This document shows, in pieces, positions 1 to 64,000 of a stretch of 64,000 nt of DNA. A model generated the notes under the pieces. It searched no databases and was not told the origin of the DNA. It saw nothing but the letters and a program-made list of their open reading frames with translations. Positions within the stretch are counted from its first letter, which is position 1. Each line of letters opens with the position of its first letter. The position numbers were made by a program, and so were the translations under genes. The stretch covers positions 4,154,001-4,218,000 of the forward strand of contig NZ_CP109130.1 of NCBI RefSeq assembly GCF_035917975.1, written 5' to 3'. Source of the stretch: Streptosporangium sp. NBC_01756 (GTDB taxonomy: Bacteria > Actinomycetota > Actinomycetes > Streptosporangiales > Streptosporangiaceae).

Positions 1-2157
1 CCGCGCCCGGCGCAGCTCCCCGCCGCTGTGGGCGATTTCACCGGGCGCCGCCAGATCGTCTCCCGGCTGTGCACCCTGCTTTCCGCCGAGGGCGGCGGCG
101 ACGGCGTGCCGGTGGCCGCGATCTCCGGCATCGGCGGCGTCGGCAAGACGACGCTCGCGGTGCACGTCGCCCACGCTCTGGGCGACATGTTCCCCGACGG
201 CCAGCTCTACGCCGACCTGCGTGGATACGGCGAGGAGCCGACCGCGCCCGAGTCGGTGCTGGGTGCGTTCCTGCGCGCTCTCGGCCTGCCCGCGGACGTC
301 ATCCCGGACGGCCTGGCCGAGCGGTCGGCGCTGTTCCGCTCGCTCCTGGCCGACCGGCGGATACTCGTGCTGCTCGACAACGCCCGGGACGCCGACCAGG
401 TCGGCCCCCTGCTGCCCGGCTCGACCGGCTGCGCGGCGATCGTGACCAGCCGCGGCAAGCTCTCCGACCTGGCCGCGGCCCGGCTGGTCGACCTGGACGT
501 CATGGAGCCCGACGAGGCGCTGACCCTGTTCGGCACGGTCGCCGGCGCGGAGCGGGTGACCGCGGAGCGCGCCGCCGCCATGGACACCGTGGCCGCCTGC
601 GGTTTCCTGCCGCTCGCGGTGCGGATCGTGGCCGCCCGGCTGGCGGCCCGGCCCTCCTGGACGGTCGCCTCGCTGGTGACCCGGCTGGCCGACGAGCGCC
701 GTCGCCTGGACGAGATGCGCGTGGGCAACCTCGCGGTGGAGGCGACCTTCGCCCTCGGTTACGGCCAGCTCGGCCCCGCGCAGGCCCGGGCGTTCCGGCT
801 GCTCTCCCTGCCCGGCGGCCCGAACATCTCGATCGGGGCCGCCGCCGCGCTGCTCGCGCTGGACCCGGTGGACACCGAGGACGTCCTGGAGTCCCTCGTG
901 GACGCCAGCCTGCTGGAGGCCCCCGCCCCCGGCCGCTACCGCTTCCACGACCTGCTCAAGCTCTTCGCCCGCCGTACCGCCGAACGGTCCGAGCAGGACG
1001 CGCGGCAGACCGGGTCCGCGGGCGCGGGCGGGGAGGGCGGGGAAGGCGCACCCGCGCTGCGCCGGCTGCTCGACTTCTATCTGGCCTCCGCGAGGTCGGC
1101 GCACCGGCTCGCCTACGAGGGCAGCACGGTCGCCGACCAGCTCGCGGTGACCGTGCCCGGCCACGCGTTCACCTCCGCCGACGAGGCCGTGGCCTGGCTG
1201 TCGGCCGAGGCCGAGTCGCTGTTCGCGTCGATCGTCCAGGCAGGCGGCGCCGAGGATGCCGCGAGCCTGCTGCCCGGCGCCAACCTGCTGCTCGCCATGG
1301 AGCCGCTGCTGGAGGCGGGGAGCCACGCCCGTGAGTTCGACCAGCGGAGCCGGGAGACGCTGGCTGCGGCCCGCCGGATCGGTGACGTCTCCAGCGAGCT
1401 GCGCTGCCGCTACGTGCTGGGCCGGGTGCTGTTCGGCGCCAATTTGCTGGCCGAGGCGGAGGAGGAGTTCTGGGCGTCGCTGGAACTGGCCGCCGGGGGC
1501 GACCGGATCGTCACCGGTGAGGCGATGAACGCGCTGGCCGTCGTGGCCGGGCGCAGGCGCCGCCACGTGGAGGCGCTGACCTGGTTCGACTCGGCGCGTA
1601 AGGCGTTCCGGGAGGTCGGCGCGCGGGGCGGCGAGGCACTGACGCTCAGCTACTCCGCCCGCGACCACCTGTTCCTGGGTCAGCGGGCGGAGGCGATCGC
1701 CGCCGCCGAGCAGGGCCTGGCCCTCTTCATCGAGCTCGGCTCCAGCGCGGGCACCGCCCGTGCCCGCTATCACCTGGGCATGATCCTGTCACGGGTCGGG
1801 CGGCTCAACGAGGCGGTCCACCATCACGCGGAGTGCCTGGCCTTCTTCCGGGCCAGCAGGCAGCGGGTCTGGGAGCAGCGGGTCTGTTCCCGGCTGGCCG
1901 AGACCCTCATCGCCGCCGGCCGGTTCTCCGACGCGACACGCCACGCGGAGCAGGCCCTGGTGGTCAGCCGGGAGATCGGCCACCCGTACGGCGAGGCGCT
2001 GTCCCTGTGGGTGCTAGGCAGGGCGCTCGCCGGTCTCGGCAGCACGGGCCGCAGTCACGACTGTTTCGAGCGCGCGCACGACATCTTCGTCAGGCTCGGC
2101 GCCCCCGAAGCCGCGGATCTGCGTGTCCTGCTCGACCGCGACTCCGTCGACAACTGA
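1..2157 (+). CDS. SARP/AfsR-like regulator, NB-ARC and TPR part (5' end cut by window)
   Basis: The reading frame is open from base 1 (it begins PRPAQLPAAVGDFTGR), so this is the C-terminal part of a larger protein and the GTG at 28 is probably internal. The proline-rich linker followed by DFTGR is the usual junction between a BTAD domain and an NB-ARC ATPase in AfsR/SARP regulators. Visible motifs are Walker A GIGGVGKTTLA (about codon 43), Walker B-like RILVLLDNA, a TSR sensor motif and FLPLAVRI, which resembles the GLPLA motif. The remaining 350 residues are helical repeats rich in A, L and E, consistent with TPRs. Such proteins are ATP-dependent transcriptional activators, often of secondary metabolism. 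The DNA-binding domain lies outside the window, so SARP versus LuxR-type N-terminus cannot be decided. The next gene is convergent. Confidence 0.85.
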   Translation, partial: PRPAQLPAAVGDFTGRRQIVSRLCTLLSAEGGGDGVPVAAISGIGGVGKTTLAVHVAHALGDMFPDGQLYADLRGYGEEPTAPESVLGAFLRALGLPADVIPDGLAERSALFRSLLADRRILVLLDNARDADQVGPLLPGSTGCAAIVTSRGKLSDLAAARLVDLDVMEPDEALTLFGTVAGAERVTAERAAAMDTVAACGFLPLAVRIVAARLAARPSWTVASLVTRLADERRRLDEMRVGNLAVEATFALGYGQLGPAQARAFRLLSLPGGPNISIGAAAALLALDPVDTEDVLESLVDASLLEAPAPGRYRFHDLLKLFARRTAERSEQDARQTGSAGAGGEGGEGAPALRRLLDFYLASARSAHRLAYEGSTVADQLAVTVPGHAFTSADEAVAWLSAEAESLFASIVQAGGAEDAASLLPGANLLLAMEPLLEAGSHAREFDQRSRETLAAARRIGDVSSELRCRYVLGRVLFGANLLAEAEEEFWASLELAAGGDRIVTGEAMNALAVVAGRRRRHVEALTWFDSARKAFREVGARGGEALTLSYSARDHLFLGQRAEAIAAAEQGLALFIELGSSAGTARARYHLGMILSRVGRLNEAVHHHAECLAFFRASRQRVWEQRVCSRLAETLIAAGRFSDATRHAEQALVVSREIGHPYGEALSLWVLGRALAGLGSTGRSHDCFERAHDIFVRLGAPEAADLRVLLDRDSVDN

Positions 2158-2445
2158 CCCGAGCTCGTCGTACAGATCGTCGTCGAGACTCGTCATCCAG
2201 AAATGGTTGATCACTGGGATTCCCGTCAGTCTGAATCCGGATGTCGGACGTGGGGTGCCCGGCCGGCCGTCTGGCCATCGGAGGACGCGTAGGGGGCCCG
2301 GTTGTCCGGTACGTCATCCGCTGGCCGGCCGCCTCACGTCGACGACCGGCCGGACTCGACACGGTCCCCTCCCCCCGGGTTCCGTGCCCACTGCCAGAGC
2401 CTGCCCTCCGGTGCTCAACATCCGATCAACAACCGATCGGCGAGG

Positions 2446-2489
2446 ATATCCACAGCCTGTGGAGAATCATCCTGTGGATATGTGGAAAA
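2446..2489. promoter_or_regulatory. Cluster of four DnaA-box-like 9-mers
   Basis: Four near-matches (one mismatch each) to the box TTATCCACA or its complement: ATATCCACA 2446-2454, TGTGGAGAA 2458-2466, TGTGGATAT 2473-2481, TGTGGAAAA 2481-2489. The first two form an inverted pair with a 3-bp GCC spacer. The last two lie inside the final codons of the adjacent methyltransferase gene. The rest of the 2158-2466 intergenic stretch shows nothing recognisable. Confidence 0.5.
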
Positions 2490-3909
2490 ACCCTTCGGCG
2501 ATCAGCGACCGGAGCCCCTCGGGAGCCTTGATCCGCAGGTCATCGGGGTCCTCCCCGGTAAGCTCCGCGATCGCGGCGAGCAGCGGCTCCAGTGGATAGT
2601 CGCCGTCGCAGACTCCGGCGAGAGCCGCCTCCACGGTCCCCACCTGCGCGCTGCGGCGCAGCCCCCCGGTCTGCCTGAGCGTGATCCTCGACGGGTCCTC
2701 GGCGCCGGGCGGCCCGACACGCTCCTCCAGCACGCCGCCCGCGAGCACCGGCCGGGAACCCAGCAGCTCCCCGTCGGTCAGCCGGTGCGCCTCGGCGATG
2801 GAGCCGAGCACCTCGTCCACATATCCGCCGACCGGGAGCTCCACCTGTTGCCGGAGCTCCTCCACCCGGACGACGGGGTCGAGACTGCCGGAGTCGTGCA
2901 CGGTGATCCAGCCGAAGCCGACCCCCGTGATGTCCATGGACGCGAACCAGCCGAGCCACTCGTCGTAGAGCTCGCGGTATCGGGGGGTGCCCTGTTCCGC
3001 GGCGTCCCTCAGCCACAGCTCCACGTACTCGGCCGGGTCCTGGACGTCCCGCTGGACCACCCAGCCGTCGCAGCCGGTGCCGGTCAGCCACCCGCCCACC
3101 CGGTCCCGCCAGTCCTCACCACCGACGTGCAGCCAGTTGGCCAGGAGCTGGCAGGTGCCACCGGGGGCGAGAAAGCGGGGGGCCAGCCGTACGAGGTCAC
3201 GGCAGAAGCCGTCGGCCTCGAATCCCGACTCCCGGTAGGTGAACCGGCCGCCGGGAGAGATCACGAACGGCGGGTTGGCGACGATCAGGTCGAAGCGCTC
3301 ACCGTCGACGGGATCGAACAGGGAGCCCTCGCGGGCGTCCACCCCCCGGACCCCGGACAGCGCCCAGCTCAGCCGGGCCAGCTCCAGCGCGCGGGGGTTG
3401 ACGTCCGTGGCGACGATCTCGCGGGCCCGGTCGGCCAGGTGCAGCACCTGGACCCCGCAGCCGGTGCCGATGTCGAGGGCGCGCTCCACGGGGCGGCGGG
3501 AGACCAACTGGGCCAGGTTCGCCGAGGCCCCTCCCGCACCGACGACGTGGTCCTCCCGGAGCGCGGGGTCACCCGGCCTGACTTTGCGGTCGGAGACGAC
3601 GTAGCCGCCGGTCTCCCAGGGCTGCAGGTGGACCGCGGAGGTGACCCGGCCCCCCTCCACGGTCACCAGCCCCGCGGCGGCCAGGTCGGCCACCGGGAGG
3701 GCGGCGGGCGCGTCCACCGGGACGCCGAGCCACCACAGCCGGATGAGCGTGCCCAGGAGGTCTCCGTCGCGGGTGGCGCGCAGGGCGGGCACCGTCTCCT
3801 CGCGCGAGAGTGCGGTGGCGGCGACCTCGCCGAGTCGCTCGCGGACACCGTCGATGGTGTAGCCGGCGTCGAGCAGCAGCTCTCTGAGCCGGTCAGGCAG
3901 ATCGTTCAC
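2467..3909 (-). CDS. Class I SAM-dependent methyltransferase (HemK/PrmC-like fold)
   Basis: About 480 residues. The N-terminal 130 residues form an actinobacterial helper domain (DUF7059 type as I recall it). The methyltransferase core has motif I ALDIGTGCGVQVLHLA, an acidic motif II (ATDVNPRAL) and NPPF (VANPPFVISPG), the signature of N-methyltransferases acting on glutamine or nucleic-acid amino groups. The C-terminal third is specific to this group. GTG at 3909 was preferred because it has GAGGAT upstream and starts just before the conserved NDLPDRLR segment; ATG at 3951 would add 14 residues. Substrate is unknown: RNA, ribosomal protein or release factor are all possible. The last codons (FFHISTG) are written over DnaA-box-like DNA. 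The gene is convergent with the SARP gene. Confidence 0.8.
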   Translation of the reverse strand: MNDLPDRLRELLLDAGYTIDGVRERLGEVAATALSREETVPALRATRDGDLLGTLIRLWWLGVPVDAPAALPVADLAAAGLVTVEGGRVTSAVHLQPWETGGYVVSDRKVRPGDPALREDHVVGAGGASANLAQLVSRRPVERALDIGTGCGVQVLHLADRAREIVATDVNPRALELARLSWALSGVRGVDAREGSLFDPVDGERFDLIVANPPFVISPGGRFTYRESGFEADGFCRDLVRLAPRFLAPGGTCQLLANWLHVGGEDWRDRVGGWLTGTGCDGWVVQRDVQDPAEYVELWLRDAAEQGTPRYRELYDEWLGWFASMDITGVGFGWITVHDSGSLDPVVRVEELRQQVELPVGGYVDEVLGSIAEAHRLTDGELLGSRPVLAGGVLEERVGPPGAEDPSRITLRQTGGLRRSAQVGTVEAALAGVCDGDYPLEPLLAAIAELTGEDPDDLRIKAPEGLRSLIAEGFFHISTG

Positions 3910-4057
3910 CCGGCCATCCTCGCACCAGGAGCACCGCACCCCACTTGTCACCTAGAGTGATATGTCAGACGCAGAGCGGAGCAAGCGTTCTGCAAGCGGA
4001 TCTCAAGTGCGAGGCGGTAATCATGTGGAGCCACCTATCCGCTCCGAAGGATCCGCG

Positions 4058-4369
4058 ATGTTGATCCCCTGTTTCGGCTGTGAGTCCCGATTCCGCCCCG
4101 ACGACTATTTTCGCGCCTGCCACGACTACAACCGGGGGGCGGACCTGGTCTCCTGGACCTGTCCCCGGTGCGGCAACCAGGACGAGTTGCGGGTCTTCCC
4201 CGGAGAGCTGGGCTTCGGCTACTCCCGGCACGGCAGGCTGGACATCTGCGATCGGGTGCGGGTTCCCGGGCTGCGGCGCCGCCGCCAGGACCTGCGGCTG
4301 GACATCTCACTGGACGAGAAGGTCTGGCGGGTCTCCACCCGGCCGCGTCAGCTGGCGGGCGCGCACTGA
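4058..4369 (+). CDS. Small cysteine-pair (putative zinc ribbon) protein
   Basis: A 103-residue protein beginning MLIPCFGCESRF. ATG 4058 was chosen because AAGGA stands about 7 bp upstream; the frame is open back to 3962, but that stretch has no ribosome site. Two CxxC pairs (CFGC near residue 5 and CPRC near residue 41) could form a single zinc site of ribbon type. The C-terminal half is basic and ends in a beta-rich RRQDLRLDISLDEKVWRVS segment. I do not recognise a named family. It is divergent from the methyltransferase, sharing the 3910-4057 promoter region. Confidence 0.55.
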   Translation: MLIPCFGCESRFRPDDYFRACHDYNRGADLVSWTCPRCGNQDELRVFPGELGFGYSRHGRLDICDRVRVPGLRRRRQDLRLDISLDEKVWRVSTRPRQLAGAH

Positions 4370-4461
4370 GACCGCTCCGGCCCGGAAGAGCCCCCGTGAT
4401 CCGGGCCGGAGCCCTCGGAAGAATCCTTCCGGCGCCCACGGGGCCACACCGGATACCGGGG

Positions 4462-5058
4462 TCAGAGGGGCTGCTGGCGCAGGCTCTGCCAGGCGGCCTC
4501 GCAGAGGCCCGCCAGCTCCTCCTCGGTGGGCTGATGCGCCCCGGCGAACCACAGACGGCACATCTCGGTGGCCGGGCCCAGCCAGAGCACGTAACACATG
4601 GTCGGGTGGACGGGCTGGAGCAGGCCGTTCTTCATGTGGGGCCGCCACCAGTCGGAGACCTGTTTGAAGAACGCCTTGCGCGAATCCGCCACCTCGGCGC
4701 CACCCGGCTCGTTGCGCTTGGGCGGTCGCTCGCTGATCAGCAGGTGCGCCCGCTCGCGGTTCTCGCCACTCCAGGCCATGTGCAGTGCGACGATGGCCTC
4801 GATGCCCTCCTTCGCCCCCTCGTGGCTCCGCAGCTCGGCGAGGAAGGCCTCCTGATACATCTGGAGGGTGTCGGCATAGAGCACGCCGAAGACGTGTTCC
4901 TTGCTGGTGAAGTGGTGGTAAAAGCTCCCGACGCTGACGCCGCTCTCCTTGCGGAGGCTGGCCAGCGTGGTGGCCGAGACACCGTCCTGGCTGAATCGGC
5001 GCAGGGCCCCCTCGACGATCCGGGTACGGCCGTCGCGTCCGTTCTTGGCACTCTTCAC
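4462..5058 (-). CDS. TetR/AcrR-family transcriptional regulator
   Basis: About 198 residues. The N-terminal helix-turn-helix reads RIVEGALRRFSQDGVSATTLASLRKESGVSVGSFYHHF in pattern, with the diagnostic G-x-F-Y-x-H-F recognition helix. The rest is a helical ligand-binding and dimerisation domain with several Trp and Cys residues. GTG 5058 places the usual 12 residues before helix 1; the longer ATG at 5109 has no ribosome site. A short GAAC-CTT-GTTC inverted repeat (5079-5089) lies just upstream of the chosen start and could be its operator. No obvious target gene adjoins it, so the regulated function is unknown. Confidence 0.8.
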   Translation of the reverse strand: MKSAKNGRDGRTRIVEGALRRFSQDGVSATTLASLRKESGVSVGSFYHHFTSKEHVFGVLYADTLQMYQEAFLAELRSHEGAKEGIEAIVALHMAWSGENRERAHLLISERPPKRNEPGGAEVADSRKAFFKQVSDWWRPHMKNGLLQPVHPTMCYVLWLGPATEMCRLWFAGAHQPTEEELAGLCEAAWQSLRQQPL

Positions 5059-5160
5059 AGGCCAATGGTGAGGCAACAGAACCTTGTTCCGCAAATGACG
5101 CGGCGGCATGGAGGGGAAGGTCCGACCTTAGCACCTCTGTCCCGCCCGGCCGGGATCGGT

Positions 5161-5712
5161 TCAGCGGCCGACCGCCGCGACCACCTCGACGGTCCCGGAG
5201 GACACCTTCATGGTCGCCTCCGGCCATGCCCTCCGGACCATCGACAGCACCGTGCGGTTCTCGCCGAGCACATCCATCCCCAGCGTCCGGGCCCCGTTGG
5301 CCGAGGCGCGGCGCAGCAGTCCGCGGGCGAGCCGGGAGCCGATCCCACGCCCCTGCCACCCGTCGGTCACCACCAGGGCGATCTCCACGTCGGTCCCGCT
5401 CCCCGTGAAGCTCATCGCATGGCCGACGACGACGTCCCCGTGCACGGCCAGCAGCACGTCCCGCCGCGCGTCCACCGCGACCATCGCCCGGACCAGGCTC
5501 GCGCTCGGGCGGCTCATCCCGGTGAAGAACCGCAGCGCCCGGGTCCGCGGCGACAGTCCCGCGAGGAAGCGGTGGACCCCCTCTGCGTCGTCCACCCCGG
5601 CGGGCCGGATCTCCACACCGCCGATCGGGTCCCGCTCCGGATCGCGGAGCGCTGGCGCGAGCTGAGTTCGCATCATGAACTTAGAGTCGCGCCAGACAGC
5701 TGGGTCTGTCAA
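5161..5712 (-). CDS. GNAT-family N-acetyltransferase
   Basis: 183 residues with the GNAT fold: beta4 IALVVTDGWQGRGIGSRL contains the acetyl-CoA pyrophosphate-binding motif Q-x-x-G-x-G (QGRGIG). The segment SPRTRALRFF is typical of the actinobacterial GNAT subgroup related to the acetyltransferase domain of protein acylases such as PatZ or MtPat. No cyclic-nucleotide domain is present. It transfers an acetyl group from acetyl-CoA to an unknown amine. Internal ATGs at 5676 and 5673 are plausible alternative starts and would leave a normal-length divergent promoter with the HxlR gene. Confidence 0.78.
   Translation of the reverse strand: MTDPAVWRDSKFMMRTQLAPALRDPERDPIGGVEIRPAGVDDAEGVHRFLAGLSPRTRALRFFTGMSRPSASLVRAMVAVDARRDVLLAVHGDVVVGHAMSFTGSGTDVEIALVVTDGWQGRGIGSRLARGLLRRASANGARTLGMDVLGENRTVLSMVRRAWPEATMKVSSGTVEVVAAVGR
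5693..5708. promoter_or_regulatory. Small inverted repeat between GNAT and HxlR genes
   Basis: CAGAC-N6-GTCTG lies 35 bp upstream of the HxlR start and overlaps the 5' end of the longest GNAT reading. It could be an HxlR operator, but the arms are short. Confidence 0.25.
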
Positions 5713-5742
5713 CTAGACTTAGGTGTCGTTGGAGGTGCGGCC

Positions 5743-6273
5743 ATGACGACCTACGATGCGGACATGAGTGAGGCGGTTCTCGGCACCATGTCCTATCGGG
5801 TGGAAAACTGCTCCATCGAGCGCACCCTGGCCGTCGTCGGCGAGAAGTGGACGTTCCTCGTGCTCAGAGAGGCGTTCATGGGGGTGCGGCGCTTCGCCGA
5901 CATGCAGGCCGCCACGGGGGCGCCGAGACAGGTGCTCAGCGCCCGGCTGACCCGGCTGGTGGAGGAGGGCCTGCTCCGCAAGGTCCCCTACCGCGAGCCC
6001 GGCCAGCGCCGGCGCGACGAATACCGGCTGACCCAGATGGGACTGGACCTCTATCCGGCCCTGATGGCGCTGATGCACTGGGGCGACCGGTATCTGGCCG
6101 ACCAGGAGGGCCCGCCGGTGCTCCTCACCCACCGCGACTGCGGAGCCCCCGTCGAACAGCACTTCCGCTGCGCCGAGGGCCACGAGGTCACCGGTCCCCG
6201 CGAGGTCACCCCGCGCCCCGGACCGGGCCTGCGCTCCGCCGCCACGGCGCGCGCGGGCGGCGCCGAAAATTGA
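5743..6273 (+). CDS. HxlR-family winged-helix regulator
   Basis: 176 residues. The HxlR/DUF24 winged helix is clear: CSIERTLAVVGEKWTFLVLREAF, then RRFADMQ, SARLTRLVEEGLL and the wing R-R-D-E-Y-x-L-T. The conserved N-terminal Cys (residue 20 region) is the one used for thiol or aldehyde sensing in relatives such as HypR and YodB. The C-terminal 50 residues carry two further Cys-containing segments (THRDCGAP and FRCAEGH), a small ribbon-like extension seen in some actinobacterial members. Start ATG 5743 has GGAGG 8 bp upstream. It is divergent from the GNAT gene, the likely candidate target. Confidence 0.85.
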   Translation: MTTYDADMSEAVLGTMSYRVENCSIERTLAVVGEKWTFLVLREAFMGVRRFADMQAATGAPRQVLSARLTRLVEEGLLRKVPYREPGQRRRDEYRLTQMGLDLYPALMALMHWGDRYLADQEGPPVLLTHRDCGAPVEQHFRCAEGHEVTGPREVTPRPGPGLRSAATARAGGAEN

Positions 6274-6402
6274 GCGGACCCGTGCGGCGGCCACGGCCCG
6301 CCGCCGGGGGACCCGCCGAATGATCCGGAGCGGTTCGAACCGCCGAACCAGGCGCTTTCGGACGTCCCGCGCCGGTGAAAGGCATGGTCGGAGGAGAGGG
6401 CG

Positions 6403-7218
6403 GTGCTCACGGTGCCTACTCTTGGGGACGTGTACCGGTTTCTTCTGACTCCCCGATGGATGGCGCTCCACGTGGTGGTGCTGCTGGTCATCCCCGCCTT
6501 CGTGTTCCTCGGCCGATGGCAGTTCGGGCGTTACGACGAGCGGTCCGCCAGTAGCCACCAGGCGACCGCCAACCTGGCGGCCGCCCCGGTGCCCGCGGAG
6601 AGGCTGACCGCCCCCGGCGGCAGCGTCCGCGTCCAGGACAAATACCGCTCCGTGACGGCGACGGGGACGTTCGACCCGGCCCACCAGCTCCTGGTCCGCC
6701 GCCGCCCCCAGGAGGGCGTGCTCGGCTTCTACGTGCTCACCCCGCTGAACATCGGCGACGGCCGGGGAGTGCTGGTGAACCGGGGCTGGGTCAAGGCCGG
6801 CGCCACGGCCGACACCCTGCCCGAGGTCCCCGCGCCGAGCACGGGCGAGGTGACCGTCACCGGCCGGATACGCCCCAGCGAGACCGAGGAGACCTCGGGC
6901 ATCCAGGACCGGCCGGGTCTTCCTCCGGGCCAGGTCCTACTGATCAACACCGAGACGATCGGGCGGGGCCTGCCGTACCGACTGCTCGGCGGTTACGTGG
7001 AGCTGACCGCGCAGTCGCCCGAGGCCGCCACCGCGCCCGCACCGATCCCCGAGCCGGACGTCGGCGAGGGCGGCGGGCTCAACCTGGCGTACGGCGTGCA
7101 GTGGTGGCTGTTCATCGGGATCGCGGTCGGCGGCTGGGCCCTGCTGATCCGCAGGGAGGCCGCGGATCTCCGGGCCGAGGAGGCCAAGGGGAAGAAAGCG
7201 CAGCCGGTCGAGGTCTGA
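6403..7218 (+). CDS. SURF1-family cytochrome oxidase biogenesis protein
   Basis: 271 residues with two membrane helices (about 20-38 and 232-250) bracketing an extracytoplasmic domain, the classic SURF1 layout. Family motifs include the first helix ending LGRWQFGR, the loop GVLVNRGWV and the exit motif NLAYGVQWWLFIG. SURF1 (Shy1) proteins help insert haem a into cytochrome c oxidase subunit I. GTG 6403 is preceded by GGAGGAGAGG. No oxidase genes are in the window, so it acts on subunits encoded elsewhere. Confidence 0.9.
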   Translation: MLTVPTLGDVYRFLLTPRWMALHVVVLLVIPAFVFLGRWQFGRYDERSASSHQATANLAAAPVPAERLTAPGGSVRVQDKYRSVTATGTFDPAHQLLVRRRPQEGVLGFYVLTPLNIGDGRGVLVNRGWVKAGATADTLPEVPAPSTGEVTVTGRIRPSETEETSGIQDRPGLPPGQVLLINTETIGRGLPYRLLGGYVELTAQSPEAATAPAPIPEPDVGEGGGLNLAYGVQWWLFIGIAVGGWALLIRREAADLRAEEAKGKKAQPVEV

Positions 7219-7362
7219 CCCGCGATACGGCCACCGACGGCCTGCCACATGGCGTCGCGGGAGCACCCGTCCGGGTGGAAGCGGCGCCGGGAGGCGGTCG
7301 TCAGCCGAGGACCAGGCGCGCGAGCCGGCCGACGCCCGTCGCGGAGACCGCGCCGCCCTCCG

Positions 7363-8073
7363 TCACAGGGGGGTCTTCAGCACGGCCGTGCCGAACATCA
7401 TGGTCACCGCGAGCACGAACCCCCGCGTCCCGTCGAGCCTGGCCCGCGCGGCCTGCATCCCGTACGGCCCGCGCCACAGCGGACGGGACTCCAGCAGGAC
7501 GTAGACCGGCGAGCCGCCGGCCAGGAACATCCAGAACCACGCCCAGCGGCCGGCGTAGCGGTGCTCCCGGCGGGTGAGCATCAGCAGCCACGCCAAGACC
7601 TCGGCCGCCATCGCGACCGGGGCGAACGGCTCCCACCAGCGCGCGTAGGCGGGGGAGCCCACCAGCCCTCCGGGGCCGGAGCCGCCGGAACCCTCCGAGA
7701 GCACGATCTCCACCGAGGGTGCCGCGACGGCCCGCACCCGGGCCAGGAAGGCGCCCTGGCGGCGTTCCAGGGCCGCGGGGACCAGTTCGGCGGTCCGGTG
7801 GTCCCAGACGTCGCCGGGCTCGTCGAAGCGGGCCTGACTCCAGGAGAGCGGGCCGCCGGACCAGATCAGGTCGCCGTAGGCGGGCCAGTCGCGGTTGTAG
7901 ACGACCTTGGTCACCCTTCCCGCGCGCAGGTCCGCGATGAGCTCCTCCGCGTCGCGGTGCGGTGGATCCTGGTTCACCAGGACGATGACGCCGGACAGCG
8001 CCAGGACGGCGAGCAGCACCATGCGCACGCCGTACGGAATGCCGTCCCCCGGCGCCGGGACCGTCGTCCGCAT
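7363..8073 (-). CDS. Membrane protein of unknown function
   Basis: 236 residues. One hydrophobic helix near the N-terminus (residues 18-35) is followed by a 110-residue soluble domain and three more hydrophobic segments (about 148-166, 178-195 and 218-232). The extracytoplasmic part contains aromatic WPAYGDLIWSGG and is mixed alpha/beta in character. I do not recognise a family. It stands alone, convergent with the SURF1 gene (144 bp between them hold nothing I can name). Confidence 0.6.
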   Translation of the reverse strand: MRTTVPAPGDGIPYGVRMVLLAVLALSGVIVLVNQDPPHRDAEELIADLRAGRVTKVVYNRDWPAYGDLIWSGGPLSWSQARFDEPGDVWDHRTAELVPAALERRQGAFLARVRAVAAPSVEIVLSEGSGGSGPGGLVGSPAYARWWEPFAPVAMAAEVLAWLLMLTRREHRYAGRWAWFWMFLAGGSPVYVLLESRPLWRGPYGMQAARARLDGTRGFVLAVTMMFGTAVLKTPL

Positions 8074-8376
8074 GTTCCCCCCACATCCTCGGACATCCGC
8101 CCGTGGACAGGGTAGAGACCTCGCGGGGAACAGGCGACGAGGCCGTCACCGTTCGCCAACGCTATATTCCGAAAAATCCCGATATTTGGACGATCTCTGG
8201 GTAGATGCCCGCACCAGGGCCCGCCAAGAGCAGCACCCTCCCGGCGGGTCCGCCCCCCGGGGCCGCCGCCCATCCCCCTGTGGCGGCCCCGGGGTCACCG
8301 GAAACGGCCAACAGAGATACCAAGCGGAGACCTCGCGGCTTGATGAGTGTTATGCCAGCAACGTACGGTTTACCGC
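8074..8376. other. Gene-free stretch upstream of the amidohydrolase
   Basis: About 300 bp without a supported gene. A possible promoter TTGATG (8340-8345), 18-bp spacer, TACGGT (8364-8369) would place the transcript start at or next to GTG 8377, compatible with leaderless translation. A short A+T-rich segment near 8163-8190 may belong to the promoter of the leftward gene. Confidence 0.35.
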
Positions 8377-9573
8377 GTGACTACGCCGCTGCTGCCCGAC
8401 CCCGAGCCCAGGCGGCGGGACTATGTGATCATCTCAGCCGATGATCATCTGATCGAACCGCCTGACATGTTCGAGGGACGCCTCCCCGAGAAATACGCCG
8501 ATCTCGCCCCCAAGGTGGTGGAGACCGACGCAGGCCACCAGGTCTGGCGGTACGGCGGGGCCAGCTACCCGTGCGCCGGGCTCGACGTGGGCGCCGGTCT
8601 GCCGCGCGAGCAGTGGACGCTCGATCCGGTGCGGTTCGAGCAGATGCGGCCGGGCTGCCACGACATCGAGGCCCGGATCGAGGACATGGACCGGGCCGGC
8701 GTCTGGGCGGCGCTGTGCTTCCCCGGCATGCTGGCCGGGCAGTCCGGGATGGTCTTCGCCAAGACCCGCGACCAGGAGCTGGGCCTGTCGGTCCTGCGGG
8801 CGTGGAACGACTGGCACGTCGACGTCTGGGCAGGCACCTACCCGGAGCGGATCATCGCCCTGCAGCTTCCCTGGCTGACCGATCCCGAGACCGCGGCCAA
8901 GGAGATCCGGGACAACGCCGCCCGAGGTTTCAAGGCCGTCCTGTTCCCGGAGTTCCCCACCCGGTTGCGCCTGCCGTCCATCCACAGCGACCACTGGGAC
9001 CCGTTCTTCCAGGCCTGCGAGGAGACGGGCACCGTCATCTGCCTGCACGCCGGAGCGGGCTCCTGGGCCCCGGTGCCCTCTCCGGACACCCCCATCGAGG
9101 CGATCACGACGCTGATGCCGACGAGCGCCATGTTCGCCTGCGCCGACTGGCTCTGGTCCGGCGTGCCGCTGCGCTTCCCCGCGCTGCGGATCCTGATCCT
9201 GGAGGGTGGCGTGGGCTGGCTGCCGATGCTGGCGGAACGGGCCGACTACGCCCTCGACCACCCGGTCGCGGGCGAGGCGGCCTGGGACGGCGGGCTGAAG
9301 CCCAGCGAGGTCCTGCGCCGCAACTTCTTCTTCGGCACGCTCAACGACCACGCCCTGTCGGGGGTGCGCCTGGCCGTGGGGCTGGAGCACGTCCTGCTGG
9401 AGAGCGGTTACCCGCACTCCGACTCCACCTGGCCCGACACGCAGCAGGCGGTGGCGTCGAACCTGGGCAGCCTGCCGGGCGCCGACATCGCCAGGGTGGC
9501 CTACGGCAACGCCGCCCGCCTGTTCGGCCACCCGCTCCCCTCGCGCGCCTGGCTCAGGATGGAAAACCTCTGA
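8377..9573 (+). CDS. Amidohydrolase (Amidohydrolase_2 / metal-dependent hydrolase)
   Basis: About 398 residues of the TIM-barrel amidohydrolase family (PF04909). Visible pieces are the N-terminal strand SADDHLIEPPDMF (the family Asp-x-His-x-x-E-P element), a central LHAGAGSW metal-site histidine, ILEGGVGWLPML and a late acidic strand ESGYPHSDSTWPDT. Relatives decarboxylate or hydrolyse aromatic or cyclic substrates; the actual substrate cannot be inferred. GTG 8377 was chosen over GTG 8347 because a promoter-like TTGATG/TACGGT pair fits leaderless initiation there. Its last 20 bases overlap the convergent YkvA-type gene. Confidence 0.82.
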   Translation: MTTPLLPDPEPRRRDYVIISADDHLIEPPDMFEGRLPEKYADLAPKVVETDAGHQVWRYGGASYPCAGLDVGAGLPREQWTLDPVRFEQMRPGCHDIEARIEDMDRAGVWAALCFPGMLAGQSGMVFAKTRDQELGLSVLRAWNDWHVDVWAGTYPERIIALQLPWLTDPETAAKEIRDNAARGFKAVLFPEFPTRLRLPSIHSDHWDPFFQACEETGTVICLHAGAGSWAPVPSPDTPIEAITTLMPTSAMFACADWLWSGVPLRFPALRILILEGGVGWLPMLAERADYALDHPVAGEAAWDGGLKPSEVLRRNFFFGTLNDHALSGVRLAVGLEHVLLESGYPHSDSTWPDTQQAVASNLGSLPGADIARVAYGNAARLFGHPLPSRAWLRMENL

Positions 9574-9892
9574 CCTGCTTGCGCTCCCAGTCGACGTAAC
9601 GACCGCTCTCCCCGAGCAGCGAGCCCATCAGCCACAGGAAGACCCCGAAGTCGTCGGCCACCCCGACGAGCATCAGGAAGTCCGGGACGACGTCGATGGG
9701 CGAGAGGATGTAGACCACACCCAGACCCATCATGGCCAGCTTGCTCTTGCCCAGGCCGGGGTACTGCCCGCGCATCACCGCGCCGACCATCTTCGGGATG
9801 GCCCGCAGCCGGGTGCCGAGGCCGGGGGAGCCCGGCTTCGTCACGGTCTTGTACGTCCGCCAGGCCTGTGCCGCACGCGCCGCCTTCGCCAT
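9554..9892 (-). CDS. YkvA/DUF1232 small membrane protein
   Basis: 112 residues. The diagnostic DUF1232 element YILSPIDVVPDF is present, followed by a hydrophobic DDFGVFLWLMGSLL helix. The protein has a basic N-terminus and one or two membrane-associated helices. Family members are widespread and of unknown biochemical role. It overlaps the 3' end of the amidohydrolase gene tail to tail by 20 bp, so each transcript is antisense to the other at its end. Confidence 0.82.
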   Translation of the reverse strand: MAKAARAAQAWRTYKTVTKPGSPGLGTRLRAIPKMVGAVMRGQYPGLGKSKLAMMGLGVVYILSPIDVVPDFLMLVGVADDFGVFLWLMGSLLGESGRYVDWERKQVRGFPS

Positions 9893-10000
9893 GGGGGAAC
9901 CTCCTTGGGAGCACGTTCGTCTGGCGGCCTCCTACCCGGCCGCCTCACGATATAACGCGTGATCTCCGGGCGGCGTTCCCCGCGGTGGGCCACATCACTG

Positions 10001-10969
10001 TCACCTCCGGCCGGGTGCCAGCTCCCGAACGGCCTGCGCGAGCGGGATCTCCCCGCCGGGGATCGGGGCGAGCACCGGGGTGTCCAGCCCGCTGTCCACG
10101 TACTGCTGGACCCTGGCCCGGCACGTCGCCGCGTCACCGTGCACGATGAGCGCGTCCACGACCTCGTCCGGGATGGCCCGCACGGCCGCCTGCCGGTCGC
10201 CGGCGGCCCACGCCTCGTGCATGGGCCGCAGCACCTCGCCCCGCCCCAGCCAGTCGTGGAAGGCCGCGTAGGCCGGGACGGTCAGGTAACCGGCGAGCAT
10301 CCGCCGACCGCGCTCGCGCACCCTGGCGGCGTCCTCACTGACGCACACGAACAGCCTGGCGATCAGCTCGGTCTCCGGCGCGACCTCCCCCCTGACCTTC
10401 CGCACGTCCTCCGGCGAGAGCCAGTTGGTGATCGCACCGTCGGCCTCGGCGGCGGCCAGGTGGAGCATCCGGGGCCGCAGGGCGGCGAGCACGATCTTCG
10501 GCGGGACCTTGGGAGCCTGTTCCAGCCGGAATCCTCTGACCTCGAACGTCTCGTACTTCTCGGTGACCTTCTCGCCCGTGAGGGCCTTCTTCAGGAAGCG
10601 CAGGGTGTCTCGGGTCCTGGCGAACGGCTTGACGAACTCGCCGGCGTTCCACCGCTCGACGATGGCCGGCGAGGAGGCCCCGATGCCGAGGACGAAACGT
10701 TCCGGGGCGAGGTCGGCGAGGGTGGCGGCCGACATGGCCAGCAGGGCGGGTCCGCGGGTGGAGACCGGGACGATCGCGCTGCCGAGCCGTACGCCGGGGG
10801 CCCATTCGGCGGCCAGCGCCAGCGGCACGAAGCCGTCGACGCCGTTGACCTCGGCGGACCAGATGTCGGTGTAGCCGAGTCCGGGCAGCTCGGCGACCAG
10901 GTCCCTGGACTCGGCGAGCGTGCGGTCATGGAAGGGGACCGTCATTCCCCAGCGTGCTCCGGTAGCCAT
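10001..10969 (-). CDS. LLM-class F420-dependent oxidoreductase
   Basis: 322 residues of the bacterial luciferase-like TIM-barrel family. Signals are GYTDIWSAEVNGVDGF, LGSAIVPVSTRGPALLAMSAATL, RFVLGIGASSP and a late ALIVHGDAATC region. The subgroup uses deazaflavin F420 in actinobacteria. ATG 10969 has an AGGAGG 8 bp upstream; the frame extends further upstream to 11035 but without a ribosome site. Substrate is unknown. Two inverted repeats in its promoter suggest repression by a TetR-type regulator encoded elsewhere, or at 4.5 or 12.8 kb. Confidence 0.83.
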   Translation of the reverse strand: MATGARWGMTVPFHDRTLAESRDLVAELPGLGYTDIWSAEVNGVDGFVPLALAAEWAPGVRLGSAIVPVSTRGPALLAMSAATLADLAPERFVLGIGASSPAIVERWNAGEFVKPFARTRDTLRFLKKALTGEKVTEKYETFEVRGFRLEQAPKVPPKIVLAALRPRMLHLAAAEADGAITNWLSPEDVRKVRGEVAPETELIARLFVCVSEDAARVRERGRRMLAGYLTVPAYAAFHDWLGRGEVLRPMHEAWAAGDRQAAVRAIPDEVVDALIVHGDAATCRARVQQYVDSGLDTPVLAPIPGGEIPLAQAVRELAPGRR

Positions 10970-10998
10970 CGTGCCGCCTCCTGCTCCTGGAACATCTC

Positions 10999-11013
10999 CA
11001 GAACGATGTTCTG
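10999..11013. promoter_or_regulatory. Inverted repeat (candidate operator) before the LLM oxidoreductase
   Basis: CAGAAC-GAT-GTTCTG, a perfect 6-3-6 palindrome 30 bp upstream of the ATG at 10969. An overlapping second dyad GAACAT...ATGTTC (10989-11011) shares the right arm. Confidence 0.45.
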
Positions 11014-11057
11014 ATGTAGCTTGCCCTACCACCATGCGAGTCCGTCAAGAGAACGAC

Positions 11058-11077
11058 CATACCAACCGGACGGTATG
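11058..11077. promoter_or_regulatory. TetR-type operator-like palindrome
   Basis: CATACC-N8-GGTATG with core ACCAACCGGACGGT. The ACC...GGT arms around a C/G centre resemble TetR-family operators. It lies between the leftward LLM oxidoreductase and the rightward proline-rich protein gene and could control either. Confidence 0.4.
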
Positions 11078-11150
11078 CCCAGAAGGAACGATCTTTACCG
11101 TGCGCCCACTTATCCCTACATGACTTTGCGTAAGATGTTAGAACCTTTGG

Positions 11151-11870
11151 GTGACGATGAGACGATGGCGGGCGCTACTGGGCGCAGCGGTCCTGGCGAC
11201 CGGTACGGCCGCGCCCCTGCTGGCCGGATTCGCCGATGGCGCGGCGTTCGCCCATGACCGAGACGATCCTCCGGCCCGGTGTCAGGAGGCGGACGACGGG
11301 TGGCTGCTCCACATCTCCGTCCCGGCGTGCGGGCCGCCCTTCCTCCTGCGGGTGACCATCGGAACCGGTTCGAGACCGGCGGAGCCGGAGCAGCCCGCGC
11401 CCGCGCCTCCGGCGGAGCTTCCGCCGGCGGCGCCCCCACCGGCGGATCCGGCCCCTCCCGCCCCGGAGCAGCCTGCCCCCGAGCAACCCGCACCCGAGCC
11501 GCCCGCACCCGAGCCGCCGGCGCCGACCCCGCCGGCTCCCCCACCCGTCCCGCCGGTGATCCCGGCACCGCCCCAGCCCCGGCCGTCCGCCACCCCGCCC
11601 GCGGAGCCGCCTCCGCCGTCGCGGCGGGCCGCCCTCCCGCCGGCGCTCCCCGCACCGACCCCGACCCCGACCCCGAGTCCGACCTCATCGCCCACGCCGC
11701 ACCCGGTCAGGCCTTCCGTCTTCGCCCGCCCCCTGGAGCGGCAGATGGCGCCGAACCGCTTCGCCGACCGGCGCCAGGGCACCGATCGCAGGCTGGTCAT
11801 CTTGGTGGTCTTCACCGGCGTCATCTCGGTCAGCGCGGTCGCCGCGCTCAACGGCAGGGCACGCCGGTAA
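11151..11870 (+). CDS. Exported proline-rich protein with C-terminal membrane anchor
   Basis: 239 residues: a basic start plus hydrophobic signal segment (residues 5-30), a short domain with two Cys (about 44 and 60), then a 120-residue low-complexity P/A/E region containing repeated PEQPAPEPPAP units and a PTPTPTPSPT tract, and a C-terminal hydrophobic helix (about 211-232) ending in Arg. This looks like a cell-wall-spanning stalk with a membrane anchor. There is no LPxTG motif. No function is assigned. GTG 11151 or ATG 11157 are both possible starts. Confidence 0.6.
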   Translation: MTMRRWRALLGAAVLATGTAAPLLAGFADGAAFAHDRDDPPARCQEADDGWLLHISVPACGPPFLLRVTIGTGSRPAEPEQPAPAPPAELPPAAPPPADPAPPAPEQPAPEQPAPEPPAPEPPAPTPPAPPPVPPVIPAPPQPRPSATPPAEPPPPSRRAALPPALPAPTPTPTPSPTSSPTPHPVRPSVFARPLERQMAPNRFADRRQGTDRRLVILVVFTGVISVSAVAALNGRARR

Positions 11871-11872
11871 CA

Positions 11873-11924
11873 ACGCACGGAAGAGCCCGCCGGCGGAGGT
11901 CCACCGGCGGGCTCTTCCGTGCGT
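11873..11924. terminator. Strong bidirectional hairpin terminator
   Basis: Perfect 21-bp arms (11873-11893 and 11904-11924) with a 10-nt loop, starting ACGCACGGAAGAGC. It separates two convergent genes and can serve both. Confidence 0.8.
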
Positions 11925-11930
11925 CGAGCG

Positions 11931-12707
11931 CTACTCCGCGGTGAACGGCGCAGGGAAGCGGTAGTCGATCTGGTCGTACTGCTGCTGCGCCTCCTTGAAG
12001 GCGTCGGGACCGATCGCGCTCAGCCCGCTGAACGGATGGCTGATCAGCATGATGAAACCGATCCCGATGATGACCACGGCGACCCTGACGGCGTCGCCGA
12101 TGACCGACGGCATCGTCGGCCTCACCCCGAGCGTCCAGGGCAGCGCGATCACCAGCAGACCGGAGACGAGCATGGAGATCACGAAGATGGCCTCCAGGCC
12201 CGATCCGGCGTCGTCCGCACGGAGAGCACGCGCGTGGGCGACCTCGGAGACACGGCTGAGCGCGTCCTGCTGGAGACTCTTGCTCTCCTCTCCGACCGGC
12301 CGGAGCTGGATCGTCGCGGCCCGCAGGTCCTTGAGCGTCTTGGTGGGAATGGGCGACATCTCGCCTCTGGCCATCAGCGGCCAGTCGAGCTCGGCGCTCT
12401 GGGCGGAGTACTGCCGGATCTGCGACCGGATGGGAGCCGCCTCCGGGATCGGCGCCACCGACCAGTACATCTCGGTCAGCGTCTCCGCCTCGGCCTGGAC
12501 GTCGGTCTGCGAGGTCGCGAGCGCGTCACGGCAGAGCACCGCGGCGTAGGCCAGCACCAGCAGGTAGACGGCGAGGGCGAGATTGGCGGCGAAGTCCACC
12601 GACGCGGCGCCGTTGCCGTCGTCCGCCCTGCCCCTCCGCCTGAGCGCGAGAAGCGCGATCAGCATGATCCCGACAGCGACTACGACCAGTACGGTTACCC
12701 AGCCCAT
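11931..12707 (-). CDS. DUF4239 (bestrophin-like) membrane protein
   Basis: 258 residues. Two N-terminal membrane helices (about 3-22 and 40-60), a long soluble helical domain, then two C-terminal helices (about 172-192 and 207-225). The pattern and segments such as IFVISMLVSGLLVIALPW and the SHPFSG loop match DUF4239 proteins, which resemble bestrophin channels in layout. Whether it conducts ions is unknown. Single gene, between a shared terminator and a TetR gene on the same strand. Confidence 0.75.
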   Translation of the reverse strand: MGWVTVLVVVAVGIMLIALLALRRRGRADDGNGAASVDFAANLALAVYLLVLAYAAVLCRDALATSQTDVQAEAETLTEMYWSVAPIPEAAPIRSQIRQYSAQSAELDWPLMARGEMSPIPTKTLKDLRAATIQLRPVGEESKSLQQDALSRVSEVAHARALRADDAGSGLEAIFVISMLVSGLLVIALPWTLGVRPTMPSVIGDAVRVAVVIIGIGFIMLISHPFSGLSAIGPDAFKEAQQQYDQIDYRFPAPFTAE

Positions 12708-12788
12708 GGGACTCCCTCGAACTCGTCATCAAAGTAACCACTGAGGGTAATGACTCCGTTACGGGAATTCTCGTGGTTCGCCCAGACT

Positions 12789-13475
12789 TCACGCCCGAAG
12801 TTCGTGAACCCCCGCGATGAAGTCGCGGGCGACGCCGCGCAGGCCCGGCAGATGGGAGAGTCCGACCAGCCGGTCCACCATCGGCACGCTGAGTTCGATG
12901 AACCGGTAGGTCCGCCGGCATCCTTCCGAGGTGTCGTGCACCCAGAACATCACGACCCCCATCGACAGCAGCCAGAGCAGCTCGGGCAGCTCGGCCCTGA
13001 GCTCCGAGTCCATCCGGTCCGCCGAACCCTCCACCACCCTGCGGTAGATCTCGATCGCCGAGTCCCGGGCGGGCGACGACTCCGCACTGAACGGGCTCAG
13101 CGGGTTGCTCGGCTCGGCCGCGTGCTTGAAGAACTTCACCGCGAACTCGTGATACGGCTCGGAGACCCGCACCCACTCCCGGAGCACACCGCCCAATCGC
13201 AGGGCGAAGGACGGCTCGGTGGCCAGCAACTCCTCGCAGGCGGCCTCGTGCTCGGCCTGCGCTCTGTCGTAGTACGCCTGGACCAGGGCTTCCTTGGAGG
13301 CGAAGTAGTAGTAGGCGTTTCCCACCGAGACTCCCGCCTCGGCGGCGATGGCCCGCATCGTGGTGGCTTCGTATCCGCGCTCGCGGAACAGCCTCAGGGC
13401 CGTCTCCACGATGACTTCGCGGGTCTTGTCTGATCCACGGCTTCTCTGCTGGGTCGGCTCGGCCACATTCGTCAC
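12789..13475 (-). CDS. TetR-family transcriptional regulator
   Basis: 228 residues. The helix-turn-helix is canonical (IVETALRLFRERGYEATTMRAIAAEAGVSVGNAYYYFASKE in pattern). The C-terminal domain contains FVMFWVHDTSEG-like aromatic helices. The inverted repeat TGACCT-CGTT-AGGTCA lies 12 bp upstream of the start, consistent with autoregulation. The DUF4239 gene follows 81 bp downstream on the same strand and may be its partner; the peptidase-like gene is divergent. Confidence 0.87.
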   Translation of the reverse strand: MTNVAEPTQQRSRGSDKTREVIVETALRLFRERGYEATTMRAIAAEAGVSVGNAYYYFASKEALVQAYYDRAQAEHEAACEELLATEPSFALRLGGVLREWVRVSEPYHEFAVKFFKHAAEPSNPLSPFSAESSPARDSAIEIYRRVVEGSADRMDSELRAELPELLWLLSMGVVMFWVHDTSEGCRRTYRFIELSVPMVDRLVGLSHLPGLRGVARDFIAGVHELRA

Positions 13476-13486
13476 TGTACGACCCG

Positions 13487-13502
13487 TGACCTCGTTAGGT
13501 CA
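13487..13502. promoter_or_regulatory. Likely TetR operator
   Basis: Perfect palindrome TGACCT-CGTT-AGGTCA, 12 bp upstream of the TetR start codon and 120 bp upstream of the divergent exported-peptidase gene. Confidence 0.55.
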
Positions 13503-13621
13503 TCGCGCCGCACGATGATCACCATCACAGGACAAAATCCCCCCGTACAGAGGGGTCATACCGGTTGCAATGTGGGATTGATCCTTCTGGTGGGAGGGCT
13601 CCTGTCACAAGGGATAAAACG

Positions 13622-14317
13622 ATGGAGACACCTCCAGGTAAACAGAGGGCTGCGCGACCGGTGATCGGAGCGCTTCTGGTCCTGCAGATATCGCTCATCA
13701 CCATGGCCCTGTCCGGCACCGCCCGGGCGGACACACCGCCGCCGACCGCCGCCATCGCCGTTCCCCCCGCCGCCGCGACCCACCCCACCGATGTTCACGG
13801 TGTCGTCGCCCGGACCGTCGCCACCGACGCCCGAGCCGAGGTCCAGCGCTCCGCACCGAACCCGTACCAGCAGGCGGCGGTGGTCCGGAAGACGGCGGAG
13901 AAGGCGGGAACGAAGCCCGACCGGCCGATACGGCTCGGCCAGACTCAGGCCTTCCAGCGCCTCAGGAACGCCGGCCTGCGCTGGAAGTCGTCCGGAGGAT
14001 GCACCAACCGCCGGCTCGGGCACTGCACCTCGCTGACCGCGGTGCGGACCGCCACGGTGAACGACGTGATCGATCTGAAGCGCGAAAGCAAGTGCCCGGT
14101 CGTCATCACCGGCGGCACCGAGGTCGGCCACGCACCCGGCCGCTACAGCCATCACCGGGGCTACAAACTGGACATCCGCCCCAACCGCTGCATCAGCGAC
14201 TACATCACGGGCGGGCGGAGCGCCGACGGCGTCCGCGGCGACGGCGCCCCCTTCTACCGCCGCGCGGGAACCGTCTACGCCCGCGAGCCCGACCACTGGG
14301 ACATCCTCTTCCGCTGA
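13622..14317 (+). CDS. Exported M15-like (LAS-fold) peptidase homologue
   Basis: 231 residues. A signal peptide occupies residues 1-37 (VIGALLVLQISLITMALSGTARA). The C-terminal domain contains SHHRGYKLDI, which fits the S-x-H-x-x-G-x-x-x-D zinc motif of D,D-carboxypeptidase/M15 enzymes, and EPDHWDILF, which corresponds to the terminal E-x-x-H motif. Four Cys probably form disulfides. ATG 13622 follows AAGGGATAAAACG. A peptidoglycan-cleaving role is inferred; the motif spacing is not identical to VanX or VanY, so it may be a diverged or inactive member. Confidence 0.6.
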   Translation: METPPGKQRAARPVIGALLVLQISLITMALSGTARADTPPPTAAIAVPPAAATHPTDVHGVVARTVATDARAEVQRSAPNPYQQAAVVRKTAEKAGTKPDRPIRLGQTQAFQRLRNAGLRWKSSGGCTNRRLGHCTSLTAVRTATVNDVIDLKRESKCPVVITGGTEVGHAPGRYSHHRGYKLDIRPNRCISDYITGGRSADGVRGDGAPFYRRAGTVYAREPDHWDILFR

Positions 14318-14482
14318 CGCCCCCGTTCTCCCGGCCGTACGGACCTCCCGCATGTCACCTCGGGCCCGTACCCTCCGGCCCGACCACGTAGACCGGCACG
14401 GGCCGCCACCCGCCCCGCGGAGCCGTATCCGGCCCCCGGCCGGAGCACACGGGATTCATAGGCCACGGCCCGATGAGGCGGG

Positions 14483-14515
14483 ACCGTACGGCGGCGCCCG
14501 GCGCCGCCGTACGGT
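14483..14515. terminator. GC-rich palindromic hairpin
   Basis: 16-bp arms beginning ACCGTACGGCGGCGCC around a single central base. It lies between the convergent peptidase-like gene and asd and probably terminates both. Confidence 0.65.
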
Positions 14516-14551
14516 GAGAAAGGGCTTCCGTCCCGTCGGCGAACGGGCCGG

Positions 14552-15619
14552 CTACCCGAGCTCGGCCACGACCAGTTCGGCGATCTCCGCGGCGTTCAGG
14601 GCCGCCCCCTTGCGGAGGTTGTCCCCGCAGACGAACAGGTCCAGGGTGTTCGGGAAGTCGAGCGCCTGGCGGATGCGGCCCACGTAGGTGGGGTCGGTGC
14701 CGACGACGTCGGCCGGAGTCGGGAAGACCCCGTTGGCCGGGTCGTCCATGACGACCACGGTCGGGGCGGCCTCCAGGATCCGGTGGGCGTCGGCGACGGT
14801 GACCTCACGCTCGAAGGTCGCGTGCACGGCCAGCGAGTGGGTCGTGATCACCGGAACACGGACGCAGGTCGCCGAGACCTTCAGGTCGTCGATCCCCAGG
14901 ATCTTCCGGGACTCGTTGCGGAGCTTGATCTCCTCGGAGGCCCAGCCGCCGTCCTTGAGCGACCCCGCCCACGGGACGACGTTGAACGCCACCGGTGCGG
15001 GGAACGGCGACTCGGCCTCGCCGAGCTTGTTCTGCAGCGCCTTGCGTACGTCTCCGGCGGTCTGCCCGACCGTCCGGTCACCCGCGAGGGCCTCGACCTC
15101 GTCGTAGAGGCGGGCCGAACCGGCCACACCGGCCCCGGAGACCGCCTGGTAGGAGGCGACCACCAGCGAGCGCAGGCCGTACTCGTCGTGGAGCGCGCCC
15201 ATCGCGGCCATCATCGACAGCGTGGTGCAGTTGGGGGTGGAGATGATGCCCAGCGGCCGGTTCCGCGCGGCCTCCGGGTTGACCTCCGGCACGACCAGGG
15301 GGACCTCGGGGTTCATCCGGAAGGTGCCCGACTTGTCGACGGCGACCGCGCCGCGCTCGGCGGCGATCGGCACCCAGACCGCGGAGACCTCGTCCGGCAC
15401 GTCGAAGATCGCGATGTCCACGCCGTCGAAGACCTCGGGGGTCATCTCCTGGACGACCACGTCCTCCCCGCGGACCCGCAGGACCTTGCCGGCCGACCGG
15501 GCGGACGCGACGAGTCTGATCTCACCGTAGATGTCCGCACGGTTGGAGATGATGTCGCGCATGACGGTGCCGACGGCACCGGTCGCACCGATCAGGGCGA
15601 GGGTGGGCTTGCGGCTCAT
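14552..15619 (-). CDS. asd: Aspartate-semialdehyde dehydrogenase
   Basis: 355 residues. It reduces aspartyl phosphate to aspartate semialdehyde with NADPH, the branch-point for diaminopimelate/lysine, methionine and threonine. It has the NADP-binding GATGAVG at residues 11-17 and the catalytic Cys in [11 protein letters not shown] (near residue 130), plus the C-terminal [13 protein letters not shown] helix. Length is normal for the family. The start ATG overlaps the lysC stop (ATGA, 15616-15619), so the two are translationally coupled. Confidence 0.97.
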
Positions 15620-16137
15620 CGGCCAGTACCTCCGTAGATCACAGCTTCAACCTGGTCGGCGTCGAGGTTGAACGCGTGGTGCGCGGCGGTGACCGCCGAG
15701 TCCACGTCGTCCTGCCCGACGATCACCGAGATGCGGATCTCCGAGGTGGAGATCATCTCGATGTTCACCCCCGCGTCGGCGATGGCGGCGAAGAACGTCG
15801 CGGTGACGCCGGGGTGCGAGCGCATGCCCGCGCCGATCAGCGACACCTTCCCGATCTGGTCGTCGAAGAGCAGCGACTCGAAGCCGATGTCCTCCTGGAT
15901 CTTCTTCAGTGCGGTGAGCGCCGTGGAACCGTCGGTCGTGGGCAGCGTGAAGGAGATGTCCGTCCGGCCGGTCGCCGCCGCCGACACGTTCTGCACGATC
16001 ATGTCGATGTTGACTTCGGCGTCGGCCAGCGTTTTGAAGATCGTGGCAGCCTCGCCGACCTTGTCGGGCACCCCGACAACGGTGATCTTGGCCTCGCTCC
16101 GGTCGTGTGCGACGCCGGAGATGATGGGCTGCTCCAT
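15616..16137 (-). CDS. lysC: Aspartate kinase beta subunit (in-frame internal start within lysC)
   Basis: ATG 16137 begins [17 protein letters not shown] and would encode 173 residues containing only the two ACT domains. GAAGGAAC (complement of 16142-16149) stands 4-5 bp upstream, a far better ribosome site than chance would give inside a coding region. Corynebacterium and Bacillus aspartokinases are known alpha2beta2 enzymes made by exactly this overlapping arrangement. Internal initiation here is inferred from that precedent and the visible site. Confidence 0.75.
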
Positions 16138-16890
16138 CTCTGTTCCTTCACTGTCGGGGTCGGAGATGACCCACGTGCCTTCCTTGGTGCTGAACGAGCT
16201 TCTGACGTGGATCGGCACGTTGAAACGGCGAGCGTACTCCACGCAGCGCAGATGCAGGATCTTCGCGCCGCAGGCCGCCATCTCCATCATCTCCTCATAG
16301 GAGATCTTGGGGATCTTACGGGCGACGGGGACGATGCGGGGATCGGCCGTGAAGATGCCGTCCACGTCGGTGTAGATCTCACACACGTCGGCGTTCAGGG
16401 CGGCGGCCAGCGCGACGGCGGTCGTGTCCGAGCCGCCCCGCCCGAGTGTGGTGATGTCCTTGGTGTCCTGGGAGACGCCCTGGAAGCCGGCCACGATCGC
16501 GATCTGACCGCTGTCGAGCGCGCCCTGGATCCGGCCGGGCGTCACGTCGATGATGCGGGCGCGGCCGTGGGACGAGTCGGTGATCACTCCGGCCTGGGAA
16601 CCGGTGAACGAACGCGCCTCCTGCCCCAGGTTGGCGATCGCCATCGCCAGCAACGCCATCGAGATGCGCTCACCGGAGGTGAGCAGCATGTCGAGCTCCC
16701 GCCCCGGGGGGAGCGGCGAGACCTGCTGGGCGAGGTCCAGCAACTCGTCGGTGGTGTCGCCCATCGCCGAGACGATCACCACGACGTCGTTGCCGGCTTT
16801 TTTCGTCGCGACGATCCGCTGGGCGACCCGCTTGATGCAGGACGCGTCGGCGACGGACGAACCACCGTACTTCTGAACAACGAGCGCCAC
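15616..16890 (-). CDS. lysC: Aspartate kinase (alpha subunit)
   Basis: 424 residues, phosphorylating aspartate as the first committed step of the aspartate pathway. The N-terminal amino-acid-kinase domain starts [12 protein letters not shown], with [27 protein letters not shown] as the catalytic loop region. Two ACT domains (from about residue 265) bind lysine and threonine for feedback inhibition. GTG 16890 is preceded by GGAGAC; an upstream in-frame start at 16908 is less likely. An internal start yields the separate beta subunit. Operon with asd. Confidence 0.97.
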
Positions 16891-16980
16891 GAGATGTCTC
16901 CGAAGCAATCTAGGGCTGTGGAGCTCACATTCTACTGGCGCATCGGTAGATCACCCCGAGTCCGGCCAATATGTGGACGA

Positions 16981-17511
16981 TCACACTGTTGTGCGTTCCT
17001 CCGCCACATCGAGACGGGTGTGCGCGACGAGCGCCTGAAGTGCGCGCATCGCAGCTCCGGCGTGGTTGCCCCAGGTGTTGAAGTAGGAGTACTGCCACCA
17101 CCACAGGGCCTCCAGCGGGCGACCCGCCTGGTAGTGCCGGAGACCGTGGAGGAGATCGGCGGCCACGGCCGTCAGGTCGTCCGACAGCCGGTACGGCGTG
17201 ACCCCCGTGTCCTTGTAGGGGTCGAAGACCTCGGCGTAGTCGTCCACCGGGCCCAGCCGCTCGGCGAGGGCCGTACGGACGGCGTCGACGTCCGGGTCCT
17301 CGCTCAGGTGCGGCTCCCAGTTGCCGGACAGGATCACGTCCTGGCTGGCACCGAGCTGTGCGCCCGCCGAGCTGACCTGGGCCACCTCCACCAGCAGCAG
17401 CGGCAGGACGGCGTCTCCGCCCTCGCCACCGGCCAGCCTGGTCAGGCCGTCGATGTAGTTCTCCGCGTGCTCGGCGATCCGTTCGGCGAGCGCACTCCAT
17501 GCGTCAGACAT
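16981..17511 (-). CDS. DUF5063-family protein
   Basis: 176 residues, soluble, mainly helical, with conserved aromatic stretches [30 protein letters not shown] and [17 protein letters not shown]. Members sit beside recR in many actinobacteria; the function is unknown. ATG 17511 lies within the recR stop region (8-bp overlap) and has GGAGG about 8 bp upstream, so it is coupled to recR. The longer in-frame extension upstream lies inside recR and is not supported. Confidence 0.8.
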
Positions 17512-18103
17512 CCAGCAGCCTCCTTCCTTCGAACGCGCGGCCCAAGGTGACCTCGTCGGCATATTCGAGGTCACCGCCTACCGGCAGGCCGCTGGCCAGT
17601 CGTGTGACTTTCAGACCCATCGGCTTGACCAGACGGGCGAGATAGGTCGCCGTCGCCTCTCCCTCAAGGTTGGGATCGGTGGCGAGGATCAACTCCGTCA
17701 CCTGGCCGTCGGCCAGGCGCGTCATCAGGTCGCGGATGCGGAGGTCGTCGGGGCCGATGCCGTCGATCGGGCTGATCGCCCCGCCGAGCACGTGGTAGCG
17801 GCCCCGGAACTCGCGGGTCTTCTCGATCGCCACGACGTCCTTGGACTCCTCGACCACGCAGATCACCTGGGGGTCGCGCCGGACGTCACGGCAGATCCGG
17901 CACTCCTCCTCGGCTGCGACGTTTCCGCAGACCCGGCAGAAACGGACCTTCTCCTTGACCTCGAGCAGGGCGTGGGCGAGCCGTTTGACATCGGCCGGCT
18001 CCGCGGCCAGCAGGTGGAACGCGATCCGCTGCGCGCTCTTGGGACCGACGCCGGGCAGCATCCCCAGCTCGTCGATCAGGCTCTGGACAACCCCTTCGTA
18101 CAT
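17504..18103 (-). CDS. recR: Recombination mediator RecR
   Basis: 199 residues, the normal length. Order of elements: N-terminal HhH ([20 protein letters not shown]), a four-Cys zinc finger (CRVCGN...CRIC), a Toprim domain ([16 protein letters not shown], then DLRIRDL...[17 protein letters not shown]) and the C-terminal [27 protein letters not shown] segment. RecR with RecF/RecO loads RecA on SSB-coated gaps. It lies 3 bp after ybaB and overlaps the DUF5063 gene, forming a ybaB-recR-DUF5063 operon. Confidence 0.97.
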
Positions 18104-18106
18104 GAC

Positions 18107-18460
18107 TCAGAATCCGGGCAGCTGGCCGAGCCCGCTCCCGCCGCCCAGCCCCTGTGCGAGTGGTCCGAGCTTCTCCTGCTGGAGGTCGGCGGCCGCGCGC
18201 ACGGCGTCCCGGATCGCCGCGATGACCAGGTCGGCGATGGTGTCGGCCGTCTCCTGGGGATCACCCGGGTCGACAGCCTCCGGGCTGATCTTCAGCTCCA
18301 GCAGTTCGCCTCCGCCGTTGACCGTGGCCACGACGAGTCCGCCGCCCGCCGAGCCCTCGACCTCCGCGTCGTTCAGCTCCTGCTGGGCGCTCACAAGCTG
18401 CTGCTGCATGAGCTGTGCCTGCTCCAGCAGTTGCTGCAGGTTGACATCCCCTGGGTTCAC
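18107..18460 (-). CDS. YbaB/EbfC nucleoid-associated protein
   Basis: 117 residues. The helical N-terminus [15 protein letters not shown], central beta strands [25 protein letters not shown] and [19 protein letters not shown] match the YbaB family, dimeric DNA-binding proteins usually encoded next to recR and dnaX. GTG 18460 follows GAGGAG and fits the family start ([11 protein letters not shown]); ATG 18487 would add nine residues. The tail is rich in glycine. Confidence 0.92.
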
Positions 18461-18569
18461 CGTCGTTGTGCTCCTCGTCCGTGACATCAGTCGTCACGAG
18501 CCTACGGGGTTCGGGCCAGGTGTTGTACTGGCGTCGCACGTGTTCCCCTGGGAGAGGCGTTAAACCACC

Positions 18570-18610
18570 GGTCGGGTCCCGGCCCCCCTCCAGACGTCCG
18601 GGACCCGACC
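18570..18610. terminator. Hairpin after dnaX
   Basis: Perfect 13-bp arms GGTCGGGTCCCGG (18570-18582) and its complement (18598-18610), 15-nt loop. Positioned to end the leftward dnaX transcript before the ybaB operon. Confidence 0.6.
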
Positions 18611-18736
18611 TGACACGCACCGAAGCGGCCGCACACGGCGGCGTGCGTCTCCGAACTTAGCCGAACACCGGCCGCGCACAGGGTGCATTCGTTCAATCAC
18701 CCTGCGCACGCCCCCATGGGATCGGACGACCGCGCC

Positions 18737-18799
18737 GCTCCACCGCTCGCGCACACCGGGGTCAGAGGGTCGCACCGCTCCACAGCTCGCGCACGCCGG
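18737..18799. repeat. 40-bp-period direct repeat
   Basis: Two copies of GCTCCAC(C/A)GCTCGCGCAC(A/G)CCGG begin at 18737 and 18777, exactly 40 bp apart, with two differences over 23 bp. Confidence 0.6.
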
Positions 18800-18813
18800 A
18801 AGCGCGGGCGGCG

Positions 18814-18896
18814 GGGTCCACCCGGCACCGCCTCCGCCGCCCGCGCACACCAAGAGCACAGGGGTGGGTCCACCCAGTGCCGCCTCCGCGCACACC
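18814..18896. repeat. Degenerate direct repeat
   Basis: Two related units, GGGTCCACCCGGCACCGCC at 18814 and GGGTCCACCCAGTGCCGCC at 18866, each followed by CTCCGC and then CGCGCACACC or CGCACACCGG. Together with the preceding 40-bp repeat they look like a decaying tandem array between dnaX and its terminator. Confidence 0.5.
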
Positions 18897-18934
18897 GGGA
18901 GCGCGAGGGCGGGGGCGGTGGGGCCAGCCGGGCT

Positions 18935-21127
18935 TCAGGTGTGGTCGATCTCGCCGATGATCTGACCGCCCAGCTCACGCTGGATGAGGGCCATTCCGGT
19001 GAGCGTGTCGACATCGGCGTCCGCGTCGTTCAGCGGGTCGACGTCGTCGGTCTCGACGATGGTCCTACGGGCCGGCACCGCGTCCGGCCAGGCCGCCTTG
19101 GCATCGACGGTTTTGGCGCCGGCGGCCTTGGCGGCACCGGTCACCCTGGGGCCCGACTGGGCGGCGGCCCTGGCGGCCGAGCGCGCGGCGGCCAGGCCGG
19201 GGCCGGGCGGGGGGGTGGGGGGCGAACCGGGATCGTCGGGGAGCGGCTCGTCCGGCCAGGACTCGTCGGTGGCGGGCGGGGCCTGCCGGGCCGGGGCGAC
19301 CGGAGCGGCCCGGGTCTCCTGAACGGCCGGCGCCGCTACCGGAGCGGATGCGGCCGCAGGGCTCGCAGGAGCGTCCTGACGCGGCGGAGGCGGACTCTGC
19401 GGGGGCCGTACGGGAGGACGTGCCCCGCCCGACGGAGCGGGCCCGCCGCCGCCGACCACGACGGCCTCGACCTTCCAGGCGCCCCCGAGCACGTCCTGAA
19501 GCGCCGCCGCGACCACCACGTCCTTGCCGCCGCCGGTGAAGTTTCTCGCCGCCCCGACCTGGGTGAACCCGAGAGTGACGACCTTGCCTTCGACTCCGAC
19601 GACCTGGGCGTTGGTGTTCACGTTCGCCCAGACCACGATGCTGCGCTGCTTGAGGACTCCGAGCACCTGCGGCCAAGCCTGCTGGACGGCCCCCGCCCCC
19701 GCCCCGGAGACCGGCCCGGCGGCCTGCTGGAGCGGCTGGGCCGACTGGGCCGGCTGGGCCTGCGGCACGGGGGCACCGGGTCTGACTGCGGCGGGCCAGT
19801 CCCCGTCGCCCTGGGGGCGGGACTGCCCGGCGACGGCGCCGGGAGCCGGGGCGGTGACCGGCGACACGGCGGTGATGGGAGCCGGGGCGGTGACGGGCGG
19901 CACGGCGGGCGACGGCTGGGGGGCGGGCGCCGCGTAGACCACCGGAGCGGACGCGGCGGGGACCGGCGGGACACCGCCCTTCTCCAGCCGCTCCAGCCTG
20001 GCCAGCAGCCCGGCCTCGCCCTGCGCGACCCCGGGCAGCAGCGTCCTGGCACACATCAGTTCGAGCAGCAGCCGGGGCGAGGCCGCGCCGCGCATCTCGG
20101 TCAGGCCCGCGTTGAAGATCTCGGCGGCCCGGGTCAGCTCGGCCGGACCCATCGAGGCGGCCTGCGCCTGGAGCCGCTCCAGCTCGTCGGCGGGCCGGTC
20201 GAGCAGGCCGCTGGTGGCCGCCTCCGGGACATTGGCCAGGATCACCAGGTCACGGAAGCGCTCCAGCAGGTCCATGGCGAACCGCCGAGGGTCGTGCCCC
20301 CCTTCGATCACCCGGTTCACCGCTTGGAACACCCGCGCGCCGTCACGGGCCGCGAAGGCGGAGATCACGTCGTCGAGCAGGTCGCCGTCGGTGTAGCCCA
20401 GCAGGGAGACCGCACGGGCATAGGTGATGCCCGCCTCGTCGGACCCGGCGAACAGCTGGTCGAGGATCGACAGCGAGTCACGCGCCGAGCCGGCGCCCGC
20501 CCGGACCACCAGCGGGAGCGCGGCGGCCTCGAAGGGGACCTTCTCGGAGGTGAGGATCTCCTCCATCAGCGTGCGCAGGGCCGCGGGCGGGATCAGCCGG
20601 AACGGGTAGTGGTGGGTCCGGGACTTGATCGTCCCGATGACCTTCTCGGGCTCCGTGGTCGCGAAGACGAACTTCAGGTGCGGAGGGGGCTCCTCGACGA
20701 GTTTGAGCAGCGCGTTGAAACCCTCGCGGGTCACCATGTGCGCCTCGTCGATGATGTAGATCTTGAAGCGCGACGACACGGGCGCGAAGAAGGCGCGCTC
20801 ACGCAGGTCGCGGGCGTCGTCCACACCGCCGTGCGAGGCGGCGTCGATCTCGATGACGTCGAGATGGCCGGGGCCGGTGGGGGCCAGCGCCACGCAGGAC
20901 TCGCACTCCCCGCACGGGTCGGGGGTCGGGCCCTTCTCGCAGTTCAGCGAGCGGGCCAGGATCCGGGCGCTGGAGGTCTTGCCGCACCCGCGTGGCCCGC
21001 TGAACAGGTAGGCGTGGTTGATGCGGCCACTCCGCAACGCCTGTCGCAGCGGCTCGGTGACGTGCTCCTGCCCCTTGACCTCGGCAAAGGTCCCGGGCCG
21101 GTACTTGCGGTAGAGCGCAAGACTCAT
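18935..21127 (-). CDS. dnaX: DNA polymerase III subunit gamma/tau
   Basis: 730 residues. The N-terminal AAA+ clamp-loader domain starts MSLALYRKYRPGTFAEVKGQ and has Walker A GPRGCGKTSSARI, the zinc-binding C-x8-C-x2-C-type segment (CEKGPTPDPCGECESC), the DEAH-like IIDEAHM and the SRC-type sensor region. Domain III follows to about 370. The C-terminal 350 residues are Pro/Ala/Gln-rich with an embedded folded segment near 505-580 (ARNFTGGGKDVVVAAALQDVLGG) that resembles the tau polymerase-binding region. ATG 21127 is the family start; the upstream in-frame extension is unlikely. Whether a short gamma form is made cannot be seen. The SRP RNA gene lies directly upstream. Confidence 0.95.
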   Translation of the reverse strand: MSLALYRKYRPGTFAEVKGQEHVTEPLRQALRSGRINHAYLFSGPRGCGKTSSARILARSLNCEKGPTPDPCGECESCVALAPTGPGHLDVIEIDAASHGGVDDARDLRERAFFAPVSSRFKIYIIDEAHMVTREGFNALLKLVEEPPPHLKFVFATTEPEKVIGTIKSRTHHYPFRLIPPAALRTLMEEILTSEKVPFEAAALPLVVRAGAGSARDSLSILDQLFAGSDEAGITYARAVSLLGYTDGDLLDDVISAFAARDGARVFQAVNRVIEGGHDPRRFAMDLLERFRDLVILANVPEAATSGLLDRPADELERLQAQAASMGPAELTRAAEIFNAGLTEMRGAASPRLLLELMCARTLLPGVAQGEAGLLARLERLEKGGVPPVPAASAPVVYAAPAPQPSPAVPPVTAPAPITAVSPVTAPAPGAVAGQSRPQGDGDWPAAVRPGAPVPQAQPAQSAQPLQQAAGPVSGAGAGAVQQAWPQVLGVLKQRSIVVWANVNTNAQVVGVEGKVVTLGFTQVGAARNFTGGGKDVVVAAALQDVLGGAWKVEAVVVGGGGPAPSGGARPPVRPPQSPPPPRQDAPASPAAASAPVAAPAVQETRAAPVAPARQAPPATDESWPDEPLPDDPGSPPTPPPGPGLAAARSAARAAAQSGPRVTGAAKAAGAKTVDAKAAWPDAVPARRTIVETDDVDPLNDADADVDTLTGMALIQRELGGQIIGEIDHT

Positions 21128-21161
21128 ACGACGCTCCCACCTGCGAGGGGCCTGAAACGAA

Positions 21162-21252
21162 GAGACCCCTCGCACACCCGCCAGAGCCTGCTTATCCTTG
21201 CTGCCTTCCGGCCCTGGGGAGGTTCACAGGATGACGCCGCGCGAGGGGTCCT
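21162..21252 (-). ncRNA. ffs: Signal recognition particle RNA, small bacterial (4.5S) type
   Basis: Reading the minus strand, the conserved apical loop core AGGGCCGGAAGGCAGCAAGG is present, which is the GGAA tetraloop and asymmetric loop bound by Ffh. The 5' and 3' ends pair (GACCCCTCGC with GCGAGGGGTC, 21241-21250 and 21164-21173), giving one long hairpin of about 90 nt. Position upstream of dnaX is the usual actinobacterial location. Exact ends are estimated from the pairing. Confidence 0.92.
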
Positions 21253-21335
21253 TCGACAGTCTAGCCTCTGAGCGGAGTGCTCGGGTGCCGAATATGTGGT
21301 CCACGCACTGCTGAAAGTTCGGTAAGCTTCTCCAC

Positions 21336-21424
21336 GGAGGATTCGCCTAGTTGGCCTAGGGCGCACGCTTGGAAAGCGTGTTGGGGGCAACCCCTCAGGA
21401 GTTCGAATCTCCTATCCTCCGCCA
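21336..21424 (+). tRNA. tRNA-Ser (anticodon GGA)
   Basis: Acceptor stem GGAGGAT/ATCCTCC, anticodon stem CACGC/GCGTG with loop TTGGAAA (anticodon GGA at 21371-21373), a long variable arm TTGGGGGCAACCCCTC typical of tRNA-Ser, T-loop GTTCGAATC, and encoded CCA at 21422-21424. Confidence 0.96.
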
Positions 21425-21435
21425 GCTCATCAGAG

Positions 21436-21464
21436 GGGCCGTGCCGCGATCTGCGGCACGGCCC
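21436..21464 (+). terminator. Terminator of tRNA-Ser(GGA)
   Basis: GGGCCGTGCCGC (21436-21447) pairs perfectly with 21453-21464 around a 5-nt loop, 12 bp after the tRNA 3' end. Confidence 0.75.
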
Positions 21465-21552
21465 TTCTGGCGTTCCAGCCTCACCCGGCGGTTGCCCGCA
21501 GATCAGACGTATCCGTAGGGTGATCGATCAACTTTGATCATCGGAGGCTGAC

Positions 21553-22752
21553 ATGAGTGAACCGGCGCCCACTTCCGCCGACCCGTGGTCTCAGTGGGAC
21601 ACCAACTTCAAGTCACCCACGGACTGGCCGGGCCTCGGATACGAGCACAGCAGCGGTTACGAGATCGACCGCGACGGAGTGAAGGCGTCCGCCGGCAACC
21701 TCATCCAGCTCGCCGCCTCCGCCTTCGACAGAAGGCATTCCAGCGTTTGCTACTTCGGCGAGGAACATTCCCTCCACTCTTGGCACAGCGTTACGCCGGG
21801 CTTCTGGTGGCAGTTACCCCAGGAACTCGCCAAACTACTCGGCAAGGCTCACGAACTGTTCTACTGCTTCTGGCTTGATCTGCACGCGGAGGCGGTGATG
21901 GCCGGGTTGCTGATCGAGCATTCCGCCCAGAGATATGATCTTGTGGAAGAGCCCCTGCTCGGCGACCTCGCCCTATCCGATTTCACCGAACGGGTCGGCG
22001 GAATACTGTCGCATGATGCGTCCAAGCGACTGAGTAGCCGAAGCAGTCTCTATCCCAACGGCGGCGCGCTACTGACGCTTCCTCAGGAGCCCCTGTCGGA
22101 GGACTATGGCGTCCACTACATGACCCTAGAGAAGGCAAATGAAGACCTTTTTCCCAAGTTTGACCAAGAGTTTCTAGAGTCAACCTCGGGAATAGGCTCA
22201 TTTGTCTGTCCTTTACCATACAAGGAGTTTGCCGACTCGTTGGCCGAACTGGTTCAAGCGCTGCAGAGCCGAGCGCGGGACCTGCGGGAATCGCCGTGGC
22301 GTGGCGCGGCCGCGGACAATGCGCAGGAAGCACTGCGGCAGATCTGCGGGAACGCGACCGCCCTGGCTGCCATCGCAGGCGGCCTGGCCACAGCGAACAG
22401 CAGATACTCAGAGGTCAGTAACGAGTGCAGGCTGAACTTCCAACGCGTGGTGGATCCGGACCGTAGCGGCTGGAACGAGGTCTGGGATTTCGGCGCCACC
22501 CCCGACAGCCGGACCCGCGACTTCCTCGCGGGGTCGAACCAGGACTTCTGGGACATCTACAGCAACATGCCCGATCAAATCAGGGAAGACCTGCCCGGCC
22601 TGTTCATCAACGACAAGTCCCTCGCCGATCTCCGCCAGGAGATACACGAAGTGCAAACGCATCGCGACAAATATCCGAATTCAGGAGAACTCCTGGCGAG
22701 CTACCAAGAGGATCTCCGGACGGCCAAGGAAGCGGAAAGAAAGTTCGGCTAG
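21553..22752 (+). CDS. Orphan protein with WXG100-like helical hairpin
   Basis: 399 residues, unrecognised as a whole. The region around residues 235-290 (LRESPWRGAAADNAQEALRQICGNATALAAIAGGLATANSRYSEV) has the W-x-G turn between two helices seen in WXG100/ESX-type proteins; the rest is helical and polar, with no membrane segment or signal peptide. Base composition is visibly A+T-richer than neighbours, and codons rare in this genome occur, including two TTA leucines (in WQLPQE and CPLPYK), CTA and AGA. It lies directly after tRNA-Ser(GGA). A recently acquired gene, perhaps a type VII-related substrate or toxin part, is an inference. A clear ribosome site TCGGAGG is upstream of ATG 21553. Confidence 0.7.
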   Translation: MSEPAPTSADPWSQWDTNFKSPTDWPGLGYEHSSGYEIDRDGVKASAGNLIQLAASAFDRRHSSVCYFGEEHSLHSWHSVTPGFWWQLPQELAKLLGKAHELFYCFWLDLHAEAVMAGLLIEHSAQRYDLVEEPLLGDLALSDFTERVGGILSHDASKRLSSRSSLYPNGGALLTLPQEPLSEDYGVHYMTLEKANEDLFPKFDQEFLESTSGIGSFVCPLPYKEFADSLAELVQALQSRARDLRESPWRGAAADNAQEALRQICGNATALAAIAGGLATANSRYSEVSNECRLNFQRVVDPDRSGWNEVWDFGATPDSRTRDFLAGSNQDFWDIYSNMPDQIREDLPGLFINDKSLADLRQEIHEVQTHRDKYPNSGELLASYQEDLRTAKEAERKFG

Positions 22753-23037
22753 GCCGCGGCCAGAGCCACGGTTCTTCTTCCTCCCTCGGAGCCACGGTCG
22801 TGCCGTAGCGTAGACGAGGCCGTCCGGGGAATGTCTGAGACACCCGACGAGGGAGTGCGTCCGGTTCTCAGGCCGTGGACGGACAAGGTGGTGCCGGAAC
22901 CCACGTTCTGCCACCGGCCACCGCAGCGGCGATTCAACCGCACCGCCGTATCTCCCGGGAGGTGTCCGCCGCATCGGCATGTCCAGCCCTTCTGAGGGCA
23001 GTCGGAGGGTCTCAAGCGGAGCGAAGGGACGTCGGCG

Positions 23038-23892
23038 ATGGACTTCAAGGACGATGCCCAACTGGACAGCTCACAGGTCGAAAGCGGCGGCCGGGGCCGG
23101 ATCCCCGGTGGCGGGCTCGCCGTCGGGGGCGGCGCGGCGGGAATCATCGCACTCATCATCGCGCTGATATTCGGGATCAATCCCGGAGACATCACCGGCG
23201 GCGACCCCGCCCCGGTGGGTCCCAGCTCCGACCTGAGCGCCCAGTGCAAGAACGGCCAGGACGCCGACCAGAACGAGGAGTGCCGGGTGGTCGGCGTGGT
23301 CAACAGCATCCAGGACTACTGGCCCAAGGTCGTGCAGGGCTACGAGCCGGCCAAGACCGTCCTCTTCTCCGAGCAGGTCAACACCGCCTGCGGCGCGGCC
23401 GACTCCTCCGTCGGGCCCTTCTACTGCCCGGCCGACCAGAAGGTCTACCTGGACCTCTCCTTCTTCAAGCAGTTGGAGAGCAGGTTCGGCGCCAAGGGCG
23501 GACCGTTCGCCCAGGCCTACGTCATCGGGCACGAGTACGGTCACCACGTGCAGAACCTGCTGGGCACCAACGCGCGGGGGCAGGGAGGCCAGCAGGGCCC
23601 GGAGAGCGACTCGGTCCGGTTGGAACTGCAGGCCGACTGCTACTCCGGCGCCTGGGCCAAGAACGCCTACGAGACCGGCCTGTTCGAGAAGCCCTTCACC
23701 AAGTCCGACATCGAGGAGGCGCTCAGCGCGGCCTCGGCCGTGGGCGACGACAGCATCCAGGAGCGGACCCAGGGCCGGGTCGACCCCGACGGCTTCACCC
23801 ACGGGACGTCTGCGCAGCGCGTCAAGTGGTTCACCACCGGCTACCAGAGCGGCGACCCCAACAAGTGCGACACCTTCGCCGGCAGCCTCTGA
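23038..23892 (+). CDS. Neutral zinc metallopeptidase (YpfJ/PF04228 family)
   Basis: 284 residues. An N-terminal hydrophobic helix (about 28-47) anchors or exports the protein; the zincin domain carries HEYGH (165-169) and the downstream LELQADCYSG helix providing the third ligand (Glu near 199). Four Cys are likely paired outside the cytoplasm. Family members are membrane-tethered metallopeptidase-like proteins with little known function. The 285 bp upstream (22753-23037) show no gene. Confidence 0.9.
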   Translation: MDFKDDAQLDSSQVESGGRGRIPGGGLAVGGGAAGIIALIIALIFGINPGDITGGDPAPVGPSSDLSAQCKNGQDADQNEECRVVGVVNSIQDYWPKVVQGYEPAKTVLFSEQVNTACGAADSSVGPFYCPADQKVYLDLSFFKQLESRFGAKGGPFAQAYVIGHEYGHHVQNLLGTNARGQGGQQGPESDSVRLELQADCYSGAWAKNAYETGLFEKPFTKSDIEEALSAASAVGDDSIQERTQGRVDPDGFTHGTSAQRVKWFTTGYQSGDPNKCDTFAGSL

Positions 23893-23962
23893 AGGCGCCG
23901 CTGACATGCGGCGAGCGCAGCACTGCAGGCAAAGAGCCTGAATCTCTCCTAAACTACATAGT

Positions 23963-24265
23963 GTGATCTTCAAGCTGGTCGGTGATGAACGGCCTTACCC
24001 CGAGCACGGCCTCTCGCATCGCGAGTGGGCGCAGATACCTCCGCGACAGGTCCGGCTCGACACGCTGATCACCACGAAAGCGGTGCTCGATCTGCACTCC
24101 CTGCTCGCGAAGGACTCCACGTTCTACGGCGACCTCTTCCCCCACGTGGTCCAGTGGCGCGGTGACCTCTACCTTGAGGACGGCCTGCACCGGGCGCTGC
24201 GCTCGGCTCTGCACCAGCGTTCGGTCCTGCACGCCCGCGTCCTGGAGGTCCCCTCCGGCGACTGA
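23963..24265 (+). CDS. Conserved small protein annotated in relatives as VapB-like antitoxin
   Basis: 100 residues. The C-terminal half reads DLHSLLAKDSTFYGDLFPHVVQWRGDLYLEDGLHRALRSALHQ in pattern. I recall this as a conserved actinobacterial family that databases label as a VapB-family antitoxin, but no PIN-domain toxin is adjacent. The DGLHRALRSAL stretch resembles the D-G-x-H-R core of ParB/Srx-type domains, an alternative explanation. GTG 23963 directly follows TACATAGT, a fair -10 element, so translation may be leaderless. Confidence 0.65.
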   Translation: MIFKLVGDERPYPEHGLSHREWAQIPPRQVRLDTLITTKAVLDLHSLLAKDSTFYGDLFPHVVQWRGDLYLEDGLHRALRSALHQRSVLHARVLEVPSGD

Positions 24266-24326
24266 GAAACGGCCGCGCACCCGCGGAGAACCCGCACTGG
24301 TAGGGCTTGGTCAGGTGGGACGGGTT

Positions 24327-24344
24327 GGGCGTGTCGACACGCCC
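24327..24344. repeat. Perfect 18-bp palindrome
   Basis: GGGCGTGTCGACACGCCC reads identically on both strands. It lies 7 bp before the next stem-loop. Confidence 0.6.
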
Positions 24345-24351
24345 TTGCAAA

Positions 24352-24413
24352 ATCGTTTGTTGAGAAGTGCACGCCCCTCGGGCAATCCGACCGTGCACTT
24401 CTCAACAAACGAT
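24352..24413. repeat. Long perfect stem-loop, 22-bp arms
   Basis: Left arm 24352-24373 (begins ATCGTTTGTTGAGAAGTGCA) is exactly complementary to 24392-24413, with an 18-nt loop. The arms are A+T-richer than the surroundings and there is no trailing T tract, so this is unlike the other terminators here. Confidence 0.75.
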
Positions 24414-24608
24414 CACCAATCGGCGAGCCCGCATTTCCACCCCGATCCTCCCTACGGTGCTCGGCCCTGCACTGGTCGGAGAGAAACGCGTCAGCTACGG
24501 CGACCGGCCCTGAACGGCCCCGCACGGATCGCTTCAGCATCAGTGAGATCCATGGGCGGCCCGAAAGCAAGCAACTACGGTCCGCACGCCGTACGGCGAG
24601 ACAGCCTG

Positions 24609-24736
24609 GCGCGGAGGTGGGTGGGTGTTCCGGCCGGCTTATAAAAAAGCGCGACCACCGCGCCCGCCAGGCCGGAGGCCTGAAAAACGAGACGGTGACT
24701 GCGACGGCCGGCCGGAACACCCACCCACCGCAGCGC
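24609..24736. repeat. Inverted repeat with about 30-bp arms around a 68-bp core
   Basis: Arms 24616-24638 (begin GGTGGGTGGGTGTTCCGGCC) and 24707-24729 match perfectly over 23 bp; pairing continues outward to 24609/24736 with two mismatches. The core includes TTATAAAAAAG and a nested hairpin CAGGCC-GGA-GGCCTG. The size and form are like a miniature inverted-repeat element or a structured RNA; no flanking target duplication was recognised. Confidence 0.65.
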
Positions 24737-25094
24737 GAACCGCGAAAACCCGAAACACCCGCACCGCGAACAGCGAACCCTGGAACACCCCGCAGCGCAC
24801 ACCGATCGAAGCCACGGCGATGACGATGATCGCCGACGCCATGAACTACGCCACAAAATGATCGTGTGATGAGAGGCTAGACAATCTTGGCAAGGCAGCT
24901 GGGCCTTCGTCCTGAGCATCAGCAGATCGCTGCCGATGAACCGGCAGACGCGGCCAGGTCACGCATCCGTCCGCGCCGACCCTCTTCTCGATCGATGCCG
25001 TGTTCTACCTTCCATGTGGAAGGTGAGCACCATCCCCACCGAGACCGCGTTCCAAGATCAGCGACCGGGGTTGTCCCCATGGTCGTGACACGCG

Positions 25095-25132
25095 AAGAGC
25101 CTCCGAACTGCTCGTGCAGGTCAGAGGCTCTT
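25095..25132 (-). terminator. Terminator of tRNA-Ser(CGA)
   Basis: AAGAGCCTC (25095-25103) pairs with GAGGCTCTT (25124-25132), and CTGC/GCAG pairs inside. On the minus strand it follows the tRNA 3' end by 4 bp. Confidence 0.75.
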
Positions 25133-25136
25133 ATGG

Positions 25137-25226
25137 TGGCGGTGGAGGTGGGATTTGAACCCACGGATAGGTTGCCCCATCACACGCTTTCGAGGCGTGC
25201 GCCCTCGGCCACTAGGCGACTCCACC
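25137..25226 (-). tRNA. tRNA-Ser (anticodon CGA)
   Basis: On the minus strand: acceptor GGTGGAG/CTCCACC, anticodon stem CACGC/GCGTG with loop CTCGAAA (anticodon CGA), long variable arm, T-arm GTGGG-TTCAAAT-CCCAC and encoded CCA (complement of 25137-25139). Its anticodon stem is identical to that of the tRNA-Ser(GGA) gene 3.8 kb away. Confidence 0.95.
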
Positions 25227-25250
25227 GCGGAGCAGCTTACCGGATAACCG

Positions 25251-25715
25251 CTATTGTTCGCGCATCCGCCGAACGGCGAAGAACTCGGTGAGAACGGCGG
25301 CGCACTCCTCGGCCAGCACGCCTCTAAGGACCTCGGGGCGGTGGTTGAGCCGACGGTCGCGCACCACGTCCCACAGCGAACCGGCGGCTCCGCCCTTGGC
25401 GTCCGCGGCTCCGTAGACGATGCGATCGACCCGCGCCAGCACCGAGGCCCCCGCGCACATCGTGCAGGGCTCCAGCGTGACCACCAGGGTGCAGCCGGTC
25501 AGCCGCCACTCCCCACGGACGCGGGCGGCTTCCCGCAGGGCGAGCACCTCGGCGTGCGCGGTGGGATCGGCCAGGGACTCCCGGTCGTTCCCGGCCTGCG
25601 ACAGCACCGACCCGTCCGCGTCGAGGACGACCGCGCCGACCGGCACCTCACCGCGGGTGCCGGCCCGTACGGCCTGCACCAGGGCGAGCCGCATCTCCGG
25701 GACGTAGTCCGTCAC
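25251..25715 (-). CDS. tadA: tRNA-specific adenosine-34 deaminase
   Basis: 154 residues. Zinc motif HAE (54-56, Glu as proton shuttle) and PCTMC (83-87) of the cytidine-deaminase superfamily are intact, with the TadA-specific DAKGGAAGSLWDVVRDRRLNHRPEV region. It converts A34 to inosine in tRNA-Arg(ACG). GTG 25715 overlaps the stop of the upstream gene (GTGA), so it is coupled to the two tadA-associated genes. Confidence 0.95.
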   Translation of the reverse strand: MTDYVPEMRLALVQAVRAGTRGEVPVGAVVLDADGSVLSQAGNDRESLADPTAHAEVLALREAARVRGEWRLTGCTLVVTLEPCTMCAGASVLARVDRIVYGAADAKGGAAGSLWDVVRDRRLNHRPEVLRGVLAEECAAVLTEFFAVRRMREQ

Positions 25716-26203
25716 CGCAGCCGATCGAGCTCGTCCGCGAAGGCCAGCCGTTCGGCGACCACCGAGAGGGTGTCCGCCGGAAGCACGCCCTCCTCCATGC
25801 TGAGCTCGATGAGCTCGTCGGAACTCACCCCGAGGTCGCTCAGGAGCTCGAAGTCACCTGCGGGCCGTACGCCCAGATCGGGTGTCTCCTTGTCCGGCGC
25901 GACCCCGGCCAGCTCACTGAAGAGCTCTCCGAGCTGGTCGGAGACCCCGGCCTGCGCATCGGACAGGAACGCGCGGGGCTCCTGGTCGCCCTGGTAGCGG
26001 ACGATCGCGAACCACTCGTCCTCCACCTCCACGCAGAGCAGGGCCAGTTCGTCGCCGTTGAGCGCGAGACGCTCCTGGACGGCGTCGCCCAGGTCGTCGG
26101 CTATCTCGGCGGCACTGAGATCGACCTCCGCACCGCTCCACCCCTCTGGGGTGCGGACGAAGGCCGCCGAGAACACGCTGTTGCCGGATGGTCTGGAGGG
26201 CAT
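25712..26203 (-). CDS. tRNA adenosine deaminase-associated protein, copy 2
   Basis: 163 residues, acidic, cytoplasmic. It aligns by eye with the next upstream gene over its full length: GW...SDLG/DDLG, ALLCVEVEDEWFAIVRYQGDQEPRAFLSDAQA against [29 protein letters not shown], and PAGDFELLSDLGVSSDELIEL against [21 protein letters not shown]. The family is named only from its position beside tadA in actinobacteria. ATG 26203 has GGGAG upstream. The stop overlaps the tadA start. Confidence 0.8.
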   Translation of the reverse strand: MPSRPSGNSVFSAAFVRTPEGWSGAEVDLSAAEIADDLGDAVQERLALNGDELALLCVEVEDEWFAIVRYQGDQEPRAFLSDAQAGVSDQLGELFSELAGVAPDKETPDLGVRPAGDFELLSDLGVSSDELIELSMEEGVLPADTLSVVAERLAFADELDRLR

Positions 26204-26219
26204 GGCCGATCTCCCAAGG

Positions 26220-26735
26220 TCAGCCGAACACCGAGTCGATGGCGCGTTCGAACGGCTCGGAGAATCCCAGCCGCGCGGCGATGCTGGACAGCACGTCCTC
26301 GGGGAGCAGATCGATGTCGCCGGAAAGGATGCCCAGCTCCATCTCGTCGAGCCCCAGGTCCGCGAAGATCGACAGATCCCCGGCGGGGAGAGCCGTCTCC
26401 TCGTCCTGGAGGATCGCCTCCAGCTCGTCCTCATCGGGGATCGGCACGTCGAGGTATTCCAGCGCCTGCTGCGCGAGCGGGAAGTCCCAGGACGCGGCGA
26501 TGTCGGAGAGGAAGACCTCCACCCGCTCACCGAACACCCGTAACGCCACGAAGAACTCATCCCCCACGGCGACCAGGCCAATCGTGCCGTTCATGCTCGG
26601 CTGCTGGCGCAGAGCATGAATCAGGCCGTCGAGATCCGAGGTGAGCGCCACCGGAAGCGTCTCCGCCTCCCAGCCGTCGTCCTCGCGATAGACCACGATG
26701 GCAAAGTCCAGCGGGTCTTGGTCTGCCATGGTCAT
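26220..26735 (-). CDS. tRNA adenosine deaminase-associated protein, copy 1
   Basis: 171 residues, strongly acidic (many D/E clusters such as [15 protein letters not shown]). Same family as the following gene, 16 bp apart, and therefore a tandem duplication inside the tadA operon. Start ATG 26735 or ATG 26729; neither has a strong ribosome site. It might bind tRNA-deaminase or act as a stability partner, but no activity is known. The divergent upp gene shares the promoter region 26736-26887. Confidence 0.82.
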
Positions 26736-26887
26736 CCCCACCGATGCGTTCTCTACGGATGCTAATGCTTTCAGAACCAGCTCATCACCGTACGCCCGTC
26801 CGACCAAATTGTGATCAAAAGCGGGCCATGTCACGTGCGTACGGTCTGTTATCGCCTGACCAGCCATCCGGGATAACGTTGGCGCCC

Positions 26888-27526
26888 ATGGAGACCCTGG
26901 TCGTCGACCACCCCCTGGTGGCCCACAAGCTGACCGTGCTGCGGGACGCGAACACCGATTCACCCACCTTCCGCCGCCTCGCCGACGAACTGGTGACGCT
27001 GCTCGCCTACGAGGCGACCCGGCAGGTTCGCACGACCGAGGTGACGGTGCAGACTCCCGTCGCCGCCGCACAGGGCGTGCGACTGGCCCAGCCGTACCCG
27101 CTGGTCGTGCCCATCCTCCGGGCCGGCCTGGGCATGCTGGACGGCATGACCCGGCTGCTGCCGACGGCCGAGGTCGGTTTTCTGGGGATGGTCCGCAACG
27201 AATCCACACTGAAGGCGGAGACCTACGCCACCCGTCTTCCGGATGATCTGTCAGGCCGGCAGGTCTACGTGGTCGACCCGATGCTGGCCACCGGCGGCAC
27301 CCTGGCAGCGGCGATCGAGTTCCTCTTCGAGCGCGGTGCCGACGATGTGACCGCGCTGTGCCTGCTGGCCGCCCCCGAGGGCATCGCCCACATGGACGAG
27401 GTGTTCGCGGGCAGCACCAAGCCGATCCGCCTGGTGACGGCGGCCCTGGACGAGCGGCTGGACGAGCGGGGCTACATCGTGCCGGGGCTCGGTGACGCCG
27501 GAGACCGCCTCTACGGCGTCGTTTGA
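26888..27526 (+). CDS. upp: Uracil phosphoribosyltransferase
   Basis: 212 residues, normal length. It makes UMP from uracil and PRPP. The PRPP-binding motif [18 protein letters not shown] is exact, as are [13 protein letters not shown] and the C-terminal uracil-binding [18 protein letters not shown] 26888 is the family start ([11 protein letters not shown]); the longer open frame upstream lies in the promoter. GGGATAACGT just upstream may be part of a promoter close to the start codon. Confidence 0.96.
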
Positions 27527-27532
27527 GGTAAT

Positions 27533-27552
27533 CCTCCCCTTAAAGGGAGAGG
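27533..27552 (+). terminator. Weak hairpin after upp
   Basis: CCTC-CCCTT pairs with AAGGG-(A)-GAGG with one bulged base, 7 bp after the upp stop, followed by a T-rich stretch. Confidence 0.35.
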
Positions 27553-27665
27553 CGTTTCACTGTTTCTCCGTTACAGGTTGTGCTTGTCTGGGTACTGATA
27601 GTGACGAAGACATCTCTTCTGTGCCCCCGGCCCACGGAGGCCGCGGGCGCACACCAGGGAGAAAC

Positions 27666-27896
27666 ATGAGCGAGCGAATCATCCCAGGCACGGAGCCCGA
27701 TCGTTACGAGGACGTCAGCGCCGCGTTGCGAGACGAGTTCTCCGACGTCCATCCGGCGACCACGGTGGCCCGCTGCATAGAGGCGGCACACTACGGCGCC
27801 CTGGAGGTCACCGGTCACGCCCATCCCGGGCTGGTCGAGCGGATCGCCCGCAAACACCTCGAAGTCCTCGCACTGGTCGCGAGCGAGCACGGGTGA
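27666..27896 (+). CDS. Small conserved three-helix protein
   Basis: 76 residues: an N-terminal polar stretch, then VSAALRDEFSDVHPATTVARCIEAAHYGALEVTGHAHPGLVERIARKHLEVLA in pattern. This matches the short helical protein type labelled three-helix bundle dimerisation domain in actinobacteria. ATG 27666 follows GGGAGAAAC. Function unknown; probably soluble. A regulatory or partner role is a guess. Confidence 0.65.
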   Translation: MSERIIPGTEPDRYEDVSAALRDEFSDVHPATTVARCIEAAHYGALEVTGHAHPGLVERIARKHLEVLALVASEHG

Positions 27897-28030
27897 TGGA
27901 AGTCACATCGGCCGGAGCAGGGTCCTTGGGACGGTCCCGAGACTGTAATCGGTCGATGCGCTTTACCTCGCCTATGGCGTGGGTAATGTATACGGCGGGT
28001 GCAGTGGGTCAGTGGTAGTAGGAGGCCGCA

Positions 28031-28189
28031 GTGCAAGTCAAAAAAGTTCTCACGTATGGCGGTGCCGCCTTCGTAGCGTTTTTCCTGTTCACACGACCAG
28101 GTGACGCCGCGAACGCAGTGAAGGGCGCCATGGACACGGTGTACACAGCGGCCAATTCCCTGGCCTCATTCGTTTCCCATCTGTCATGA
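28031..28189 (+). CDS. 52-residue hydrophobic small protein coupled to the PH-domain gene
   Basis: GTG 28031 is preceded by AGGAGG with a 5-bp gap, the best ribosome site in the neighbourhood. The product begins VQVKKVLTYGGAAFVAFFLF, one short membrane helix with a basic N-terminus, and ends in a polar amphipathic tail (TVYTAANSLASFVSHLS). Its TGA overlaps the next gene start (ATGA at 28186-28189), so the two are translationally coupled. I do not know a function; a membrane partner of the PH-domain protein is the obvious inference. Confidence 0.7.
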   Translation: MQVKKVLTYGGAAFVAFFLFTRPGDAANAVKGAMDTVYTAANSLASFVSHLS

Positions 28190-28716
28190 GGCTGGTGACC
28201 CACGGGGACTCAGCTCCCTCGTCGGTCAACCGCTACCTACTCCCCCACGAACACCAGGTCATCATGGTGCGGCGCCACCCAGCCGTACTGCTCCGTCCGG
28301 TCGTCGAAGTGCTGGGCGGCCTGATCCTCGCCGGACTGCTCAGCAAGTGGTTCGGCGACCAAGGCGGCAGCGGCGCGCTCGTCGTCGTCTGGTGGGCATG
28401 GCTCCTGCTGCTGATCCGCTTCGTGTGGAAAGTGGCGGAGTGGTCGGTCGACTACTTCGTCGTCACCTCGAAGCGGATGCTGCTCACCACGGGGCTGGTC
28501 ACCCGCAAGGTCGACATGATGCCCCTCGGCAAGGTGACCGACATGAGCTTCCAGCGCTCACTGCTCGGTCGCATGATGGGATATGGCGAATTCGTCCTGG
28601 AGTCGGCCGGTCAGGACCAGGCCCTGTCCAGGGTCAACTACATCCCCTATCCGGAGACCCTTTACCTTGAGGTCTGCCAGATGCTGTTCCCCGGAGGAAA
28701 CGATTCGGATGATTAG
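28186..28716 (+). CDS. Bacterial PH-domain (YdbS/DUF304-like) membrane protein
   Basis: 176 residues. Two adjacent membrane helices (about 36-54 and 64-82) are followed by a bacterial PH domain: VDYFVVTSKRMLLTTGLVTRKVDMMPLGKVTDMSFQRSLLGRMMGYGEFVLESAG in pattern, the classic DUF304 core. The cytoplasmic PH domain probably binds lipid or protein; precise role unknown. Coupled to the small hydrophobic protein in front. Confidence 0.88.
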   Translation: MRLVTHGDSAPSSVNRYLLPHEHQVIMVRRHPAVLLRPVVEVLGGLILAGLLSKWFGDQGGSGALVVVWWAWLLLLIRFVWKVAEWSVDYFVVTSKRMLLTTGLVTRKVDMMPLGKVTDMSFQRSLLGRMMGYGEFVLESAGQDQALSRVNYIPYPETLYLEVCQMLFPGGNDSDD

Positions 28717-28848
28717 TTCCCCCGCGTCCTTTATGGCAGGACGGTAGGGAAGAGTCCGGCTACAGATTTTTCAGGTGGGGTTACCCGATTCGACTGCTTC
28801 ATGCAATCATGGCGGGAACATTGACCATCCCCCGCCCTGAGAGATCAG

Positions 28849-30207
28849 ATGCCGAGTCAGGGAACCATTGGTGACCGCGTCCGCGGACTGCGGTTGAGTA
28901 GGCGCATGTCTCAGGCCCAGCTGGCTGGGCCTGACCTCTCCGACAGTTACGTCTCCCTCATCGAGTCGGGCAAGCGCACGCCGACTCCAGTGGTCGCCCG
29001 CCTGCTGGCCGAACGGCTGGGGTGCACCACCGAGTTTCTGCTGCACGGGATCGAGCCCCGCCAGCGCATCGACACCGAACTGGGTCTGCGCCATGCGGAG
29101 CTTGAACTGCAGCACGGTGACCCGTATGTCGCCGCCGAGCGGTTCGGCGAGATCGTCAAGGTCGCCGGCGAGGAGAACGCCATGCTCGCCGCGCACGCGC
29201 GGTTCGGGCGGGCCCGTGCCCTGGAATCCCAGGGCAGGATCGGCCCGGCGGTGGAGGCGTTCGAACGGCTCCGCCGTGAGGCGGCCAGCCATCCCGAACG
29301 ACTCGCCGACCTGCCGCTGACCGTGGCGCTGAGCCGTTGCTACCAGCACGCAGGGGACACCCTGCGTGCCCACGACCTGGCGACTGCGGCCCTCAGCCAG
29401 GTCGAGCGGCTGGTTCTGAACGACGGCGAGATCGCCGTGGATCTGGCCGCCGCCCTGATGGAGACCGAGCCCGCCCGCCGGCCGCACTCCCCGGGCCTGG
29501 ACTACGTACGGCATGTCCTGTCGGCCAACGGCGTTCCGGTGGCGGTCAACCGCATCGCCGAGATCCGTTCTCTCTGGGAGGCGAGCATCGCCGCCGCCGA
29601 GGGCGAGGACTCGGCGCTGGCCGTTCGTCTGGCCGACGACGCGATCGCGGCCGGACGACCGGCCCGGCTGGCCTTCCGGCTCGCCCACATCGCGATGGAC
29701 TGGTCGCAGCTCATCGTCTCCTTCGACACGGAGTCGCTCGACGAGGCCCGCGAGCTCGCGTCCGCCGCGAGCAAGGTCTTTGGCACGTTCCCTGAGAGGG
29801 CGCACGACCACACCAGGAGTCTGGTGGTGCTCGCCTCCATCCAGCTCAGCGGGGGCGATCCGAGTGGCGCGGCCGATCTGGCCAGGTCGGCCCTCATGAT
29901 GCCGGACGCCTTGCTCGGTGTCACGGCCGCCACCGCGCAGATGGTCCTCGCCCAGGTCTCGCTCGCCACGGGCGAGGGTGACACCGTGACCATCCTGCAC
30001 AGCGCCCGCGAGCTGCTCGGCAGCCTGCGGCCCGGCACCTCCGGCCCCGATCGGGAGGCCGCGCGGGTCTGGCGTCGGCTCGGCGACCTCTACGGTCAGG
30101 CCGGTGCCGGCGAGGAGCAGGTGAGCGCATATCGCAAGGCGCTTGAGACGGCCGGTGTACGGAGTGCGATGGTAGGTATGACGGTCGATTCGGCGCTGGT
30201 TCGGTAA
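28849..30207 (+). CDS. XRE-type regulator with TPR sensor domain
   Basis: 452 residues. The N-terminal helix-turn-helix spans residues 7-65 (IGDRVRGLRLSRRMSQAQLAGPDLSDSYVSLIESGKRTP in pattern). The remainder is made of TPR-like helical pairs, in the manner of RRNPP or peptide-sensing regulators and actinobacterial HTH-TPR proteins. No NB-ARC is present. Start ATG 28849 fits the domain. Its ligand and targets are unknown; no partner peptide gene was recognised nearby, though the 132-bp gap upstream contains its own promoter region. Confidence 0.88.
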   Translation: MPSQGTIGDRVRGLRLSRRMSQAQLAGPDLSDSYVSLIESGKRTPTPVVARLLAERLGCTTEFLLHGIEPRQRIDTELGLRHAELELQHGDPYVAAERFGEIVKVAGEENAMLAAHARFGRARALESQGRIGPAVEAFERLRREAASHPERLADLPLTVALSRCYQHAGDTLRAHDLATAALSQVERLVLNDGEIAVDLAAALMETEPARRPHSPGLDYVRHVLSANGVPVAVNRIAEIRSLWEASIAAAEGEDSALAVRLADDAIAAGRPARLAFRLAHIAMDWSQLIVSFDTESLDEARELASAASKVFGTFPERAHDHTRSLVVLASIQLSGGDPSGAADLARSALMMPDALLGVTAATAQMVLAQVSLATGEGDTVTILHSARELLGSLRPGTSGPDREAARVWRRLGDLYGQAGAGEEQVSAYRKALETAGVRSAMVGMTVDSALVR

Positions 30208-30267
30208 AGGTTCCGCCCTTCCGGGGCTTCTGATTTGTTTTTCTGCCGCCGGAATAATTAGGGTCGA

Positions 30268-30294
30268 CCAGTCATTGACTCATAGGATGATTGG
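30268..30294. promoter_or_regulatory. Inverted repeat upstream of the GntR gene
   Basis: CCAGTCAT-N11-ATGATTGG (7 of 8 positions complementary), 22 bp before the GTG at 30316; candidate autoregulatory site of the FadR-type regulator. Confidence 0.35.
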
Positions 30295-30315
30295 TTTCCC
30301 CGGAGGAGGCGGACT

Positions 30316-31008
30316 GTGAGTCTGCGTACGGCGCAGCGAGCATCCCTCGTCGACCAGGTGATCGATCAGCTCAAAGAGCAGATCACTTCGAACTCCTGGC
30401 AGATGCACGCGAAGATCCCCACCGAGACCGTGCTGGCCGAGCAGCTCGGAGTCGGACGCAACACCGTGCGTGAGGCCGTAAGGGCCCTCACGCACGCCGG
30501 TCTGCTGGAATGCCGCCAGGGTGACGGCACCTACGTCCGCGCCACGAGCGAGCTTTCGGGAGCCATGCTGCGGCGGCTGCGCGCCGCCGAGCAGTTGGAG
30601 ATCCTGGAAGTACGGCGTGCGCTGGAAGTGGAGGCCGCTCGGTTGGCCGCGACGAGGCGCAGTGACGCCGACATCGCCCGGATCGAGACCGCTCTGGCCG
30701 AACGGGAGCGGGCCTGGGAGGTCGGCGAGCCCAACGCGTTCGTCGAAGCCGACCTCGCCTTCCATGTCGCGGTCGTCCAGGCCACCCACAACCTGGTTCT
30801 GATCGATCTCTACGAGGATTTCTCGGCGGCCCTGCGGGCCAGCATCACCGCTGCGGGCACCTCGCTCAACAGCACCTACATCCCTCACGAGGCCATCGCC
30901 CGCGCCATCGCGGCTGGTGACGTGTCCGCCGCCGAACGCGCCGGCCACGCGTGCATGGAGCACATCCTGATCGCCCTGACCGATGTTCAGGAGCTCTCCT
31001 CCCCCTGA
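30316..31008 (+). CDS. GntR-family (FadR subfamily) regulator
   Basis: 230 residues. Winged helix at 10-75 with IPTETVLAEQLGVGRNTVREAVRALTHAGLLECRQGDGTYV in pattern, then an all-helical FCD ligand domain with the metal-binding D (ADLAFHVAVV), and His residues (HEAIARAI and HACMEHI). FCD regulators sense carboxylate metabolites through a bound metal. GTG 30316 has GGAGGAGG about 8 bp upstream. No adjacent metabolic operon, so the ligand is unknown. Confidence 0.9.
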   Translation: MSLRTAQRASLVDQVIDQLKEQITSNSWQMHAKIPTETVLAEQLGVGRNTVREAVRALTHAGLLECRQGDGTYVRATSELSGAMLRRLRAAEQLEILEVRRALEVEAARLAATRRSDADIARIETALAERERAWEVGEPNAFVEADLAFHVAVVQATHNLVLIDLYEDFSAALRASITAAGTSLNSTYIPHEAIARAIAAGDVSAAERAGHACMEHILIALTDVQELSSP

Positions 31009-31030
31009 CTCCCGCTTTTCTATCGCGTAT

Positions 31031-31069
31031 GCGAAGGGCTCCACCCCTCATCGGGGTGGAGCCCTTCGC
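31031..31069. terminator. Strong bidirectional hairpin terminator
   Basis: Perfect 17-bp arms starting GCGAAGGGCTCCACCCC (31031-31047) and complement 31053-31069, 5-nt loop. Shared by the convergent GntR and sliding-clamp genes. Confidence 0.8.
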
Positions 31070-31081
31070 GCATGCGGCCCT

Positions 31082-32179
31082 TCAGTTGAGGCGCAGGGAC
31101 ATCACGAGATAGCGGAAAGCGGGGTCGGCGTCTCCGGGCACCTCGGCGATGAGGGCCGGGCGGCTTGGAGACTGCATGTTGAGCCGTACGTACTCGGTGT
31201 CGACGCCGGTCAGACCGTCCAGCAGGAACTGGGACTGGAAGGCGATCTGGATGCCGTCACCGGACAGCTCGGCCTCCAGGGACTCGGTGCCCCGCCCGAT
31301 GTCGCCGCCGCCCGCCTGGATGAGCACCTGCCCCTGGCCGAACGACAGCCGGATCGCGGTGTTGCGCTCGGCGACCAGCGCCACCCGCTTGATCGCTTCG
31401 ATGAACGGGGCCACCCGCAGATCGGCTCGGATCGGCCAGTCGTCGGTCAGCCGTGAGCGGTAGTCGATGAACTGCTCGTCGAGCAGACGGACCGTGGTGC
31501 TCCGGCCGACGCTCTCGAAGCCCGCGACGCCGTCGCCCAGTGCCATCGACACCTCGCCGCCGCGCAGCGACCTGGCCACCTCCACGAGCACGCGGGCGGG
31601 CACCATGGCCGCGGCCGTGGCCTCGGCCTGCTCAGGACGCCAGTCGAACTCCCTGGCCGCGATCCGGTAACGGTCGGTGGCGGCCATGGTCACGGCCGCT
31701 CCGGAGATGTCGATCCGGATGCCGGTCAACATGGGGAGCGTCTCGTCGCGGCTGGCCGCGGACGCCACCTGGCCGACCGCGCTCGCGAAGATCCCGCCGC
31801 CGACCGCGCCGACCTTCGGGGGCATGTCCGGCAGGGTGGGGAAGTCTTCCACCGGCATGGTGAGCAGGCCGAACTCCGCGCTGCCGCAGGTCAGCACCGC
31901 CTCGGAACCACTGGTGACGATCTCCACCGGCTGGGCCGGCAGGCTCCGGGTGATCTCCGCGAGAATCCGGCCCGGAATCAGCACCCGGCCCGGCTCCGCC
32001 ACCTCGGCCTCGACCGAGGCGCGGGCGGAGACGTCGTAGTCGAAGGCCGACAACACGAGATCGTCCCCAGCCTCCAGAAGCAGGCCGGAGAGCACCGGAA
32101 CGGCCGGACGGCTCGGCAGGGCCCGGGCGACCCAGGCCACCGCGTCGGCCAGGACATCACGGTTAACCTGGAACTTCAC
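31082..32179 (-). CDS. DNA polymerase III beta sliding clamp (DnaN-type, away from dnaA)
   Basis: 365 residues, full length for a three-domain clamp. N-terminus MKFQVNRDVLADAVAWVARALPSRP, middle ISGAAVTMAATDRYRIAAREF and C-terminus RYLVMSLRLN correspond to the DnaN domains, including the final M-x-x-R-L segment of the partner-binding groove. In actinobacteria the main dnaN lies next to dnaA and recF; here the neighbours are a GntR gene (convergent) and a NarL response regulator, so this is probably a second clamp such as those in some streptomycetes. It could also be the only copy after rearrangement; the window cannot decide. ATG 32179 has GGAAGGATTG upstream. Confidence 0.9.
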   Translation of the reverse strand: MKFQVNRDVLADAVAWVARALPSRPAVPVLSGLLLEAGDDLVLSAFDYDVSARASVEAEVAEPGRVLIPGRILAEITRSLPAQPVEIVTSGSEAVLTCGSAEFGLLTMPVEDFPTLPDMPPKVGAVGGGIFASAVGQVASAASRDETLPMLTGIRIDISGAAVTMAATDRYRIAAREFDWRPEQAEATAAAMVPARVLVEVARSLRGGEVSMALGDGVAGFESVGRSTTVRLLDEQFIDYRSRLTDDWPIRADLRVAPFIEAIKRVALVAERNTAIRLSFGQGQVLIQAGGGDIGRGTESLEAELSGDGIQIAFQSQFLLDGLTGVDTEYVRLNMQSPSRPALIAEVPGDADPAFRYLVMSLRLN

Positions 32180-32388
32180 CTGATCAATCCTTCCGTCCTG
32201 AACGGCACCGGGTGTGCGGGCCGTACGTCATCAGAACGGTAGCCGGTATGACCGACAGAACGGTGACAGCGTGCCCCTCATGTTGACTTCATCCGGACAG
32301 AGCCGCCTTCAAGGCGGTAACGGCTTATCGGGTTGTTAGAAGTGCGTTGACCGATATGGCGGTGCGGCCCACGGCCGGGAGCGGCCGG

Positions 32389-33054
32389 TCACGGCTGGGA
32401 GCGGGCGGCGTTGAGGTAGGTCAGGACGGCCAGGACGCGGCGGTTGTCGTCGTCGGACGGGGCGAGGTCGAGCTTGCCGAAGATGCTGGCCGTGTGCTTG
32501 CCGACCGCGCTCTCGCTGAGGAACAGCCGCTGGGAGATGGCGGCGTTGGAACGGCCCTCGGCCATCAGCTCCAGCACCTCGCGCTCACGCGGGGTCAGTG
32601 CGCCGAGCGGCTCGTGCCGGGCGGTGCTGGCCAGGAGCTTGGCGATCACCTCGGGATCCATCGCGGTGCCCCCGGCGGCCACGCGGCGGACCGCGTCGAC
32701 GAACTGCTCGGTGTTGAACACCCGGTCCTTGAGGAGATAGCCGACCGCACCGGAGCCGTCGGCCAGCAACTCGCGGGCGTAGAGCTGCTCGACGTGCTGG
32801 GAGAGCACGAGCACCGGCAGCCCGGGGGCGGCCTTGCGGGCGGCCAGCGCCGCCTGGAGACCCTCGTCGGTGAAGGTGGGCGGGAGCCGTACGTCGACCA
32901 CGGCGACGTCGGGCCGCTCGTCGACCAGCGCCCTCAGCAGCTCGGGACCGGACTCGACCGACGCGACGACCTCGAAGCCGTGCGCCTGAAGCAGATGGAC
33001 GAGGCCCTCCCTGAGGAGATAGAGGTCCTCCGCGATGACGACTCGTTGACTCAT
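32389..33054 (-). CDS. NarL/LuxR-type response regulator
   Basis: 221 residues. Receiver domain with phosphoacceptor Asp54 (VAVVDVRLPP), acidic E9/D10 and Lys near 109 (LLKDRV). The LuxR helix-turn-helix at 150-215 reads LTPREREVLELMAEGRSNAAISQRLFLSESAVGKHTASIFGKL in pattern. It overlaps the kinase stop/start (ATGA at 33051-33054) and so is co-translated with it. Probable targets are the divergent ABC exporter genes. Confidence 0.93.
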   Translation of the reverse strand: MSQRVVIAEDLYLLREGLVHLLQAHGFEVVASVESGPELLRALVDERPDVAVVDVRLPPTFTDEGLQAALAARKAAPGLPVLVLSQHVEQLYARELLADGSGAVGYLLKDRVFNTEQFVDAVRRVAAGGTAMDPEVIAKLLASTARHEPLGALTPREREVLELMAEGRSNAAISQRLFLSESAVGKHTASIFGKLDLAPSDDDNRRVLAVLTYLNAARSQP

Positions 33055-34586
33055 CGGTCAGACTCTAGACGGCCCGGCCCGACCTCTGCCATCAGCTGCC
33101 GGCGCGAGCGTGCGATGGGGATCCCCAGGGCCGCGCCGTACATGGTGAGGCCCAGGGCGATGTTGAAGATGATCACCGGCCACTGCCACGGCTCGGGCAG
33201 GTGGAAGGCGAGGAACCAGCCCTTGTCGTCGAACCCGGTGATCTTGAGGACCATCGCGACCAGTCCCTGCGGGAACAGGGGGAGCCAGCCCAGCCCCCAG
33301 CCGATCCCGACGACGGCGAGCCGCCACCCGGACAGCGGAGGCTGCTCCGGGAGGGCGGCGCCCCAGCCCGACATGTGCGGCAGGTCGATCGTGGCGGTGG
33401 TGGGACCGCCCGGCGGGCTGCTGAGCGCGAGCACCCCGTCGAAGGCCGCCAGCCGCCGCTCGATGCCGCGCAGGCCGCTGCCCCGTGCGGGGTCGGCGCC
33501 GCCCGAGCCGTCGTCGGTGACGGTGACGCGCAGCGCCCTGCCCTGGGTGCTGATGTCGATCCACGCGCGGTCCGCGCCTCCGTGGCGGACCGCGTTGGTG
33601 AGCAGCTCACTGATCGAGAAGTAGGCCGCTGACTCGACGGGTGACTCCGGGCGGTCCTTCAGGTCGACGGTGACCGTGACCTTCAGCGGGCTGTCCAGCG
33701 CCAGGGCGCGTACCGCGTCGCCCAGGCCGCGTTCGGCCAGGACCGGCGGATGGATGCCCCTGACCAGGTCGCGCAGTTCGGTGAGCGCCGTGGACGAGGC
33801 CTCGCGCACCTTGGCCAGCAGGGCCTTGGCAGCGGCCGGGTCGGATTCCATCAACTCCTCGACCGCGCCGAGCGTCATGCCCATGGCGACGAGCCTGGCC
33901 TGGGCGCCGTCGTGCAGGTCGCGCTCGATCCGCCGCAGCTCGGACGCCTGGGAGTCGACCGCCGCCAGCCTGACCTGGTCGAGCCGCTGGACCCGGCCGG
34001 CCAGCACGGACCTGGTGGTGGGAGCGAGCCACAGGTGGTTCCACCACCCGTAGAACCGCAGCAGCCACGGCGTCGCGACGAGCCCCGCCGCGGCGACGGC
34101 CACCCCCAGGGGAGCGGCCTGCGGAGCCCAGTACCACGGCATGGTCAGGCCGTATCCGACCCCGGCCAGGGGCAGCAGCAGCAGGCTGCCGCCGACGAGC
34201 GGGTTCAGCGCCAGCCAGAAGTTGTCCCGCCAGGTGGCGGGGTCGGTGAACATCCACTTCCAGCGGTTGTTCCACGCGGGCCACCACGGCGTCTTGTAGA
34301 GCTGGCGGTCATGGCGGTACCAGCCGTCCGGCTGGCGGTGGGGCGGAGGGGGCGGCGGCAGGTAGGACGACGCCGTCTCGACGCCCAGCCATCGGCCGTT
34401 CAACCTCCTGGCGACCGTCGTGCGGTGTCTGACCAGCCTGACCACGGGGGGGAAGACGAAGACCAGCCCCAGTCCGGTCAGGACGGCGGCGACCAGACCC
34501 AGCCCGATCAGGAGGACGTCCGTCAGGGCCAGCGCCCCGAAGGCGAGGGCCCGGCCGATGGTCACCACGTGTCGCCTCATGTCCAC
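33051..34586 (-). CDS. NarL-partner sensor histidine kinase with C-terminal membrane segments
   Basis: 511 residues. Order: two N-terminal membrane helices (about 10-45), a Pro/Trp-rich sensor segment with WW motifs, two more helices (about 129-175), HisKA_3 with phosphoacceptor His225 (RRIERDLHDGAQARL), and the HATPase_c domain with N-box ELLTNAVRHGG and GSGLRGIERRL. After the ATPase domain, residues 425-500 hold further hydrophobic helices (WRLAVVGIGWGLGWL and VIIFNIALGLTMYG), an uncommon position. DesK/NarX-type output to the downstream response regulator. Divergent from the ABC transporter, a usual layout for envelope-stress or drug-sensing systems. Confidence 0.92.
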   Translation of the reverse strand: MDMRRHVVTIGRALAFGALALTDVLLIGLGLVAAVLTGLGLVFVFPPVVRLVRHRTTVARRLNGRWLGVETASSYLPPPPPPHRQPDGWYRHDRQLYKTPWWPAWNNRWKWMFTDPATWRDNFWLALNPLVGGSLLLLPLAGVGYGLTMPWYWAPQAAPLGVAVAAAGLVATPWLLRFYGWWNHLWLAPTTRSVLAGRVQRLDQVRLAAVDSQASELRRIERDLHDGAQARLVAMGMTLGAVEELMESDPAAAKALLAKVREASSTALTELRDLVRGIHPPVLAERGLGDAVRALALDSPLKVTVTVDLKDRPESPVESAAYFSISELLTNAVRHGGADRAWIDISTQGRALRVTVTDDGSGGADPARGSGLRGIERRLAAFDGVLALSSPPGGPTTATIDLPHMSGWGAALPEQPPLSGWRLAVVGIGWGLGWLPLFPQGLVAMVLKITGFDDKGWFLAFHLPEPWQWPVIIFNIALGLTMYGAALGIPIARSRRQLMAEVGPGRLESDR

Positions 34587-34714
34587 CAGTGTCGGCGATC
34601 GGCCGCCCTTGCGCCCAGTGGCGCTGGACGCCGTCCGGAGGTGGAGGTAGCCACACCCCCGCCGGGTGCCCAGGCGGATTCCGTACGGCCCGCGAAATTC
34701 CTAACGTCGTCGGC

Positions 34715-35614
34715 ATGGCAGTCATCGAGGTCAGCAACCTCCGCAAGCGATACCGTGACCGGCTCGCGGTGGACGACGTGTCGTTCGCCGTCGAGGAGGG
34801 CGAGATCTTCGGCGTTCTCGGCCCCAACGGCGCCGGCAAGACGACCACCGTCGAGTGCGTCGCCGGTCTGCGCACCCCCGACTCCGGCACCGTGAAGGTA
34901 CTCGGCGGCCTGAGCGGCGTCGAGCTCAAGGAGCGGCTCGGCGTCCAGCTGCAGAGCTCCGCGATGCCTGCGAAGATCAAGGTCTGGGAGGCGCTGGACC
35001 TGTACGCCTCCTTCTACCGGGCACCCGCCGACGCCGAGGCCCTGCTGGAGCGGGTCGGACTCGCCGGCAAGCGGAACGCCCCCTACGGCAAGCTCTCCGG
35101 CGGCCAGCAGCAGCGGCTGTCCATCGCGCTGGCACTGATCGGCGATCCCCGGGTGGCGATCCTGGACGAGCTGACCACCGGCCTCGACCCGCAGGCCCGC
35201 CGTGACACCTGGGAGCTCATCGAGCAGGTCCGTGCGGGCGGGGTGACGGTCGTTCTGGTCACCCACTTCATGGAGGAGGCCGAGCGGCTCTGCGACCGGA
35301 TCGCGGTGATCGACTCCGGCCGGGTGGTCGCCGTCGACAGCCCGTCCGGCCTGATCTCCCGGGTCGGCCGCCGGCAGTGCGTCCGGTTCCGGCCCTCCGG
35401 CGCATTCGACGACGCGGTGCTCAACGCCCGGCCCGAGGTGGAGGGAGTGAGCCGCGACGGCGACCGGGTCGAGGTCACCGGCACCGGAAACCTGCTGCTC
35501 GCGGTCACCACCGCGCTGGCCGAGGCAGGGGTCGTCCCCGGCGACCTACGGGTCGAGCAGGCCACTCTCGACGACGCCTTCCTCGCCCTCACCGGAAAGA
35601 AGATCTCCGCTTGA
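34715..35614 (+). CDS. ABC transporter ATP-binding protein (DrrA-like)
   Basis: 299 residues. Walker A GPNGAGKTTT, Q-loop LQLQSS, signature LSGGQQQRLSIA, Walker B VAILDELTTGLDP (with Glu as general base at DE) and H-loop THFMEEAE. The C-terminal extension (from about 220) is typical of ABC-2 exporters such as DrrA. ATG 34715 is the family start. It pairs with the permease 49 bp downstream; the substrate may be a drug or cell-envelope lipid. Control by the divergent two-component system is inferred. Confidence 0.94.
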   Translation: MAVIEVSNLRKRYRDRLAVDDVSFAVEEGEIFGVLGPNGAGKTTTVECVAGLRTPDSGTVKVLGGLSGVELKERLGVQLQSSAMPAKIKVWEALDLYASFYRAPADAEALLERVGLAGKRNAPYGKLSGGQQQRLSIALALIGDPRVAILDELTTGLDPQARRDTWELIEQVRAGGVTVVLVTHFMEEAERLCDRIAVIDSGRVVAVDSPSGLISRVGRRQCVRFRPSGAFDDAVLNARPEVEGVSRDGDRVEVTGTGNLLLAVTTALAEAGVVPGDLRVEQATLDDAFLALTGKKISA

Positions 35615-35663
35615 CCCCCACCTCGAACACGAGATCCGAGGACCCCACGCTGGAAGGACCGAG

Positions 35664-36398
35664 ATGAACAAGATGATCCTGACCGAGGCGAAGCTCTTCC
35701 TGCGGGATCCGAGCAGCCCGATCTTCGCGATCTTGCTCCCGCTGGGGCTCCTGCTGGGGCTCGGCAGTATCCCCGGCTTCCAGGAGGCGGATCCGTCGCT
35801 GGGCGGGCAGCGGGTGATCGACACCCAGCTCCCCGTCATGATGGTGATCGTCTCGGTGGTCTCGATGGCGATGACCGGACTGCCCGGCGTCCTGGTGGGC
35901 TACCGGGAGAGCGGCGTGCTGCGGCGGATGTCCACCACCCCGGTCAGCCCGGTCCGACTGCTGGTCGCCCAGGTCGTGAACAACGTCGCGGTGGTGGCCG
36001 TCGCAACCGCCCTGCTCGTCGGCCTGGGCAATCTCGTCCTCGGCGTGGCCGCGCCCAAGAACGTCCTGGGGTTCGTGGGCGTGTTCGTGCTCGGCAGCGC
36101 CTCGGTGTTCGGCATCGGCCTGCTGATCGCCGCCGTGGCGCCCAACGCCAAGGCCGCGCCCGGCATCGGCTCGCTCCTGATGTTCCCGCTGTTCTTCCTG
36201 GCCGGCATGTGGATCCCCCGCGAGCTCCTGCCGGACCTGGCCCGGCGGATCGGCGACTTCCTGCCGGTGGCGCCGTTCGGCCAGGCGCTCCGTGACACCT
36301 GGGCGGGCCATCCGCCGCAGCCGCTGCACCTGGTGGTCATGGCGGTGACCGTGCTCGTCACCGGGGTGCTGGCCGCGCGGCTGTTCCGCTGGGAGTGA
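35664..36398 (+). CDS. ABC-2 type transporter permease
   Basis: 244 residues with six hydrophobic helices. The ABC-2 signature near 85-100 (VGYRESGVLRRMSTTPVSP) and the late FLAGMWIPRELLP motif are clear. It forms the membrane part of the exporter with the preceding ATPase. ATG 35664 follows GGAAGGACCGAG. Confidence 0.92.
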   Translation: MNKMILTEAKLFLRDPSSPIFAILLPLGLLLGLGSIPGFQEADPSLGGQRVIDTQLPVMMVIVSVVSMAMTGLPGVLVGYRESGVLRRMSTTPVSPVRLLVAQVVNNVAVVAVATALLVGLGNLVLGVAAPKNVLGFVGVFVLGSASVFGIGLLIAAVAPNAKAAPGIGSLLMFPLFFLAGMWIPRELLPDLARRIGDFLPVAPFGQALRDTWAGHPPQPLHLVVMAVTVLVTGVLAARLFRWE

Positions 36399-36651
36399 CC
36401 GCCGGTACGGCCCGCACCCGAGGGTGCAGGCCGTACTTCGGTCAACCGATCGTTCTGCTTCCATGGTTCCCCCACGGCAAGGACGAAGGAGCTCACCGGA
36501 CGAGATCACCGGCACCGTCCGCCGGCTCGCCTCCGAGGACGCGGATTCCGTCGCCGGCGGTGACACCGCGGCTGACGGCGGCTCCACCACCTGAGCCGGT
36601 GGCCCGTGGTCATGCTGGGGACGTTCCCCTGACTCCCCGCGGAGACAGACC
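36399..36651. other. Gene-free region after the ABC exporter
   Basis: About 250 bp. Apart from the terminator at its left end, a 43-codon open frame from ATG 36463 was seen but has no ribosome site or recognisable product. Confidence 0.4.
36405..36436 (+). terminator. Terminator of the ABC exporter operon
   Basis: GTACGGCC-c-GCACCC-ga-GGGTGC-a-GGCCGTAC, 7 bp after the permease stop. Confidence 0.7.
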
Positions 36652-37050
36652 TCAGGGCCGGCTGTCGTAGGCCTCGCGGGCGTCGCGGACCTGTTCGATG
36701 TGGCTCTCCGCCCAGGTTTTGATGGCCAGCATGACCGGCTGGAGGTCATGGCCGAGTCCGGTGAGGGCGTAGTCGACGCGGACCGGCACCGAGGGGGTGA
36801 CCGTACGGGAGACCAGGCCGTCGCGCTCCAGGCCGCGCAGGGTCTGGGTGAGCATCTTCTGGCTGACACCGGCGATGATCCGGCCCAGGTCGCTGTAGCG
36901 CAGCGGGCCGTCCGCCAGAGCGTTCAGGATGAGGCTGACCCACTTGTCGCTGATCGTGTCGAGCAGTTCCCTGGCCGGGCAGACCGCCAGGTAGGCGTCG
37001 TAGGCGGCGCGCGCGTCATCTCGCCGCTGTGCGGTCGTCTGGGTGGCCAT
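36652..37050 (-). CDS. HxlR-family winged-helix regulator
   Basis: 132 residues. CPARELLDTISDKWVSLILNALADGPLRYSDLGRIIAGVSQKMLTQTLRGLERDGLVSR is the HxlR core in pattern, with the conserved N-terminal Cys (residue 24 region). Start ATG 37050 has GGAAGGGG upstream. It is divergent from the quinone-oxidoreductase-like gene, and a perfect 22-bp palindrome lies between them. Control of that oxidoreductase in response to electrophiles is the natural inference. Confidence 0.9.
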   Translation of the reverse strand: MATQTTAQRRDDARAAYDAYLAVCPARELLDTISDKWVSLILNALADGPLRYSDLGRIIAGVSQKMLTQTLRGLERDGLVSRTVTPSVPVRVDYALTGLGHDLQPVMLAIKTWAESHIEQVRDAREAYDSRP

Positions 37051-37068
37051 GGCGCCCCTTCCGGTGCG

Positions 37069-37090
37069 GTACGCACTCCCGAGTGCGTAC
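37069..37090. promoter_or_regulatory. HxlR operator candidate
   Basis: Perfect 10-2-10 palindrome GTACGCACTC-CC-GAGTGCGTAC in the 101-bp divergent promoter between the HxlR gene and the oxidoreductase gene, 19 bp from the HxlR start codon. Confidence 0.7.
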
Positions 37091-37151
37091 TTTCCAGCAG
37101 AGAGTAACACTCCATAAGTTCGTCCCATCGACGAGAGCGATGGAGGCAGCG

Positions 37152-38087
37152 ATGCGTGCAGTGGTGGTCCGTTCGTTCGGCGGGTCCGAGGTTCTGCGGA
37201 CCGAGGAGGTGCCGGTTCCTCCGACCGGCGCCGGTCAGGTCCGGATACGGGTGGAGGCGGCGGGCGTCAACCCCGTCGATGCGGCGGTCCGCACCGGAGC
37301 GCTCGTCGAAGCCGGCCTGGCGGAGCGTCGGGCGGTCCACGGCCTCGGCTGGGACGTGGCCGGAGTGGTCGAGGAGATCGGTGCCGGGGTCGACGGGTTC
37401 GTACCGGGTGACCGGGTGATCGGCCTGGCGGACCGGCTCGACCTGCCGCTCGGCGCCTATGCCGAGCAGATCGTGCTGGACGCCGGCGCGGTGGCCCCCG
37501 CTCCCACCCGCGCCACTGCGGCACAGGCGGCCACGCTCCCACTCAACGGCCTCACCGCCGACCAGGCCCTGGACCTCGCGGGCCTGGTCGAAGGCCAGAT
37601 CCTGCTGGTGACCGGGGCCGCGGGCGGGGTGGGCGGCTATGCCGTCGAGCTGGCCGTGGCGCGCGGGCTGCGGGTGGTCGCGGTGGCGGGCGTCGACGAC
37701 GAGGAACTCGTCCGGGGGTTCGGGGCGGAGTTCTTCGTACCCCGCGACGCCGAACTGGGCTCCGCCGTACGGGAGCTGGTGCCGGGTGGGGCGCACGGCG
37801 CGGTCGACGCCGCCGCGGTGGGCACCGCCGCGCTCACCGCGGTACGCAACGGAGGCTCCTTCGTGGCCGTGCTCGGCGGTGCGGCACCCGTCCCGCTGCG
37901 CGGCACCCGGGTGGGCAACGTCTGGATACGGGCCGACGGATCCCGGCTCGCCGAGTTGGCCGGGCTGGCCGACGACGGACGGCTGACCCTCCGGGTCGCC
38001 GGCACCTTCCCGCTCGCCCAGGCCGCGGCCGCCCACGAACGCCTCGCCGCCGGCGGCCTCCGCGGCCGCCTCGTCCTGCTTCCCTGA
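37152..38087 (+). CDS. NADP-dependent MDR-family (quinone) oxidoreductase
   Basis: 311 residues of the zinc-free medium-chain dehydrogenase/reductase family. N-terminal MRAVVVRSFGGSEVL and the Rossmann motif LLVTGAAGGVGGYAVELA are typical of quinone reductase-like enzymes; no structural or catalytic zinc Cys set is seen. It would reduce quinones or alkenals with NADPH. ATG 37152 has GGAGG 5 bp before it and was preferred to ATG 37140. Divergent from the HxlR gene with a shared operator. Confidence 0.9.
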   Translation: MRAVVVRSFGGSEVLRTEEVPVPPTGAGQVRIRVEAAGVNPVDAAVRTGALVEAGLAERRAVHGLGWDVAGVVEEIGAGVDGFVPGDRVIGLADRLDLPLGAYAEQIVLDAGAVAPAPTRATAAQAATLPLNGLTADQALDLAGLVEGQILLVTGAAGGVGGYAVELAVARGLRVVAVAGVDDEELVRGFGAEFFVPRDAELGSAVRELVPGGAHGAVDAAAVGTAALTAVRNGGSFVAVLGGAAPVPLRGTRVGNVWIRADGSRLAELAGLADDGRLTLRVAGTFPLAQAAAAHERLAAGGLRGRLVLLP

Positions 38088-38132
38088 CCGGCCTTCCCTG
38101 ACCGGCCGGTACGGCGAGGCCGCGCCGGGCCC

Positions 38133-39062
38133 TCACGCGGCGCGGTGCTCCTGCGGGCTGACGCCGAACACTCGCTTGAAGGCGGTGCTCAGCGCGAAGG
38201 AACTGCCGTAGCCGACCTGCCGGGCCACCGCGCCGATGGTGGCGTCGGTCTCGCGCAGCAGATCGGCGGCCATGGCCAGCCGCCACTCCGTGAGGAACGT
38301 CATGGGCGGCTCCCCGACCAGCTCGGTGAAACGGCGGGCCAGCGACGCCCGGGAGACGCCGCTCCCGGCGGCCAGCTCGGCCACGGTCCAGGGATGGGCC
38401 GGGTTGTTGTGGAGCATCCGCAGCGCCCGGCCCACCACGGGGTCGCTCTGCGCGCGGTACCAGGCGGGGGCCTTCGCCTCCGGGCGGGAGAACCAGGCCC
38501 GGAGCACGGCGATGAGCAGCAGGTCGAGCAGCCGGTCGAGAACGGCCTCCTGCCCCGGCTCGTCCTTGACGATCTCGTCGCCGAGCAGCGGGATGAGCGG
38601 ACAGTTCCAGGCGTCTTCGGGCAGGACCAGCAGGGCGGGCAGGGCCGCGAGCAGCCGCCGGCTGATCTCGCCGCGCATCTGGTAGGTGCCGGTGATCATC
38701 ATCGTCGAGCCGTCCGGGCTGTTGCCCCAGGTGCGTACGCCCAGGTCCATCGCCTGGGTCAGGGGCTCGCCCTGCGGGGTGAAGCAGTGCTGCCCGGGCT
38801 GGATCACCACCTGGGGCGGGGTGGCCGGATCGTCGGCCACCGTGTAGGGGTCGGGACCGCGCATGATCGCGACGTCTCCCGGGCGGAGCCGGACCGTCGC
38901 CCCGTTGTCGGGGACCAACCACGCCTGACCTCGCATCATCGCCACCAGGGTGAGCGGTGCCCGATCCTGGATCCGCAGGGACCAGGGCGGCTCCAGGATC
39001 GACCGCAGCAGGAAGGCTCCTCTGGCTCTGGGCCCGTCCAGGAGCCCGGCGAGTGCATCCAT
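38133..39062 (-). CDS. AraC-family regulator with cupin sensor domain
   Basis: 309 residues. The cupin-like AraC-binding domain (about 25-185, with LRPGDVAIMRGPDPYTV) precedes two HTH motifs at 205-305 (WTVAELAAGSGVSRASLARRFTELVGEPPMTFL and IGAVARQVGYGSSFALSTAFKRVFGVSP in pattern). Such regulators normally control a divergent NAD(P)H-binding protein gene; only a remnant of that gene remains here. They also often neighbour DUF1772 genes, and one is present. Confidence 0.92.
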   Translation of the reverse strand: MDALAGLLDGPRARGAFLLRSILEPPWSLRIQDRAPLTLVAMMRGQAWLVPDNGATVRLRPGDVAIMRGPDPYTVADDPATPPQVVIQPGQHCFTPQGEPLTQAMDLGVRTWGNSPDGSTMMITGTYQMRGEISRRLLAALPALLVLPEDAWNCPLIPLLGDEIVKDEPGQEAVLDRLLDLLLIAVLRAWFSRPEAKAPAWYRAQSDPVVGRALRMLHNNPAHPWTVAELAAGSGVSRASLARRFTELVGEPPMTFLTEWRLAMAADLLRETDATIGAVARQVGYGSSFALSTAFKRVFGVSPQEHRAA

Positions 39063-39144
39063 GCGCTCGATATTAGACGCTCAAACATGGAATTGAACTT
39101 CTCAGCCATGTTCCGTCTCACGGTAACCGGCTTCACTTAGTGGC

Positions 39145-39366
39145 ATGACGGAGAGCACGCACCAGCGAATCCGGCCGTCCGGCCGGGGCGATGAAGAGGC
39201 TCGGGCCAGTGCGGAGGCGACGCCGCCGGCCTCGCTGTCCACCGAGGTCCTGGACGGCCGCGCTGCCCATCTGACCGGCGACGTCCGGCGCGCACCGGGC
39301 CGGGCACCCCGAAACTTCACCGGCTACGCGCGTGACGCCGCGGCGACCGGCGTCTGGAGACGCTGA
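39145..39366 (+). pseudogene. NmrA-like NAD(P)-binding protein remnant (internal deletion)
   Basis: A 73-codon frame that starts MTESTHQR, like NmrA-family openings, but lacks the Rossmann glycines and everything else in the body of the protein. The end, DVRRAPGRAPRNFTGYARDAAATGVW, matches the usual C-terminus of this family (V-x-G-R-x-P-R-x-F-x-x-Y-x-R-x-x-A-A-T-G-x-W). The layout AraC, NmrA, DUF1772 supports loss of a once functional gene by internal deletion; no protein function is expected. Confidence 0.6.
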
Positions 39367-39440
39367 AAAGCCAGACGTCATGGACACCGGCGCGTTCTCG
39401 GGGACGCGCCGGGGTCCTTTCCCCTCTCCTGGAGATTGGC

Positions 39441-39941
39441 ATGTTCGAAATGCTCAGAAGCGCCACACTGGCCGCGGCCACCCTGACCACCGGGCTGATG
39501 GCAGGCCTGTTCTACGCGTACGCCTGCTCGGTCATGCTCGGCCTGGGCCGTACGGACGACCGGACCTTCGTCGACGCGATGCAGTGGATCAACGTGAAGA
39601 TCATCAACGGCTGGTTCCTCGTCCCCTTCCTGGGCGCGCCGATCCTGATCGTGCTGACCGGCGTGCTTATCCTCCGCGGAGACGGACGGTCCGCGCTGCC
39701 GTGGATCGTGGCCGCCCTCGTCCTGTACGGCATGACCCTGGCCATCACCTTCGCCGTCAACGTGCCGCTCAACAACCGGCTCGCCGCGGCCGGAGCACCC
39801 GATGGCATCGCCGATCTCGCGGCCGTGCGCGAGGCCTTCGAGACGACGTGGAACCGCTGGAACATCGCCCGTGCGGTGACCTCCACCGCGGCGTTCGGCT
39901 GCCTTGTCTGGGCCCTGGTGCTGCCCGGGAGCACCGGCTGA
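39441..39941 (+). CDS. DUF1772 (anthrone oxygenase-like) membrane protein
   Basis: 166 residues, four membrane helices (about 9-30, 52-75, 84-104, 142-160). The pattern LTTGLMAGLFYAYACSVMLGL, the NVPLNNRL motif and WNRWNIARAVTSTAAF are those of DUF1772/anthrone oxygenase-like proteins. Start ATG 39441 follows CTGGAGATTGGC. Function in bacteria is unclear; it belongs with the AraC gene and decayed NmrA gene as one former module. Confidence 0.85.
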   Translation: MFEMLRSATLAAATLTTGLMAGLFYAYACSVMLGLGRTDDRTFVDAMQWINVKIINGWFLVPFLGAPILIVLTGVLILRGDGRSALPWIVAALVLYGMTLAITFAVNVPLNNRLAAAGAPDGIADLAAVREAFETTWNRWNIARAVTSTAAFGCLVWALVLPGSTG

Positions 39942-40210
39942 CGGCGACCGGCCCCCTCGCGGTACCGGGCCGTCGGGGCCCGGTACGCGGGCCACTGGGA
40001 GATCATCGACTACGCCGATGGCGCCGGGCCCGTCGTGCCCGGCGGGACCTCCGGTCGACTCGCTGAGACGCCGGGCCAGATGCGGCCCCCGGTGTGACCG
40101 TGTCCCCGGCGGCTGTTTCGCCGGCCGGCCGTGAGTTGTCTACCTGCGGCCACCTCCCGGCCCTGTTCGAGCAGCACCCCGCCGAGCACGGGCACCGTGC
40201 GCGGGCACCG
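39942..40210. other. Gene-free gap
   Basis: About 270 bp between the DUF1772 gene and the convergent hydrolase gene; I see no gene, repeat or clear terminator in it. Confidence 0.5.
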
Positions 40211-40768
40211 TCAACGCGCCGCCACCCAGTCGGCCACGGTCGTGACATCCGCCTGTTGGGGAAACACCTTTTCGGTGAGTACCCGGTGCACCTCCGGGTC
40301 GGCGTCGAGGCATCCGTCGGCCAGCACGGTGAGGCCGAAGTCCAGGTCGGCCGCCTGGCGCAGGGTGGACAGCACGACGCCGCTCGTGGCGATGCCGGTG
40401 AGGACGAGATGATCGATGTCACCGGCCCGCAGAACCATGTCGAGGTCACTGCCGGCGAACGCGCTGACACGTCGCTTCGTGACAAGGATGTCGCCGGGCT
40501 CGGGTGCCACCTCCGGATGGATCTGGGTGGCCTGGTCGCTGCCGGCCGCTCCCGTGATGCGCGTGAGCCCACCGAACATCTTGTTGCGGGTGCTGACCTC
40601 CGGGTACCCGGAGCGGAACCCGACGACCGCATAGATCACGGGAAGGCCGCCCGCCCGGGCAGCGTCGATCGCCTCGCGCAGACGCGGCAGGTAGGTGGGA
40701 TCGGGATAACGGTCGACGACGACGCGTTGGACATCCATGACGAGGAGAGCGTGTTTGGCCACCGTCAC
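40211..40768 (-). CDS. Isochorismatase-like hydrolase without the nucleophilic cysteine
   Basis: 185 residues with the isochorismatase fold: ALLVMDVQ (catalytic Asp14), ILVTKRRVSAF (catalytic Lys) and HLVLTGIATSGVVLSTLRQAADLDF, which is the strand that normally carries the Cys nucleophile as in GVATNVCV. Here the position reads SGVV, so the usual cysteine-hydrolase chemistry is not expected. This variant is common in actinobacteria; it may bind or act on a substrate by another route, as true isochorismatases do. Divergent from a TetR gene with operator-like repeats between them. Confidence 0.85.
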   Translation of the reverse strand: MTVAKHALLVMDVQRVVVDRYPDPTYLPRLREAIDAARAGGLPVIYAVVGFRSGYPEVSTRNKMFGGLTRITGAAGSDQATQIHPEVAPEPGDILVTKRRVSAFAGSDLDMVLRAGDIDHLVLTGIATSGVVLSTLRQAADLDFGLTVLADGCLDADPEVHRVLTEKVFPQQADVTTVADWVAAR

Positions 40769-40787
40769 CCTTCCGTACCGCAGAGAT

Positions 40788-40854
40788 AAGTCATCAGTTG
40801 ATTACTTGGTAACGTAATCATGTCCCGAGGCTATGTCAACAAGTGATTACTTGA
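40788..40854. promoter_or_regulatory. TetR operator array between hydrolase and TetR genes
   Basis: Three overlapping dyads: AAGTCAT-N6-ATTACTT (40788-40807), GATTAC-N8-GTAATC (40800-40819) and TCAA-c-AAGT-GATT-ACTTGA (40836-40854). The word GATTACTTG occurs twice (40800 and 40845). The first two lie just upstream of the hydrolase start; the third is 70 bp before the TetR start. Confidence 0.6.
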
Positions 40855-40924
40855 TGCCGTCGCAGCGCCGTACGCGGCGGCACGTCGGAGTTTCGTGCGG
40901 GACGACTCGTGAGGGAGGTCGCCG

Positions 40925-41581
40925 GTGACGACGGGAAAAACCAACGGATCTCCGGACGACGCCGCCGATCCGCGTACCGCCGGGCAGCCCGCCGGAGGTC
41001 GCCGGAGGCGGGACGCGATGGCGACCCGTGAGGCGCTCCTGCAGGCCGCGCACAGCCGGTTCATCCGCCTTGGGTACGACCGCACGACGCTCCGGGACGT
41101 CGCCGCGGACGTCGGGGTCAACCTCGCCCTCATCAAGCGGTACTTCGACTCGAAAGAGGGCCTGTTCAAAGCGGCGCTGGCGTCCGCACCCCGATCCCTG
41201 GGAGGTGCGGGCGAGTTCCCCCGAGACCGTGCCGCCCTCGCCGAGGCCCTCAGCCACCAGTTGTCGGCCGGCGCCTGGCCGGAATCCGGCGAGCACCCGG
41301 TGCTGATGTTGTTGCGCGTCTCCGGCGACGAGCGGGTGGACAGCCTGCGCAGGCAGGCCTTGCAGGACTTCAGCCGACAGGTGCTCGAGGCCTCGGGCAC
41401 GCAAGGGGGGCAGGACGACGACGAACGCCTGCTGAGGGCGGAGCTCGTGGTCGCGCTGGGCGTCGGCGTCGCTGTCGTACGGTCCGCCGTCGGTCTGCAG
41501 CCCCTGCGCGACGCGACCTCCGACGATCTGATCGGCCCGCTTCGCGATGTCGTCGACATCCTGCTCGCGCCCCCACGCTGA
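40925..41581 (+). CDS. TetR-family regulator
   Basis: 218 residues. A basic 28-residue leader (GRRRRDAMATREALL) precedes the HTH, LLQAAHSRFIRLGYDRTTLRDVAADVGVNLALIKRYFDSKEGLF in pattern, in which the recognition helix ends LIKRYF instead of the common FYYHF. The C-terminal domain is of the DUF type found in small-molecule-sensing TetRs. It probably represses the divergent isochorismatase-like gene and itself through the GATTACTTG repeats. Confidence 0.88.
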   Translation: MTTGKTNGSPDDAADPRTAGQPAGGRRRRDAMATREALLQAAHSRFIRLGYDRTTLRDVAADVGVNLALIKRYFDSKEGLFKAALASAPRSLGGAGEFPRDRAALAEALSHQLSAGAWPESGEHPVLMLLRVSGDERVDSLRRQALQDFSRQVLEASGTQGGQDDDERLLRAELVVALGVGVAVVRSAVGLQPLRDATSDDLIGPLRDVVDILLAPPR

Positions 41582-41635
41582 TCGATCCCGAGCCGCTACA
41601 GGTCCTGCACGGAGACGCGATCGCGACACGGGCGG

Positions 41636-42202
41636 CTACGTGGCCCGGCCGGTTCGCCAGCGGGCCTGTTTGACACGGTTCCCGCACAGTTGCATCGAGC
41701 ACCAGCGGCCCGTCCGGGATCGGGAGTGGTCGTAGAAGGCCCATTGGCAACCGTCGTTGGCGCAGGCTTTCAGGCGGGGCCATGTCCCGTCGGCCAGTGC
41801 TGCCGCCGTCGCGCCGACGACCCGGCCGACCACGGCGTCCATGCCGTCGCCGTGGTCGACGAGGACGACGCCGTCCGGTGTGAACGCGATGCCGGCGCCG
41901 GACCGGCGGGCGGCATCGGTGAGGGTCGCGGCGGTGGAGGCGGGAAGCGGCAGCCGATCGTGATTGGCGAGAAGGGCCTTTCGGAGGGATTCGCGCAGGG
42001 CGATCGCCCACGCGAGCCCTTCGGCGTCCGTCGTGCCCTGGATGCCGTGCCCACCCGCCCAGTCGGCCCATGAGGCGGGCTCGGCGAAACGGTCGGTCCC
42101 GGCGTCGATGTCACGGGTGTTCACGAATGCGCGAACGAACTCCAGCCCTCCGGGTGCCGGGGAGACCAACGGGGCCGACAGGGCCGACTCTGTGTCAGGC
42201 AT
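41636..42202 (-). CDS. CGNR zinc-finger (ABATE domain) regulator
   Basis: 188 residues. The C-terminal CGNR zinc finger is complete: C-x4-C (CANDGC), WAFYDHSRSRTGRWCSMQLCGNRVKQAR. The N-terminal ABATE domain (FVRAFVNTRDIDAG... LRESLRKAL) is the stress-linked partner domain. These are one-component transcription regulators. Divergent from the MFS gene, with a phased TAACC/GGTTA array covering the 56-bp intergenic region, suggesting it controls the exporter. Confidence 0.9.
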   Translation of the reverse strand: MPDTESALSAPLVSPAPGGLEFVRAFVNTRDIDAGTDRFAEPASWADWAGGHGIQGTTDAEGLAWAIALRESLRKALLANHDRLPLPASTAATLTDAARRSGAGIAFTPDGVVLVDHGDGMDAVVGRVVGATAAALADGTWPRLKACANDGCQWAFYDHSRSRTGRWCSMQLCGNRVKQARWRTGRAT

Positions 42203-42211
42203 ACCTCATTG

Positions 42212-42271
42212 TAACCCTTATTGCTTTTATGATGGTTATTTGGCTAACCTTCAAACTCATGACAACGGTTA
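42212..42271. promoter_or_regulatory. Helically phased TAACC/GGTTA operator array
   Basis: TAACC at 42212-42216, GGTTA at 42234-42238, TAACC at 42245-42249 and GGTTA at 42267-42271. Spacing between starts is 22, 11 and 22 bp, so all four half-sites are on the same DNA face. The last overlaps the first codons of the MFS gene. The middle pair loosely resembles an iron box (11 of 19 positions), which I do not consider sufficient. Confidence 0.6.
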
Positions 42272-43554
42272 CTTCTGCGTGGTCGATCCACCGGTTCCGG
42301 TATCTGTGGGGCGCGGGGGCACTGTCCGGACTCGGGGCTGAGATCGGCGAGCTCGCGCTGCCCTCGCTGGCCCTCATCACCCTTGGCGCGACGGCCGCGG
42401 AGGCGTCATGGGTCAGGGCCGCGATGCTCGCGCCGTTCCTTTTCGTCACGTTGTGGTTCGGCGTCATCGTCGACCGCCGGGCGCGCAGGCCGTTGATGAT
42501 CGGCGCCGACCTCGTACGGGGCGCGGTGCTCGTCATGGTGTGCCTCCTCGCGCTGGGAGGCCGGCTGACGATCCCGCTGCTGGTCGCAGCGACGGCCGTG
42601 CTCGGGACCATGACCGTGCTGTACCAGCTGGCCGACTTCGCCTTCCTGCCGCAGATCGTTCCGGAGCGGCACCTCATCGACGCGAACGCCAAGATCACCG
42701 CGACGCAGTCCGCCCTCCAGATCGCGGGGTCCGGGGTCGGAGGAGTGCTGGTACAGGCGCTCACCGCGCCGATCGCCGTCGTCATGAACGCGCTCGGTTA
42801 CCTCTTGTCGGGACTGCTCATCAGTCGCGTACGGCCGGCGGAGTCCCGGCCGAGCGCACTGGCGCGACGGTCGGCCCTCGCGGAGGCGAAGACCGGCCTG
42901 CGCATGTTGCTCCGGCACCCGATCCTTCGCGCACTCGCCGCCGAGGCCTCGCTCTGGAACCTCGGCAATGAGATCTTCATGCTGGCCCTCGCGGTCCACG
43001 TGCTCAACGCCGCGGCGGCGGGGCCGATGATCCTCGGCCTCATCGTGACCTGCGGCGGAGTGGGCGCCTTCGTCGGCAGCGTGTCCAGTGCCCGGTTGAC
43101 GGCGCGCTACGGGTACGGCCGCTCCCTGCTGATCAGCCTCGTCCTCGGCAACACCGCCCCGCTGCTCGGCGTGCTCGGTGCGGCGCTGGTGCCCGCCGGG
43201 GCGTTCCCGTTCTTGGGCGCCGCCTTCCTGGTTTCGGGGATCGGCATCGGAATCGCGAACTCGCAGTCGACCAGCATCCGGCAGATCGCCGTCGCCGAAG
43301 AGTTCCGGGGCCGTGTGAACGCCGGCTACCGGCTCGCCTCCTGGGGTGCGCTGTCGATCGGCGCCCTGATCGGCGGCGTCCTCACCACGATTCTCGGTCC
43401 GGTCACCGCGGCGATCGCCGGAACGGCGCTGATGGCACTCGCGACACTGCCCGTCGCGCTCTCCCCGGCCCGGCATGTCCGCACGATCGAGGAGGTCGCC
43501 CCCCGGCGGGCCGAATGCGGCGACGTACTCGCGGCCGAGCCCCGCCCGCGCTAG
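42259..43554 (+). CDS. MFS transporter (EntS-like exporter)
   Basis: 431 residues, 12 hydrophobic helices. Sequence style FRYLWGAGALSGLGAEIGELALPSLALI, the loop WFGVIVDRRARRPLMIGADLVRG (motif A region) and the second-half RQIAVAEEFRGRVNAGYRLASWG match the MFS subfamily of EntS/macrolide-type exporters. ATG 42259 fits the first helix; no ribosome site is visible, and the GGTTA site overlaps the start. Probably regulated by the divergent CGNR protein. Confidence 0.88.
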   Translation: MTTVTSAWSIHRFRYLWGAGALSGLGAEIGELALPSLALITLGATAAEASWVRAAMLAPFLFVTLWFGVIVDRRARRPLMIGADLVRGAVLVMVCLLALGGRLTIPLLVAATAVLGTMTVLYQLADFAFLPQIVPERHLIDANAKITATQSALQIAGSGVGGVLVQALTAPIAVVMNALGYLLSGLLISRVRPAESRPSALARRSALAEAKTGLRMLLRHPILRALAAEASLWNLGNEIFMLALAVHVLNAAAAGPMILGLIVTCGGVGAFVGSVSSARLTARYGYGRSLLISLVLGNTAPLLGVLGAALVPAGAFPFLGAAFLVSGIGIGIANSQSTSIRQIAVAEEFRGRVNAGYRLASWGALSIGALIGGVLTTILGPVTAAIAGTALMALATLPVALSPARHVRTIEEVAPRRAECGDVLAAEPRPR

Positions 43555-43680
43555 GTCCTCTGCAGGGTCCGGGATTCGGTGAGCATCGGCTCCTGCGGAA
43601 ACACCAAAAATCCGGGGAAGGTGAGCACCCGGATCTCCCCGGCCGATGAGTAATCGGCCTGGTTCGAGCCTCGACTCTGG
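43555..43680. other. Short gap after the MFS gene
   Basis: About 125 bp with no gene seen; base composition starts to become less G+C rich here. Confidence 0.4.
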
Positions 43681-43800
43681 TTACTTGGCGTGTGCTTCCA
43701 GAAGCCTCAGAAGGTGTCGTGCTTCGCTAAGAAAAGCGTGCCCGGCCTCGGTAGGCGCCACGGGTCGAACCCGTTTGATGTTGGCGAAGCCGGACAAACC
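43681..43800 (-). pseudogene. LysR-type regulator fragment
   Basis: The last 35 codons before a TAA stop read FANIKRVRPVAPTEAGHAF and then LSEARHLLRLLEAHAK, which matches the end of the LysR winged helix (F-x-R-x-x-R-x-V-x-L-T-E-A-G-x-x-F-L-x-E-A-R-x-L-L). The recognition helices upstream and the whole effector domain downstream are missing, so only a scrap remains. Confidence 0.45.
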
Positions 43801-43835
43801 GTGTCCGTAAATCTTGTCACCAGGGTGTTCGGCTG

Positions 43836-44396
43836 GTGAGAAGATCGGGGGTGCTCCGAATAGTAAGCGCAGTACTCGCAAGATTACCGGAACCGCTGCA
43901 CGCACTTGCGCTGAAGCACCGTGAACCACTGAAGTTCGCGGCGGTGGGTGGAACAGCGTTCTTAGTGGACAACACGGTGTTCTACGGGATGAAGCTGACT
44001 ATTTTGGAGCCGAAGCCGGTGACCGCGAAGATCATCGCGGTGCTCGTGGCGACGATCGTGTCCTACGTGTTGAACCGCGAATGGTCGTTCCGGACCAGGG
44101 GCGGCCGCGAGCGCCGTCACGAGGCGGCGCTGTTCTTCCTGGTCAGTGGCATCGGTCTAGTGCTCAGCTCCGCGCCGCTATGGATCTCCCGGTACGTATT
44201 TCGCCTGGAGACCCCGGATGTGAGCCGGGCGACCCAGGAGATCGCCGACTTCATGAGCGCGCAGATCATCGGCACGCTGATCGCCATGGTCTTCCGCTTC
44301 TGGGCGCTTCGGAAGTGGGTCTTCCCCGACGAGAAGTCCCAGTCCGGCAGCGTGCGACTGGCTCCCACTCCCGATTCCACGGACGAGGCGGCTTGA
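43836..44396 (+). CDS. GtrA-family membrane protein
   Basis: 186 residues with four membrane helices (about 33-55, 62-85, 95-120, 132-155). FAAVGGTAFLVDNTVFYGM, VLVATIVSYVLNREWSFR and AMVFRFWALRKWVF are the GtrA signatures; such proteins flip lipid-linked sugars for cell-wall glycosylation. It contains a TTA leucine codon (in AFLVDN) and lies in a less G+C-rich patch next to a LysR scrap, suggesting recent arrival or relaxed selection. GTG 43836 or GTG 43851 are possible starts. Confidence 0.88.
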   Translation: MRRSGVLRIVSAVLARLPEPLHALALKHREPLKFAAVGGTAFLVDNTVFYGMKLTILEPKPVTAKIIAVLVATIVSYVLNREWSFRTRGGRERRHEAALFFLVSGIGLVLSSAPLWISRYVFRLETPDVSRATQEIADFMSAQIIGTLIAMVFRFWALRKWVFPDEKSQSGSVRLAPTPDSTDEAA

Positions 44397-44598
44397 TGGC
44401 AGCCAATCCAGAAGCCGTTCCGGCGGTTGGACTGCTTCATCCCGCTGCTGCGCCCCAGGAGCTCGGTCCCGCGGATGACCGCCGAACGGATGGCGAACAA
44501 AAGTCTCGTAAGTCCGACATCACGGAGTGTTATCAAAGCTCATGATCAGCCGCACTTGCTCACGGAATCGCGGATCCCACATCCTCGCCGGCACGGAC
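44397..44598. other. Gap between GtrA and dnaB
   Basis: About 200 bp, convergent ends. No convincing gene or hairpin; composition stays lower in G+C than the dnaB gene. Confidence 0.45.
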
Positions 44599-45954
44599 CT
44601 AATGGGGGGCCATGTCGACGAAGCGGCTGTAATGGCCCTGGAAGGCCACGGTGACCGTGGCGGTGGGGCCGTTACGGTGCTTGGCCACGATCAGGTCGGC
44701 CTCGCCCGCTCGGGGTGATTCGCGCTCGTACGCATCTTCCCGGTGGAGAAGAATGACCATGTCGGCATCCTGCTCGATGCTGCCCGATTCGCGGAGGTCG
44801 CTGACCATGGGGCGCTTGTCGGTCCGCTGCTCGGGGCCACGGTTGAGCTGGGAGATCGCGATGACCGGGACCTCCAGCTCCTTGGCGAGGAGTTTGATGG
44901 CCCGGGAGATCTCGGAGACCTCGTTCTGACGGCTCTCGGTCTTCTTCGGCGAGGACATCAGCTGCAGGTAGTCGATGATGACGAAGCGCAGGTCGTTGCG
45001 CTGTTTGAGACGACGGCACTTGGCCCGGATCTCCATCATCGACATGTTGGGCGAGTCGTCGATGAACAGCGGCGCCTCGGCCACCTCGCCCATCCGCCGG
45101 GCCAGCTTGGCCCAGTCCTCGTCGGTCATCGTGCCCGACCGCATGTTGTGCAGTGCCACCCTGGCCTCGGCGGACAGCAGACGCATCGTGATCTCATTAC
45201 GGGACATTTCAAGCGAGAACACGACAGTCGTCATACCGTGCTTGATAGCGGCAGATCTGGCGAAATCCAGTCCCAAAGTGGATTTTCCGATGGCCGGGCG
45301 GGCGGCCACGACGATCATCTGGCCGGGGTGGAGGCCGTTGGTGAGGGCGTCGAGGTCCTGGAAGCCGGTGGGGACGCCGACCATCTGGCCGCCGCGGCCG
45401 CCGATGGCCTCCAGCTCGTCGAGGGCACCCGGCATGATGTCGGCCAGCGGGATGTAGTCCTCGGAGGTGCGGCGCTCGGTGACCTTGTAGATCTCGGCCT
45501 GCGCGCGGTCGACGAGCTCGTCGACCTCCTCGTCCTGCCCGCCGTAGCCGAAGGAGACGATGCGGGTGCCGGCCTCGATCAGCCGCCGGAGGATGGCCTG
45601 CTCGCGGACGATCCTGGCGTAGTAGCCGGCGTTCGCGGCGGTGGGCACGACGGCGGTCAGCGTGTGGAGGTAGGCGCCGCCGCCGACCCGGGCGACCTCG
45701 CCGCGCTTCTGCAGCTCGTCGAAGATGGTGACGGCGTCGGCGGGGTCGCCGCGTCCGTAGAGGTCGGTGATGATGTCGTAGATGATCTGGTGGGCCGGGC
45801 GGTAGAAGTCGTCGGACCGCACGATCTCGACGACATCGGCGATGGCGTCCTTGGACAGCAGCATGCCGCCGAGGACGGACTGCTCGGCCTCGATGTTGTT
45901 CGGTGGGGTGCGCTCGAATCCCGGCTCAAACACCGGTGGCTCCGCGATGCTCAC
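44599..45954 (-). CDS. dnaB: Replicative DNA helicase
   Basis: 451 residues, normal for an intein-free DnaB. The N-terminal primase-interacting domain (NNIEAEQSVLGGMLLS) and RecA-like domain with Walker A ARPAIGKSTLGLD, Walker B VIIDYLQLM and the GSIEQDADMVILLHR element are all present. It unwinds DNA at the fork as a hexamer. The Walker A site, a common intein insertion point, is uninterrupted. A dense group of DnaA-like boxes lies between its start and the divergent MATE gene. Confidence 0.97.
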   Translation of the reverse strand: MSIAEPPVFEPGFERTPPNNIEAEQSVLGGMLLSKDAIADVVEIVRSDDFYRPAHQIIYDIITDLYGRGDPADAVTIFDELQKRGEVARVGGGAYLHTLTAVVPTAANAGYYARIVREQAILRRLIEAGTRIVSFGYGGQDEEVDELVDRAQAEIYKVTERRTSEDYIPLADIMPGALDELEAIGGRGGQMVGVPTGFQDLDALTNGLHPGQMIVVAARPAIGKSTLGLDFARSAAIKHGMTTVVFSLEMSRNEITMRLLSAEARVALHNMRSGTMTDEDWAKLARRMGEVAEAPLFIDDSPNMSMMEIRAKCRRLKQRNDLRFVIIDYLQLMSSPKKTESRQNEVSEISRAIKLLAKELEVPVIAISQLNRGPEQRTDKRPMVSDLRESGSIEQDADMVILLHREDAYERESPRAGEADLIVAKHRNGPTATVTVAFQGHYSRFVDMAPH

Positions 45955-46051
45955 CGCCCACCCCCTCTTTCGAACACAGTTGCGCTATCCCCATTTGTAG
46001 CCGACCAGTCTGACAGTTTCGCCGCTCTCCGGACCATGTGGCAACGCGGCC

Positions 46052-46191
46052 TGTAGACAAGGGTGTGGATAAGGTAGGGGGTTCTTCCCCAGATGTGGGG
46101 ACACCCTGTGGACATACCTGTGGACAACTCTTTTCCACAGACCGGAAAGACCGTCTGACCAGCGAAATCTTTATCCACTGCCTGTGGAGAA
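46052..46191. promoter_or_regulatory. Dense cluster of DnaA-box-like sites upstream of dnaB
   Basis: Seven sites in 140 bp: TGTAGACAA 46052, TGTGGATAA 46064-46072 (perfect), TGTGGACAT 46107, TGTGGACAA 46119, TTTTCCACA 46131, TTATCCACT 46171 and TGTGGAGAA 46183-46191. The last two form an inverted pair with a GCC spacer, as at 2446 and 52722. The surrounding region 45955-46265 has no gene. Dense box clusters are typical of replication origins or DnaA-regulated promoters. Confidence 0.65.
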
Positions 46192-46265
46192 AAGAAAGTT
46201 GGGGCGACACGCCGAGACTCTCCTCACATGGCACGCCCTGTCCAGGTGATCCTTTTTGGAGTCGC

Positions 46266-46310
46266 GCTGGGGGTAAGAGGCACAATAGATCCGTGCCTCT
46301 TACCCCCAGC
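46266..46310. promoter_or_regulatory. 18-bp-arm perfect palindrome over the MATE start codon
   Basis: Left arm GCTGGGGGTAAGAGGCAC (46266-46283) and right arm 46293-46310, separated by 9 bp (AATAGATCC). The right arm begins with the GTG start codon and covers the first six codons. The spacer with its left flank, CACAATAGAT, resembles a -10 element. Confidence 0.75.
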
Positions 46311-47603
46311 ACCGCTCGCGACCACGACAGGCAGATCCTCCGGCTGGCCGTACCGGCCTTCGGAGCGCTCGTCGCCGAGCCGCTGTTCCTGTTGACCGAC
46401 ACCGTCATCGTCAGCCACCTGCCGGCGCCGGCGCTCGGCGCGCTGGGAGTGGCGAGCACCGTGCTGAGCGTTCTGGTGGGGCTGTGCGTGTTCCTGGCCT
46501 ACGGGACGACGGCGGCGGTGGCTCGGCAGATCGGTGCGGGAAACACCCGGCGGGCGATCCAGCAGGGGGTGGACGGCCTCTGGCTGGCGGTCGGGGTCGG
46601 GCTGGCGGCCATCGCGGTGGTGTGGCCGCTCGCGCCCTTCCTCGTCCAGGTGATCGGTGCCGAGGGTGAGCTCGCCCGGCAGGCGGTGACCTACCTGAGG
46701 ATCAGCCTGCTGGGCGTTCCGGCCATGCTGCTCGTCCTGGCCGGAACCGGTGTGCTGCGCGGCATGCAGGACACCGCGACCCCACTGCTGGTCTCCGTCG
46801 GGTCGTTCGCGCTCAACGCACTGCTCAACCTCGCGTTCGTGCTGGGCCTGGGCTGGGGCATCGCAGGCTCGGCCTGGGGCACGGTGCTGGCCCAGTCGCT
46901 CGCCGCCGCGGTCTATCTCGTCCTGGTGTTCGGGCGGCACCGGGCACGGCTCCGGCCCGATCTGCCGGGCATCCGGGCGGCGGGCTCGGCCGGGATCGCC
47001 CTGATCATCCGTACGGCGTGCATGCAACTGGTGCTGACCGTCGCCGCGACCGTGGCCACCCGCATGGGGGACCACCAGATCGAGGCTCACACGGTCGCCC
47101 TGCGGATCTGGACCCTGCTCGCCTTCGCGCTGGACGCCATCGCCATCGCCGGACAGGCCATCACCGGTCGCACCCTGGGCTCCGGTGACGTGGCGGGGAC
47201 CCGGGCGGCGACCCTGCGGATGGTCATATGGGGGATCGGCTCGGGGGCGGTGTTCGGGCTCGTGGTGATCGTGGCCAGGCCGTTCGTCCCCGCGCTGTTC
47301 GACGTCGGCCCGGCGGTGGCCGGGCCGTTGCTCGACCTGCTCTGGGTGATAGCGCTCCTGCAGCCGATGGCGGGGGTGGTGTTCGTGCTGGACGGAGTGC
47401 TGATCGGCGCCGGTGACCAGCGCTACCTCGCCTGGGCGGCGCTGTGGACGACCCTCGCCTACCTGCCCGCGGTGCTCCTGGTGATCGTCGCCGGGAGCGG
47501 CCTGGTGGCGCTCTGGCTGGCGCTCGGGGTGTGGATGGCGGCCCGGTTGGTCACGTTGGGACTGCGCGCGTACGGCGGTACGTGGCTGGTGATCGGTGCG
47601 TGA
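46293..47603 (+). CDS. MATE-family efflux transporter (DinF-like)
   Basis: 436 residues, 12 hydrophobic helices, matching the DinF-like MATE branch (RQILRLAVPAFGALVAEPLFLLTDTVIVSHL start; second half with IEAHTVALRIWTLLAFALDAIAIAGQAITG). It would export cationic drugs or metabolites using an ion gradient. GTG 46293 is the family-consistent start; it has no ribosome site and directly follows a -10-like CACAATAGAT, so leaderless initiation is likely. The start lies within a perfect palindrome. Confidence 0.88.
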   Translation: MPLTPSTARDHDRQILRLAVPAFGALVAEPLFLLTDTVIVSHLPAPALGALGVASTVLSVLVGLCVFLAYGTTAAVARQIGAGNTRRAIQQGVDGLWLAVGVGLAAIAVVWPLAPFLVQVIGAEGELARQAVTYLRISLLGVPAMLLVLAGTGVLRGMQDTATPLLVSVGSFALNALLNLAFVLGLGWGIAGSAWGTVLAQSLAAAVYLVLVFGRHRARLRPDLPGIRAAGSAGIALIIRTACMQLVLTVAATVATRMGDHQIEAHTVALRIWTLLAFALDAIAIAGQAITGRTLGSGDVAGTRAATLRMVIWGIGSGAVFGLVVIVARPFVPALFDVGPAVAGPLLDLLWVIALLQPMAGVVFVLDGVLIGAGDQRYLAWAALWTTLAYLPAVLLVIVAGSGLVALWLALGVWMAARLVTLGLRAYGGTWLVIGA

Positions 47604-47662
47604 CCAGGCGGTGTCCACCACGTAATCGGCTACCTCTTGTACGGCGCAACCCCCTGCGTCAC

Positions 47663-47671
47663 TGTGGACAA
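47663..47671. promoter_or_regulatory. Single DnaA-box-like site
   Basis: TGTGGACAA (one mismatch) in the 111-bp gap between the MATE and APC permease genes. Confidence 0.35.
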
Positions 47672-47714
47672 GTCCGGCAATACGGGTGTTTCACCCCCAT
47701 GATTGGGTCGCGCC

Positions 47715-49259
47715 ATGCCCAAAGGCACATCTCTGTCCATCGTGCGCCGCCTGCCACCGAGTGAGGCCACCGAACGGTGGACCGGCGCGCGCCATGGACT
47801 ACCCAAGGCCTACGGCCGCATGGACCTCATCGTGCTGGGCGTCGGCGTCATGATCGGTGCGGGCATCTTCAGCATCGCCGGCCGCCAGGCGGCCACCATG
47901 GCCGGACCCGGCGTGATCCTCTCCTTCATGGTCGCCGGGATCACCAGTCTGCTCGTCGCCTTCTGCTTCGCGGAACTGTCGTCGGCGATGCCAGCCTCGG
48001 GCAGCGCGTACACCTTCACCTACGTCATCTTCGGCGAGGTGTGGGCATGGCTCGTCGGCTGGGCCCTGCTGGTGGAGTTCCTGCTGGCCGCGGCGGTGGT
48101 GGCCCGCGCCTGGTCCCTCTACGCCGCCCAGTTGCTCGCCGACCTCGACATCCGTCTGCCCCGCCCGCTGGCCGCCGTCACCGGCCAGGCCGAGGGGTTC
48201 GACCTGTTCGCACTGTTGATCCTGGTACTGCTGACGGCCGTGGTGGCACTGGGCGCCCGGATCGGCCTGCGGACTCTGTGGATCATCGTGATCGCCAAGC
48301 TGTTGGCCGTCGGCGCGGTCATCGTGGTGGGCGCCACCCACTTCGACCAGCGGAACCTCTCGGCCATCCCGGTGCCGTCCGCTCCCGCCGAGACGGCGGC
48401 GGACACCCTGCACTCGTCACTGCTCGGCATCCTTTTCGGCCAGACGAGCGCGTTCGGCTGGTTCGGCATCTTCGCCGCCTCCGCGGTCATCGCCTTCGCC
48501 TACATCGGGTTCGACGTCGTGGCCACCGCGGCCGAGGAGGCCGAGGACGCCCCCCGATCGGTCCCGCGAGGGATCATCCGCAGTCTGGTGATCACCACTG
48601 TCATCTACCTCGCGGTCGCGGTGGTGATGGTCGGCATGATCTCCTACGACAGGATCGACACCGAGGCTCCGCTCGCCAACGCCTTCCGCCAGGCGGGCGA
48701 GGGCTTCATGGTGCACGTCATCAACATCGGCGCGGTTCTCGGCCTCACCACGGTCATCCTGGTGATGCTCGTCGGCCTGACCCGCGTGATGTTCTCCATG
48801 GCCCGCGACGGGCTGATCCCCCGCTCGCTGGCGAAGATCAATCGGCGCTATCACAGCCCGACCCGGATCACCCTGCTCATCGGCGTTCTGGCGATCCTGC
48901 TGGCCGAGTTCGTGCCGGTGCTCACCCTCGAATCGCTGGTCGTGATCGGCACCCTGTCCGTGTTCATCGCCGTGGCCGCCGGGGTGATCAGAATGCGGCA
49001 GACGATGCCCGACCTGCCCCGGGGCTTCCGCGTCCCGCTCTCCCCCGGCGTGCCGATCGTCTCGATCGCCGCCTGCCTGTGGCTGCTGGTGAACCTCCAG
49101 GTCATCACCTGGCTGTACTTCGGCGCCTGGATGGCCTTCGGCGTGCTGGTCTACCTGGCCTACGGCAGGCGCCACAGCGTGCTCGCCGGGCTCCGGTCAC
49201 CGGCCGGCCCGCCCACCTCCGAACTCCACGGCGAGAACCGTGGCCGGCATCGCCGCTGA
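47715..49259 (+). CDS. APC-superfamily amino acid permease
   Basis: 514 residues, 12 helices. The first helix carries the cationic amino acid transporter-type motif MIGAGIFSIAGRQAA, helix 3 follows ELSSAMPASGSAYTF, and FIGFDVVATAAEEAEDAPRSVPRGI-like sequence marks the loop after helix 6. This places it close to the cationic amino acid transporter (CAT/YfnA) branch; arginine, lysine or a neutral amino acid are possible substrates. ATG 47715 is preferred to TTG 47703. Confidence 0.92.
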   Translation: MPKGTSLSIVRRLPPSEATERWTGARHGLPKAYGRMDLIVLGVGVMIGAGIFSIAGRQAATMAGPGVILSFMVAGITSLLVAFCFAELSSAMPASGSAYTFTYVIFGEVWAWLVGWALLVEFLLAAAVVARAWSLYAAQLLADLDIRLPRPLAAVTGQAEGFDLFALLILVLLTAVVALGARIGLRTLWIIVIAKLLAVGAVIVVGATHFDQRNLSAIPVPSAPAETAADTLHSSLLGILFGQTSAFGWFGIFAASAVIAFAYIGFDVVATAAEEAEDAPRSVPRGIIRSLVITTVIYLAVAVVMVGMISYDRIDTEAPLANAFRQAGEGFMVHVINIGAVLGLTTVILVMLVGLTRVMFSMARDGLIPRSLAKINRRYHSPTRITLLIGVLAILLAEFVPVLTLESLVVIGTLSVFIAVAAGVIRMRQTMPDLPRGFRVPLSPGVPIVSIAACLWLLVNLQVITWLYFGAWMAFGVLVYLAYGRRHSVLAGLRSPAGPPTSELHGENRGRHRR

Positions 49260-49296
49260 GGGGCCGGATCCGGAGGGCACCGGGCCGTCATACCGA

Positions 49297-49328
49297 AAGG
49301 GCTCTTCCCCTGCGGGGGAAGAGCCCTT
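49297..49328. terminator. Bidirectional terminator
   Basis: AAGGGCTCTTCCCC (49297-49310) and its complement (49315-49328), 4-nt loop. It lies between the convergent permease gene and rplI and can end both. Confidence 0.8.
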
Positions 49329-49341
49329 GTCACGCGAGCGG

Positions 49342-49788
49342 TCAGACCGCGACGACCTCGACACCGAGGGCGGCGGAGACCTCCGGGTGCAGCTTGACGC
49401 TGACCTGGTGGGAGCCGAGGCTCTTGATCGCGGGAGCGATCTCGATGCGACGGCGGTCGAGCAGGGGGCCACCGGCGGCCTTGACCGCGTCGGCGACGTC
49501 ACCCGTGGTGATGGAGCCGAAGAGACGACCGGACTCGCCGGCCTTCGTCTTCAGGACCACCTTCAGGGCCTTGAGCTGACCGGCGACTTCCTTGGCGGTG
49601 CCGAGGTCGCGGATCTCGCGGGCGTCACGGGCCTTCTTGATCGAGGCGATCTGCTTCTCGCCGCCACGCGTCCACAGGATCGCGAAGCCACGGGGGAGCA
49701 GGTAGTTGCGGCCGTAGCCGCTCTTGACCTCGACGATGTCGCCGGGGGCGCCGAGGCCGGTGACCTCACTGGTGAGAATGAGCTTCAT
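49342..49788 (-). CDS. rplI: 50S ribosomal protein L9
   Basis: 148 residues: MKLILTSEVTGLGAPGDIVEVKSGYGRNYLLPRGFA is the L9 N-terminal domain in pattern, followed by the long connecting helix and the C-terminal RNA-binding domain. It binds 23S rRNA at the L1 stalk base. Last gene of the rpsF-ssb-rpsR-rplI operon, 13 bp after rpsR. Confidence 0.98.
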   Translation of the reverse strand: MKLILTSEVTGLGAPGDIVEVKSGYGRNYLLPRGFAILWTRGGEKQIASIKKARDAREIRDLGTAKEVAGQLKALKVVLKTKAGESGRLFGSITTGDVADAVKAAGGPLLDRRRIEIAPAIKSLGSHQVSVKLHPEVSAALGVEVVAV

Positions 49789-49801
49789 CTGTCCGACCTC
49801 C

Positions 49802-50038
49802 TTAGCGCGCGGTGCTCATGTACGGCAGGAGCGCCATCTCACGAGCGTTCTTGATAGCGGTCGCCACGTCACGCTGGTGCTGGGTGCAGTTGCCCGTCAC
49901 CCGGCGAGCACGGATCTTGCCGCGGTCGGAAATGAACTTCCGGAGCAGCGCCGTGTCCTTGTAGTCGACGTAGGAGATCTTGTCATGGCAGAACAGGCAA
50001 ACCTTCTTCTTAGGCTTGCGCAGTGCCGGCTTGGCCAT
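49802..50038 (-). CDS. rpsR: 30S ribosomal protein S18 (zinc-type)
   Basis: 78 residues with CxxC (CLFCHDK, C14/C17) and the later GNCTQHQ Cys, so it is the cysteine-containing, zinc-binding form; actinobacteria often also carry a Cys-free paralogue induced by zinc shortage. [31 protein letters not shown] is the RNA-binding core in pattern. Pairs with S6 on the 30S platform. Confidence 0.98.
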
Positions 50039-50102
50039 CGTGGTGCTCCTTTCAGAGCCCCGCCGCGAGGCGGGAATGGTCGCTGCGGATATGGACTGGT
50101 GT

Positions 50103-50136
50103 GGGGATGCGATCCCCGGCCGCCCCGAAGGGCGGC
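50103..50136 (-). other. Tandem hairpins between ssb and rpsR
   Basis: GGGGAT-GCG-ATCCCC is followed by GCCGCCC-CGAA-GGGCGGC (50119-50136) in the 133-bp ssb-rpsR gap. They may attenuate transcription or process the operon mRNA. Confidence 0.4.
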
Positions 50137-50171
50137 TGCCTGGACCCCGGGTCTAGGAGGACCGGGAAGGC

Positions 50172-50738
50172 CTAGAAGGGCGGTTCGTCGCTGAAGTCGC
50201 CGCCACCGAAGTTGCCGCCACCCTGCGGCTGACCGCCGCCGCCACCGAAGTTGTTGCCACCGCCACCGCCGCCGCCGTATCCGCCACCCTGAGGGGCAGC
50301 GGGCGCCGCGGAGGCCCACGGGTCGTTGGCAGGGCCGCCGCCGAAGCCGCCGCCACCGCCGCCACCCTGACGGGTGGTCTTGTTGACCTTGGCGGTCGCG
50401 CTCTTCAGGGAGGGGCCGACCTCGTCGACCTCGACCTCGTAGACCGTGCGCTTCTCGCCTTCCTTGGTCTCGTAAGACCGCTGACGCAGCCGTCCCTGAA
50501 CGATGACCCGCATGCCGCGCTGGAGACTCTCGGCGACGTTCTCCGCCGCCTGCCGCCATACGTTGCAGGTCAGGAACAGGCCTTCGCCGTCCTTCCACTC
50601 GTTGGTCGTCTTGTCGAGGAACCTCGGAGTGGACGCGATGCGGAACCGGGCCACAGCTTGCCCCGTGGGGGTGAACCGCAGCTCCGGGTCGTCGACAAGG
50701 TTGCCGACGATGGTGATCGTGGTGTCGCCTGCTGCCAT
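50172..50738 (-). CDS. ssb: Single-stranded DNA-binding protein
   Basis: 188 residues. The OB-fold occupies residues 1-112 ([30 protein letters not shown] start), then a glycine-rich linker with GGGGG tracts, and the acidic partner-binding tip SDEPPF. Tetramers coat ssDNA and the tip recruits repair and replication proteins. The linker is unusually rich in G/Q, giving a low-complexity DNA sequence. Second gene of the S6 operon. Confidence 0.97.
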
Positions 50739-50813
50739 GGCTAGCGCTGCCCTTCCTGCGGCTTAGCTGGTTATCGGCTCAGAGTACGGCTGACGTCCGA
50801 CAAAAGCCGGGAG

Positions 50814-51104
50814 TTAGTGCGCGTCCGGGCGAAGGACCTTGGTACGCAGGATGCCCTCGTTGAGGTTCATCTGGCGGTCGAGCTCCTTGACCGTGGCGGG
50901 CTCGGCGGTCAGGTCGATGACGGCGTAGATGCCCTCGGGCTTCTTGGCGATGTCGTAGGACAGCCGGCGACGGCCCCACACGTCGACCTTCTCCACGGTG
51001 CCGCCATCATTGCGGATCACCGTGAGGAACTGGTCGAGGGAAGGGGCCACCGTACGCTCATCGAGCGAAGGGTCGAGAATGACCATCACTTCGTAACGAC
51101 GCAT
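50814..51104 (-). CDS. rpsF: 30S ribosomal protein S6
   Basis: 96 residues: [19 protein letters not shown] start and the strand [23 protein letters not shown] are diagnostic. ATG 51104 has AGGAGG about 11 bp upstream; the frame continues to 51191 without support. First gene of rpsF-ssb-rpsR-rplI. Confidence 0.97.
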
Positions 51105-51324
51105 GCTGGCTTCCAACCTCCTCTGGACTCTTGCGGTCACGACACCGTGCCGTGACAGGAGGACGCTGACGTTTTCACCGTGGACGCCCATTTCGGCGAC
51201 CGTGGTGGAGGGCGGGCGATAACACGCCCAGACAACGCAGCCGTGCCAGCCTACCAGCCTGTCAAGGGTTGGGCGGTCGCCTCGCCGGGCACCTCCCTAA
51301 CAAGGAAAAGGGGGGTGGTGGGGG

Positions 51325-51636
51325 ATGGCGCGCGCGTCTCGACCCACCGGGGGCCGGCTGTCCCGGATGAGGCTGAACAGCGACGGGCGGAGGCACCCCG
51401 TACAGAACATCCTGAGCGTCGTCACGCTCGCCTGCGGGGTGGTGGCCTTCGTGACCGCGTTCATCCCGAGCGCGCACGCGATCGCCGCCTGGTTCGGGGT
51501 CGTGGGATTCGTCGGAGGTCTCTTCTCGCAGTATGTCTCGGCCACCACGGCGGAGCGCTCACTGAACATCGTGGGCATCGTGGCCTCGTTCGTGGGCGTG
51601 GCCTTCGGCATCTACCACGGCGGTTTCTACCCCTGA
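51325..51636 (+). CDS. Small membrane protein, unknown function
   Basis: 103 residues (or 89 from ATG 51367). Basic N-terminus, then three hydrophobic stretches (about 28-47, 52-70 and 80-96), with small residues GVVGFVGGLFSQYVSATT between. Similar proteins are common beside the S6 operon in actinobacteria; I do not know a role. It is divergent from rpsF. Confidence 0.65.
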   Translation: MARASRPTGGRLSRMRLNSDGRRHPVQNILSVVTLACGVVAFVTAFIPSAHAIAAWFGVVGFVGGLFSQYVSATTAERSLNIVGIVASFVGVAFGIYHGGFYP

Positions 51637-51692
51637 GCCGACCGGCCCGGCGGGACCGGCGGTCATGGGCCGGGAAGGCCACGCCCGGGCCG

Positions 51693-51869
51693 CTAACCGC
51701 CGATCCGCAGGTCCACGCCGAGGAGAACGAGGAACCAGAGGAAGACCGCCAGCAGCGCTTCGGCGACGTCTCTCAGAAGTTTGGGAGTGATGTAGTCGTA
51801 CACCCAGGCCACGTAGAGGCCGACCAGGATGTAGATCAAGCCGATCAGGCTGATCCCTCTTCGGTACAT
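51693..51869 (-). CDS. 58-residue membrane peptide
   Basis: MYRRGISLIGLIYILVGLYVAW and LLRDVAEALLAVFLWFLVLLGV form two helices joined by a short polar loop. ATG 51869 has AAGGAG at a 6-bp gap, a strong ribosome site. The longer open frame upstream overlaps the divergent endonuclease promoter and is not favoured. Function unknown. Confidence 0.65.
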   Translation of the reverse strand: MYRRGISLIGLIYILVGLYVAWVYDYITPKLLRDVAEALLAVFLWFLVLLGVDLRIGG

Positions 51870-51965
51870 ATCAACTCCTTGCGTCAGCCCGCCGGGGAGC
51901 GGGATGGGGGGGCGCGCCGTCCGACTGCCCGGAAGAAGCGCCCCGAAACGGCTAGGCTCGAACAC

Positions 51966-52724
51966 ATGCCGCGTATCGGAGCCCATGTCGACTCAGACGA
52001 CCCACTGGCCGCCGCCAGGGCGCGCGACGCCGAGGTCGCGCAGTTCTTCCTCGGCGATCCCCAGGGCTGGAAGGGCCCCGTCATTGGCGAGGAGGCCCGG
52101 AAGATCGGGGATTCCGACGTGGACGTCTACATCCACGCGCCCTACGTGATCAATGTGGCCACGGCCAACAACCGGATCCGCATCCCCAGCCGCAAGCTGC
52201 TGAGCTCGAACCTCGCGGCGGCGGCCGAGCTGGGCGCCAAGGGTCTGATCGTGCACGGCGGGCACGTGAGCGCCGGTGACGACCCGCAGCAGGGGTTCGA
52301 CAACTGGCGCAAGGTGTTCGAGCGCCTGGAGGAGCACCCGGTCCCGGTGCTCATCGAGAACACCGCGGGCGGCGGCAACGCGATGGCGCGCAGGCTGGAG
52401 CGCATCGCCCGGCTGTGGGACGCCCTCGACGGCTTCGACGTGGGCTTCTGCCTGGACACCTGCCACGCGCACGCGGCCGGCGAGGAGCTGGCCGACGTGG
52501 TCGAGCGGATCATGGCCGTCACCGGCCGGATCGACCTGATCCACTGCAACGACTCGCGTGACGCCGCGGGCTCGGGCGCGGACCGGCACGCCAACCTCGG
52601 CGCGGGGCAGATCGACACCGAGCTCATCCTCGCGGTCTGCCGGAGCGCGGACGCGCCGATCGTGGTGGAGACCCCGTCCGCCGGTCAGGCCGAGGACATC
52701 GCCTTCCTCAGGAAGAACCTTTGA
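51966..52724 (+). CDS. nfo: Deoxyribonuclease IV (AP endonuclease)
   Basis: 252 residues, TIM-barrel endonuclease IV family. Motifs: IGAHVDSDD start, YIHAPYVINVA, LIVHGGHVSAGDDPQQG, VLIENTAGGGNAMAR, GFCLDTCHAHAAGEEL and IHCNDSRDAAGSGADRHANLGAGQI; the His, Glu and Asp zinc ligands are in place. It cleaves abasic sites in base excision repair. ATG 51966 is the family start. An inverted DnaA-box pair overlaps its stop codon. Confidence 0.94.
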   Translation: MPRIGAHVDSDDPLAAARARDAEVAQFFLGDPQGWKGPVIGEEARKIGDSDVDVYIHAPYVINVATANNRIRIPSRKLLSSNLAAAAELGAKGLIVHGGHVSAGDDPQQGFDNWRKVFERLEEHPVPVLIENTAGGGNAMARRLERIARLWDALDGFDVGFCLDTCHAHAAGEELADVVERIMAVTGRIDLIHCNDSRDAAGSGADRHANLGAGQIDTELILAVCRSADAPIVVETPSAGQAEDIAFLRKNL

Positions 52725-52742
52725 TCCACAGCCTGTGGATAA
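52722..52742. promoter_or_regulatory. Inverted DnaA-box pair
   Basis: TGATCCACA (one mismatch)-GCC-TGTGGATAA (perfect box), immediately at the nfo stop. Same architecture as 2446-2466 and 46171-46191. Confidence 0.55.
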
Positions 52743-52782
52743 CTTTTCTGGATTACTCCGCGCCATGAGTGGGTAAGGAGAG

Positions 52783-53901
52783 TCACCCGACCCAGGCACC
52801 GTTCATGAAAGTCAGCGTGTTGAGTGCCATCAGCGGGCCGACCACCAGCGCGTAGCCGACGATCACCCACCGTCTCCAGCGCGCCCCGGGGGTGCTCGCC
52901 CGCGCGAGGAGCAGGAAGAGCGGCCACCACAGCAGCGCCGAGCGCGGGATCGACAGGTAGTAGGCGGAGCAGACCAGGGCGCCCACCTGGAGCCCCACGT
53001 AGACGAACTCGCTCCACCGCCGCAGGTAGAGCAGGACCAGCACGAGCCCGACCCCGACGACGGCCCCGGCGATCTCCAGCCGGAACGCCCAGGCGAACTG
53101 TCCGTCCGCCATGGCCGAGTTCCAGGTCGTGACCAGCGACTCCCACGGCCACACCAGGTGCCGGCCCCAACCGGCCTCCTGGGCATGCTTCCACGCCAGC
53201 CAGTCACCGCTCCGGCTGTAGTGGTAGGCCGAGTAGAGCACCAGCGGCACGAACGGCGGCACCAGCCAGCCGGCCCGCCGTACGGGCTGCCGTCTGGTGA
53301 AGAACTCCACGATCAACGCGAAGGCCAGGAACAGGCCGGTGATCCGCATGCAGGAGGCGCCCGCCGCGAGACCCGCGGCCAGCGGCCAGCGCCCCTGGCG
53401 CGCCGCCAGCCAGGCGGGGATCGCGAAGGCCAGGAACAGGGCCTCGCTGTACCCGGCGAACAGGAACACCGACATCGGCCAGAGCAGCAGTGCCAGCACC
53501 GCGCGCCAACCCGCTCCCGGCGGCCCCTCGAACTCGGCGAGCCCGGCCAGCGCCGCCATCGCCACGGCACCCGCCACGAAGGAGATGAGCAGCCCGGCGA
53601 GCGTCCAGTCACCCACCACGAGATGTACCGCGCGAAGCGCCAGCGGCATCCCCGGGAAGAACGCGGGCAGGCCCCTGTCCGGCTCGGCGGCGGGGTCCCC
53701 GCCGTAGCCGTGCTGGGCGATGGTGATGAGAAGGTGCGCGTCCCAGTGCTTCCAGCGCTCCAGGAACGGTACGGCGGCCGCTCCCCCGGAGACGGCTCCG
53801 GCCCCCACGACGGCGAGGACGACGATTCCCAGCCGGGAGCTCAGCCAGAGCGCCAACGCCTCCATGGCGGTGCCGCGTGGAGGTTCGAGGGGGGTGGTCA
53901 T
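52783..53901 (-). CDS. PIG-V-like membrane mannosyltransferase
   Basis: 372 residues, nine to ten helices. FLERWKHWDAHLLITIAQHGY (first loop with the catalytic-type WDA) and FPGMPLALRAVH match the PIG-V/GPI mannosyltransferase 2 family found in actinobacteria, polyprenyl-phosphomannose-dependent enzymes acting at the outer face. ATG 53901 is the consistent start; the open frame further upstream is not supported. It is 65 bp after the GT87 gene on the same strand. Confidence 0.82.
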   Translation of the reverse strand: MTTPLEPPRGTAMEALALWLSSRLGIVVLAVVGAGAVSGGAAAVPFLERWKHWDAHLLITIAQHGYGGDPAAEPDRGLPAFFPGMPLALRAVHLVVGDWTLAGLLISFVAGAVAMAALAGLAEFEGPPGAGWRAVLALLLWPMSVFLFAGYSEALFLAFAIPAWLAARQGRWPLAAGLAAGASCMRITGLFLAFALIVEFFTRRQPVRRAGWLVPPFVPLVLYSAYHYSRSGDWLAWKHAQEAGWGRHLVWPWESLVTTWNSAMADGQFAWAFRLEIAGAVVGVGLVLVLLYLRRWSEFVYVGLQVGALVCSAYYLSIPRSALLWWPLFLLLARASTPGARWRRWVIVGYALVVGPLMALNTLTFMNGAWVG

Positions 53902-53966
53902 ACGGTGGAATTGTGGCGGATCCTCCAGCAATCTGGCCAGTCGAGAATGTCGGATGTTACCCGATA

Positions 53967-55355
53967 TCAGTGGATTGCCGGCTCCGTGCGGCCGGCATCC
54001 GGATCGCCATCGGCCAGGGCGCCGGACCGGAGCCGGCCGAGCCGGAACCCGGAGGGTGTGAGGAGGAACCGGTCGGGGGCGCCGTCGAAGACGCCGCCGA
54101 TCCGGTCGTCGCTCCCGTCCCGCCGGATCACGTCCCCGTCCGGCCTGAGGATGTCGCGCACGACGAGCCCCATCATGATCAGGATGGTGATCGCACGGCC
54201 CCACACGGCGGTGAAGTAGGTGTCCCCGCTGATGCCCAGCGCCTCGTTGCCCGGCTGGATGCCGACCAGGTAGAGCCAGATCGCGAAGAAGTACCAGCAT
54301 TCGGCGACCTGCCAGAGCGCGATCGCCTTCCAGTTGGGCCGGGCCAGCACCGCGAAGGGGACCAGCCAGAGCACGTACTGCGGCGACCACACCTTGTTGG
54401 TCAGCATGAACGCGGCCAGGGTGAGGAAGCAGAGCTGCATCAGCCGGGGCCGGGTCGGCGCGGTCAGGGTGAGAACGGCGATCGCCAGGCAGAAGGCGCC
54501 CAGCGACACGACGCCCAGCATGTCGAGCCGGTCGGCGTCACCGAGGATCGGCCACTGCTTCTGACCGAAGAAGTACCAGATCGAGCCCCAGTCGGCGGGG
54601 CGCTCCTGGCTGAAGACGTAGAACCGCTTCCAGCCGTCGAAGGCGACCAGCATGATCGGCACGTTGACGAGGAGCCAGATCCCGGCCGTGCCCCCGACCA
54701 TCTTGAGGAACGGCCGCCATCTGCCGGTCCGCAACGTCAGCAGGAACAGCGGGCCCAGGAACATCAGCGGGTAGAACTTGGTGGCGATCGCCAGGCCCAG
54801 CAGGACGCCCGCCAGCCACTGCCGCTGCTTGGACCAGGCGAGCAACGCGCCCAGCGCCAGGGCGCCTGCGGCCAGGTCCCAGTTGATGTAGGCGGTGAGG
54901 ACCAGCGCGGGGGCCAGGGCGTACCAGAGCGCGTCCCAGCGCCGGGTGGGCCCGGTCAGCGCGGCCATCAGCAGGACGCCGACGACCAGGCAGAGGGCCA
55001 TCAGGATCACGGTCAGGTCGTAGAAGGCCGTCGCGGGGTCCTGCATGGGCGTGACGATGCGGCGGAAGAACTCCATGATCCCGCCGATACCGACGGGATA
55101 CTCCACCGGATAGTCGAGATAGGGGACCTTGCCGTCACTCAGCTTCTCGCCCCACCACAGCGGATAGATGTCGGTGTAGCAGAAGTTCGTGAACTGCAGG
55201 GTCCCGTTGCCCCACGCCCCGCCGAAGCGGCAGGGCCACTTCCACAGGTAGGCGAGCACCGCCCCCAGCCCCGCGAACAGGGCCAGGGGGATGTACGGCA
55301 CCGCCCGCGCGCCGAGGTCCGACCACGCGCTCGGGGCCGGCTGGAGACTCTTCAT
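53967..55355 (-). CDS. GT87-family membrane glycosyltransferase
   Basis: 462 residues, 11-12 helices. FTNFCYTDIYPLWW and DYPVEYPVGIGGIMEF in the first loop, then ATKFYPLMFLGPLFLLTLRTGRWR, resemble GT87 polyprenol-phosphate-dependent mannosyltransferases of actinobacterial lipomannan synthesis. The C-terminal 40 residues are polar. The start codon overlaps the PBP stop (TGATG), so it is co-expressed with the PBP. Confidence 0.83.
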   Translation of the reverse strand: MKSLQPAPSAWSDLGARAVPYIPLALFAGLGAVLAYLWKWPCRFGGAWGNGTLQFTNFCYTDIYPLWWGEKLSDGKVPYLDYPVEYPVGIGGIMEFFRRIVTPMQDPATAFYDLTVILMALCLVVGVLLMAALTGPTRRWDALWYALAPALVLTAYINWDLAAGALALGALLAWSKQRQWLAGVLLGLAIATKFYPLMFLGPLFLLTLRTGRWRPFLKMVGGTAGIWLLVNVPIMLVAFDGWKRFYVFSQERPADWGSIWYFFGQKQWPILGDADRLDMLGVVSLGAFCLAIAVLTLTAPTRPRLMQLCFLTLAAFMLTNKVWSPQYVLWLVPFAVLARPNWKAIALWQVAECWYFFAIWLYLVGIQPGNEALGISGDTYFTAVWGRAITILIMMGLVVRDILRPDGDVIRRDGSDDRIGGVFDGAPDRFLLTPSGFRLGRLRSGALADGDPDAGRTEPAIH

Positions 55356-58276
55356 CAGGGGCGCCGCCCGGACGGCCCGGGCCTGGACTCCGGCGCGAAC
55401 CCCGGGTCCGGAACGCCGCCGGCGTTCCCGATGTCGCCGCCGCCCTCGCCGCCACCGAGGTCCTCGGGCACGCCGGTGTCCTCTCCGGAGGTGTCACAGG
55501 TGATGTCCCCCGGCACGCAGCTCTGGTCGTCGGGCGTGGTGGTCTGGTCGCCGGTGTCGTCGGGCCAGCTGTCGTCCCCGGGGCCGTCGGTGTCGAACGG
55601 GTCGGGCGTGGGCGTCGGGCTGGGCGTCGGCTTGGGCGTGGCCAGGTTCTCCTGCTGACCGGCGTTCGCCCTCGGCGGGAACTGCTCGACCGGGTCCTTG
55701 GCGGTCGCCAGGGCCATGTAGTCGTGCCAGATCTGGGTCGGGGTGCCGCCACCGCCGATGAAGGAGGGCATCGGCTCCTCGGCCCAGGCCACCGACTTGG
55801 CCTTCGCGCTGGGCTGGCCGTACTTGTCGACCTTGAGGGGGCGTCTTCCGGGCGCGCCGGGCGGCTTGTTGTAGGGCACGTCCTTCGACATGCCGACCGC
55901 AGTGACGAGCTGCGGGGTGAAGCCGACGAACCAGGCGTCCTTGAAGGAGTTGTTGGTGCCGGTCTTGCCCGCCACCGGGCGCACGCCGAGGTTGGCGACG
56001 GTGCCGGTGCCGGTCTTGACCACGGCCTGGAGCGCGACGATCGAGTCGGCCGCCGCCTCGGGACTGATGACCTGCCGCTCGATCGCCTGCTCCCGGTAGG
56101 CGACCACTCCGTCGGGGCGGACCACCTTGATGACGGTGTGCCAGTCGGTGTGCTTGCCCTCGTTGGCGAAGATCGAGTAACCGGCGGCCTGCTCGACCGG
56201 GGTGACCGAGGCGACACCGATGGTGGTCTGGTACTTCTGCTCCTCGACCGCGTAGTCCACCGCGTTCAGGCCGCGATAGGCGGCGTTCTTCTTGGCCTCC
56301 TCGCCAACGCCGGCCTCCTTGGCGACCTTGGCGACGTTCTCCAGGCCGACCTTCTCCCCCATCTGGGCGAAGACGGTGTTCACCGAGTCGGCCATGGCCT
56401 TCACCATGTTGATCGGCCCGTACGGCGCGACGTGGGAGTTCCCGATCTCGGTGGTGCCCGGCATCTTGATCTTCGAGACGCCGTCGACGTAGCTGTCCAG
56501 CGAATAGCCCGCCTCCAGCCAGGCGGCGAGCACGTAGGGCTTGAACGCGGACGCGGCCTGCTTGGGCGACTCGAACGCGCGGTTGTTGAAGCCGTGCAGG
56601 AAGTCGTCGCCGCTGTAGAAGGCGACCACCCGGCCGTTCTTGGGGTTCACCGAGGCGATGCTGGCGTGGATGGTGTGCTCCAGGTTGGCGGTGCGGGCCT
56701 GCACCACCTTCTGGGCGTCCTCCATCTTCTTCTTGTCGAAGGTCGTGTAGACCTTCAGCCCCTCGGTCTCCAGGTCCTTCTTGGTGATGCCGCTCCTGGC
56801 GAGCTCCTTCTCCACGATGTTGAGCATGTAGCCCCGGAGACCCCGGTAAAGCTCGGTGACCTTGACCTTCTCGAACTTCAGCTTCTCGAACGGGGTGGCG
56901 GCGTACTTGCCGTACGCGCCGGGGTTCATCTCCGCCATGTTGCGCAGCGCGGCGGTGTAGCGCTCCTTGGTGGCGGCGAAGTTGCCCTTCTGCTCAAGGA
57001 TGTCGAAGCTGGTCGGGTTCTGGATCCGGCCGGCGAGGTAGGCGGCCTCGGGCGGGGTGAGCTTCCAGACGTCCTTGCCGAAGAAGACCTTCGCGGCGGC
57101 CTGGATGCCGTACGCGCCGCGACCGAAGTAGATGGTGTTCAGGTAGCGCGAGAGGATCTCGTCCTTCGGCAACGTTTTGCTGATCTTGATGGAGACGAAG
57201 ATCTCCATCACCTTCCGCTTGATCGACACATCCTTGCTGAGGCCGTCGTAGTAGTTACGGGCCATCTGCTGGGTGATGGTCGAGGCGCCCTGGAGCTGCG
57301 CACCGGTCGCGGTGCTCCAGACCGACCGCGCGATGCCCCCGAAGTCGATGCCGCTGTCGGTGCGGAAGGTCTTGTTCTCCAGCGCGATCACCGCGTCCTG
57401 GACGTGATCGGGGATCTTATCGATCGTCACCGGGGTGCGCCGGGTGCCCATCCGCGCGATCGCCGTCTTGCCGTCGGCGTAGTAGATGACACTGCCCCGG
57501 TCGTTCGCGTCCGCCTGCACATTCGCCGGGACGGGCGTGTTGGCGTAGGCGACCGCGATCATGCCGAAGACACCCGCCGCGAGGACCGTGAAGCTCGCCA
57601 CCACGATCTTCCAGTTGGGCAGGAACCGCTTCCATCCGCGGTCGTCCGGCTCGTCCTCGTCCTCGGGCCCGCGTCCGCCGGGGCCGCCCGGCCCGCCGGA
57701 GCCCGGCTGTCCCTCGGGACCGGGACCGGGGCCGCCCGCGCCGCGCCCGCCCCGGGCCCGCCGCCGCCCGCCCGGACCCGCGCCCGAGGCGCGCTCGCTC
57801 CTCGCCTGGGCGGCGAGCATGGCCTGGGTGTCCTCGAAGGCCGCCTCGGGGCGCCTGCCTCCGGCCGGGTCGGTGTCCTGCCGGCGCACACCGGTCTCCC
57901 GGGAGTCACGCCCGGCGCCCTGGGGCGGTTGCCCGCCGGCCCGCGGGGCGGGTCCACCGGCCTGCGGCGGCCGTACGGCCTCCCGGGGGTCGCGGCCGGC
58001 GCCCTGCGGGGGCCGCCCGCCGCCCTGGGGCGCGCGACCGAAGTCCCGGGGATCGGGACCCACGCCCTGCGAACGCCCCTGCGGCTGCGCCTGGGGCGAT
58101 CTTCCACTCATGTCACCGGTTTGGGAGGATTGGGACGGGGGCACTGCACGGGGAGCAGCGCCTGGATCCGAGCGACGGCGCCTTCCCTGGCGGGCCGACG
58201 CGTCAGGAGCCTGGCGGCGTCCGTCCGGCTCCGGGTCATGGCTGTGGCTGTAACTCACGCGTCCTCGTTCGGTCAT
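55355..58276 (-). CDS. Bifunctional class A penicillin-binding protein
   Basis: 973 residues. The first 220 are a cytoplasmic low-complexity Q/G/P/R region, then one membrane helix (about 223-245). The glycosyltransferase domain has catalytic Glu300 (IALENKTFRTDSGID), with QLQGASTITQQMARNYY following. The transpeptidase has S-x-x-K at Ser576-Lys579 (SAFK), SVN at 631-633 and KTG at 771-773. The Asp/Pro/Thr-rich C-terminal tail is outside the membrane. It polymerises and cross-links peptidoglycan. Operon PBP-GT87-PIG-V. Confidence 0.96.
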   Translation of the reverse strand: MTERGRVSYSHSHDPEPDGRRQAPDASARQGRRRRSDPGAAPRAVPPSQSSQTGDMSGRSPQAQPQGRSQGVGPDPRDFGRAPQGGGRPPQGAGRDPREAVRPPQAGGPAPRAGGQPPQGAGRDSRETGVRRQDTDPAGGRRPEAAFEDTQAMLAAQARSERASGAGPGGRRRARGGRGAGGPGPGPEGQPGSGGPGGPGGRGPEDEDEPDDRGWKRFLPNWKIVVASFTVLAAGVFGMIAVAYANTPVPANVQADANDRGSVIYYADGKTAIARMGTRRTPVTIDKIPDHVQDAVIALENKTFRTDSGIDFGGIARSVWSTATGAQLQGASTITQQMARNYYDGLSKDVSIKRKVMEIFVSIKISKTLPKDEILSRYLNTIYFGRGAYGIQAAAKVFFGKDVWKLTPPEAAYLAGRIQNPTSFDILEQKGNFAATKERYTAALRNMAEMNPGAYGKYAATPFEKLKFEKVKVTELYRGLRGYMLNIVEKELARSGITKKDLETEGLKVYTTFDKKKMEDAQKVVQARTANLEHTIHASIASVNPKNGRVVAFYSGDDFLHGFNNRAFESPKQAASAFKPYVLAAWLEAGYSLDSYVDGVSKIKMPGTTEIGNSHVAPYGPINMVKAMADSVNTVFAQMGEKVGLENVAKVAKEAGVGEEAKKNAAYRGLNAVDYAVEEQKYQTTIGVASVTPVEQAAGYSIFANEGKHTDWHTVIKVVRPDGVVAYREQAIERQVISPEAAADSIVALQAVVKTGTGTVANLGVRPVAGKTGTNNSFKDAWFVGFTPQLVTAVGMSKDVPYNKPPGAPGRRPLKVDKYGQPSAKAKSVAWAEEPMPSFIGGGGTPTQIWHDYMALATAKDPVEQFPPRANAGQQENLATPKPTPSPTPTPDPFDTDGPGDDSWPDDTGDQTTTPDDQSCVPGDITCDTSGEDTGVPEDLGGGEGGGDIGNAGGVPDPGFAPESRPGPSGRRP

Positions 58277-58611
58277 CGGGGTCTACGACGGCGTGCTGGC
58301 GGGTGAGATTATCTCCGCTGCGCGGAAGATCTCACTGCCTTGGCTGACTGGTAGCCGACTTCTTCGGGTGGATCTCCATTTCCGAGGACGGATGAGACCC
58401 GCGGGTGGTTCCGAGAACAACCTTGGCAGACCTCTCCCACCCGAACGTGGGATTCCCCGTATTGGAAGGCGGTCCCGACCGTGCGGGGGCGATGACCCAC
58501 CACCGTTCGCTGTGACCACATAGGCGTCACACTACGGCTTTTTACCGTTTGCTCCCAACCTCTTGGCAAAGTCATTAATTGCAGAGATATGTTGGTTCGA
58601 CGTATCCTCAA
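58277..58611. other. Gap between PBP and PadR genes
   Basis: About 335 bp divergent region. No gene seen; the leftward PBP promoter and the PadR promoter must lie here. No riboswitch recognised. Confidence 0.4.
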
Positions 58612-58632
58612 GATGTATCGGCTCGATACATC
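58612..58632. promoter_or_regulatory. PadR operator candidate
   Basis: Perfect palindrome GATGTATCG-GCT-CGATACATC (9-3-9), 23 bp upstream of the PadR GTG. PadR regulators typically bind ATGT/ACAT palindromes of this type. Confidence 0.7.
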
Positions 58633-58655
58633 GACGCGAGAGGTGGTGGTTTCCG

Positions 58656-59345
58656 GTGGCCGGCGGACGTGGCGGAGTGCTGGAGCTCGCCGTGCTCGGG
58701 TCGCTGCACGAGACCCCGTTACACGGCTATGAGCTGCGCAAACGGCTCAACGCTCTGCTCGGCATGTTCCGAGCCTTCTCCTACGGTTCCCTCTATCCAT
58801 GCCTGCGCCAGCTGCTGACCGACGGGCTCATCGTGGAGGACAGCGCGTCCTCCACCGCCCCTGCCCATGCCGAGAGCCCCATAACGCTCACCGGCCGCCG
58901 GTCGAAGATCGTCTACAAGCTGACCGCGGAGGGCAAGGAGCGGCTACAGGAGCTGCTCACCCAGGCGGGTCCCTCCGCCTGGGAGGACGAGAGTTTCGGG
59001 GTCCACTTCGCCTTCTTCAGGCACACCGAGGCCGAGGTGCGTCTGCGCATCCTCGAAGGACGCCGCAGCCGGCTGGAAGAGCGCCTCGACGGCGTGCGCA
59101 CGGCGCTCGCCCGCACGAGGGAGCGGCTGGACAGCTACACCCTCGAGCTGCAACGTCACGGCCTGGAGTCGGTCGAACGCGAAGTGCGTTGGTTGAATGA
59201 GCTGATCGCCACCGAACGGCGAGGCTCCTCGGCCGACGAAGAGCGGCATTCCACAGAAGGTCCCACGCAAGAGGAAATATCCCGGGCCTCCGCGCCCGGA
59301 GCGGATGACACGGAGCGGCGTATCGCTCCGGAAGATGACAACTGA
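58656..59345 (+). CDS. PadR-family transcriptional regulator
   Basis: 229 residues. Winged helix: LELAVLGSLHETPLHGYELRKRLNALLGMFRAFSYGSLYPCLRQLLTDGLI in pattern, with a long wing carrying GRRSKIVYKLTAEGKERLQELL. A C-terminal coiled-coil helix (LEERLDGVRTALARTRERLDSYTLELQRHG) is the dimerisation arm, and the last 40 residues are acidic. GTG 58656 is the family start, with AGAGGTGGTGG upstream; a longer open frame crosses the operator. It precedes ino1 by 27 bp and is likely cotranscribed and autoregulated. Confidence 0.92.
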   Translation: MAGGRGGVLELAVLGSLHETPLHGYELRKRLNALLGMFRAFSYGSLYPCLRQLLTDGLIVEDSASSTAPAHAESPITLTGRRSKIVYKLTAEGKERLQELLTQAGPSAWEDESFGVHFAFFRHTEAEVRLRILEGRRSRLEERLDGVRTALARTRERLDSYTLELQRHGLESVEREVRWLNELIATERRGSSADEERHSTEGPTQEEISRASAPGADDTERRIAPEDDN

Positions 59346-59372
59346 CCATTCAGAGCAAGGGGAGCGAGTGCC

Positions 59373-60452
59373 ATGGGTTCGGTGCGCGTAGCCATTGTCG
59401 GTGTTGGCAACTGTGCCACGTCGCTCGTGCAGGGCGTGCATTACTACCGGGACGCCGACCCCGGCGCCCGGGTGCCGGGCCTGATGCACGTCAAGTTCGG
59501 CGACTACCACGTCGGTGACGTGGAGTTCGTCGCGGCGTTCGACGTTGACGCCAAGAAGGTCGGGCGTGACCTGTCCGAGGCGATCGTGGCCTCAGAGAAC
59601 AACACCATCAAGATCTGCGACGTGCCGCCGGTGGGCGTGACCGTGCAGCGTGGCCACACCTTCGACGGCCTCGGCGAGTTCTACCGCGAGATGATCGAGG
59701 AGTCCGACGAGGCCCCGGTCGACGTTGTCCAGGTCCTCAAGGACGCCCGGGTCGACGTGCTCGTCTCCTACCTGCCCGTCGGGTCGGAGGAGGCCGACCG
59801 CTTCTACGCCCAGTGCGCCATCGACGCCAAGGTCGCCTTCGTCAACGCGCTGCCGGTGTTCATCGCCTCCAACCCGGAATGGGCCCAGAAGTTCACCGAC
59901 GCCGGTGTCCCGATCATCGGCGACGACATCAAGTCCCAGGTCGGCGCGACCATCACGCACCGGGTGATGGCCAAGCTGTTCGAGGACCGCGGTGTCGAGC
60001 TGCTCCGCACCTACCAGCTCAACTTCGGCGGCAACATGGACTTCATGAACATGCTGGAGCGCAAGCGCCTGCAGTCCAAGAAGATCTCCAAGACCCAGTC
60101 GGTCACCTCCCAGATCCCCCACGAGATGGGCAAGGCCGACGTGCACATCGGCCCGTCGGACCACGTGCCGTGGCTCGACGACCGCAAGTGGGCCTACGTC
60201 CGCCTGGAGGGCAAGTCCTTCGGCGACACCCCGCTGAACCTGGAGTACAAGCTGGAGGTCTGGGACTCCCCCAACTCCGCCGGCATCATCATCGACGCGG
60301 TCCGCGCCGCGAAGATCGCCCTGGACCGGGGCATCGCCGGACCGATCCTGTCGGCCTCCTCCTACTTCATGAAGTCCCCGCCGGAGCAGTACTCCGACGA
60401 CGAGGCCCGCGAGTATGTGGAGAAGTACATCCGCGGTGAGGTCGAGCGCTGA
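59373..60452 (+). CDS. ino1: Inositol-3-phosphate synthase
   Basis: 359 residues. [19 protein letters not shown] is the NAD-binding start, [15 protein letters not shown] and [27 protein letters not shown] the active-site segment with catalytic lysines, and [20 protein letters not shown] the late conserved motif. It converts glucose 6-phosphate to inositol 3-phosphate for phosphatidylinositol and mycothiol. A neighbouring PadR gene upstream is a common actinobacterial arrangement. Confidence 0.97.
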
Positions 60453-60468
60453 CCCCCTGCGCAGGCGA

Positions 60469-60501
60469 AAGGAGCCCCGCCCGTCAGGGTGAGGGCTCCT
60501 T
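60469..60501 (+). terminator. Terminator after ino1
   Basis: AAGGAGCCC (60469-60477) with complement at 60493-60501, followed by TCTCC; loop 15 nt. Confidence 0.6.
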
Positions 60502-60517
60502 CTCCATCTGGGCTTCT

Positions 60518-60664
60518 CCGTCCGGGTTTCTCCGTCCGGGACCGCTCGGTCCCCGTCCGGGACCGCTCGCCTTCTCCGCCCGGGCCCCGCTCAGCTCTCT
60601 GACCGGGCCCGTTCTGCTTCTCCCGCCCCGGCTCGCTCGGCTTCCCCGTCCGGGCCCCGCTCAG
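60518..60664. repeat. Degenerate CCGTCCGGG repeats
   Basis: CCGTCCGGG or CCGCCCGGG begins at 60518, 60532, 60553, 60576 and 60646; CGGGCCCCGCTCAG occurs twice (60581 and 60651), 70 bp apart, the second copy supplying the idi stop codon. Looks like local slippage of a C/G-rich unit. Confidence 0.55.
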
Positions 60665-61242
60665 CGGGCGGCGGCGGGGAGTCCGGCAGGGTCGGCGACC
60701 GGCCAGCCGAGCGGGTCGGCTCCGAGCTCGACCAGCTGGGGAACCTGCTCGCGGCACCACGGGGAGATCGCCAGGGTGCCGTCGACCACCCCCTCGGTGA
60801 ACTCCTTCCACGGCATCCAACGCACATCCTCGACCTCGTCGGGGTTGGGCACGGCGCCGGAGCGGGCGGACACCCGGTAGACCGGGCAGAGTTCGTGCTC
60901 GACGATCCCGCTGTCCATGACCGCCCGGTAGGAGAAGCGCGGCAGCAGCAGGTCGACCGTGCCGACCCTCAGTCCCAGCTCATGGGCGAGGCGCCGGACC
61001 ACCGCCTCCGGCATGGGCTCGCCGGGCAGGGGGTGGCCGCAGCAGCTGTTGGTCCACACGCCGGGCCAGGTGATCTTGTGTGACGCCCTGCGGGTGAGGA
61101 GCACCCGTCCCTGGTCGTCGAACACGTAGCTGGAGAAGGCGAGGTGCAGGGGGGTGTCCGGACCGTGCACGACGGCTTTGGCGGCCGTGCCGATCGGGTT
61201 TCCCTCGGGGTCGACGAGCACAACGTGTTCATGAGACGTCAC
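60661..61242 (-). CDS. idi: Isopentenyl-diphosphate delta-isomerase, type I
   Basis: 193 residues, Nudix fold. Active-site Cys in TNSCCGHPLPGE, the catalytic Glu in IVEHELCPVY and the family start VVLVDPEGNPIGTAAKAVVHG. It interconverts IPP and DMAPP using a divalent metal. Its 3' end lies in the degenerate repeat. No other isoprenoid genes are nearby. Confidence 0.95.
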   Translation of the reverse strand: MTSHEHVVLVDPEGNPIGTAAKAVVHGPDTPLHLAFSSYVFDDQGRVLLTRRASHKITWPGVWTNSCCGHPLPGEPMPEAVVRRLAHELGLRVGTVDLLLPRFSYRAVMDSGIVEHELCPVYRVSARSGAVPNPDEVEDVRWMPWKEFTEGVVDGTLAISPWCREQVPQLVELGADPLGWPVADPAGLPAAAR

Positions 61243-61378
61243 TCAACCGAGGGTACGTGATCATGTCGGCCTGTCATGCCTGATCAGCCTTAGATCATGA
61301 AAGGTGGGGAATGTCCATTCGTAGATCTCAGGGATGTTCCCGATGTCCCCTCAGGGCCGCCGCGCGTAGGCTGAGCGC

Positions 61379-62668
61379 GTGTCCTTCGTATCCGATCTAC
61401 GCGTGGTCCTTGAGGGGCGGGATTTCCGGCGGCTGTTCGGCACCCGCCTGGTCTCACAGTTCTCTGACGGGATCTTCCAGTTCGCCGTAGCCGGATTCGC
61501 CTTCTTCAGCCCGGAGGAGAGCACCAGCGCCGTCGAGATCGCGGCCGGGCTGGCCGTGCTGCTCCTCCCCTACTCGATCCTGGGGCCCTTCGTAGGCGTC
61601 TTCATCGACCGCTGGTCCCGGCGGCAGATCCTGGTGATCGCACCGCTGGTCCGCGGGGCCCTGCTGCTGCTGGTGGCCGCCGCGCTCGTCGCCGACACCC
61701 CCGACGCGGTCTTCTACGCCACCGCGCTCGCCGTCCTCGGGGTGAACCGCTTCTTCCTGGCCGCGCTGGGGGCCTCGCTCCCGCACGTCGTCCCCGCCGA
61801 CCGGCTGATGGTGGCCAACGCGGTCACCCCCACCTCCGGGACCGTGGTCACCTTCCTGGGCATCGGCACCGGCTACCTGCTCCGGATGATCTTCGGGGCG
61901 GACCACACCGGTACGGCGATGCTGCTGGTCGCCTCCGGCGTCGTCTTCGGGCTCAGCGCGCTCATCGCCAGGACCATGGGCAGACAGCTGCTCGGCCCGG
62001 CCCACGACCCGGACCGGCCGCAGACCAGCGAGGCCATGCGCCGGGTGCTGGGCGATCTGGCCGACGGCGCGCGGCACCTCGTCCACCGCCGGAGTGCCGC
62101 CGCCGCGATGGGGGCGCTGGCCGCCCACCGGTTCATGTACGGCATGTGCACGGCGATGCTGGTGCTGCTGTCGCGCTACTACTTCGCCGACAGCGCCGAG
62201 GACGCACTGAACGCGGCCACCCTCGTGGTCGCCACTTCCGGGGTCGGTTACGCCCTGGCCATCGTGGTCACGCCGTGGGCCACCGAGCGATTCGGCATCG
62301 AGAGATGGGTGCCGGCCATGCTCGCCACCGCCGGGGTGCTGACGTTCGCGTTCTGCGCGCCGTTCCAGCAGTGGGGCTTCGCGGTCGCCGGCTTCGTGCT
62401 CGGCATCACCGGGCAGAGCATCAAGATCTGCGCGGACACGAGCGTCCAGCGCGACGTCGAGGACGCCTATCTCGGCCGGGCCTTCTCGATCTACGACATG
62501 CTCTTCAACGGCACCTACGTGCTGGCCGCGGCCCTGGCCGCGATGCTGCTCCCGGCGAACGGCAGGTCGATGCTGGTCCTCGGGCTCATCGTCGCCGGCT
62601 ATCTGGGCGGCGCGGTGCTCTACCGGCTGGTCGCGCCGCCCCGGACGGCCGAGCCGCTGCCGTCGTGA
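61379..62668 (+). CDS. MFS transporter
   Basis: 429 residues, 12 helices: FRRLFGTRLVSQFSDGIFQFAVAGFAFF first helix, VFIDRWSRRQILVIAPL motif A loop, and AGFVLGITGQSIKICADTSVQRDV in the second half. This type (long actinobacterial MFS beside cca) may export a small molecule or drug. Start GTG 61379 as for many neighbours. No regulator is adjacent. Confidence 0.88.
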   Translation: MSFVSDLRVVLEGRDFRRLFGTRLVSQFSDGIFQFAVAGFAFFSPEESTSAVEIAAGLAVLLLPYSILGPFVGVFIDRWSRRQILVIAPLVRGALLLLVAAALVADTPDAVFYATALAVLGVNRFFLAALGASLPHVVPADRLMVANAVTPTSGTVVTFLGIGTGYLLRMIFGADHTGTAMLLVASGVVFGLSALIARTMGRQLLGPAHDPDRPQTSEAMRRVLGDLADGARHLVHRRSAAAAMGALAAHRFMYGMCTAMLVLLSRYYFADSAEDALNAATLVVATSGVGYALAIVVTPWATERFGIERWVPAMLATAGVLTFAFCAPFQQWGFAVAGFVLGITGQSIKICADTSVQRDVEDAYLGRAFSIYDMLFNGTYVLAAALAAMLLPANGRSMLVLGLIVAGYLGGAVLYRLVAPPRTAEPLPS

Positions 62669-62684
62669 TCTTCCCCGGTCCGGG

Positions 62685-64000
62685 TCACTCTCCCGGTCCG
62701 GGGAACAGCCCGTTCTCGTGGGCCCAGGCGCGCAGGGCCTCGGCGGCGGCCTCCTTGCCGAGGACGCCCTTGTCCAGGCGGAGATCCAGGAGGAACTTGT
62801 AGGCGCGGCCGACGACGGGGCCCGGGGACACGCCGAGGAGCTCCTGGATCTCGTTGCCGTCGAGCTCGGGACGGATCTTGCCGAGCTCCTCCTCGTCGGC
62901 CAGCCGGGCGATGCGCTCCTCAAGCTGGTCGTAGGTCCGGGACAGGGCCTGGGCCTTGCGCCTGTTGCGGGTGGTGCAGTCGGCACGGGTCAGCTTGTGC
63001 AGGCGTTCGAGCAGGTGCCCGCCGTCGCGGACGTAGCGGCGGACGGCCGAGTCGGTCCACTCGCCGGTGCCGTATCCGTGGAAGCGCAGGTGCAGCTCCA
63101 CCAGGCGGGACACGTCGGCCACGACGTCCTTGGGGAACTTCAGCTCCGACATGCGCTTTCTGGCGAGCTGGGCGCCGACCACCTCGTGGTGGTGGAAGGA
63201 GACGCGCCCGCCGGGCTCGTGGCGGCGGGTCTTGGGCTTGCCGACGTCGTGCAGGAGGGCGGCCCAGCGCAGGATGCGGTCGGGGCCGTTCTCCTCCAGG
63301 TCGATCGCCTGCTCCAGCACGATCAGCGTGTGCTCGTAGACGTCCTTGTGCCGATGGTGCTCGTCGATCTCCAGGCGGAGCCTGGGCAGCTCGGGAAGGA
63401 CGTGTGCGGCGAGGCCGGAGTCGACGAGGACCCTGAGCCCCTCGCGGGGGTGTTCGCCGCAGATCAGCTTGTTCAGCTCCTCGCGGATCCGCTCCGCGGA
63501 GACGATCTCGATCCGCTCGGCCATCGCGCTCATCGCGGCGAACGCCGCCGGGTCGACGGTGAATCCGAGCTGGCTGGCGAACCTGGCGGCACGGAGCATC
63601 CGCAGCGGATCGTCGTCGAAGGACCGCTCGGCGGGGCCGGGCGTGCGCAGCACCTTGGCGTGCAGGTCGTCCAGGCCGCCGTGCGGGTCGACGAACTCGC
63701 GGGACGGCAGGCGCAGCGCCATCGCGTTGACCGCGAAGTCACGCCGGGCGAGATCGCCCTCCAGCGTGTCCCCGTAGACCACGTCGGGTTTGCGCGAGGA
63801 GGCGTCGTAGGACTCGCTCCGGTAGGTGGTGATCTCCAGCAGCCAGTTGTCCTTGCGCACGCCGACCGTGCCGAAGTCGATGCCGATCGTCCAGATGGAG
63901 TCGGCCCAGTCGCGGATGAGCTCCAGGACCGTCTCCGGCCGGGCGTCCGTGGTCAGATCGAGATCGTTGCCGATCCTGCCGAGGAAGACATCACGGACGG
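62685..64000 (-). CDS. cca: CCA tRNA nucleotidyltransferase (5' end beyond window)
   Basis: The frame is open to the window end; 439 codons are visible. The first part reads RDVFLGRIGNDLDLTTDARPE, the nucleotidyltransferase active site with the two catalytic Asp. GDLARRDFAVNAMALRL follows, then the tRNA-binding region and a HD-type motif LRWAALLHDVGKPKTRRHE with conserved His-Asp for phosphohydrolase activity. It adds CCA to tRNA 3' ends; both tRNA genes here already encode CCA, so it acts in repair or on others. The GTG at 63860 is not the real start. Confidence 0.95.
   Translation of the reverse strand, partial: VRDVFLGRIGNDLDLTTDARPETVLELIRDWADSIWTIGIDFGTVGVRKDNWLLEITTYRSESYDASSRKPDVVYGDTLEGDLARRDFAVNAMALRLPSREFVDPHGGLDDLHAKVLRTPGPAERSFDDDPLRMLRAARFASQLGFTVDPAAFAAMSAMAERIEIVSAERIREELNKLICGEHPREGLRVLVDSGLAAHVLPELPRLRLEIDEHHRHKDVYEHTLIVLEQAIDLEENGPDRILRWAALLHDVGKPKTRRHEPGGRVSFHHHEVVGAQLARKRMSELKFPKDVVADVSRLVELHLRFHGYGTGEWTDSAVRRYVRDGGHLLERLHKLTRADCTTRNRRKAQALSRTYDQLEERIARLADEEELGKIRPELDGNEIQELLGVSPGPVVGRAYKFLLDLRLDKGVLGKEAAAEALRAWAHENGLFPGPGE

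Follow-up and report, generated by a model that had tools for sequence, protein, structure and literature searches.

The dense cluster of DnaA-box-like sites that lies between dnaB and a divergent transporter gene in Streptosporangium sp. NBC_01756 raises the question of whether such an array marks a place where replication starts, holds DnaA away from such a place, or controls one of the genes beside it. An initial annotation of the window (the whole stretch of 64,000 nucleotides analysed herein, corresponding to genome positions 4154001-4218000 of one 9.0-Mb contig) had offered regulation of dnaB by DnaA, titration of DnaA and a secondary origin as readings. The cluster is located within a 338-bp intergenic gap (45954 to 46293) that contains no gene, in agreement with that annotation. 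On one side, dnaB for the replicative helicase starts at 45954 on the minus strand (44599-45954; Pfam DnaB_C, 2.5e-108, and DnaB N-terminal domain, 1.9e-36), and on the other a MATE transporter gene starts at 46293 on the plus strand (46293-47603; Pfam MatE, 2e-44). The nearest named DnaB matches were from Nonomuraea (93%), Planotetraspora (91%) and Sphaerisporangium (90%). The dnaB gene of the window is uninterrupted and carries no intein; dnaB matches in several other genomes (G001, G002, G006, G007, G011, G013, G014, G029 and others) are broken at about residue 230, at about residue 398 or at both positions, a pattern that would be expected of inteins. At the start of the MATE gene there is an inverted repeat (46266-46310) whose 18-bp arms match perfectly around a 9-base loop and whose right arm includes the GTG start codon. 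At least 11 bp of this repeat are retained in 9 of 16 same-genus genomes, and one may ask whether it acts as an operator or as an RNA hairpin. No known structured RNA reached its gathering score within 45500-46900, and a scan of 45850-46400 for sigma-70 and terminator consensus sequences gave no match.

Using the pattern TTRTCCACA with at most one mismatch, exactly seven sites were found at 46052-46191, the same number as had been annotated. Reading away from dnaB, these are a weak box TTGTCTACA (46052-46060, minus strand, -106 from the dnaB start) positioned 12 bp from the box TTATCCACA (46064-46072, minus strand, -118), which together form pair 3; a weak box ATGTCCACA (46107-46115, minus strand, -161) and the box TTGTCCACA (46119-46127, minus strand, -173), which form pair 2; the box TTTTCCACA (46131-46139, plus strand, -185); and the inverted pair 1, with the weak box TTATCCACT (46171-46179, plus strand, -225) as one arm and the box TTCTCCACA (46183-46191, minus strand, -237) as the other. 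Two of the seven, at 46064 and 46119, fit TTRTCCACA perfectly. The earlier statement that one box is perfect holds if TTATNCACA is taken as the standard (46064) but not for TTRTCCACA, for which TTGTCCACA at 46119 is perfect too. In S. coelicolor and M. tuberculosis, TTGTCCACA is described as the high-affinity box (PMC4285127). Across the whole 9.0-Mb genome, sites with at most one mismatch are barely over-represented (1116, as compared to 1001 for the reversed pattern), and therefore the evidence consists of clustering and conservation rather than of any lone weak box; strict boxes number 47, as compared to 30 for the reversed pattern. From the genome-wide count of 1116, about 0.017 sites are expected by chance per 140 bp. 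With seven, the dnaB cluster has the highest box density per 140 bp across the 411.5 kb around oriC, and five first-order Markov surrogates of this 411.5-kb region contained no more than two boxes in any 140 bp.

To what extent are these boxes maintained among close relatives? The region upstream of dnaB was aligned for 17 genomes, and per-box counts were taken from the 16 of the same genus. Box -118 was identical (TTATCCACA) and box -173 was a perfect TTRTCCACA in 16 of 16, which is the opposite of the outcome that the initial annotation had named as refuting, namely boxes not conserved in sister species. Their 12-bp partners were kept in position, with two mismatches in 14 of 16 genomes for box -106 and in 12 of 16 for box -161 (CTGTCCCCA). 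Box -225 showed two mismatches in 14 of 16, and box -237 showed one mismatch in nine and two in seven of the 16; as an inverted pair these two read CTCCACAGGC.GTGGAT in all 17 aligned genomes, with arms that are weak as boxes. Box -185 was the least conserved: 11 of the 16 genomes retain it with no more than one mismatch. Within the same-genus alignment, mean column identity was 0.92-1.00 for the boxes, save 0.79 for -185, and was 0.71 and 0.87 in the stretches between boxes, 0.84 at -97 to -66, 0.86 at -39 to -1 and 0.76 at -300 to -250. Box columns on average therefore exceed the inter-box stretches in conservation, with -185 as the exception; as a counterweight, four of the seven boxes (-106, -161, -225 and -237) are weak in most or many of the same-genus genomes.

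To extend the comparison beyond the genus, 138 actinomycete loci were assembled from 58 genomes and 80 further loci, many of the loci being from Streptomyces and thus not independent of one another. The 58 were drawn from 60 genomes, leaving out G028 (no dnaB match) and G045 (a C-terminal fragment only), and alignments served to place the dnaB starts of the relatives by extrapolation. Two or more boxes were present in the 600 bp preceding dnaB at 125 of 138 loci, as compared to 2 of 137 for a control stretch at -1300 to -700. By kinship, this was true of 16/16 genomes of the same genus, 20/20 from other genera of the family and 15/22 from the rest of the order and class; the 13 loci with fewer than two boxes included none of the 36 own-family genomes and seven of the 22 from the order and class. 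Boxes were found upstream of dnaB in loci from Nonomuraea, Streptomyces, Arthrobacter and Microbacterium, for example. Strict boxes upstream of dnaB numbered 82 in the 58 loci and 122 in the 80, as compared to one and none in the control stretch, none in either set inside dnaB, and two and three for the reversed strict pattern. The neighbouring gene is less constant than the boxes. In 86 of the 138 loci dnaB has a divergent MATE gene next to it, and 83 of these carry two or more boxes; the same holds for 42 of the 52 loci that lack an adjacent MATE gene, including 18 of 25 with an adjacent rplI and 24 of 27 with neither MATE nor rplI within about 1 kb. Because the boxes persist across these changes of neighbour, the cluster goes with dnaB.

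Between the cluster and dnaB lies a promoter-like element, TGTCAG-N10-TACAA (45995-46015, minus strand), which is the only match in the window to TGTCRS-N10-TANAA, on the dnaB strand, where 0.04 would be expected. The window boxes are located about 37 to 176 bp upstream of it. When the 300 bp preceding dnaB were searched for a shorter form of the element, TGTC[AG][GC]-N10-TA, 79 of the 138 loci carried it on the coding strand and 59 did not; the counts were none in antisense, three at -600 to -300 and four inside dnaB. This pattern was chosen after viewing an alignment of the genus, and some of the loci on which it was counted are those in which it had first been noticed. The element was present in 16/16 genomes of the same genus, 10/20 from other genera of the family and 7/22 from the order and class. 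Seventy-four loci have the element together with two or more boxes, and in all 74 the boxes are positioned exclusively 5′ of the element, the nearest at a distance of 15 to 161 bp.

Taken together, these observations make it quite likely that the cluster is a DnaA-binding upstream control region of dnaB, and an activating role is the most likely one. Boxes near the putative promoter and conserved together with the gene, as one might expect for a member of a DnaA regulon, were both found at dnaB. DnaA would bind the two strong boxes (46064 and 46119), each of which has a weaker partner at a distance of 12 bp, and would also bind the inverted weak pair at 46171 and 46183; from its position upstream of the element at 45995-46015, which we infer to be the dnaB promoter of this organism, the bound protein would then activate dnaB. 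Such an arrangement probably ties the supply of helicase to the initiator. Of the readings first annotated, regulation of dnaB by DnaA is therefore the one that is well supported, given the conservation of the boxes with dnaB, their place upstream of the element and the published binding in mycobacteria. In M. tuberculosis, five DnaA sites have been reported, at oriC, rpmH-dnaA, Rv0057 upstream of dnaB, Rv0010c-Rv0011c and Rv3843c-RVnc0040, and homologues of the same five regions are reported for M. smegmatis (PMC7738170). DnaA was found upstream of dnaB by IDAP-seq in M. tuberculosis and by ChIP-seq at the homologous region in M. smegmatis, and the I282T variant of M. tuberculosis DnaA, which binds more weakly upstream of dnaB, uniquely under-expresses dnaB (PMC7738170). 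The Streptosporangium cluster resembles this mycobacterial Rv0057 region in being a DnaA site upstream of dnaB within the same bacterial class; it differs in that binding was demonstrated there both in vitro and in vivo whereas the sites described herein are predicted from sequence, and in that the boxes here are arranged as 12-bp pairs within a 338-bp divergent dnaB/MATE region, a comparison with the mycobacterial peak made by description rather than by sequence (PMC7738170). In Caulobacter, which is from a distant phylum, dnaB likewise belongs to the DnaA regulon: boxes are predicted upstream of it, and its expression there depends on DnaA (Hottes 2005, cited in PMC8203912). The kind of site is already known; the cluster described herein is a member in another family, presented together with its architecture and its breadth. 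A literature search, which left subscription journals mostly uncovered and is thus weak evidence, gave no recognised report of class-wide DnaA boxes at dnaB or crgA.

The promoter-like element itself is suggestive of a second input. In M. tuberculosis the PafBC motif is given as TGTCGG, TGTCAG or TGTCAC, ten bases, TA, three bases and T, and dnaB of that organism is induced by mitomycin C in a partly PafBC-dependent manner (PMC8151990). The element at 45995-46015 shares with PafBC/RecA-NDp promoters (PMC8151990, PMC8223512) one of the hexamers TGTCGG, TGTCAG and TGTCAC, the ten-base spacing and the TA. It differs, as do nearly all of the dnaB elements in our survey, in the final T of TANNNT: the window reads TACAAA, and TGTCRG-N10-TANNNT with the final T occurred at only five of the 138 dnaB loci. 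The genome encodes two neighbouring WYL proteins (447482-448718) that may well be a pafBC pair, with Pup nearby at 465951. Based on the resemblance of the element to the PafBC motif, dnaB may respond to DNA damage as well as to the level of the initiator. A further PafBC-like motif, this one with the final T, was observed at about 50802 of the window (genome 4204802, minus strand), just upstream of ssb, between ssb and an ORF resembling rpsF.

The rival that survives best, though we judge it unlikely, is that the cluster is a site for DnaA titration or activity, similar to datA/DARS or to the Streptomyces clusters, whose boxes take up DnaA, or reset it, close to oriC and limit initiation, and for which dnaB is merely an address. 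The cluster is indeed a group of strong boxes outside oriC, and strong boxes are rare (the 47 strict matches in 9.0 Mb); moreover, of the clusters present in the 411.5 kb, several are located near oriC, at dnaB, upstream of dnaA, at oriC and at the 3′ end of crgA, the last of which sits 3′ of its gene and not at a promoter. In S. coelicolor, clusters H24, H69 and D78 were reportedly studied (in J Bacteriol, in 2006) as sites that limit initiation, and deletion of one DnaA-box cluster is said to have increased initiation. Like the present cluster, these are actinomycete groups of strong boxes away from oriC, and one of the three may be the dnaB region of S. coelicolor. However, titration alone would require neither that the cluster track dnaB through changes of neighbour nor that it stay 5′ of the element, and in M. 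tuberculosis weaker binding by I282T goes together with lower dnaB expression (PMC7738170). Titration may nonetheless occur alongside regulation of dnaB, and because the two are compatible our confidences in the best explanation and in its rivals overlap.

That DnaA mainly represses dnaB, as it would at dnaA itself, is likewise unlikely in our estimation. Autoregulation of dnaA by DnaA has been described in Streptomyces lividans and in slow-growing mycobacteria (PMC8203912), which lends this possibility some precedent, but the boxes lie 5′ of the element without overlapping it in 74 of 74 loci, and under-expression of dnaB by the weaker-binding mycobacterial variant (PMC7738170) is the reverse of what repression would predict. 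A service to the divergent MATE gene is highly improbable: the cluster precedes the MATE start too, by about 100-240 bp, and the gene is adjacent and divergent in well over half of the loci (86/138), but at least two boxes remain in 42 of the 52 in which it is not adjacent.

The dnaA gene was located at genome 4239192-4240889, 39-41 kb from the cluster, so that its absence from the window had been correctly noted; it lies just beyond, at a window coordinate of about 85,190. An ordinary oriC gap is present between dnaA and dnaN (Pfam), about 41 kb from the cluster, the 1.3 kb from the dnaA end contains 19 boxes if two mismatches are allowed and 8 if one is allowed, and the ORF after dnaN resembles recF by eye. 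Over the 411.5 kb scanned, cumulative GC skew has its minimum at 4242549, inside dnaN and about 42 kb from the cluster, and no turning point at the dnaB cluster. Over 50 bp, AT content peaks at 62% in oriC and at 54% in the dnaB cluster, set against regional 99th and 99.9th percentiles of 52% and 62%; taken by themselves, these values do not discriminate between an origin and another kind of site. A secondary chromosomal origin, as had also been offered, is hardly credible in light of this gene content and GC skew: the region upstream of dnaB does have an origin-like cluster of DnaA boxes, denser at up to one mismatch than those of oriC (7 in 140 bp versus 8 in 1.3 kb), and an AT maximum above the regional 99th percentile, but a normal dnaA-oriC-dnaN locus is located about 40 kb away, with the skew minimum of the 411.5 kb inside its dnaN and the higher AT peak in its oriC.

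The preferred reading, that of an upstream control region for dnaB, may be part of a larger pattern. Outside of the window, at genome 4318883-4318955, a DnaA-box cluster was found at the 3′ end of crgA (CrgA match, 4318938-4319177), between crgA and a convergent rhomboid gene and adjoining a cyclophilin gene. Of the 60 genomes, 57 had crgA and all 57 were counted. In the 350 bp at the crgA 3′ end they contain 128 boxes when one mismatch is allowed, of which 49 are strict, as compared to nine and no strict boxes in the 5′ flank and to six and none for the reversed pattern at the 3′ end. At least two boxes were found in 41 of 57 genomes, or in 39 of 57 when 14 of the 128 boxes, which share one position within the crgA coding end, are excluded; of the 16 genomes with fewer than two, 10 belong to the family (none to the genus) and six lie outside of it. 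In M. tuberculosis we take Rv0011c to be crgA, and a cyclophilin gene presumably adjoins it there as well. By position, the crgA 3′ cluster thus seems to match the cryptic mycobacterial DnaA site at Rv0010c-Rv0011c, a correspondence more surprising than the dnaB site. We tentatively propose, as a possibility that falls somewhat short of an even chance, that actinomycetes share ancient DnaA stations at constant genes away from oriC, upstream of dnaB and at the crgA 3′ end (the counterpart of Rv0010c-Rv0011c), in a class-wide DnaA-control circuit that connects initiator level, helicase supply and, via the surroundings of crgA, cell division.

Other box clusters were observed as well. A second cluster in the window (2446-2489) overlies the 3′ terminus of a gene for a DUF7059 methyltransferase (2467-3951, minus strand). 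Each of the 16 same-genus genomes has between two and four boxes there, and G029 has boxes as well; in all 15 of the other genomes read, the 3′ terminus of this gene has none. For this comparison 17 of 40 matching genomes were read, namely G000 and 16 outside the genus with loci, eight outside-genus genomes being left out. Since this cluster is not kept class-wide, class-wide conservation is not an automatic outcome of the method. Nowhere in the genome do more strict boxes stand together than at 4674032-4674107, where four perfect boxes occupy 76 bp. This site is 435 kb from dnaA, and a gene for a type II/IV secretion ATPase lies about 1.5 kb away; the flanking DNA is present in 16 of 16 same-genus genomes, of which 12 have at least two boxes by eye.

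With these comparisons, what looked like an origin becomes a testable control region that would couple the supply of helicase to the initiator, perhaps with DNA damage as a second input to dnaB. The presence of boxes at dnaB in Nonomuraea, Streptomyces, Arthrobacter and Microbacterium makes the mycobacterial binding maps testable in laboratory organisms. Finally, variants of the Rv0010c-Rv0011c DnaA site of M. tuberculosis have been reported to alter cell length and the response to isoniazid (PMC7738170), and if the crgA correspondence is true it would provide a non-pathogen model for this site.
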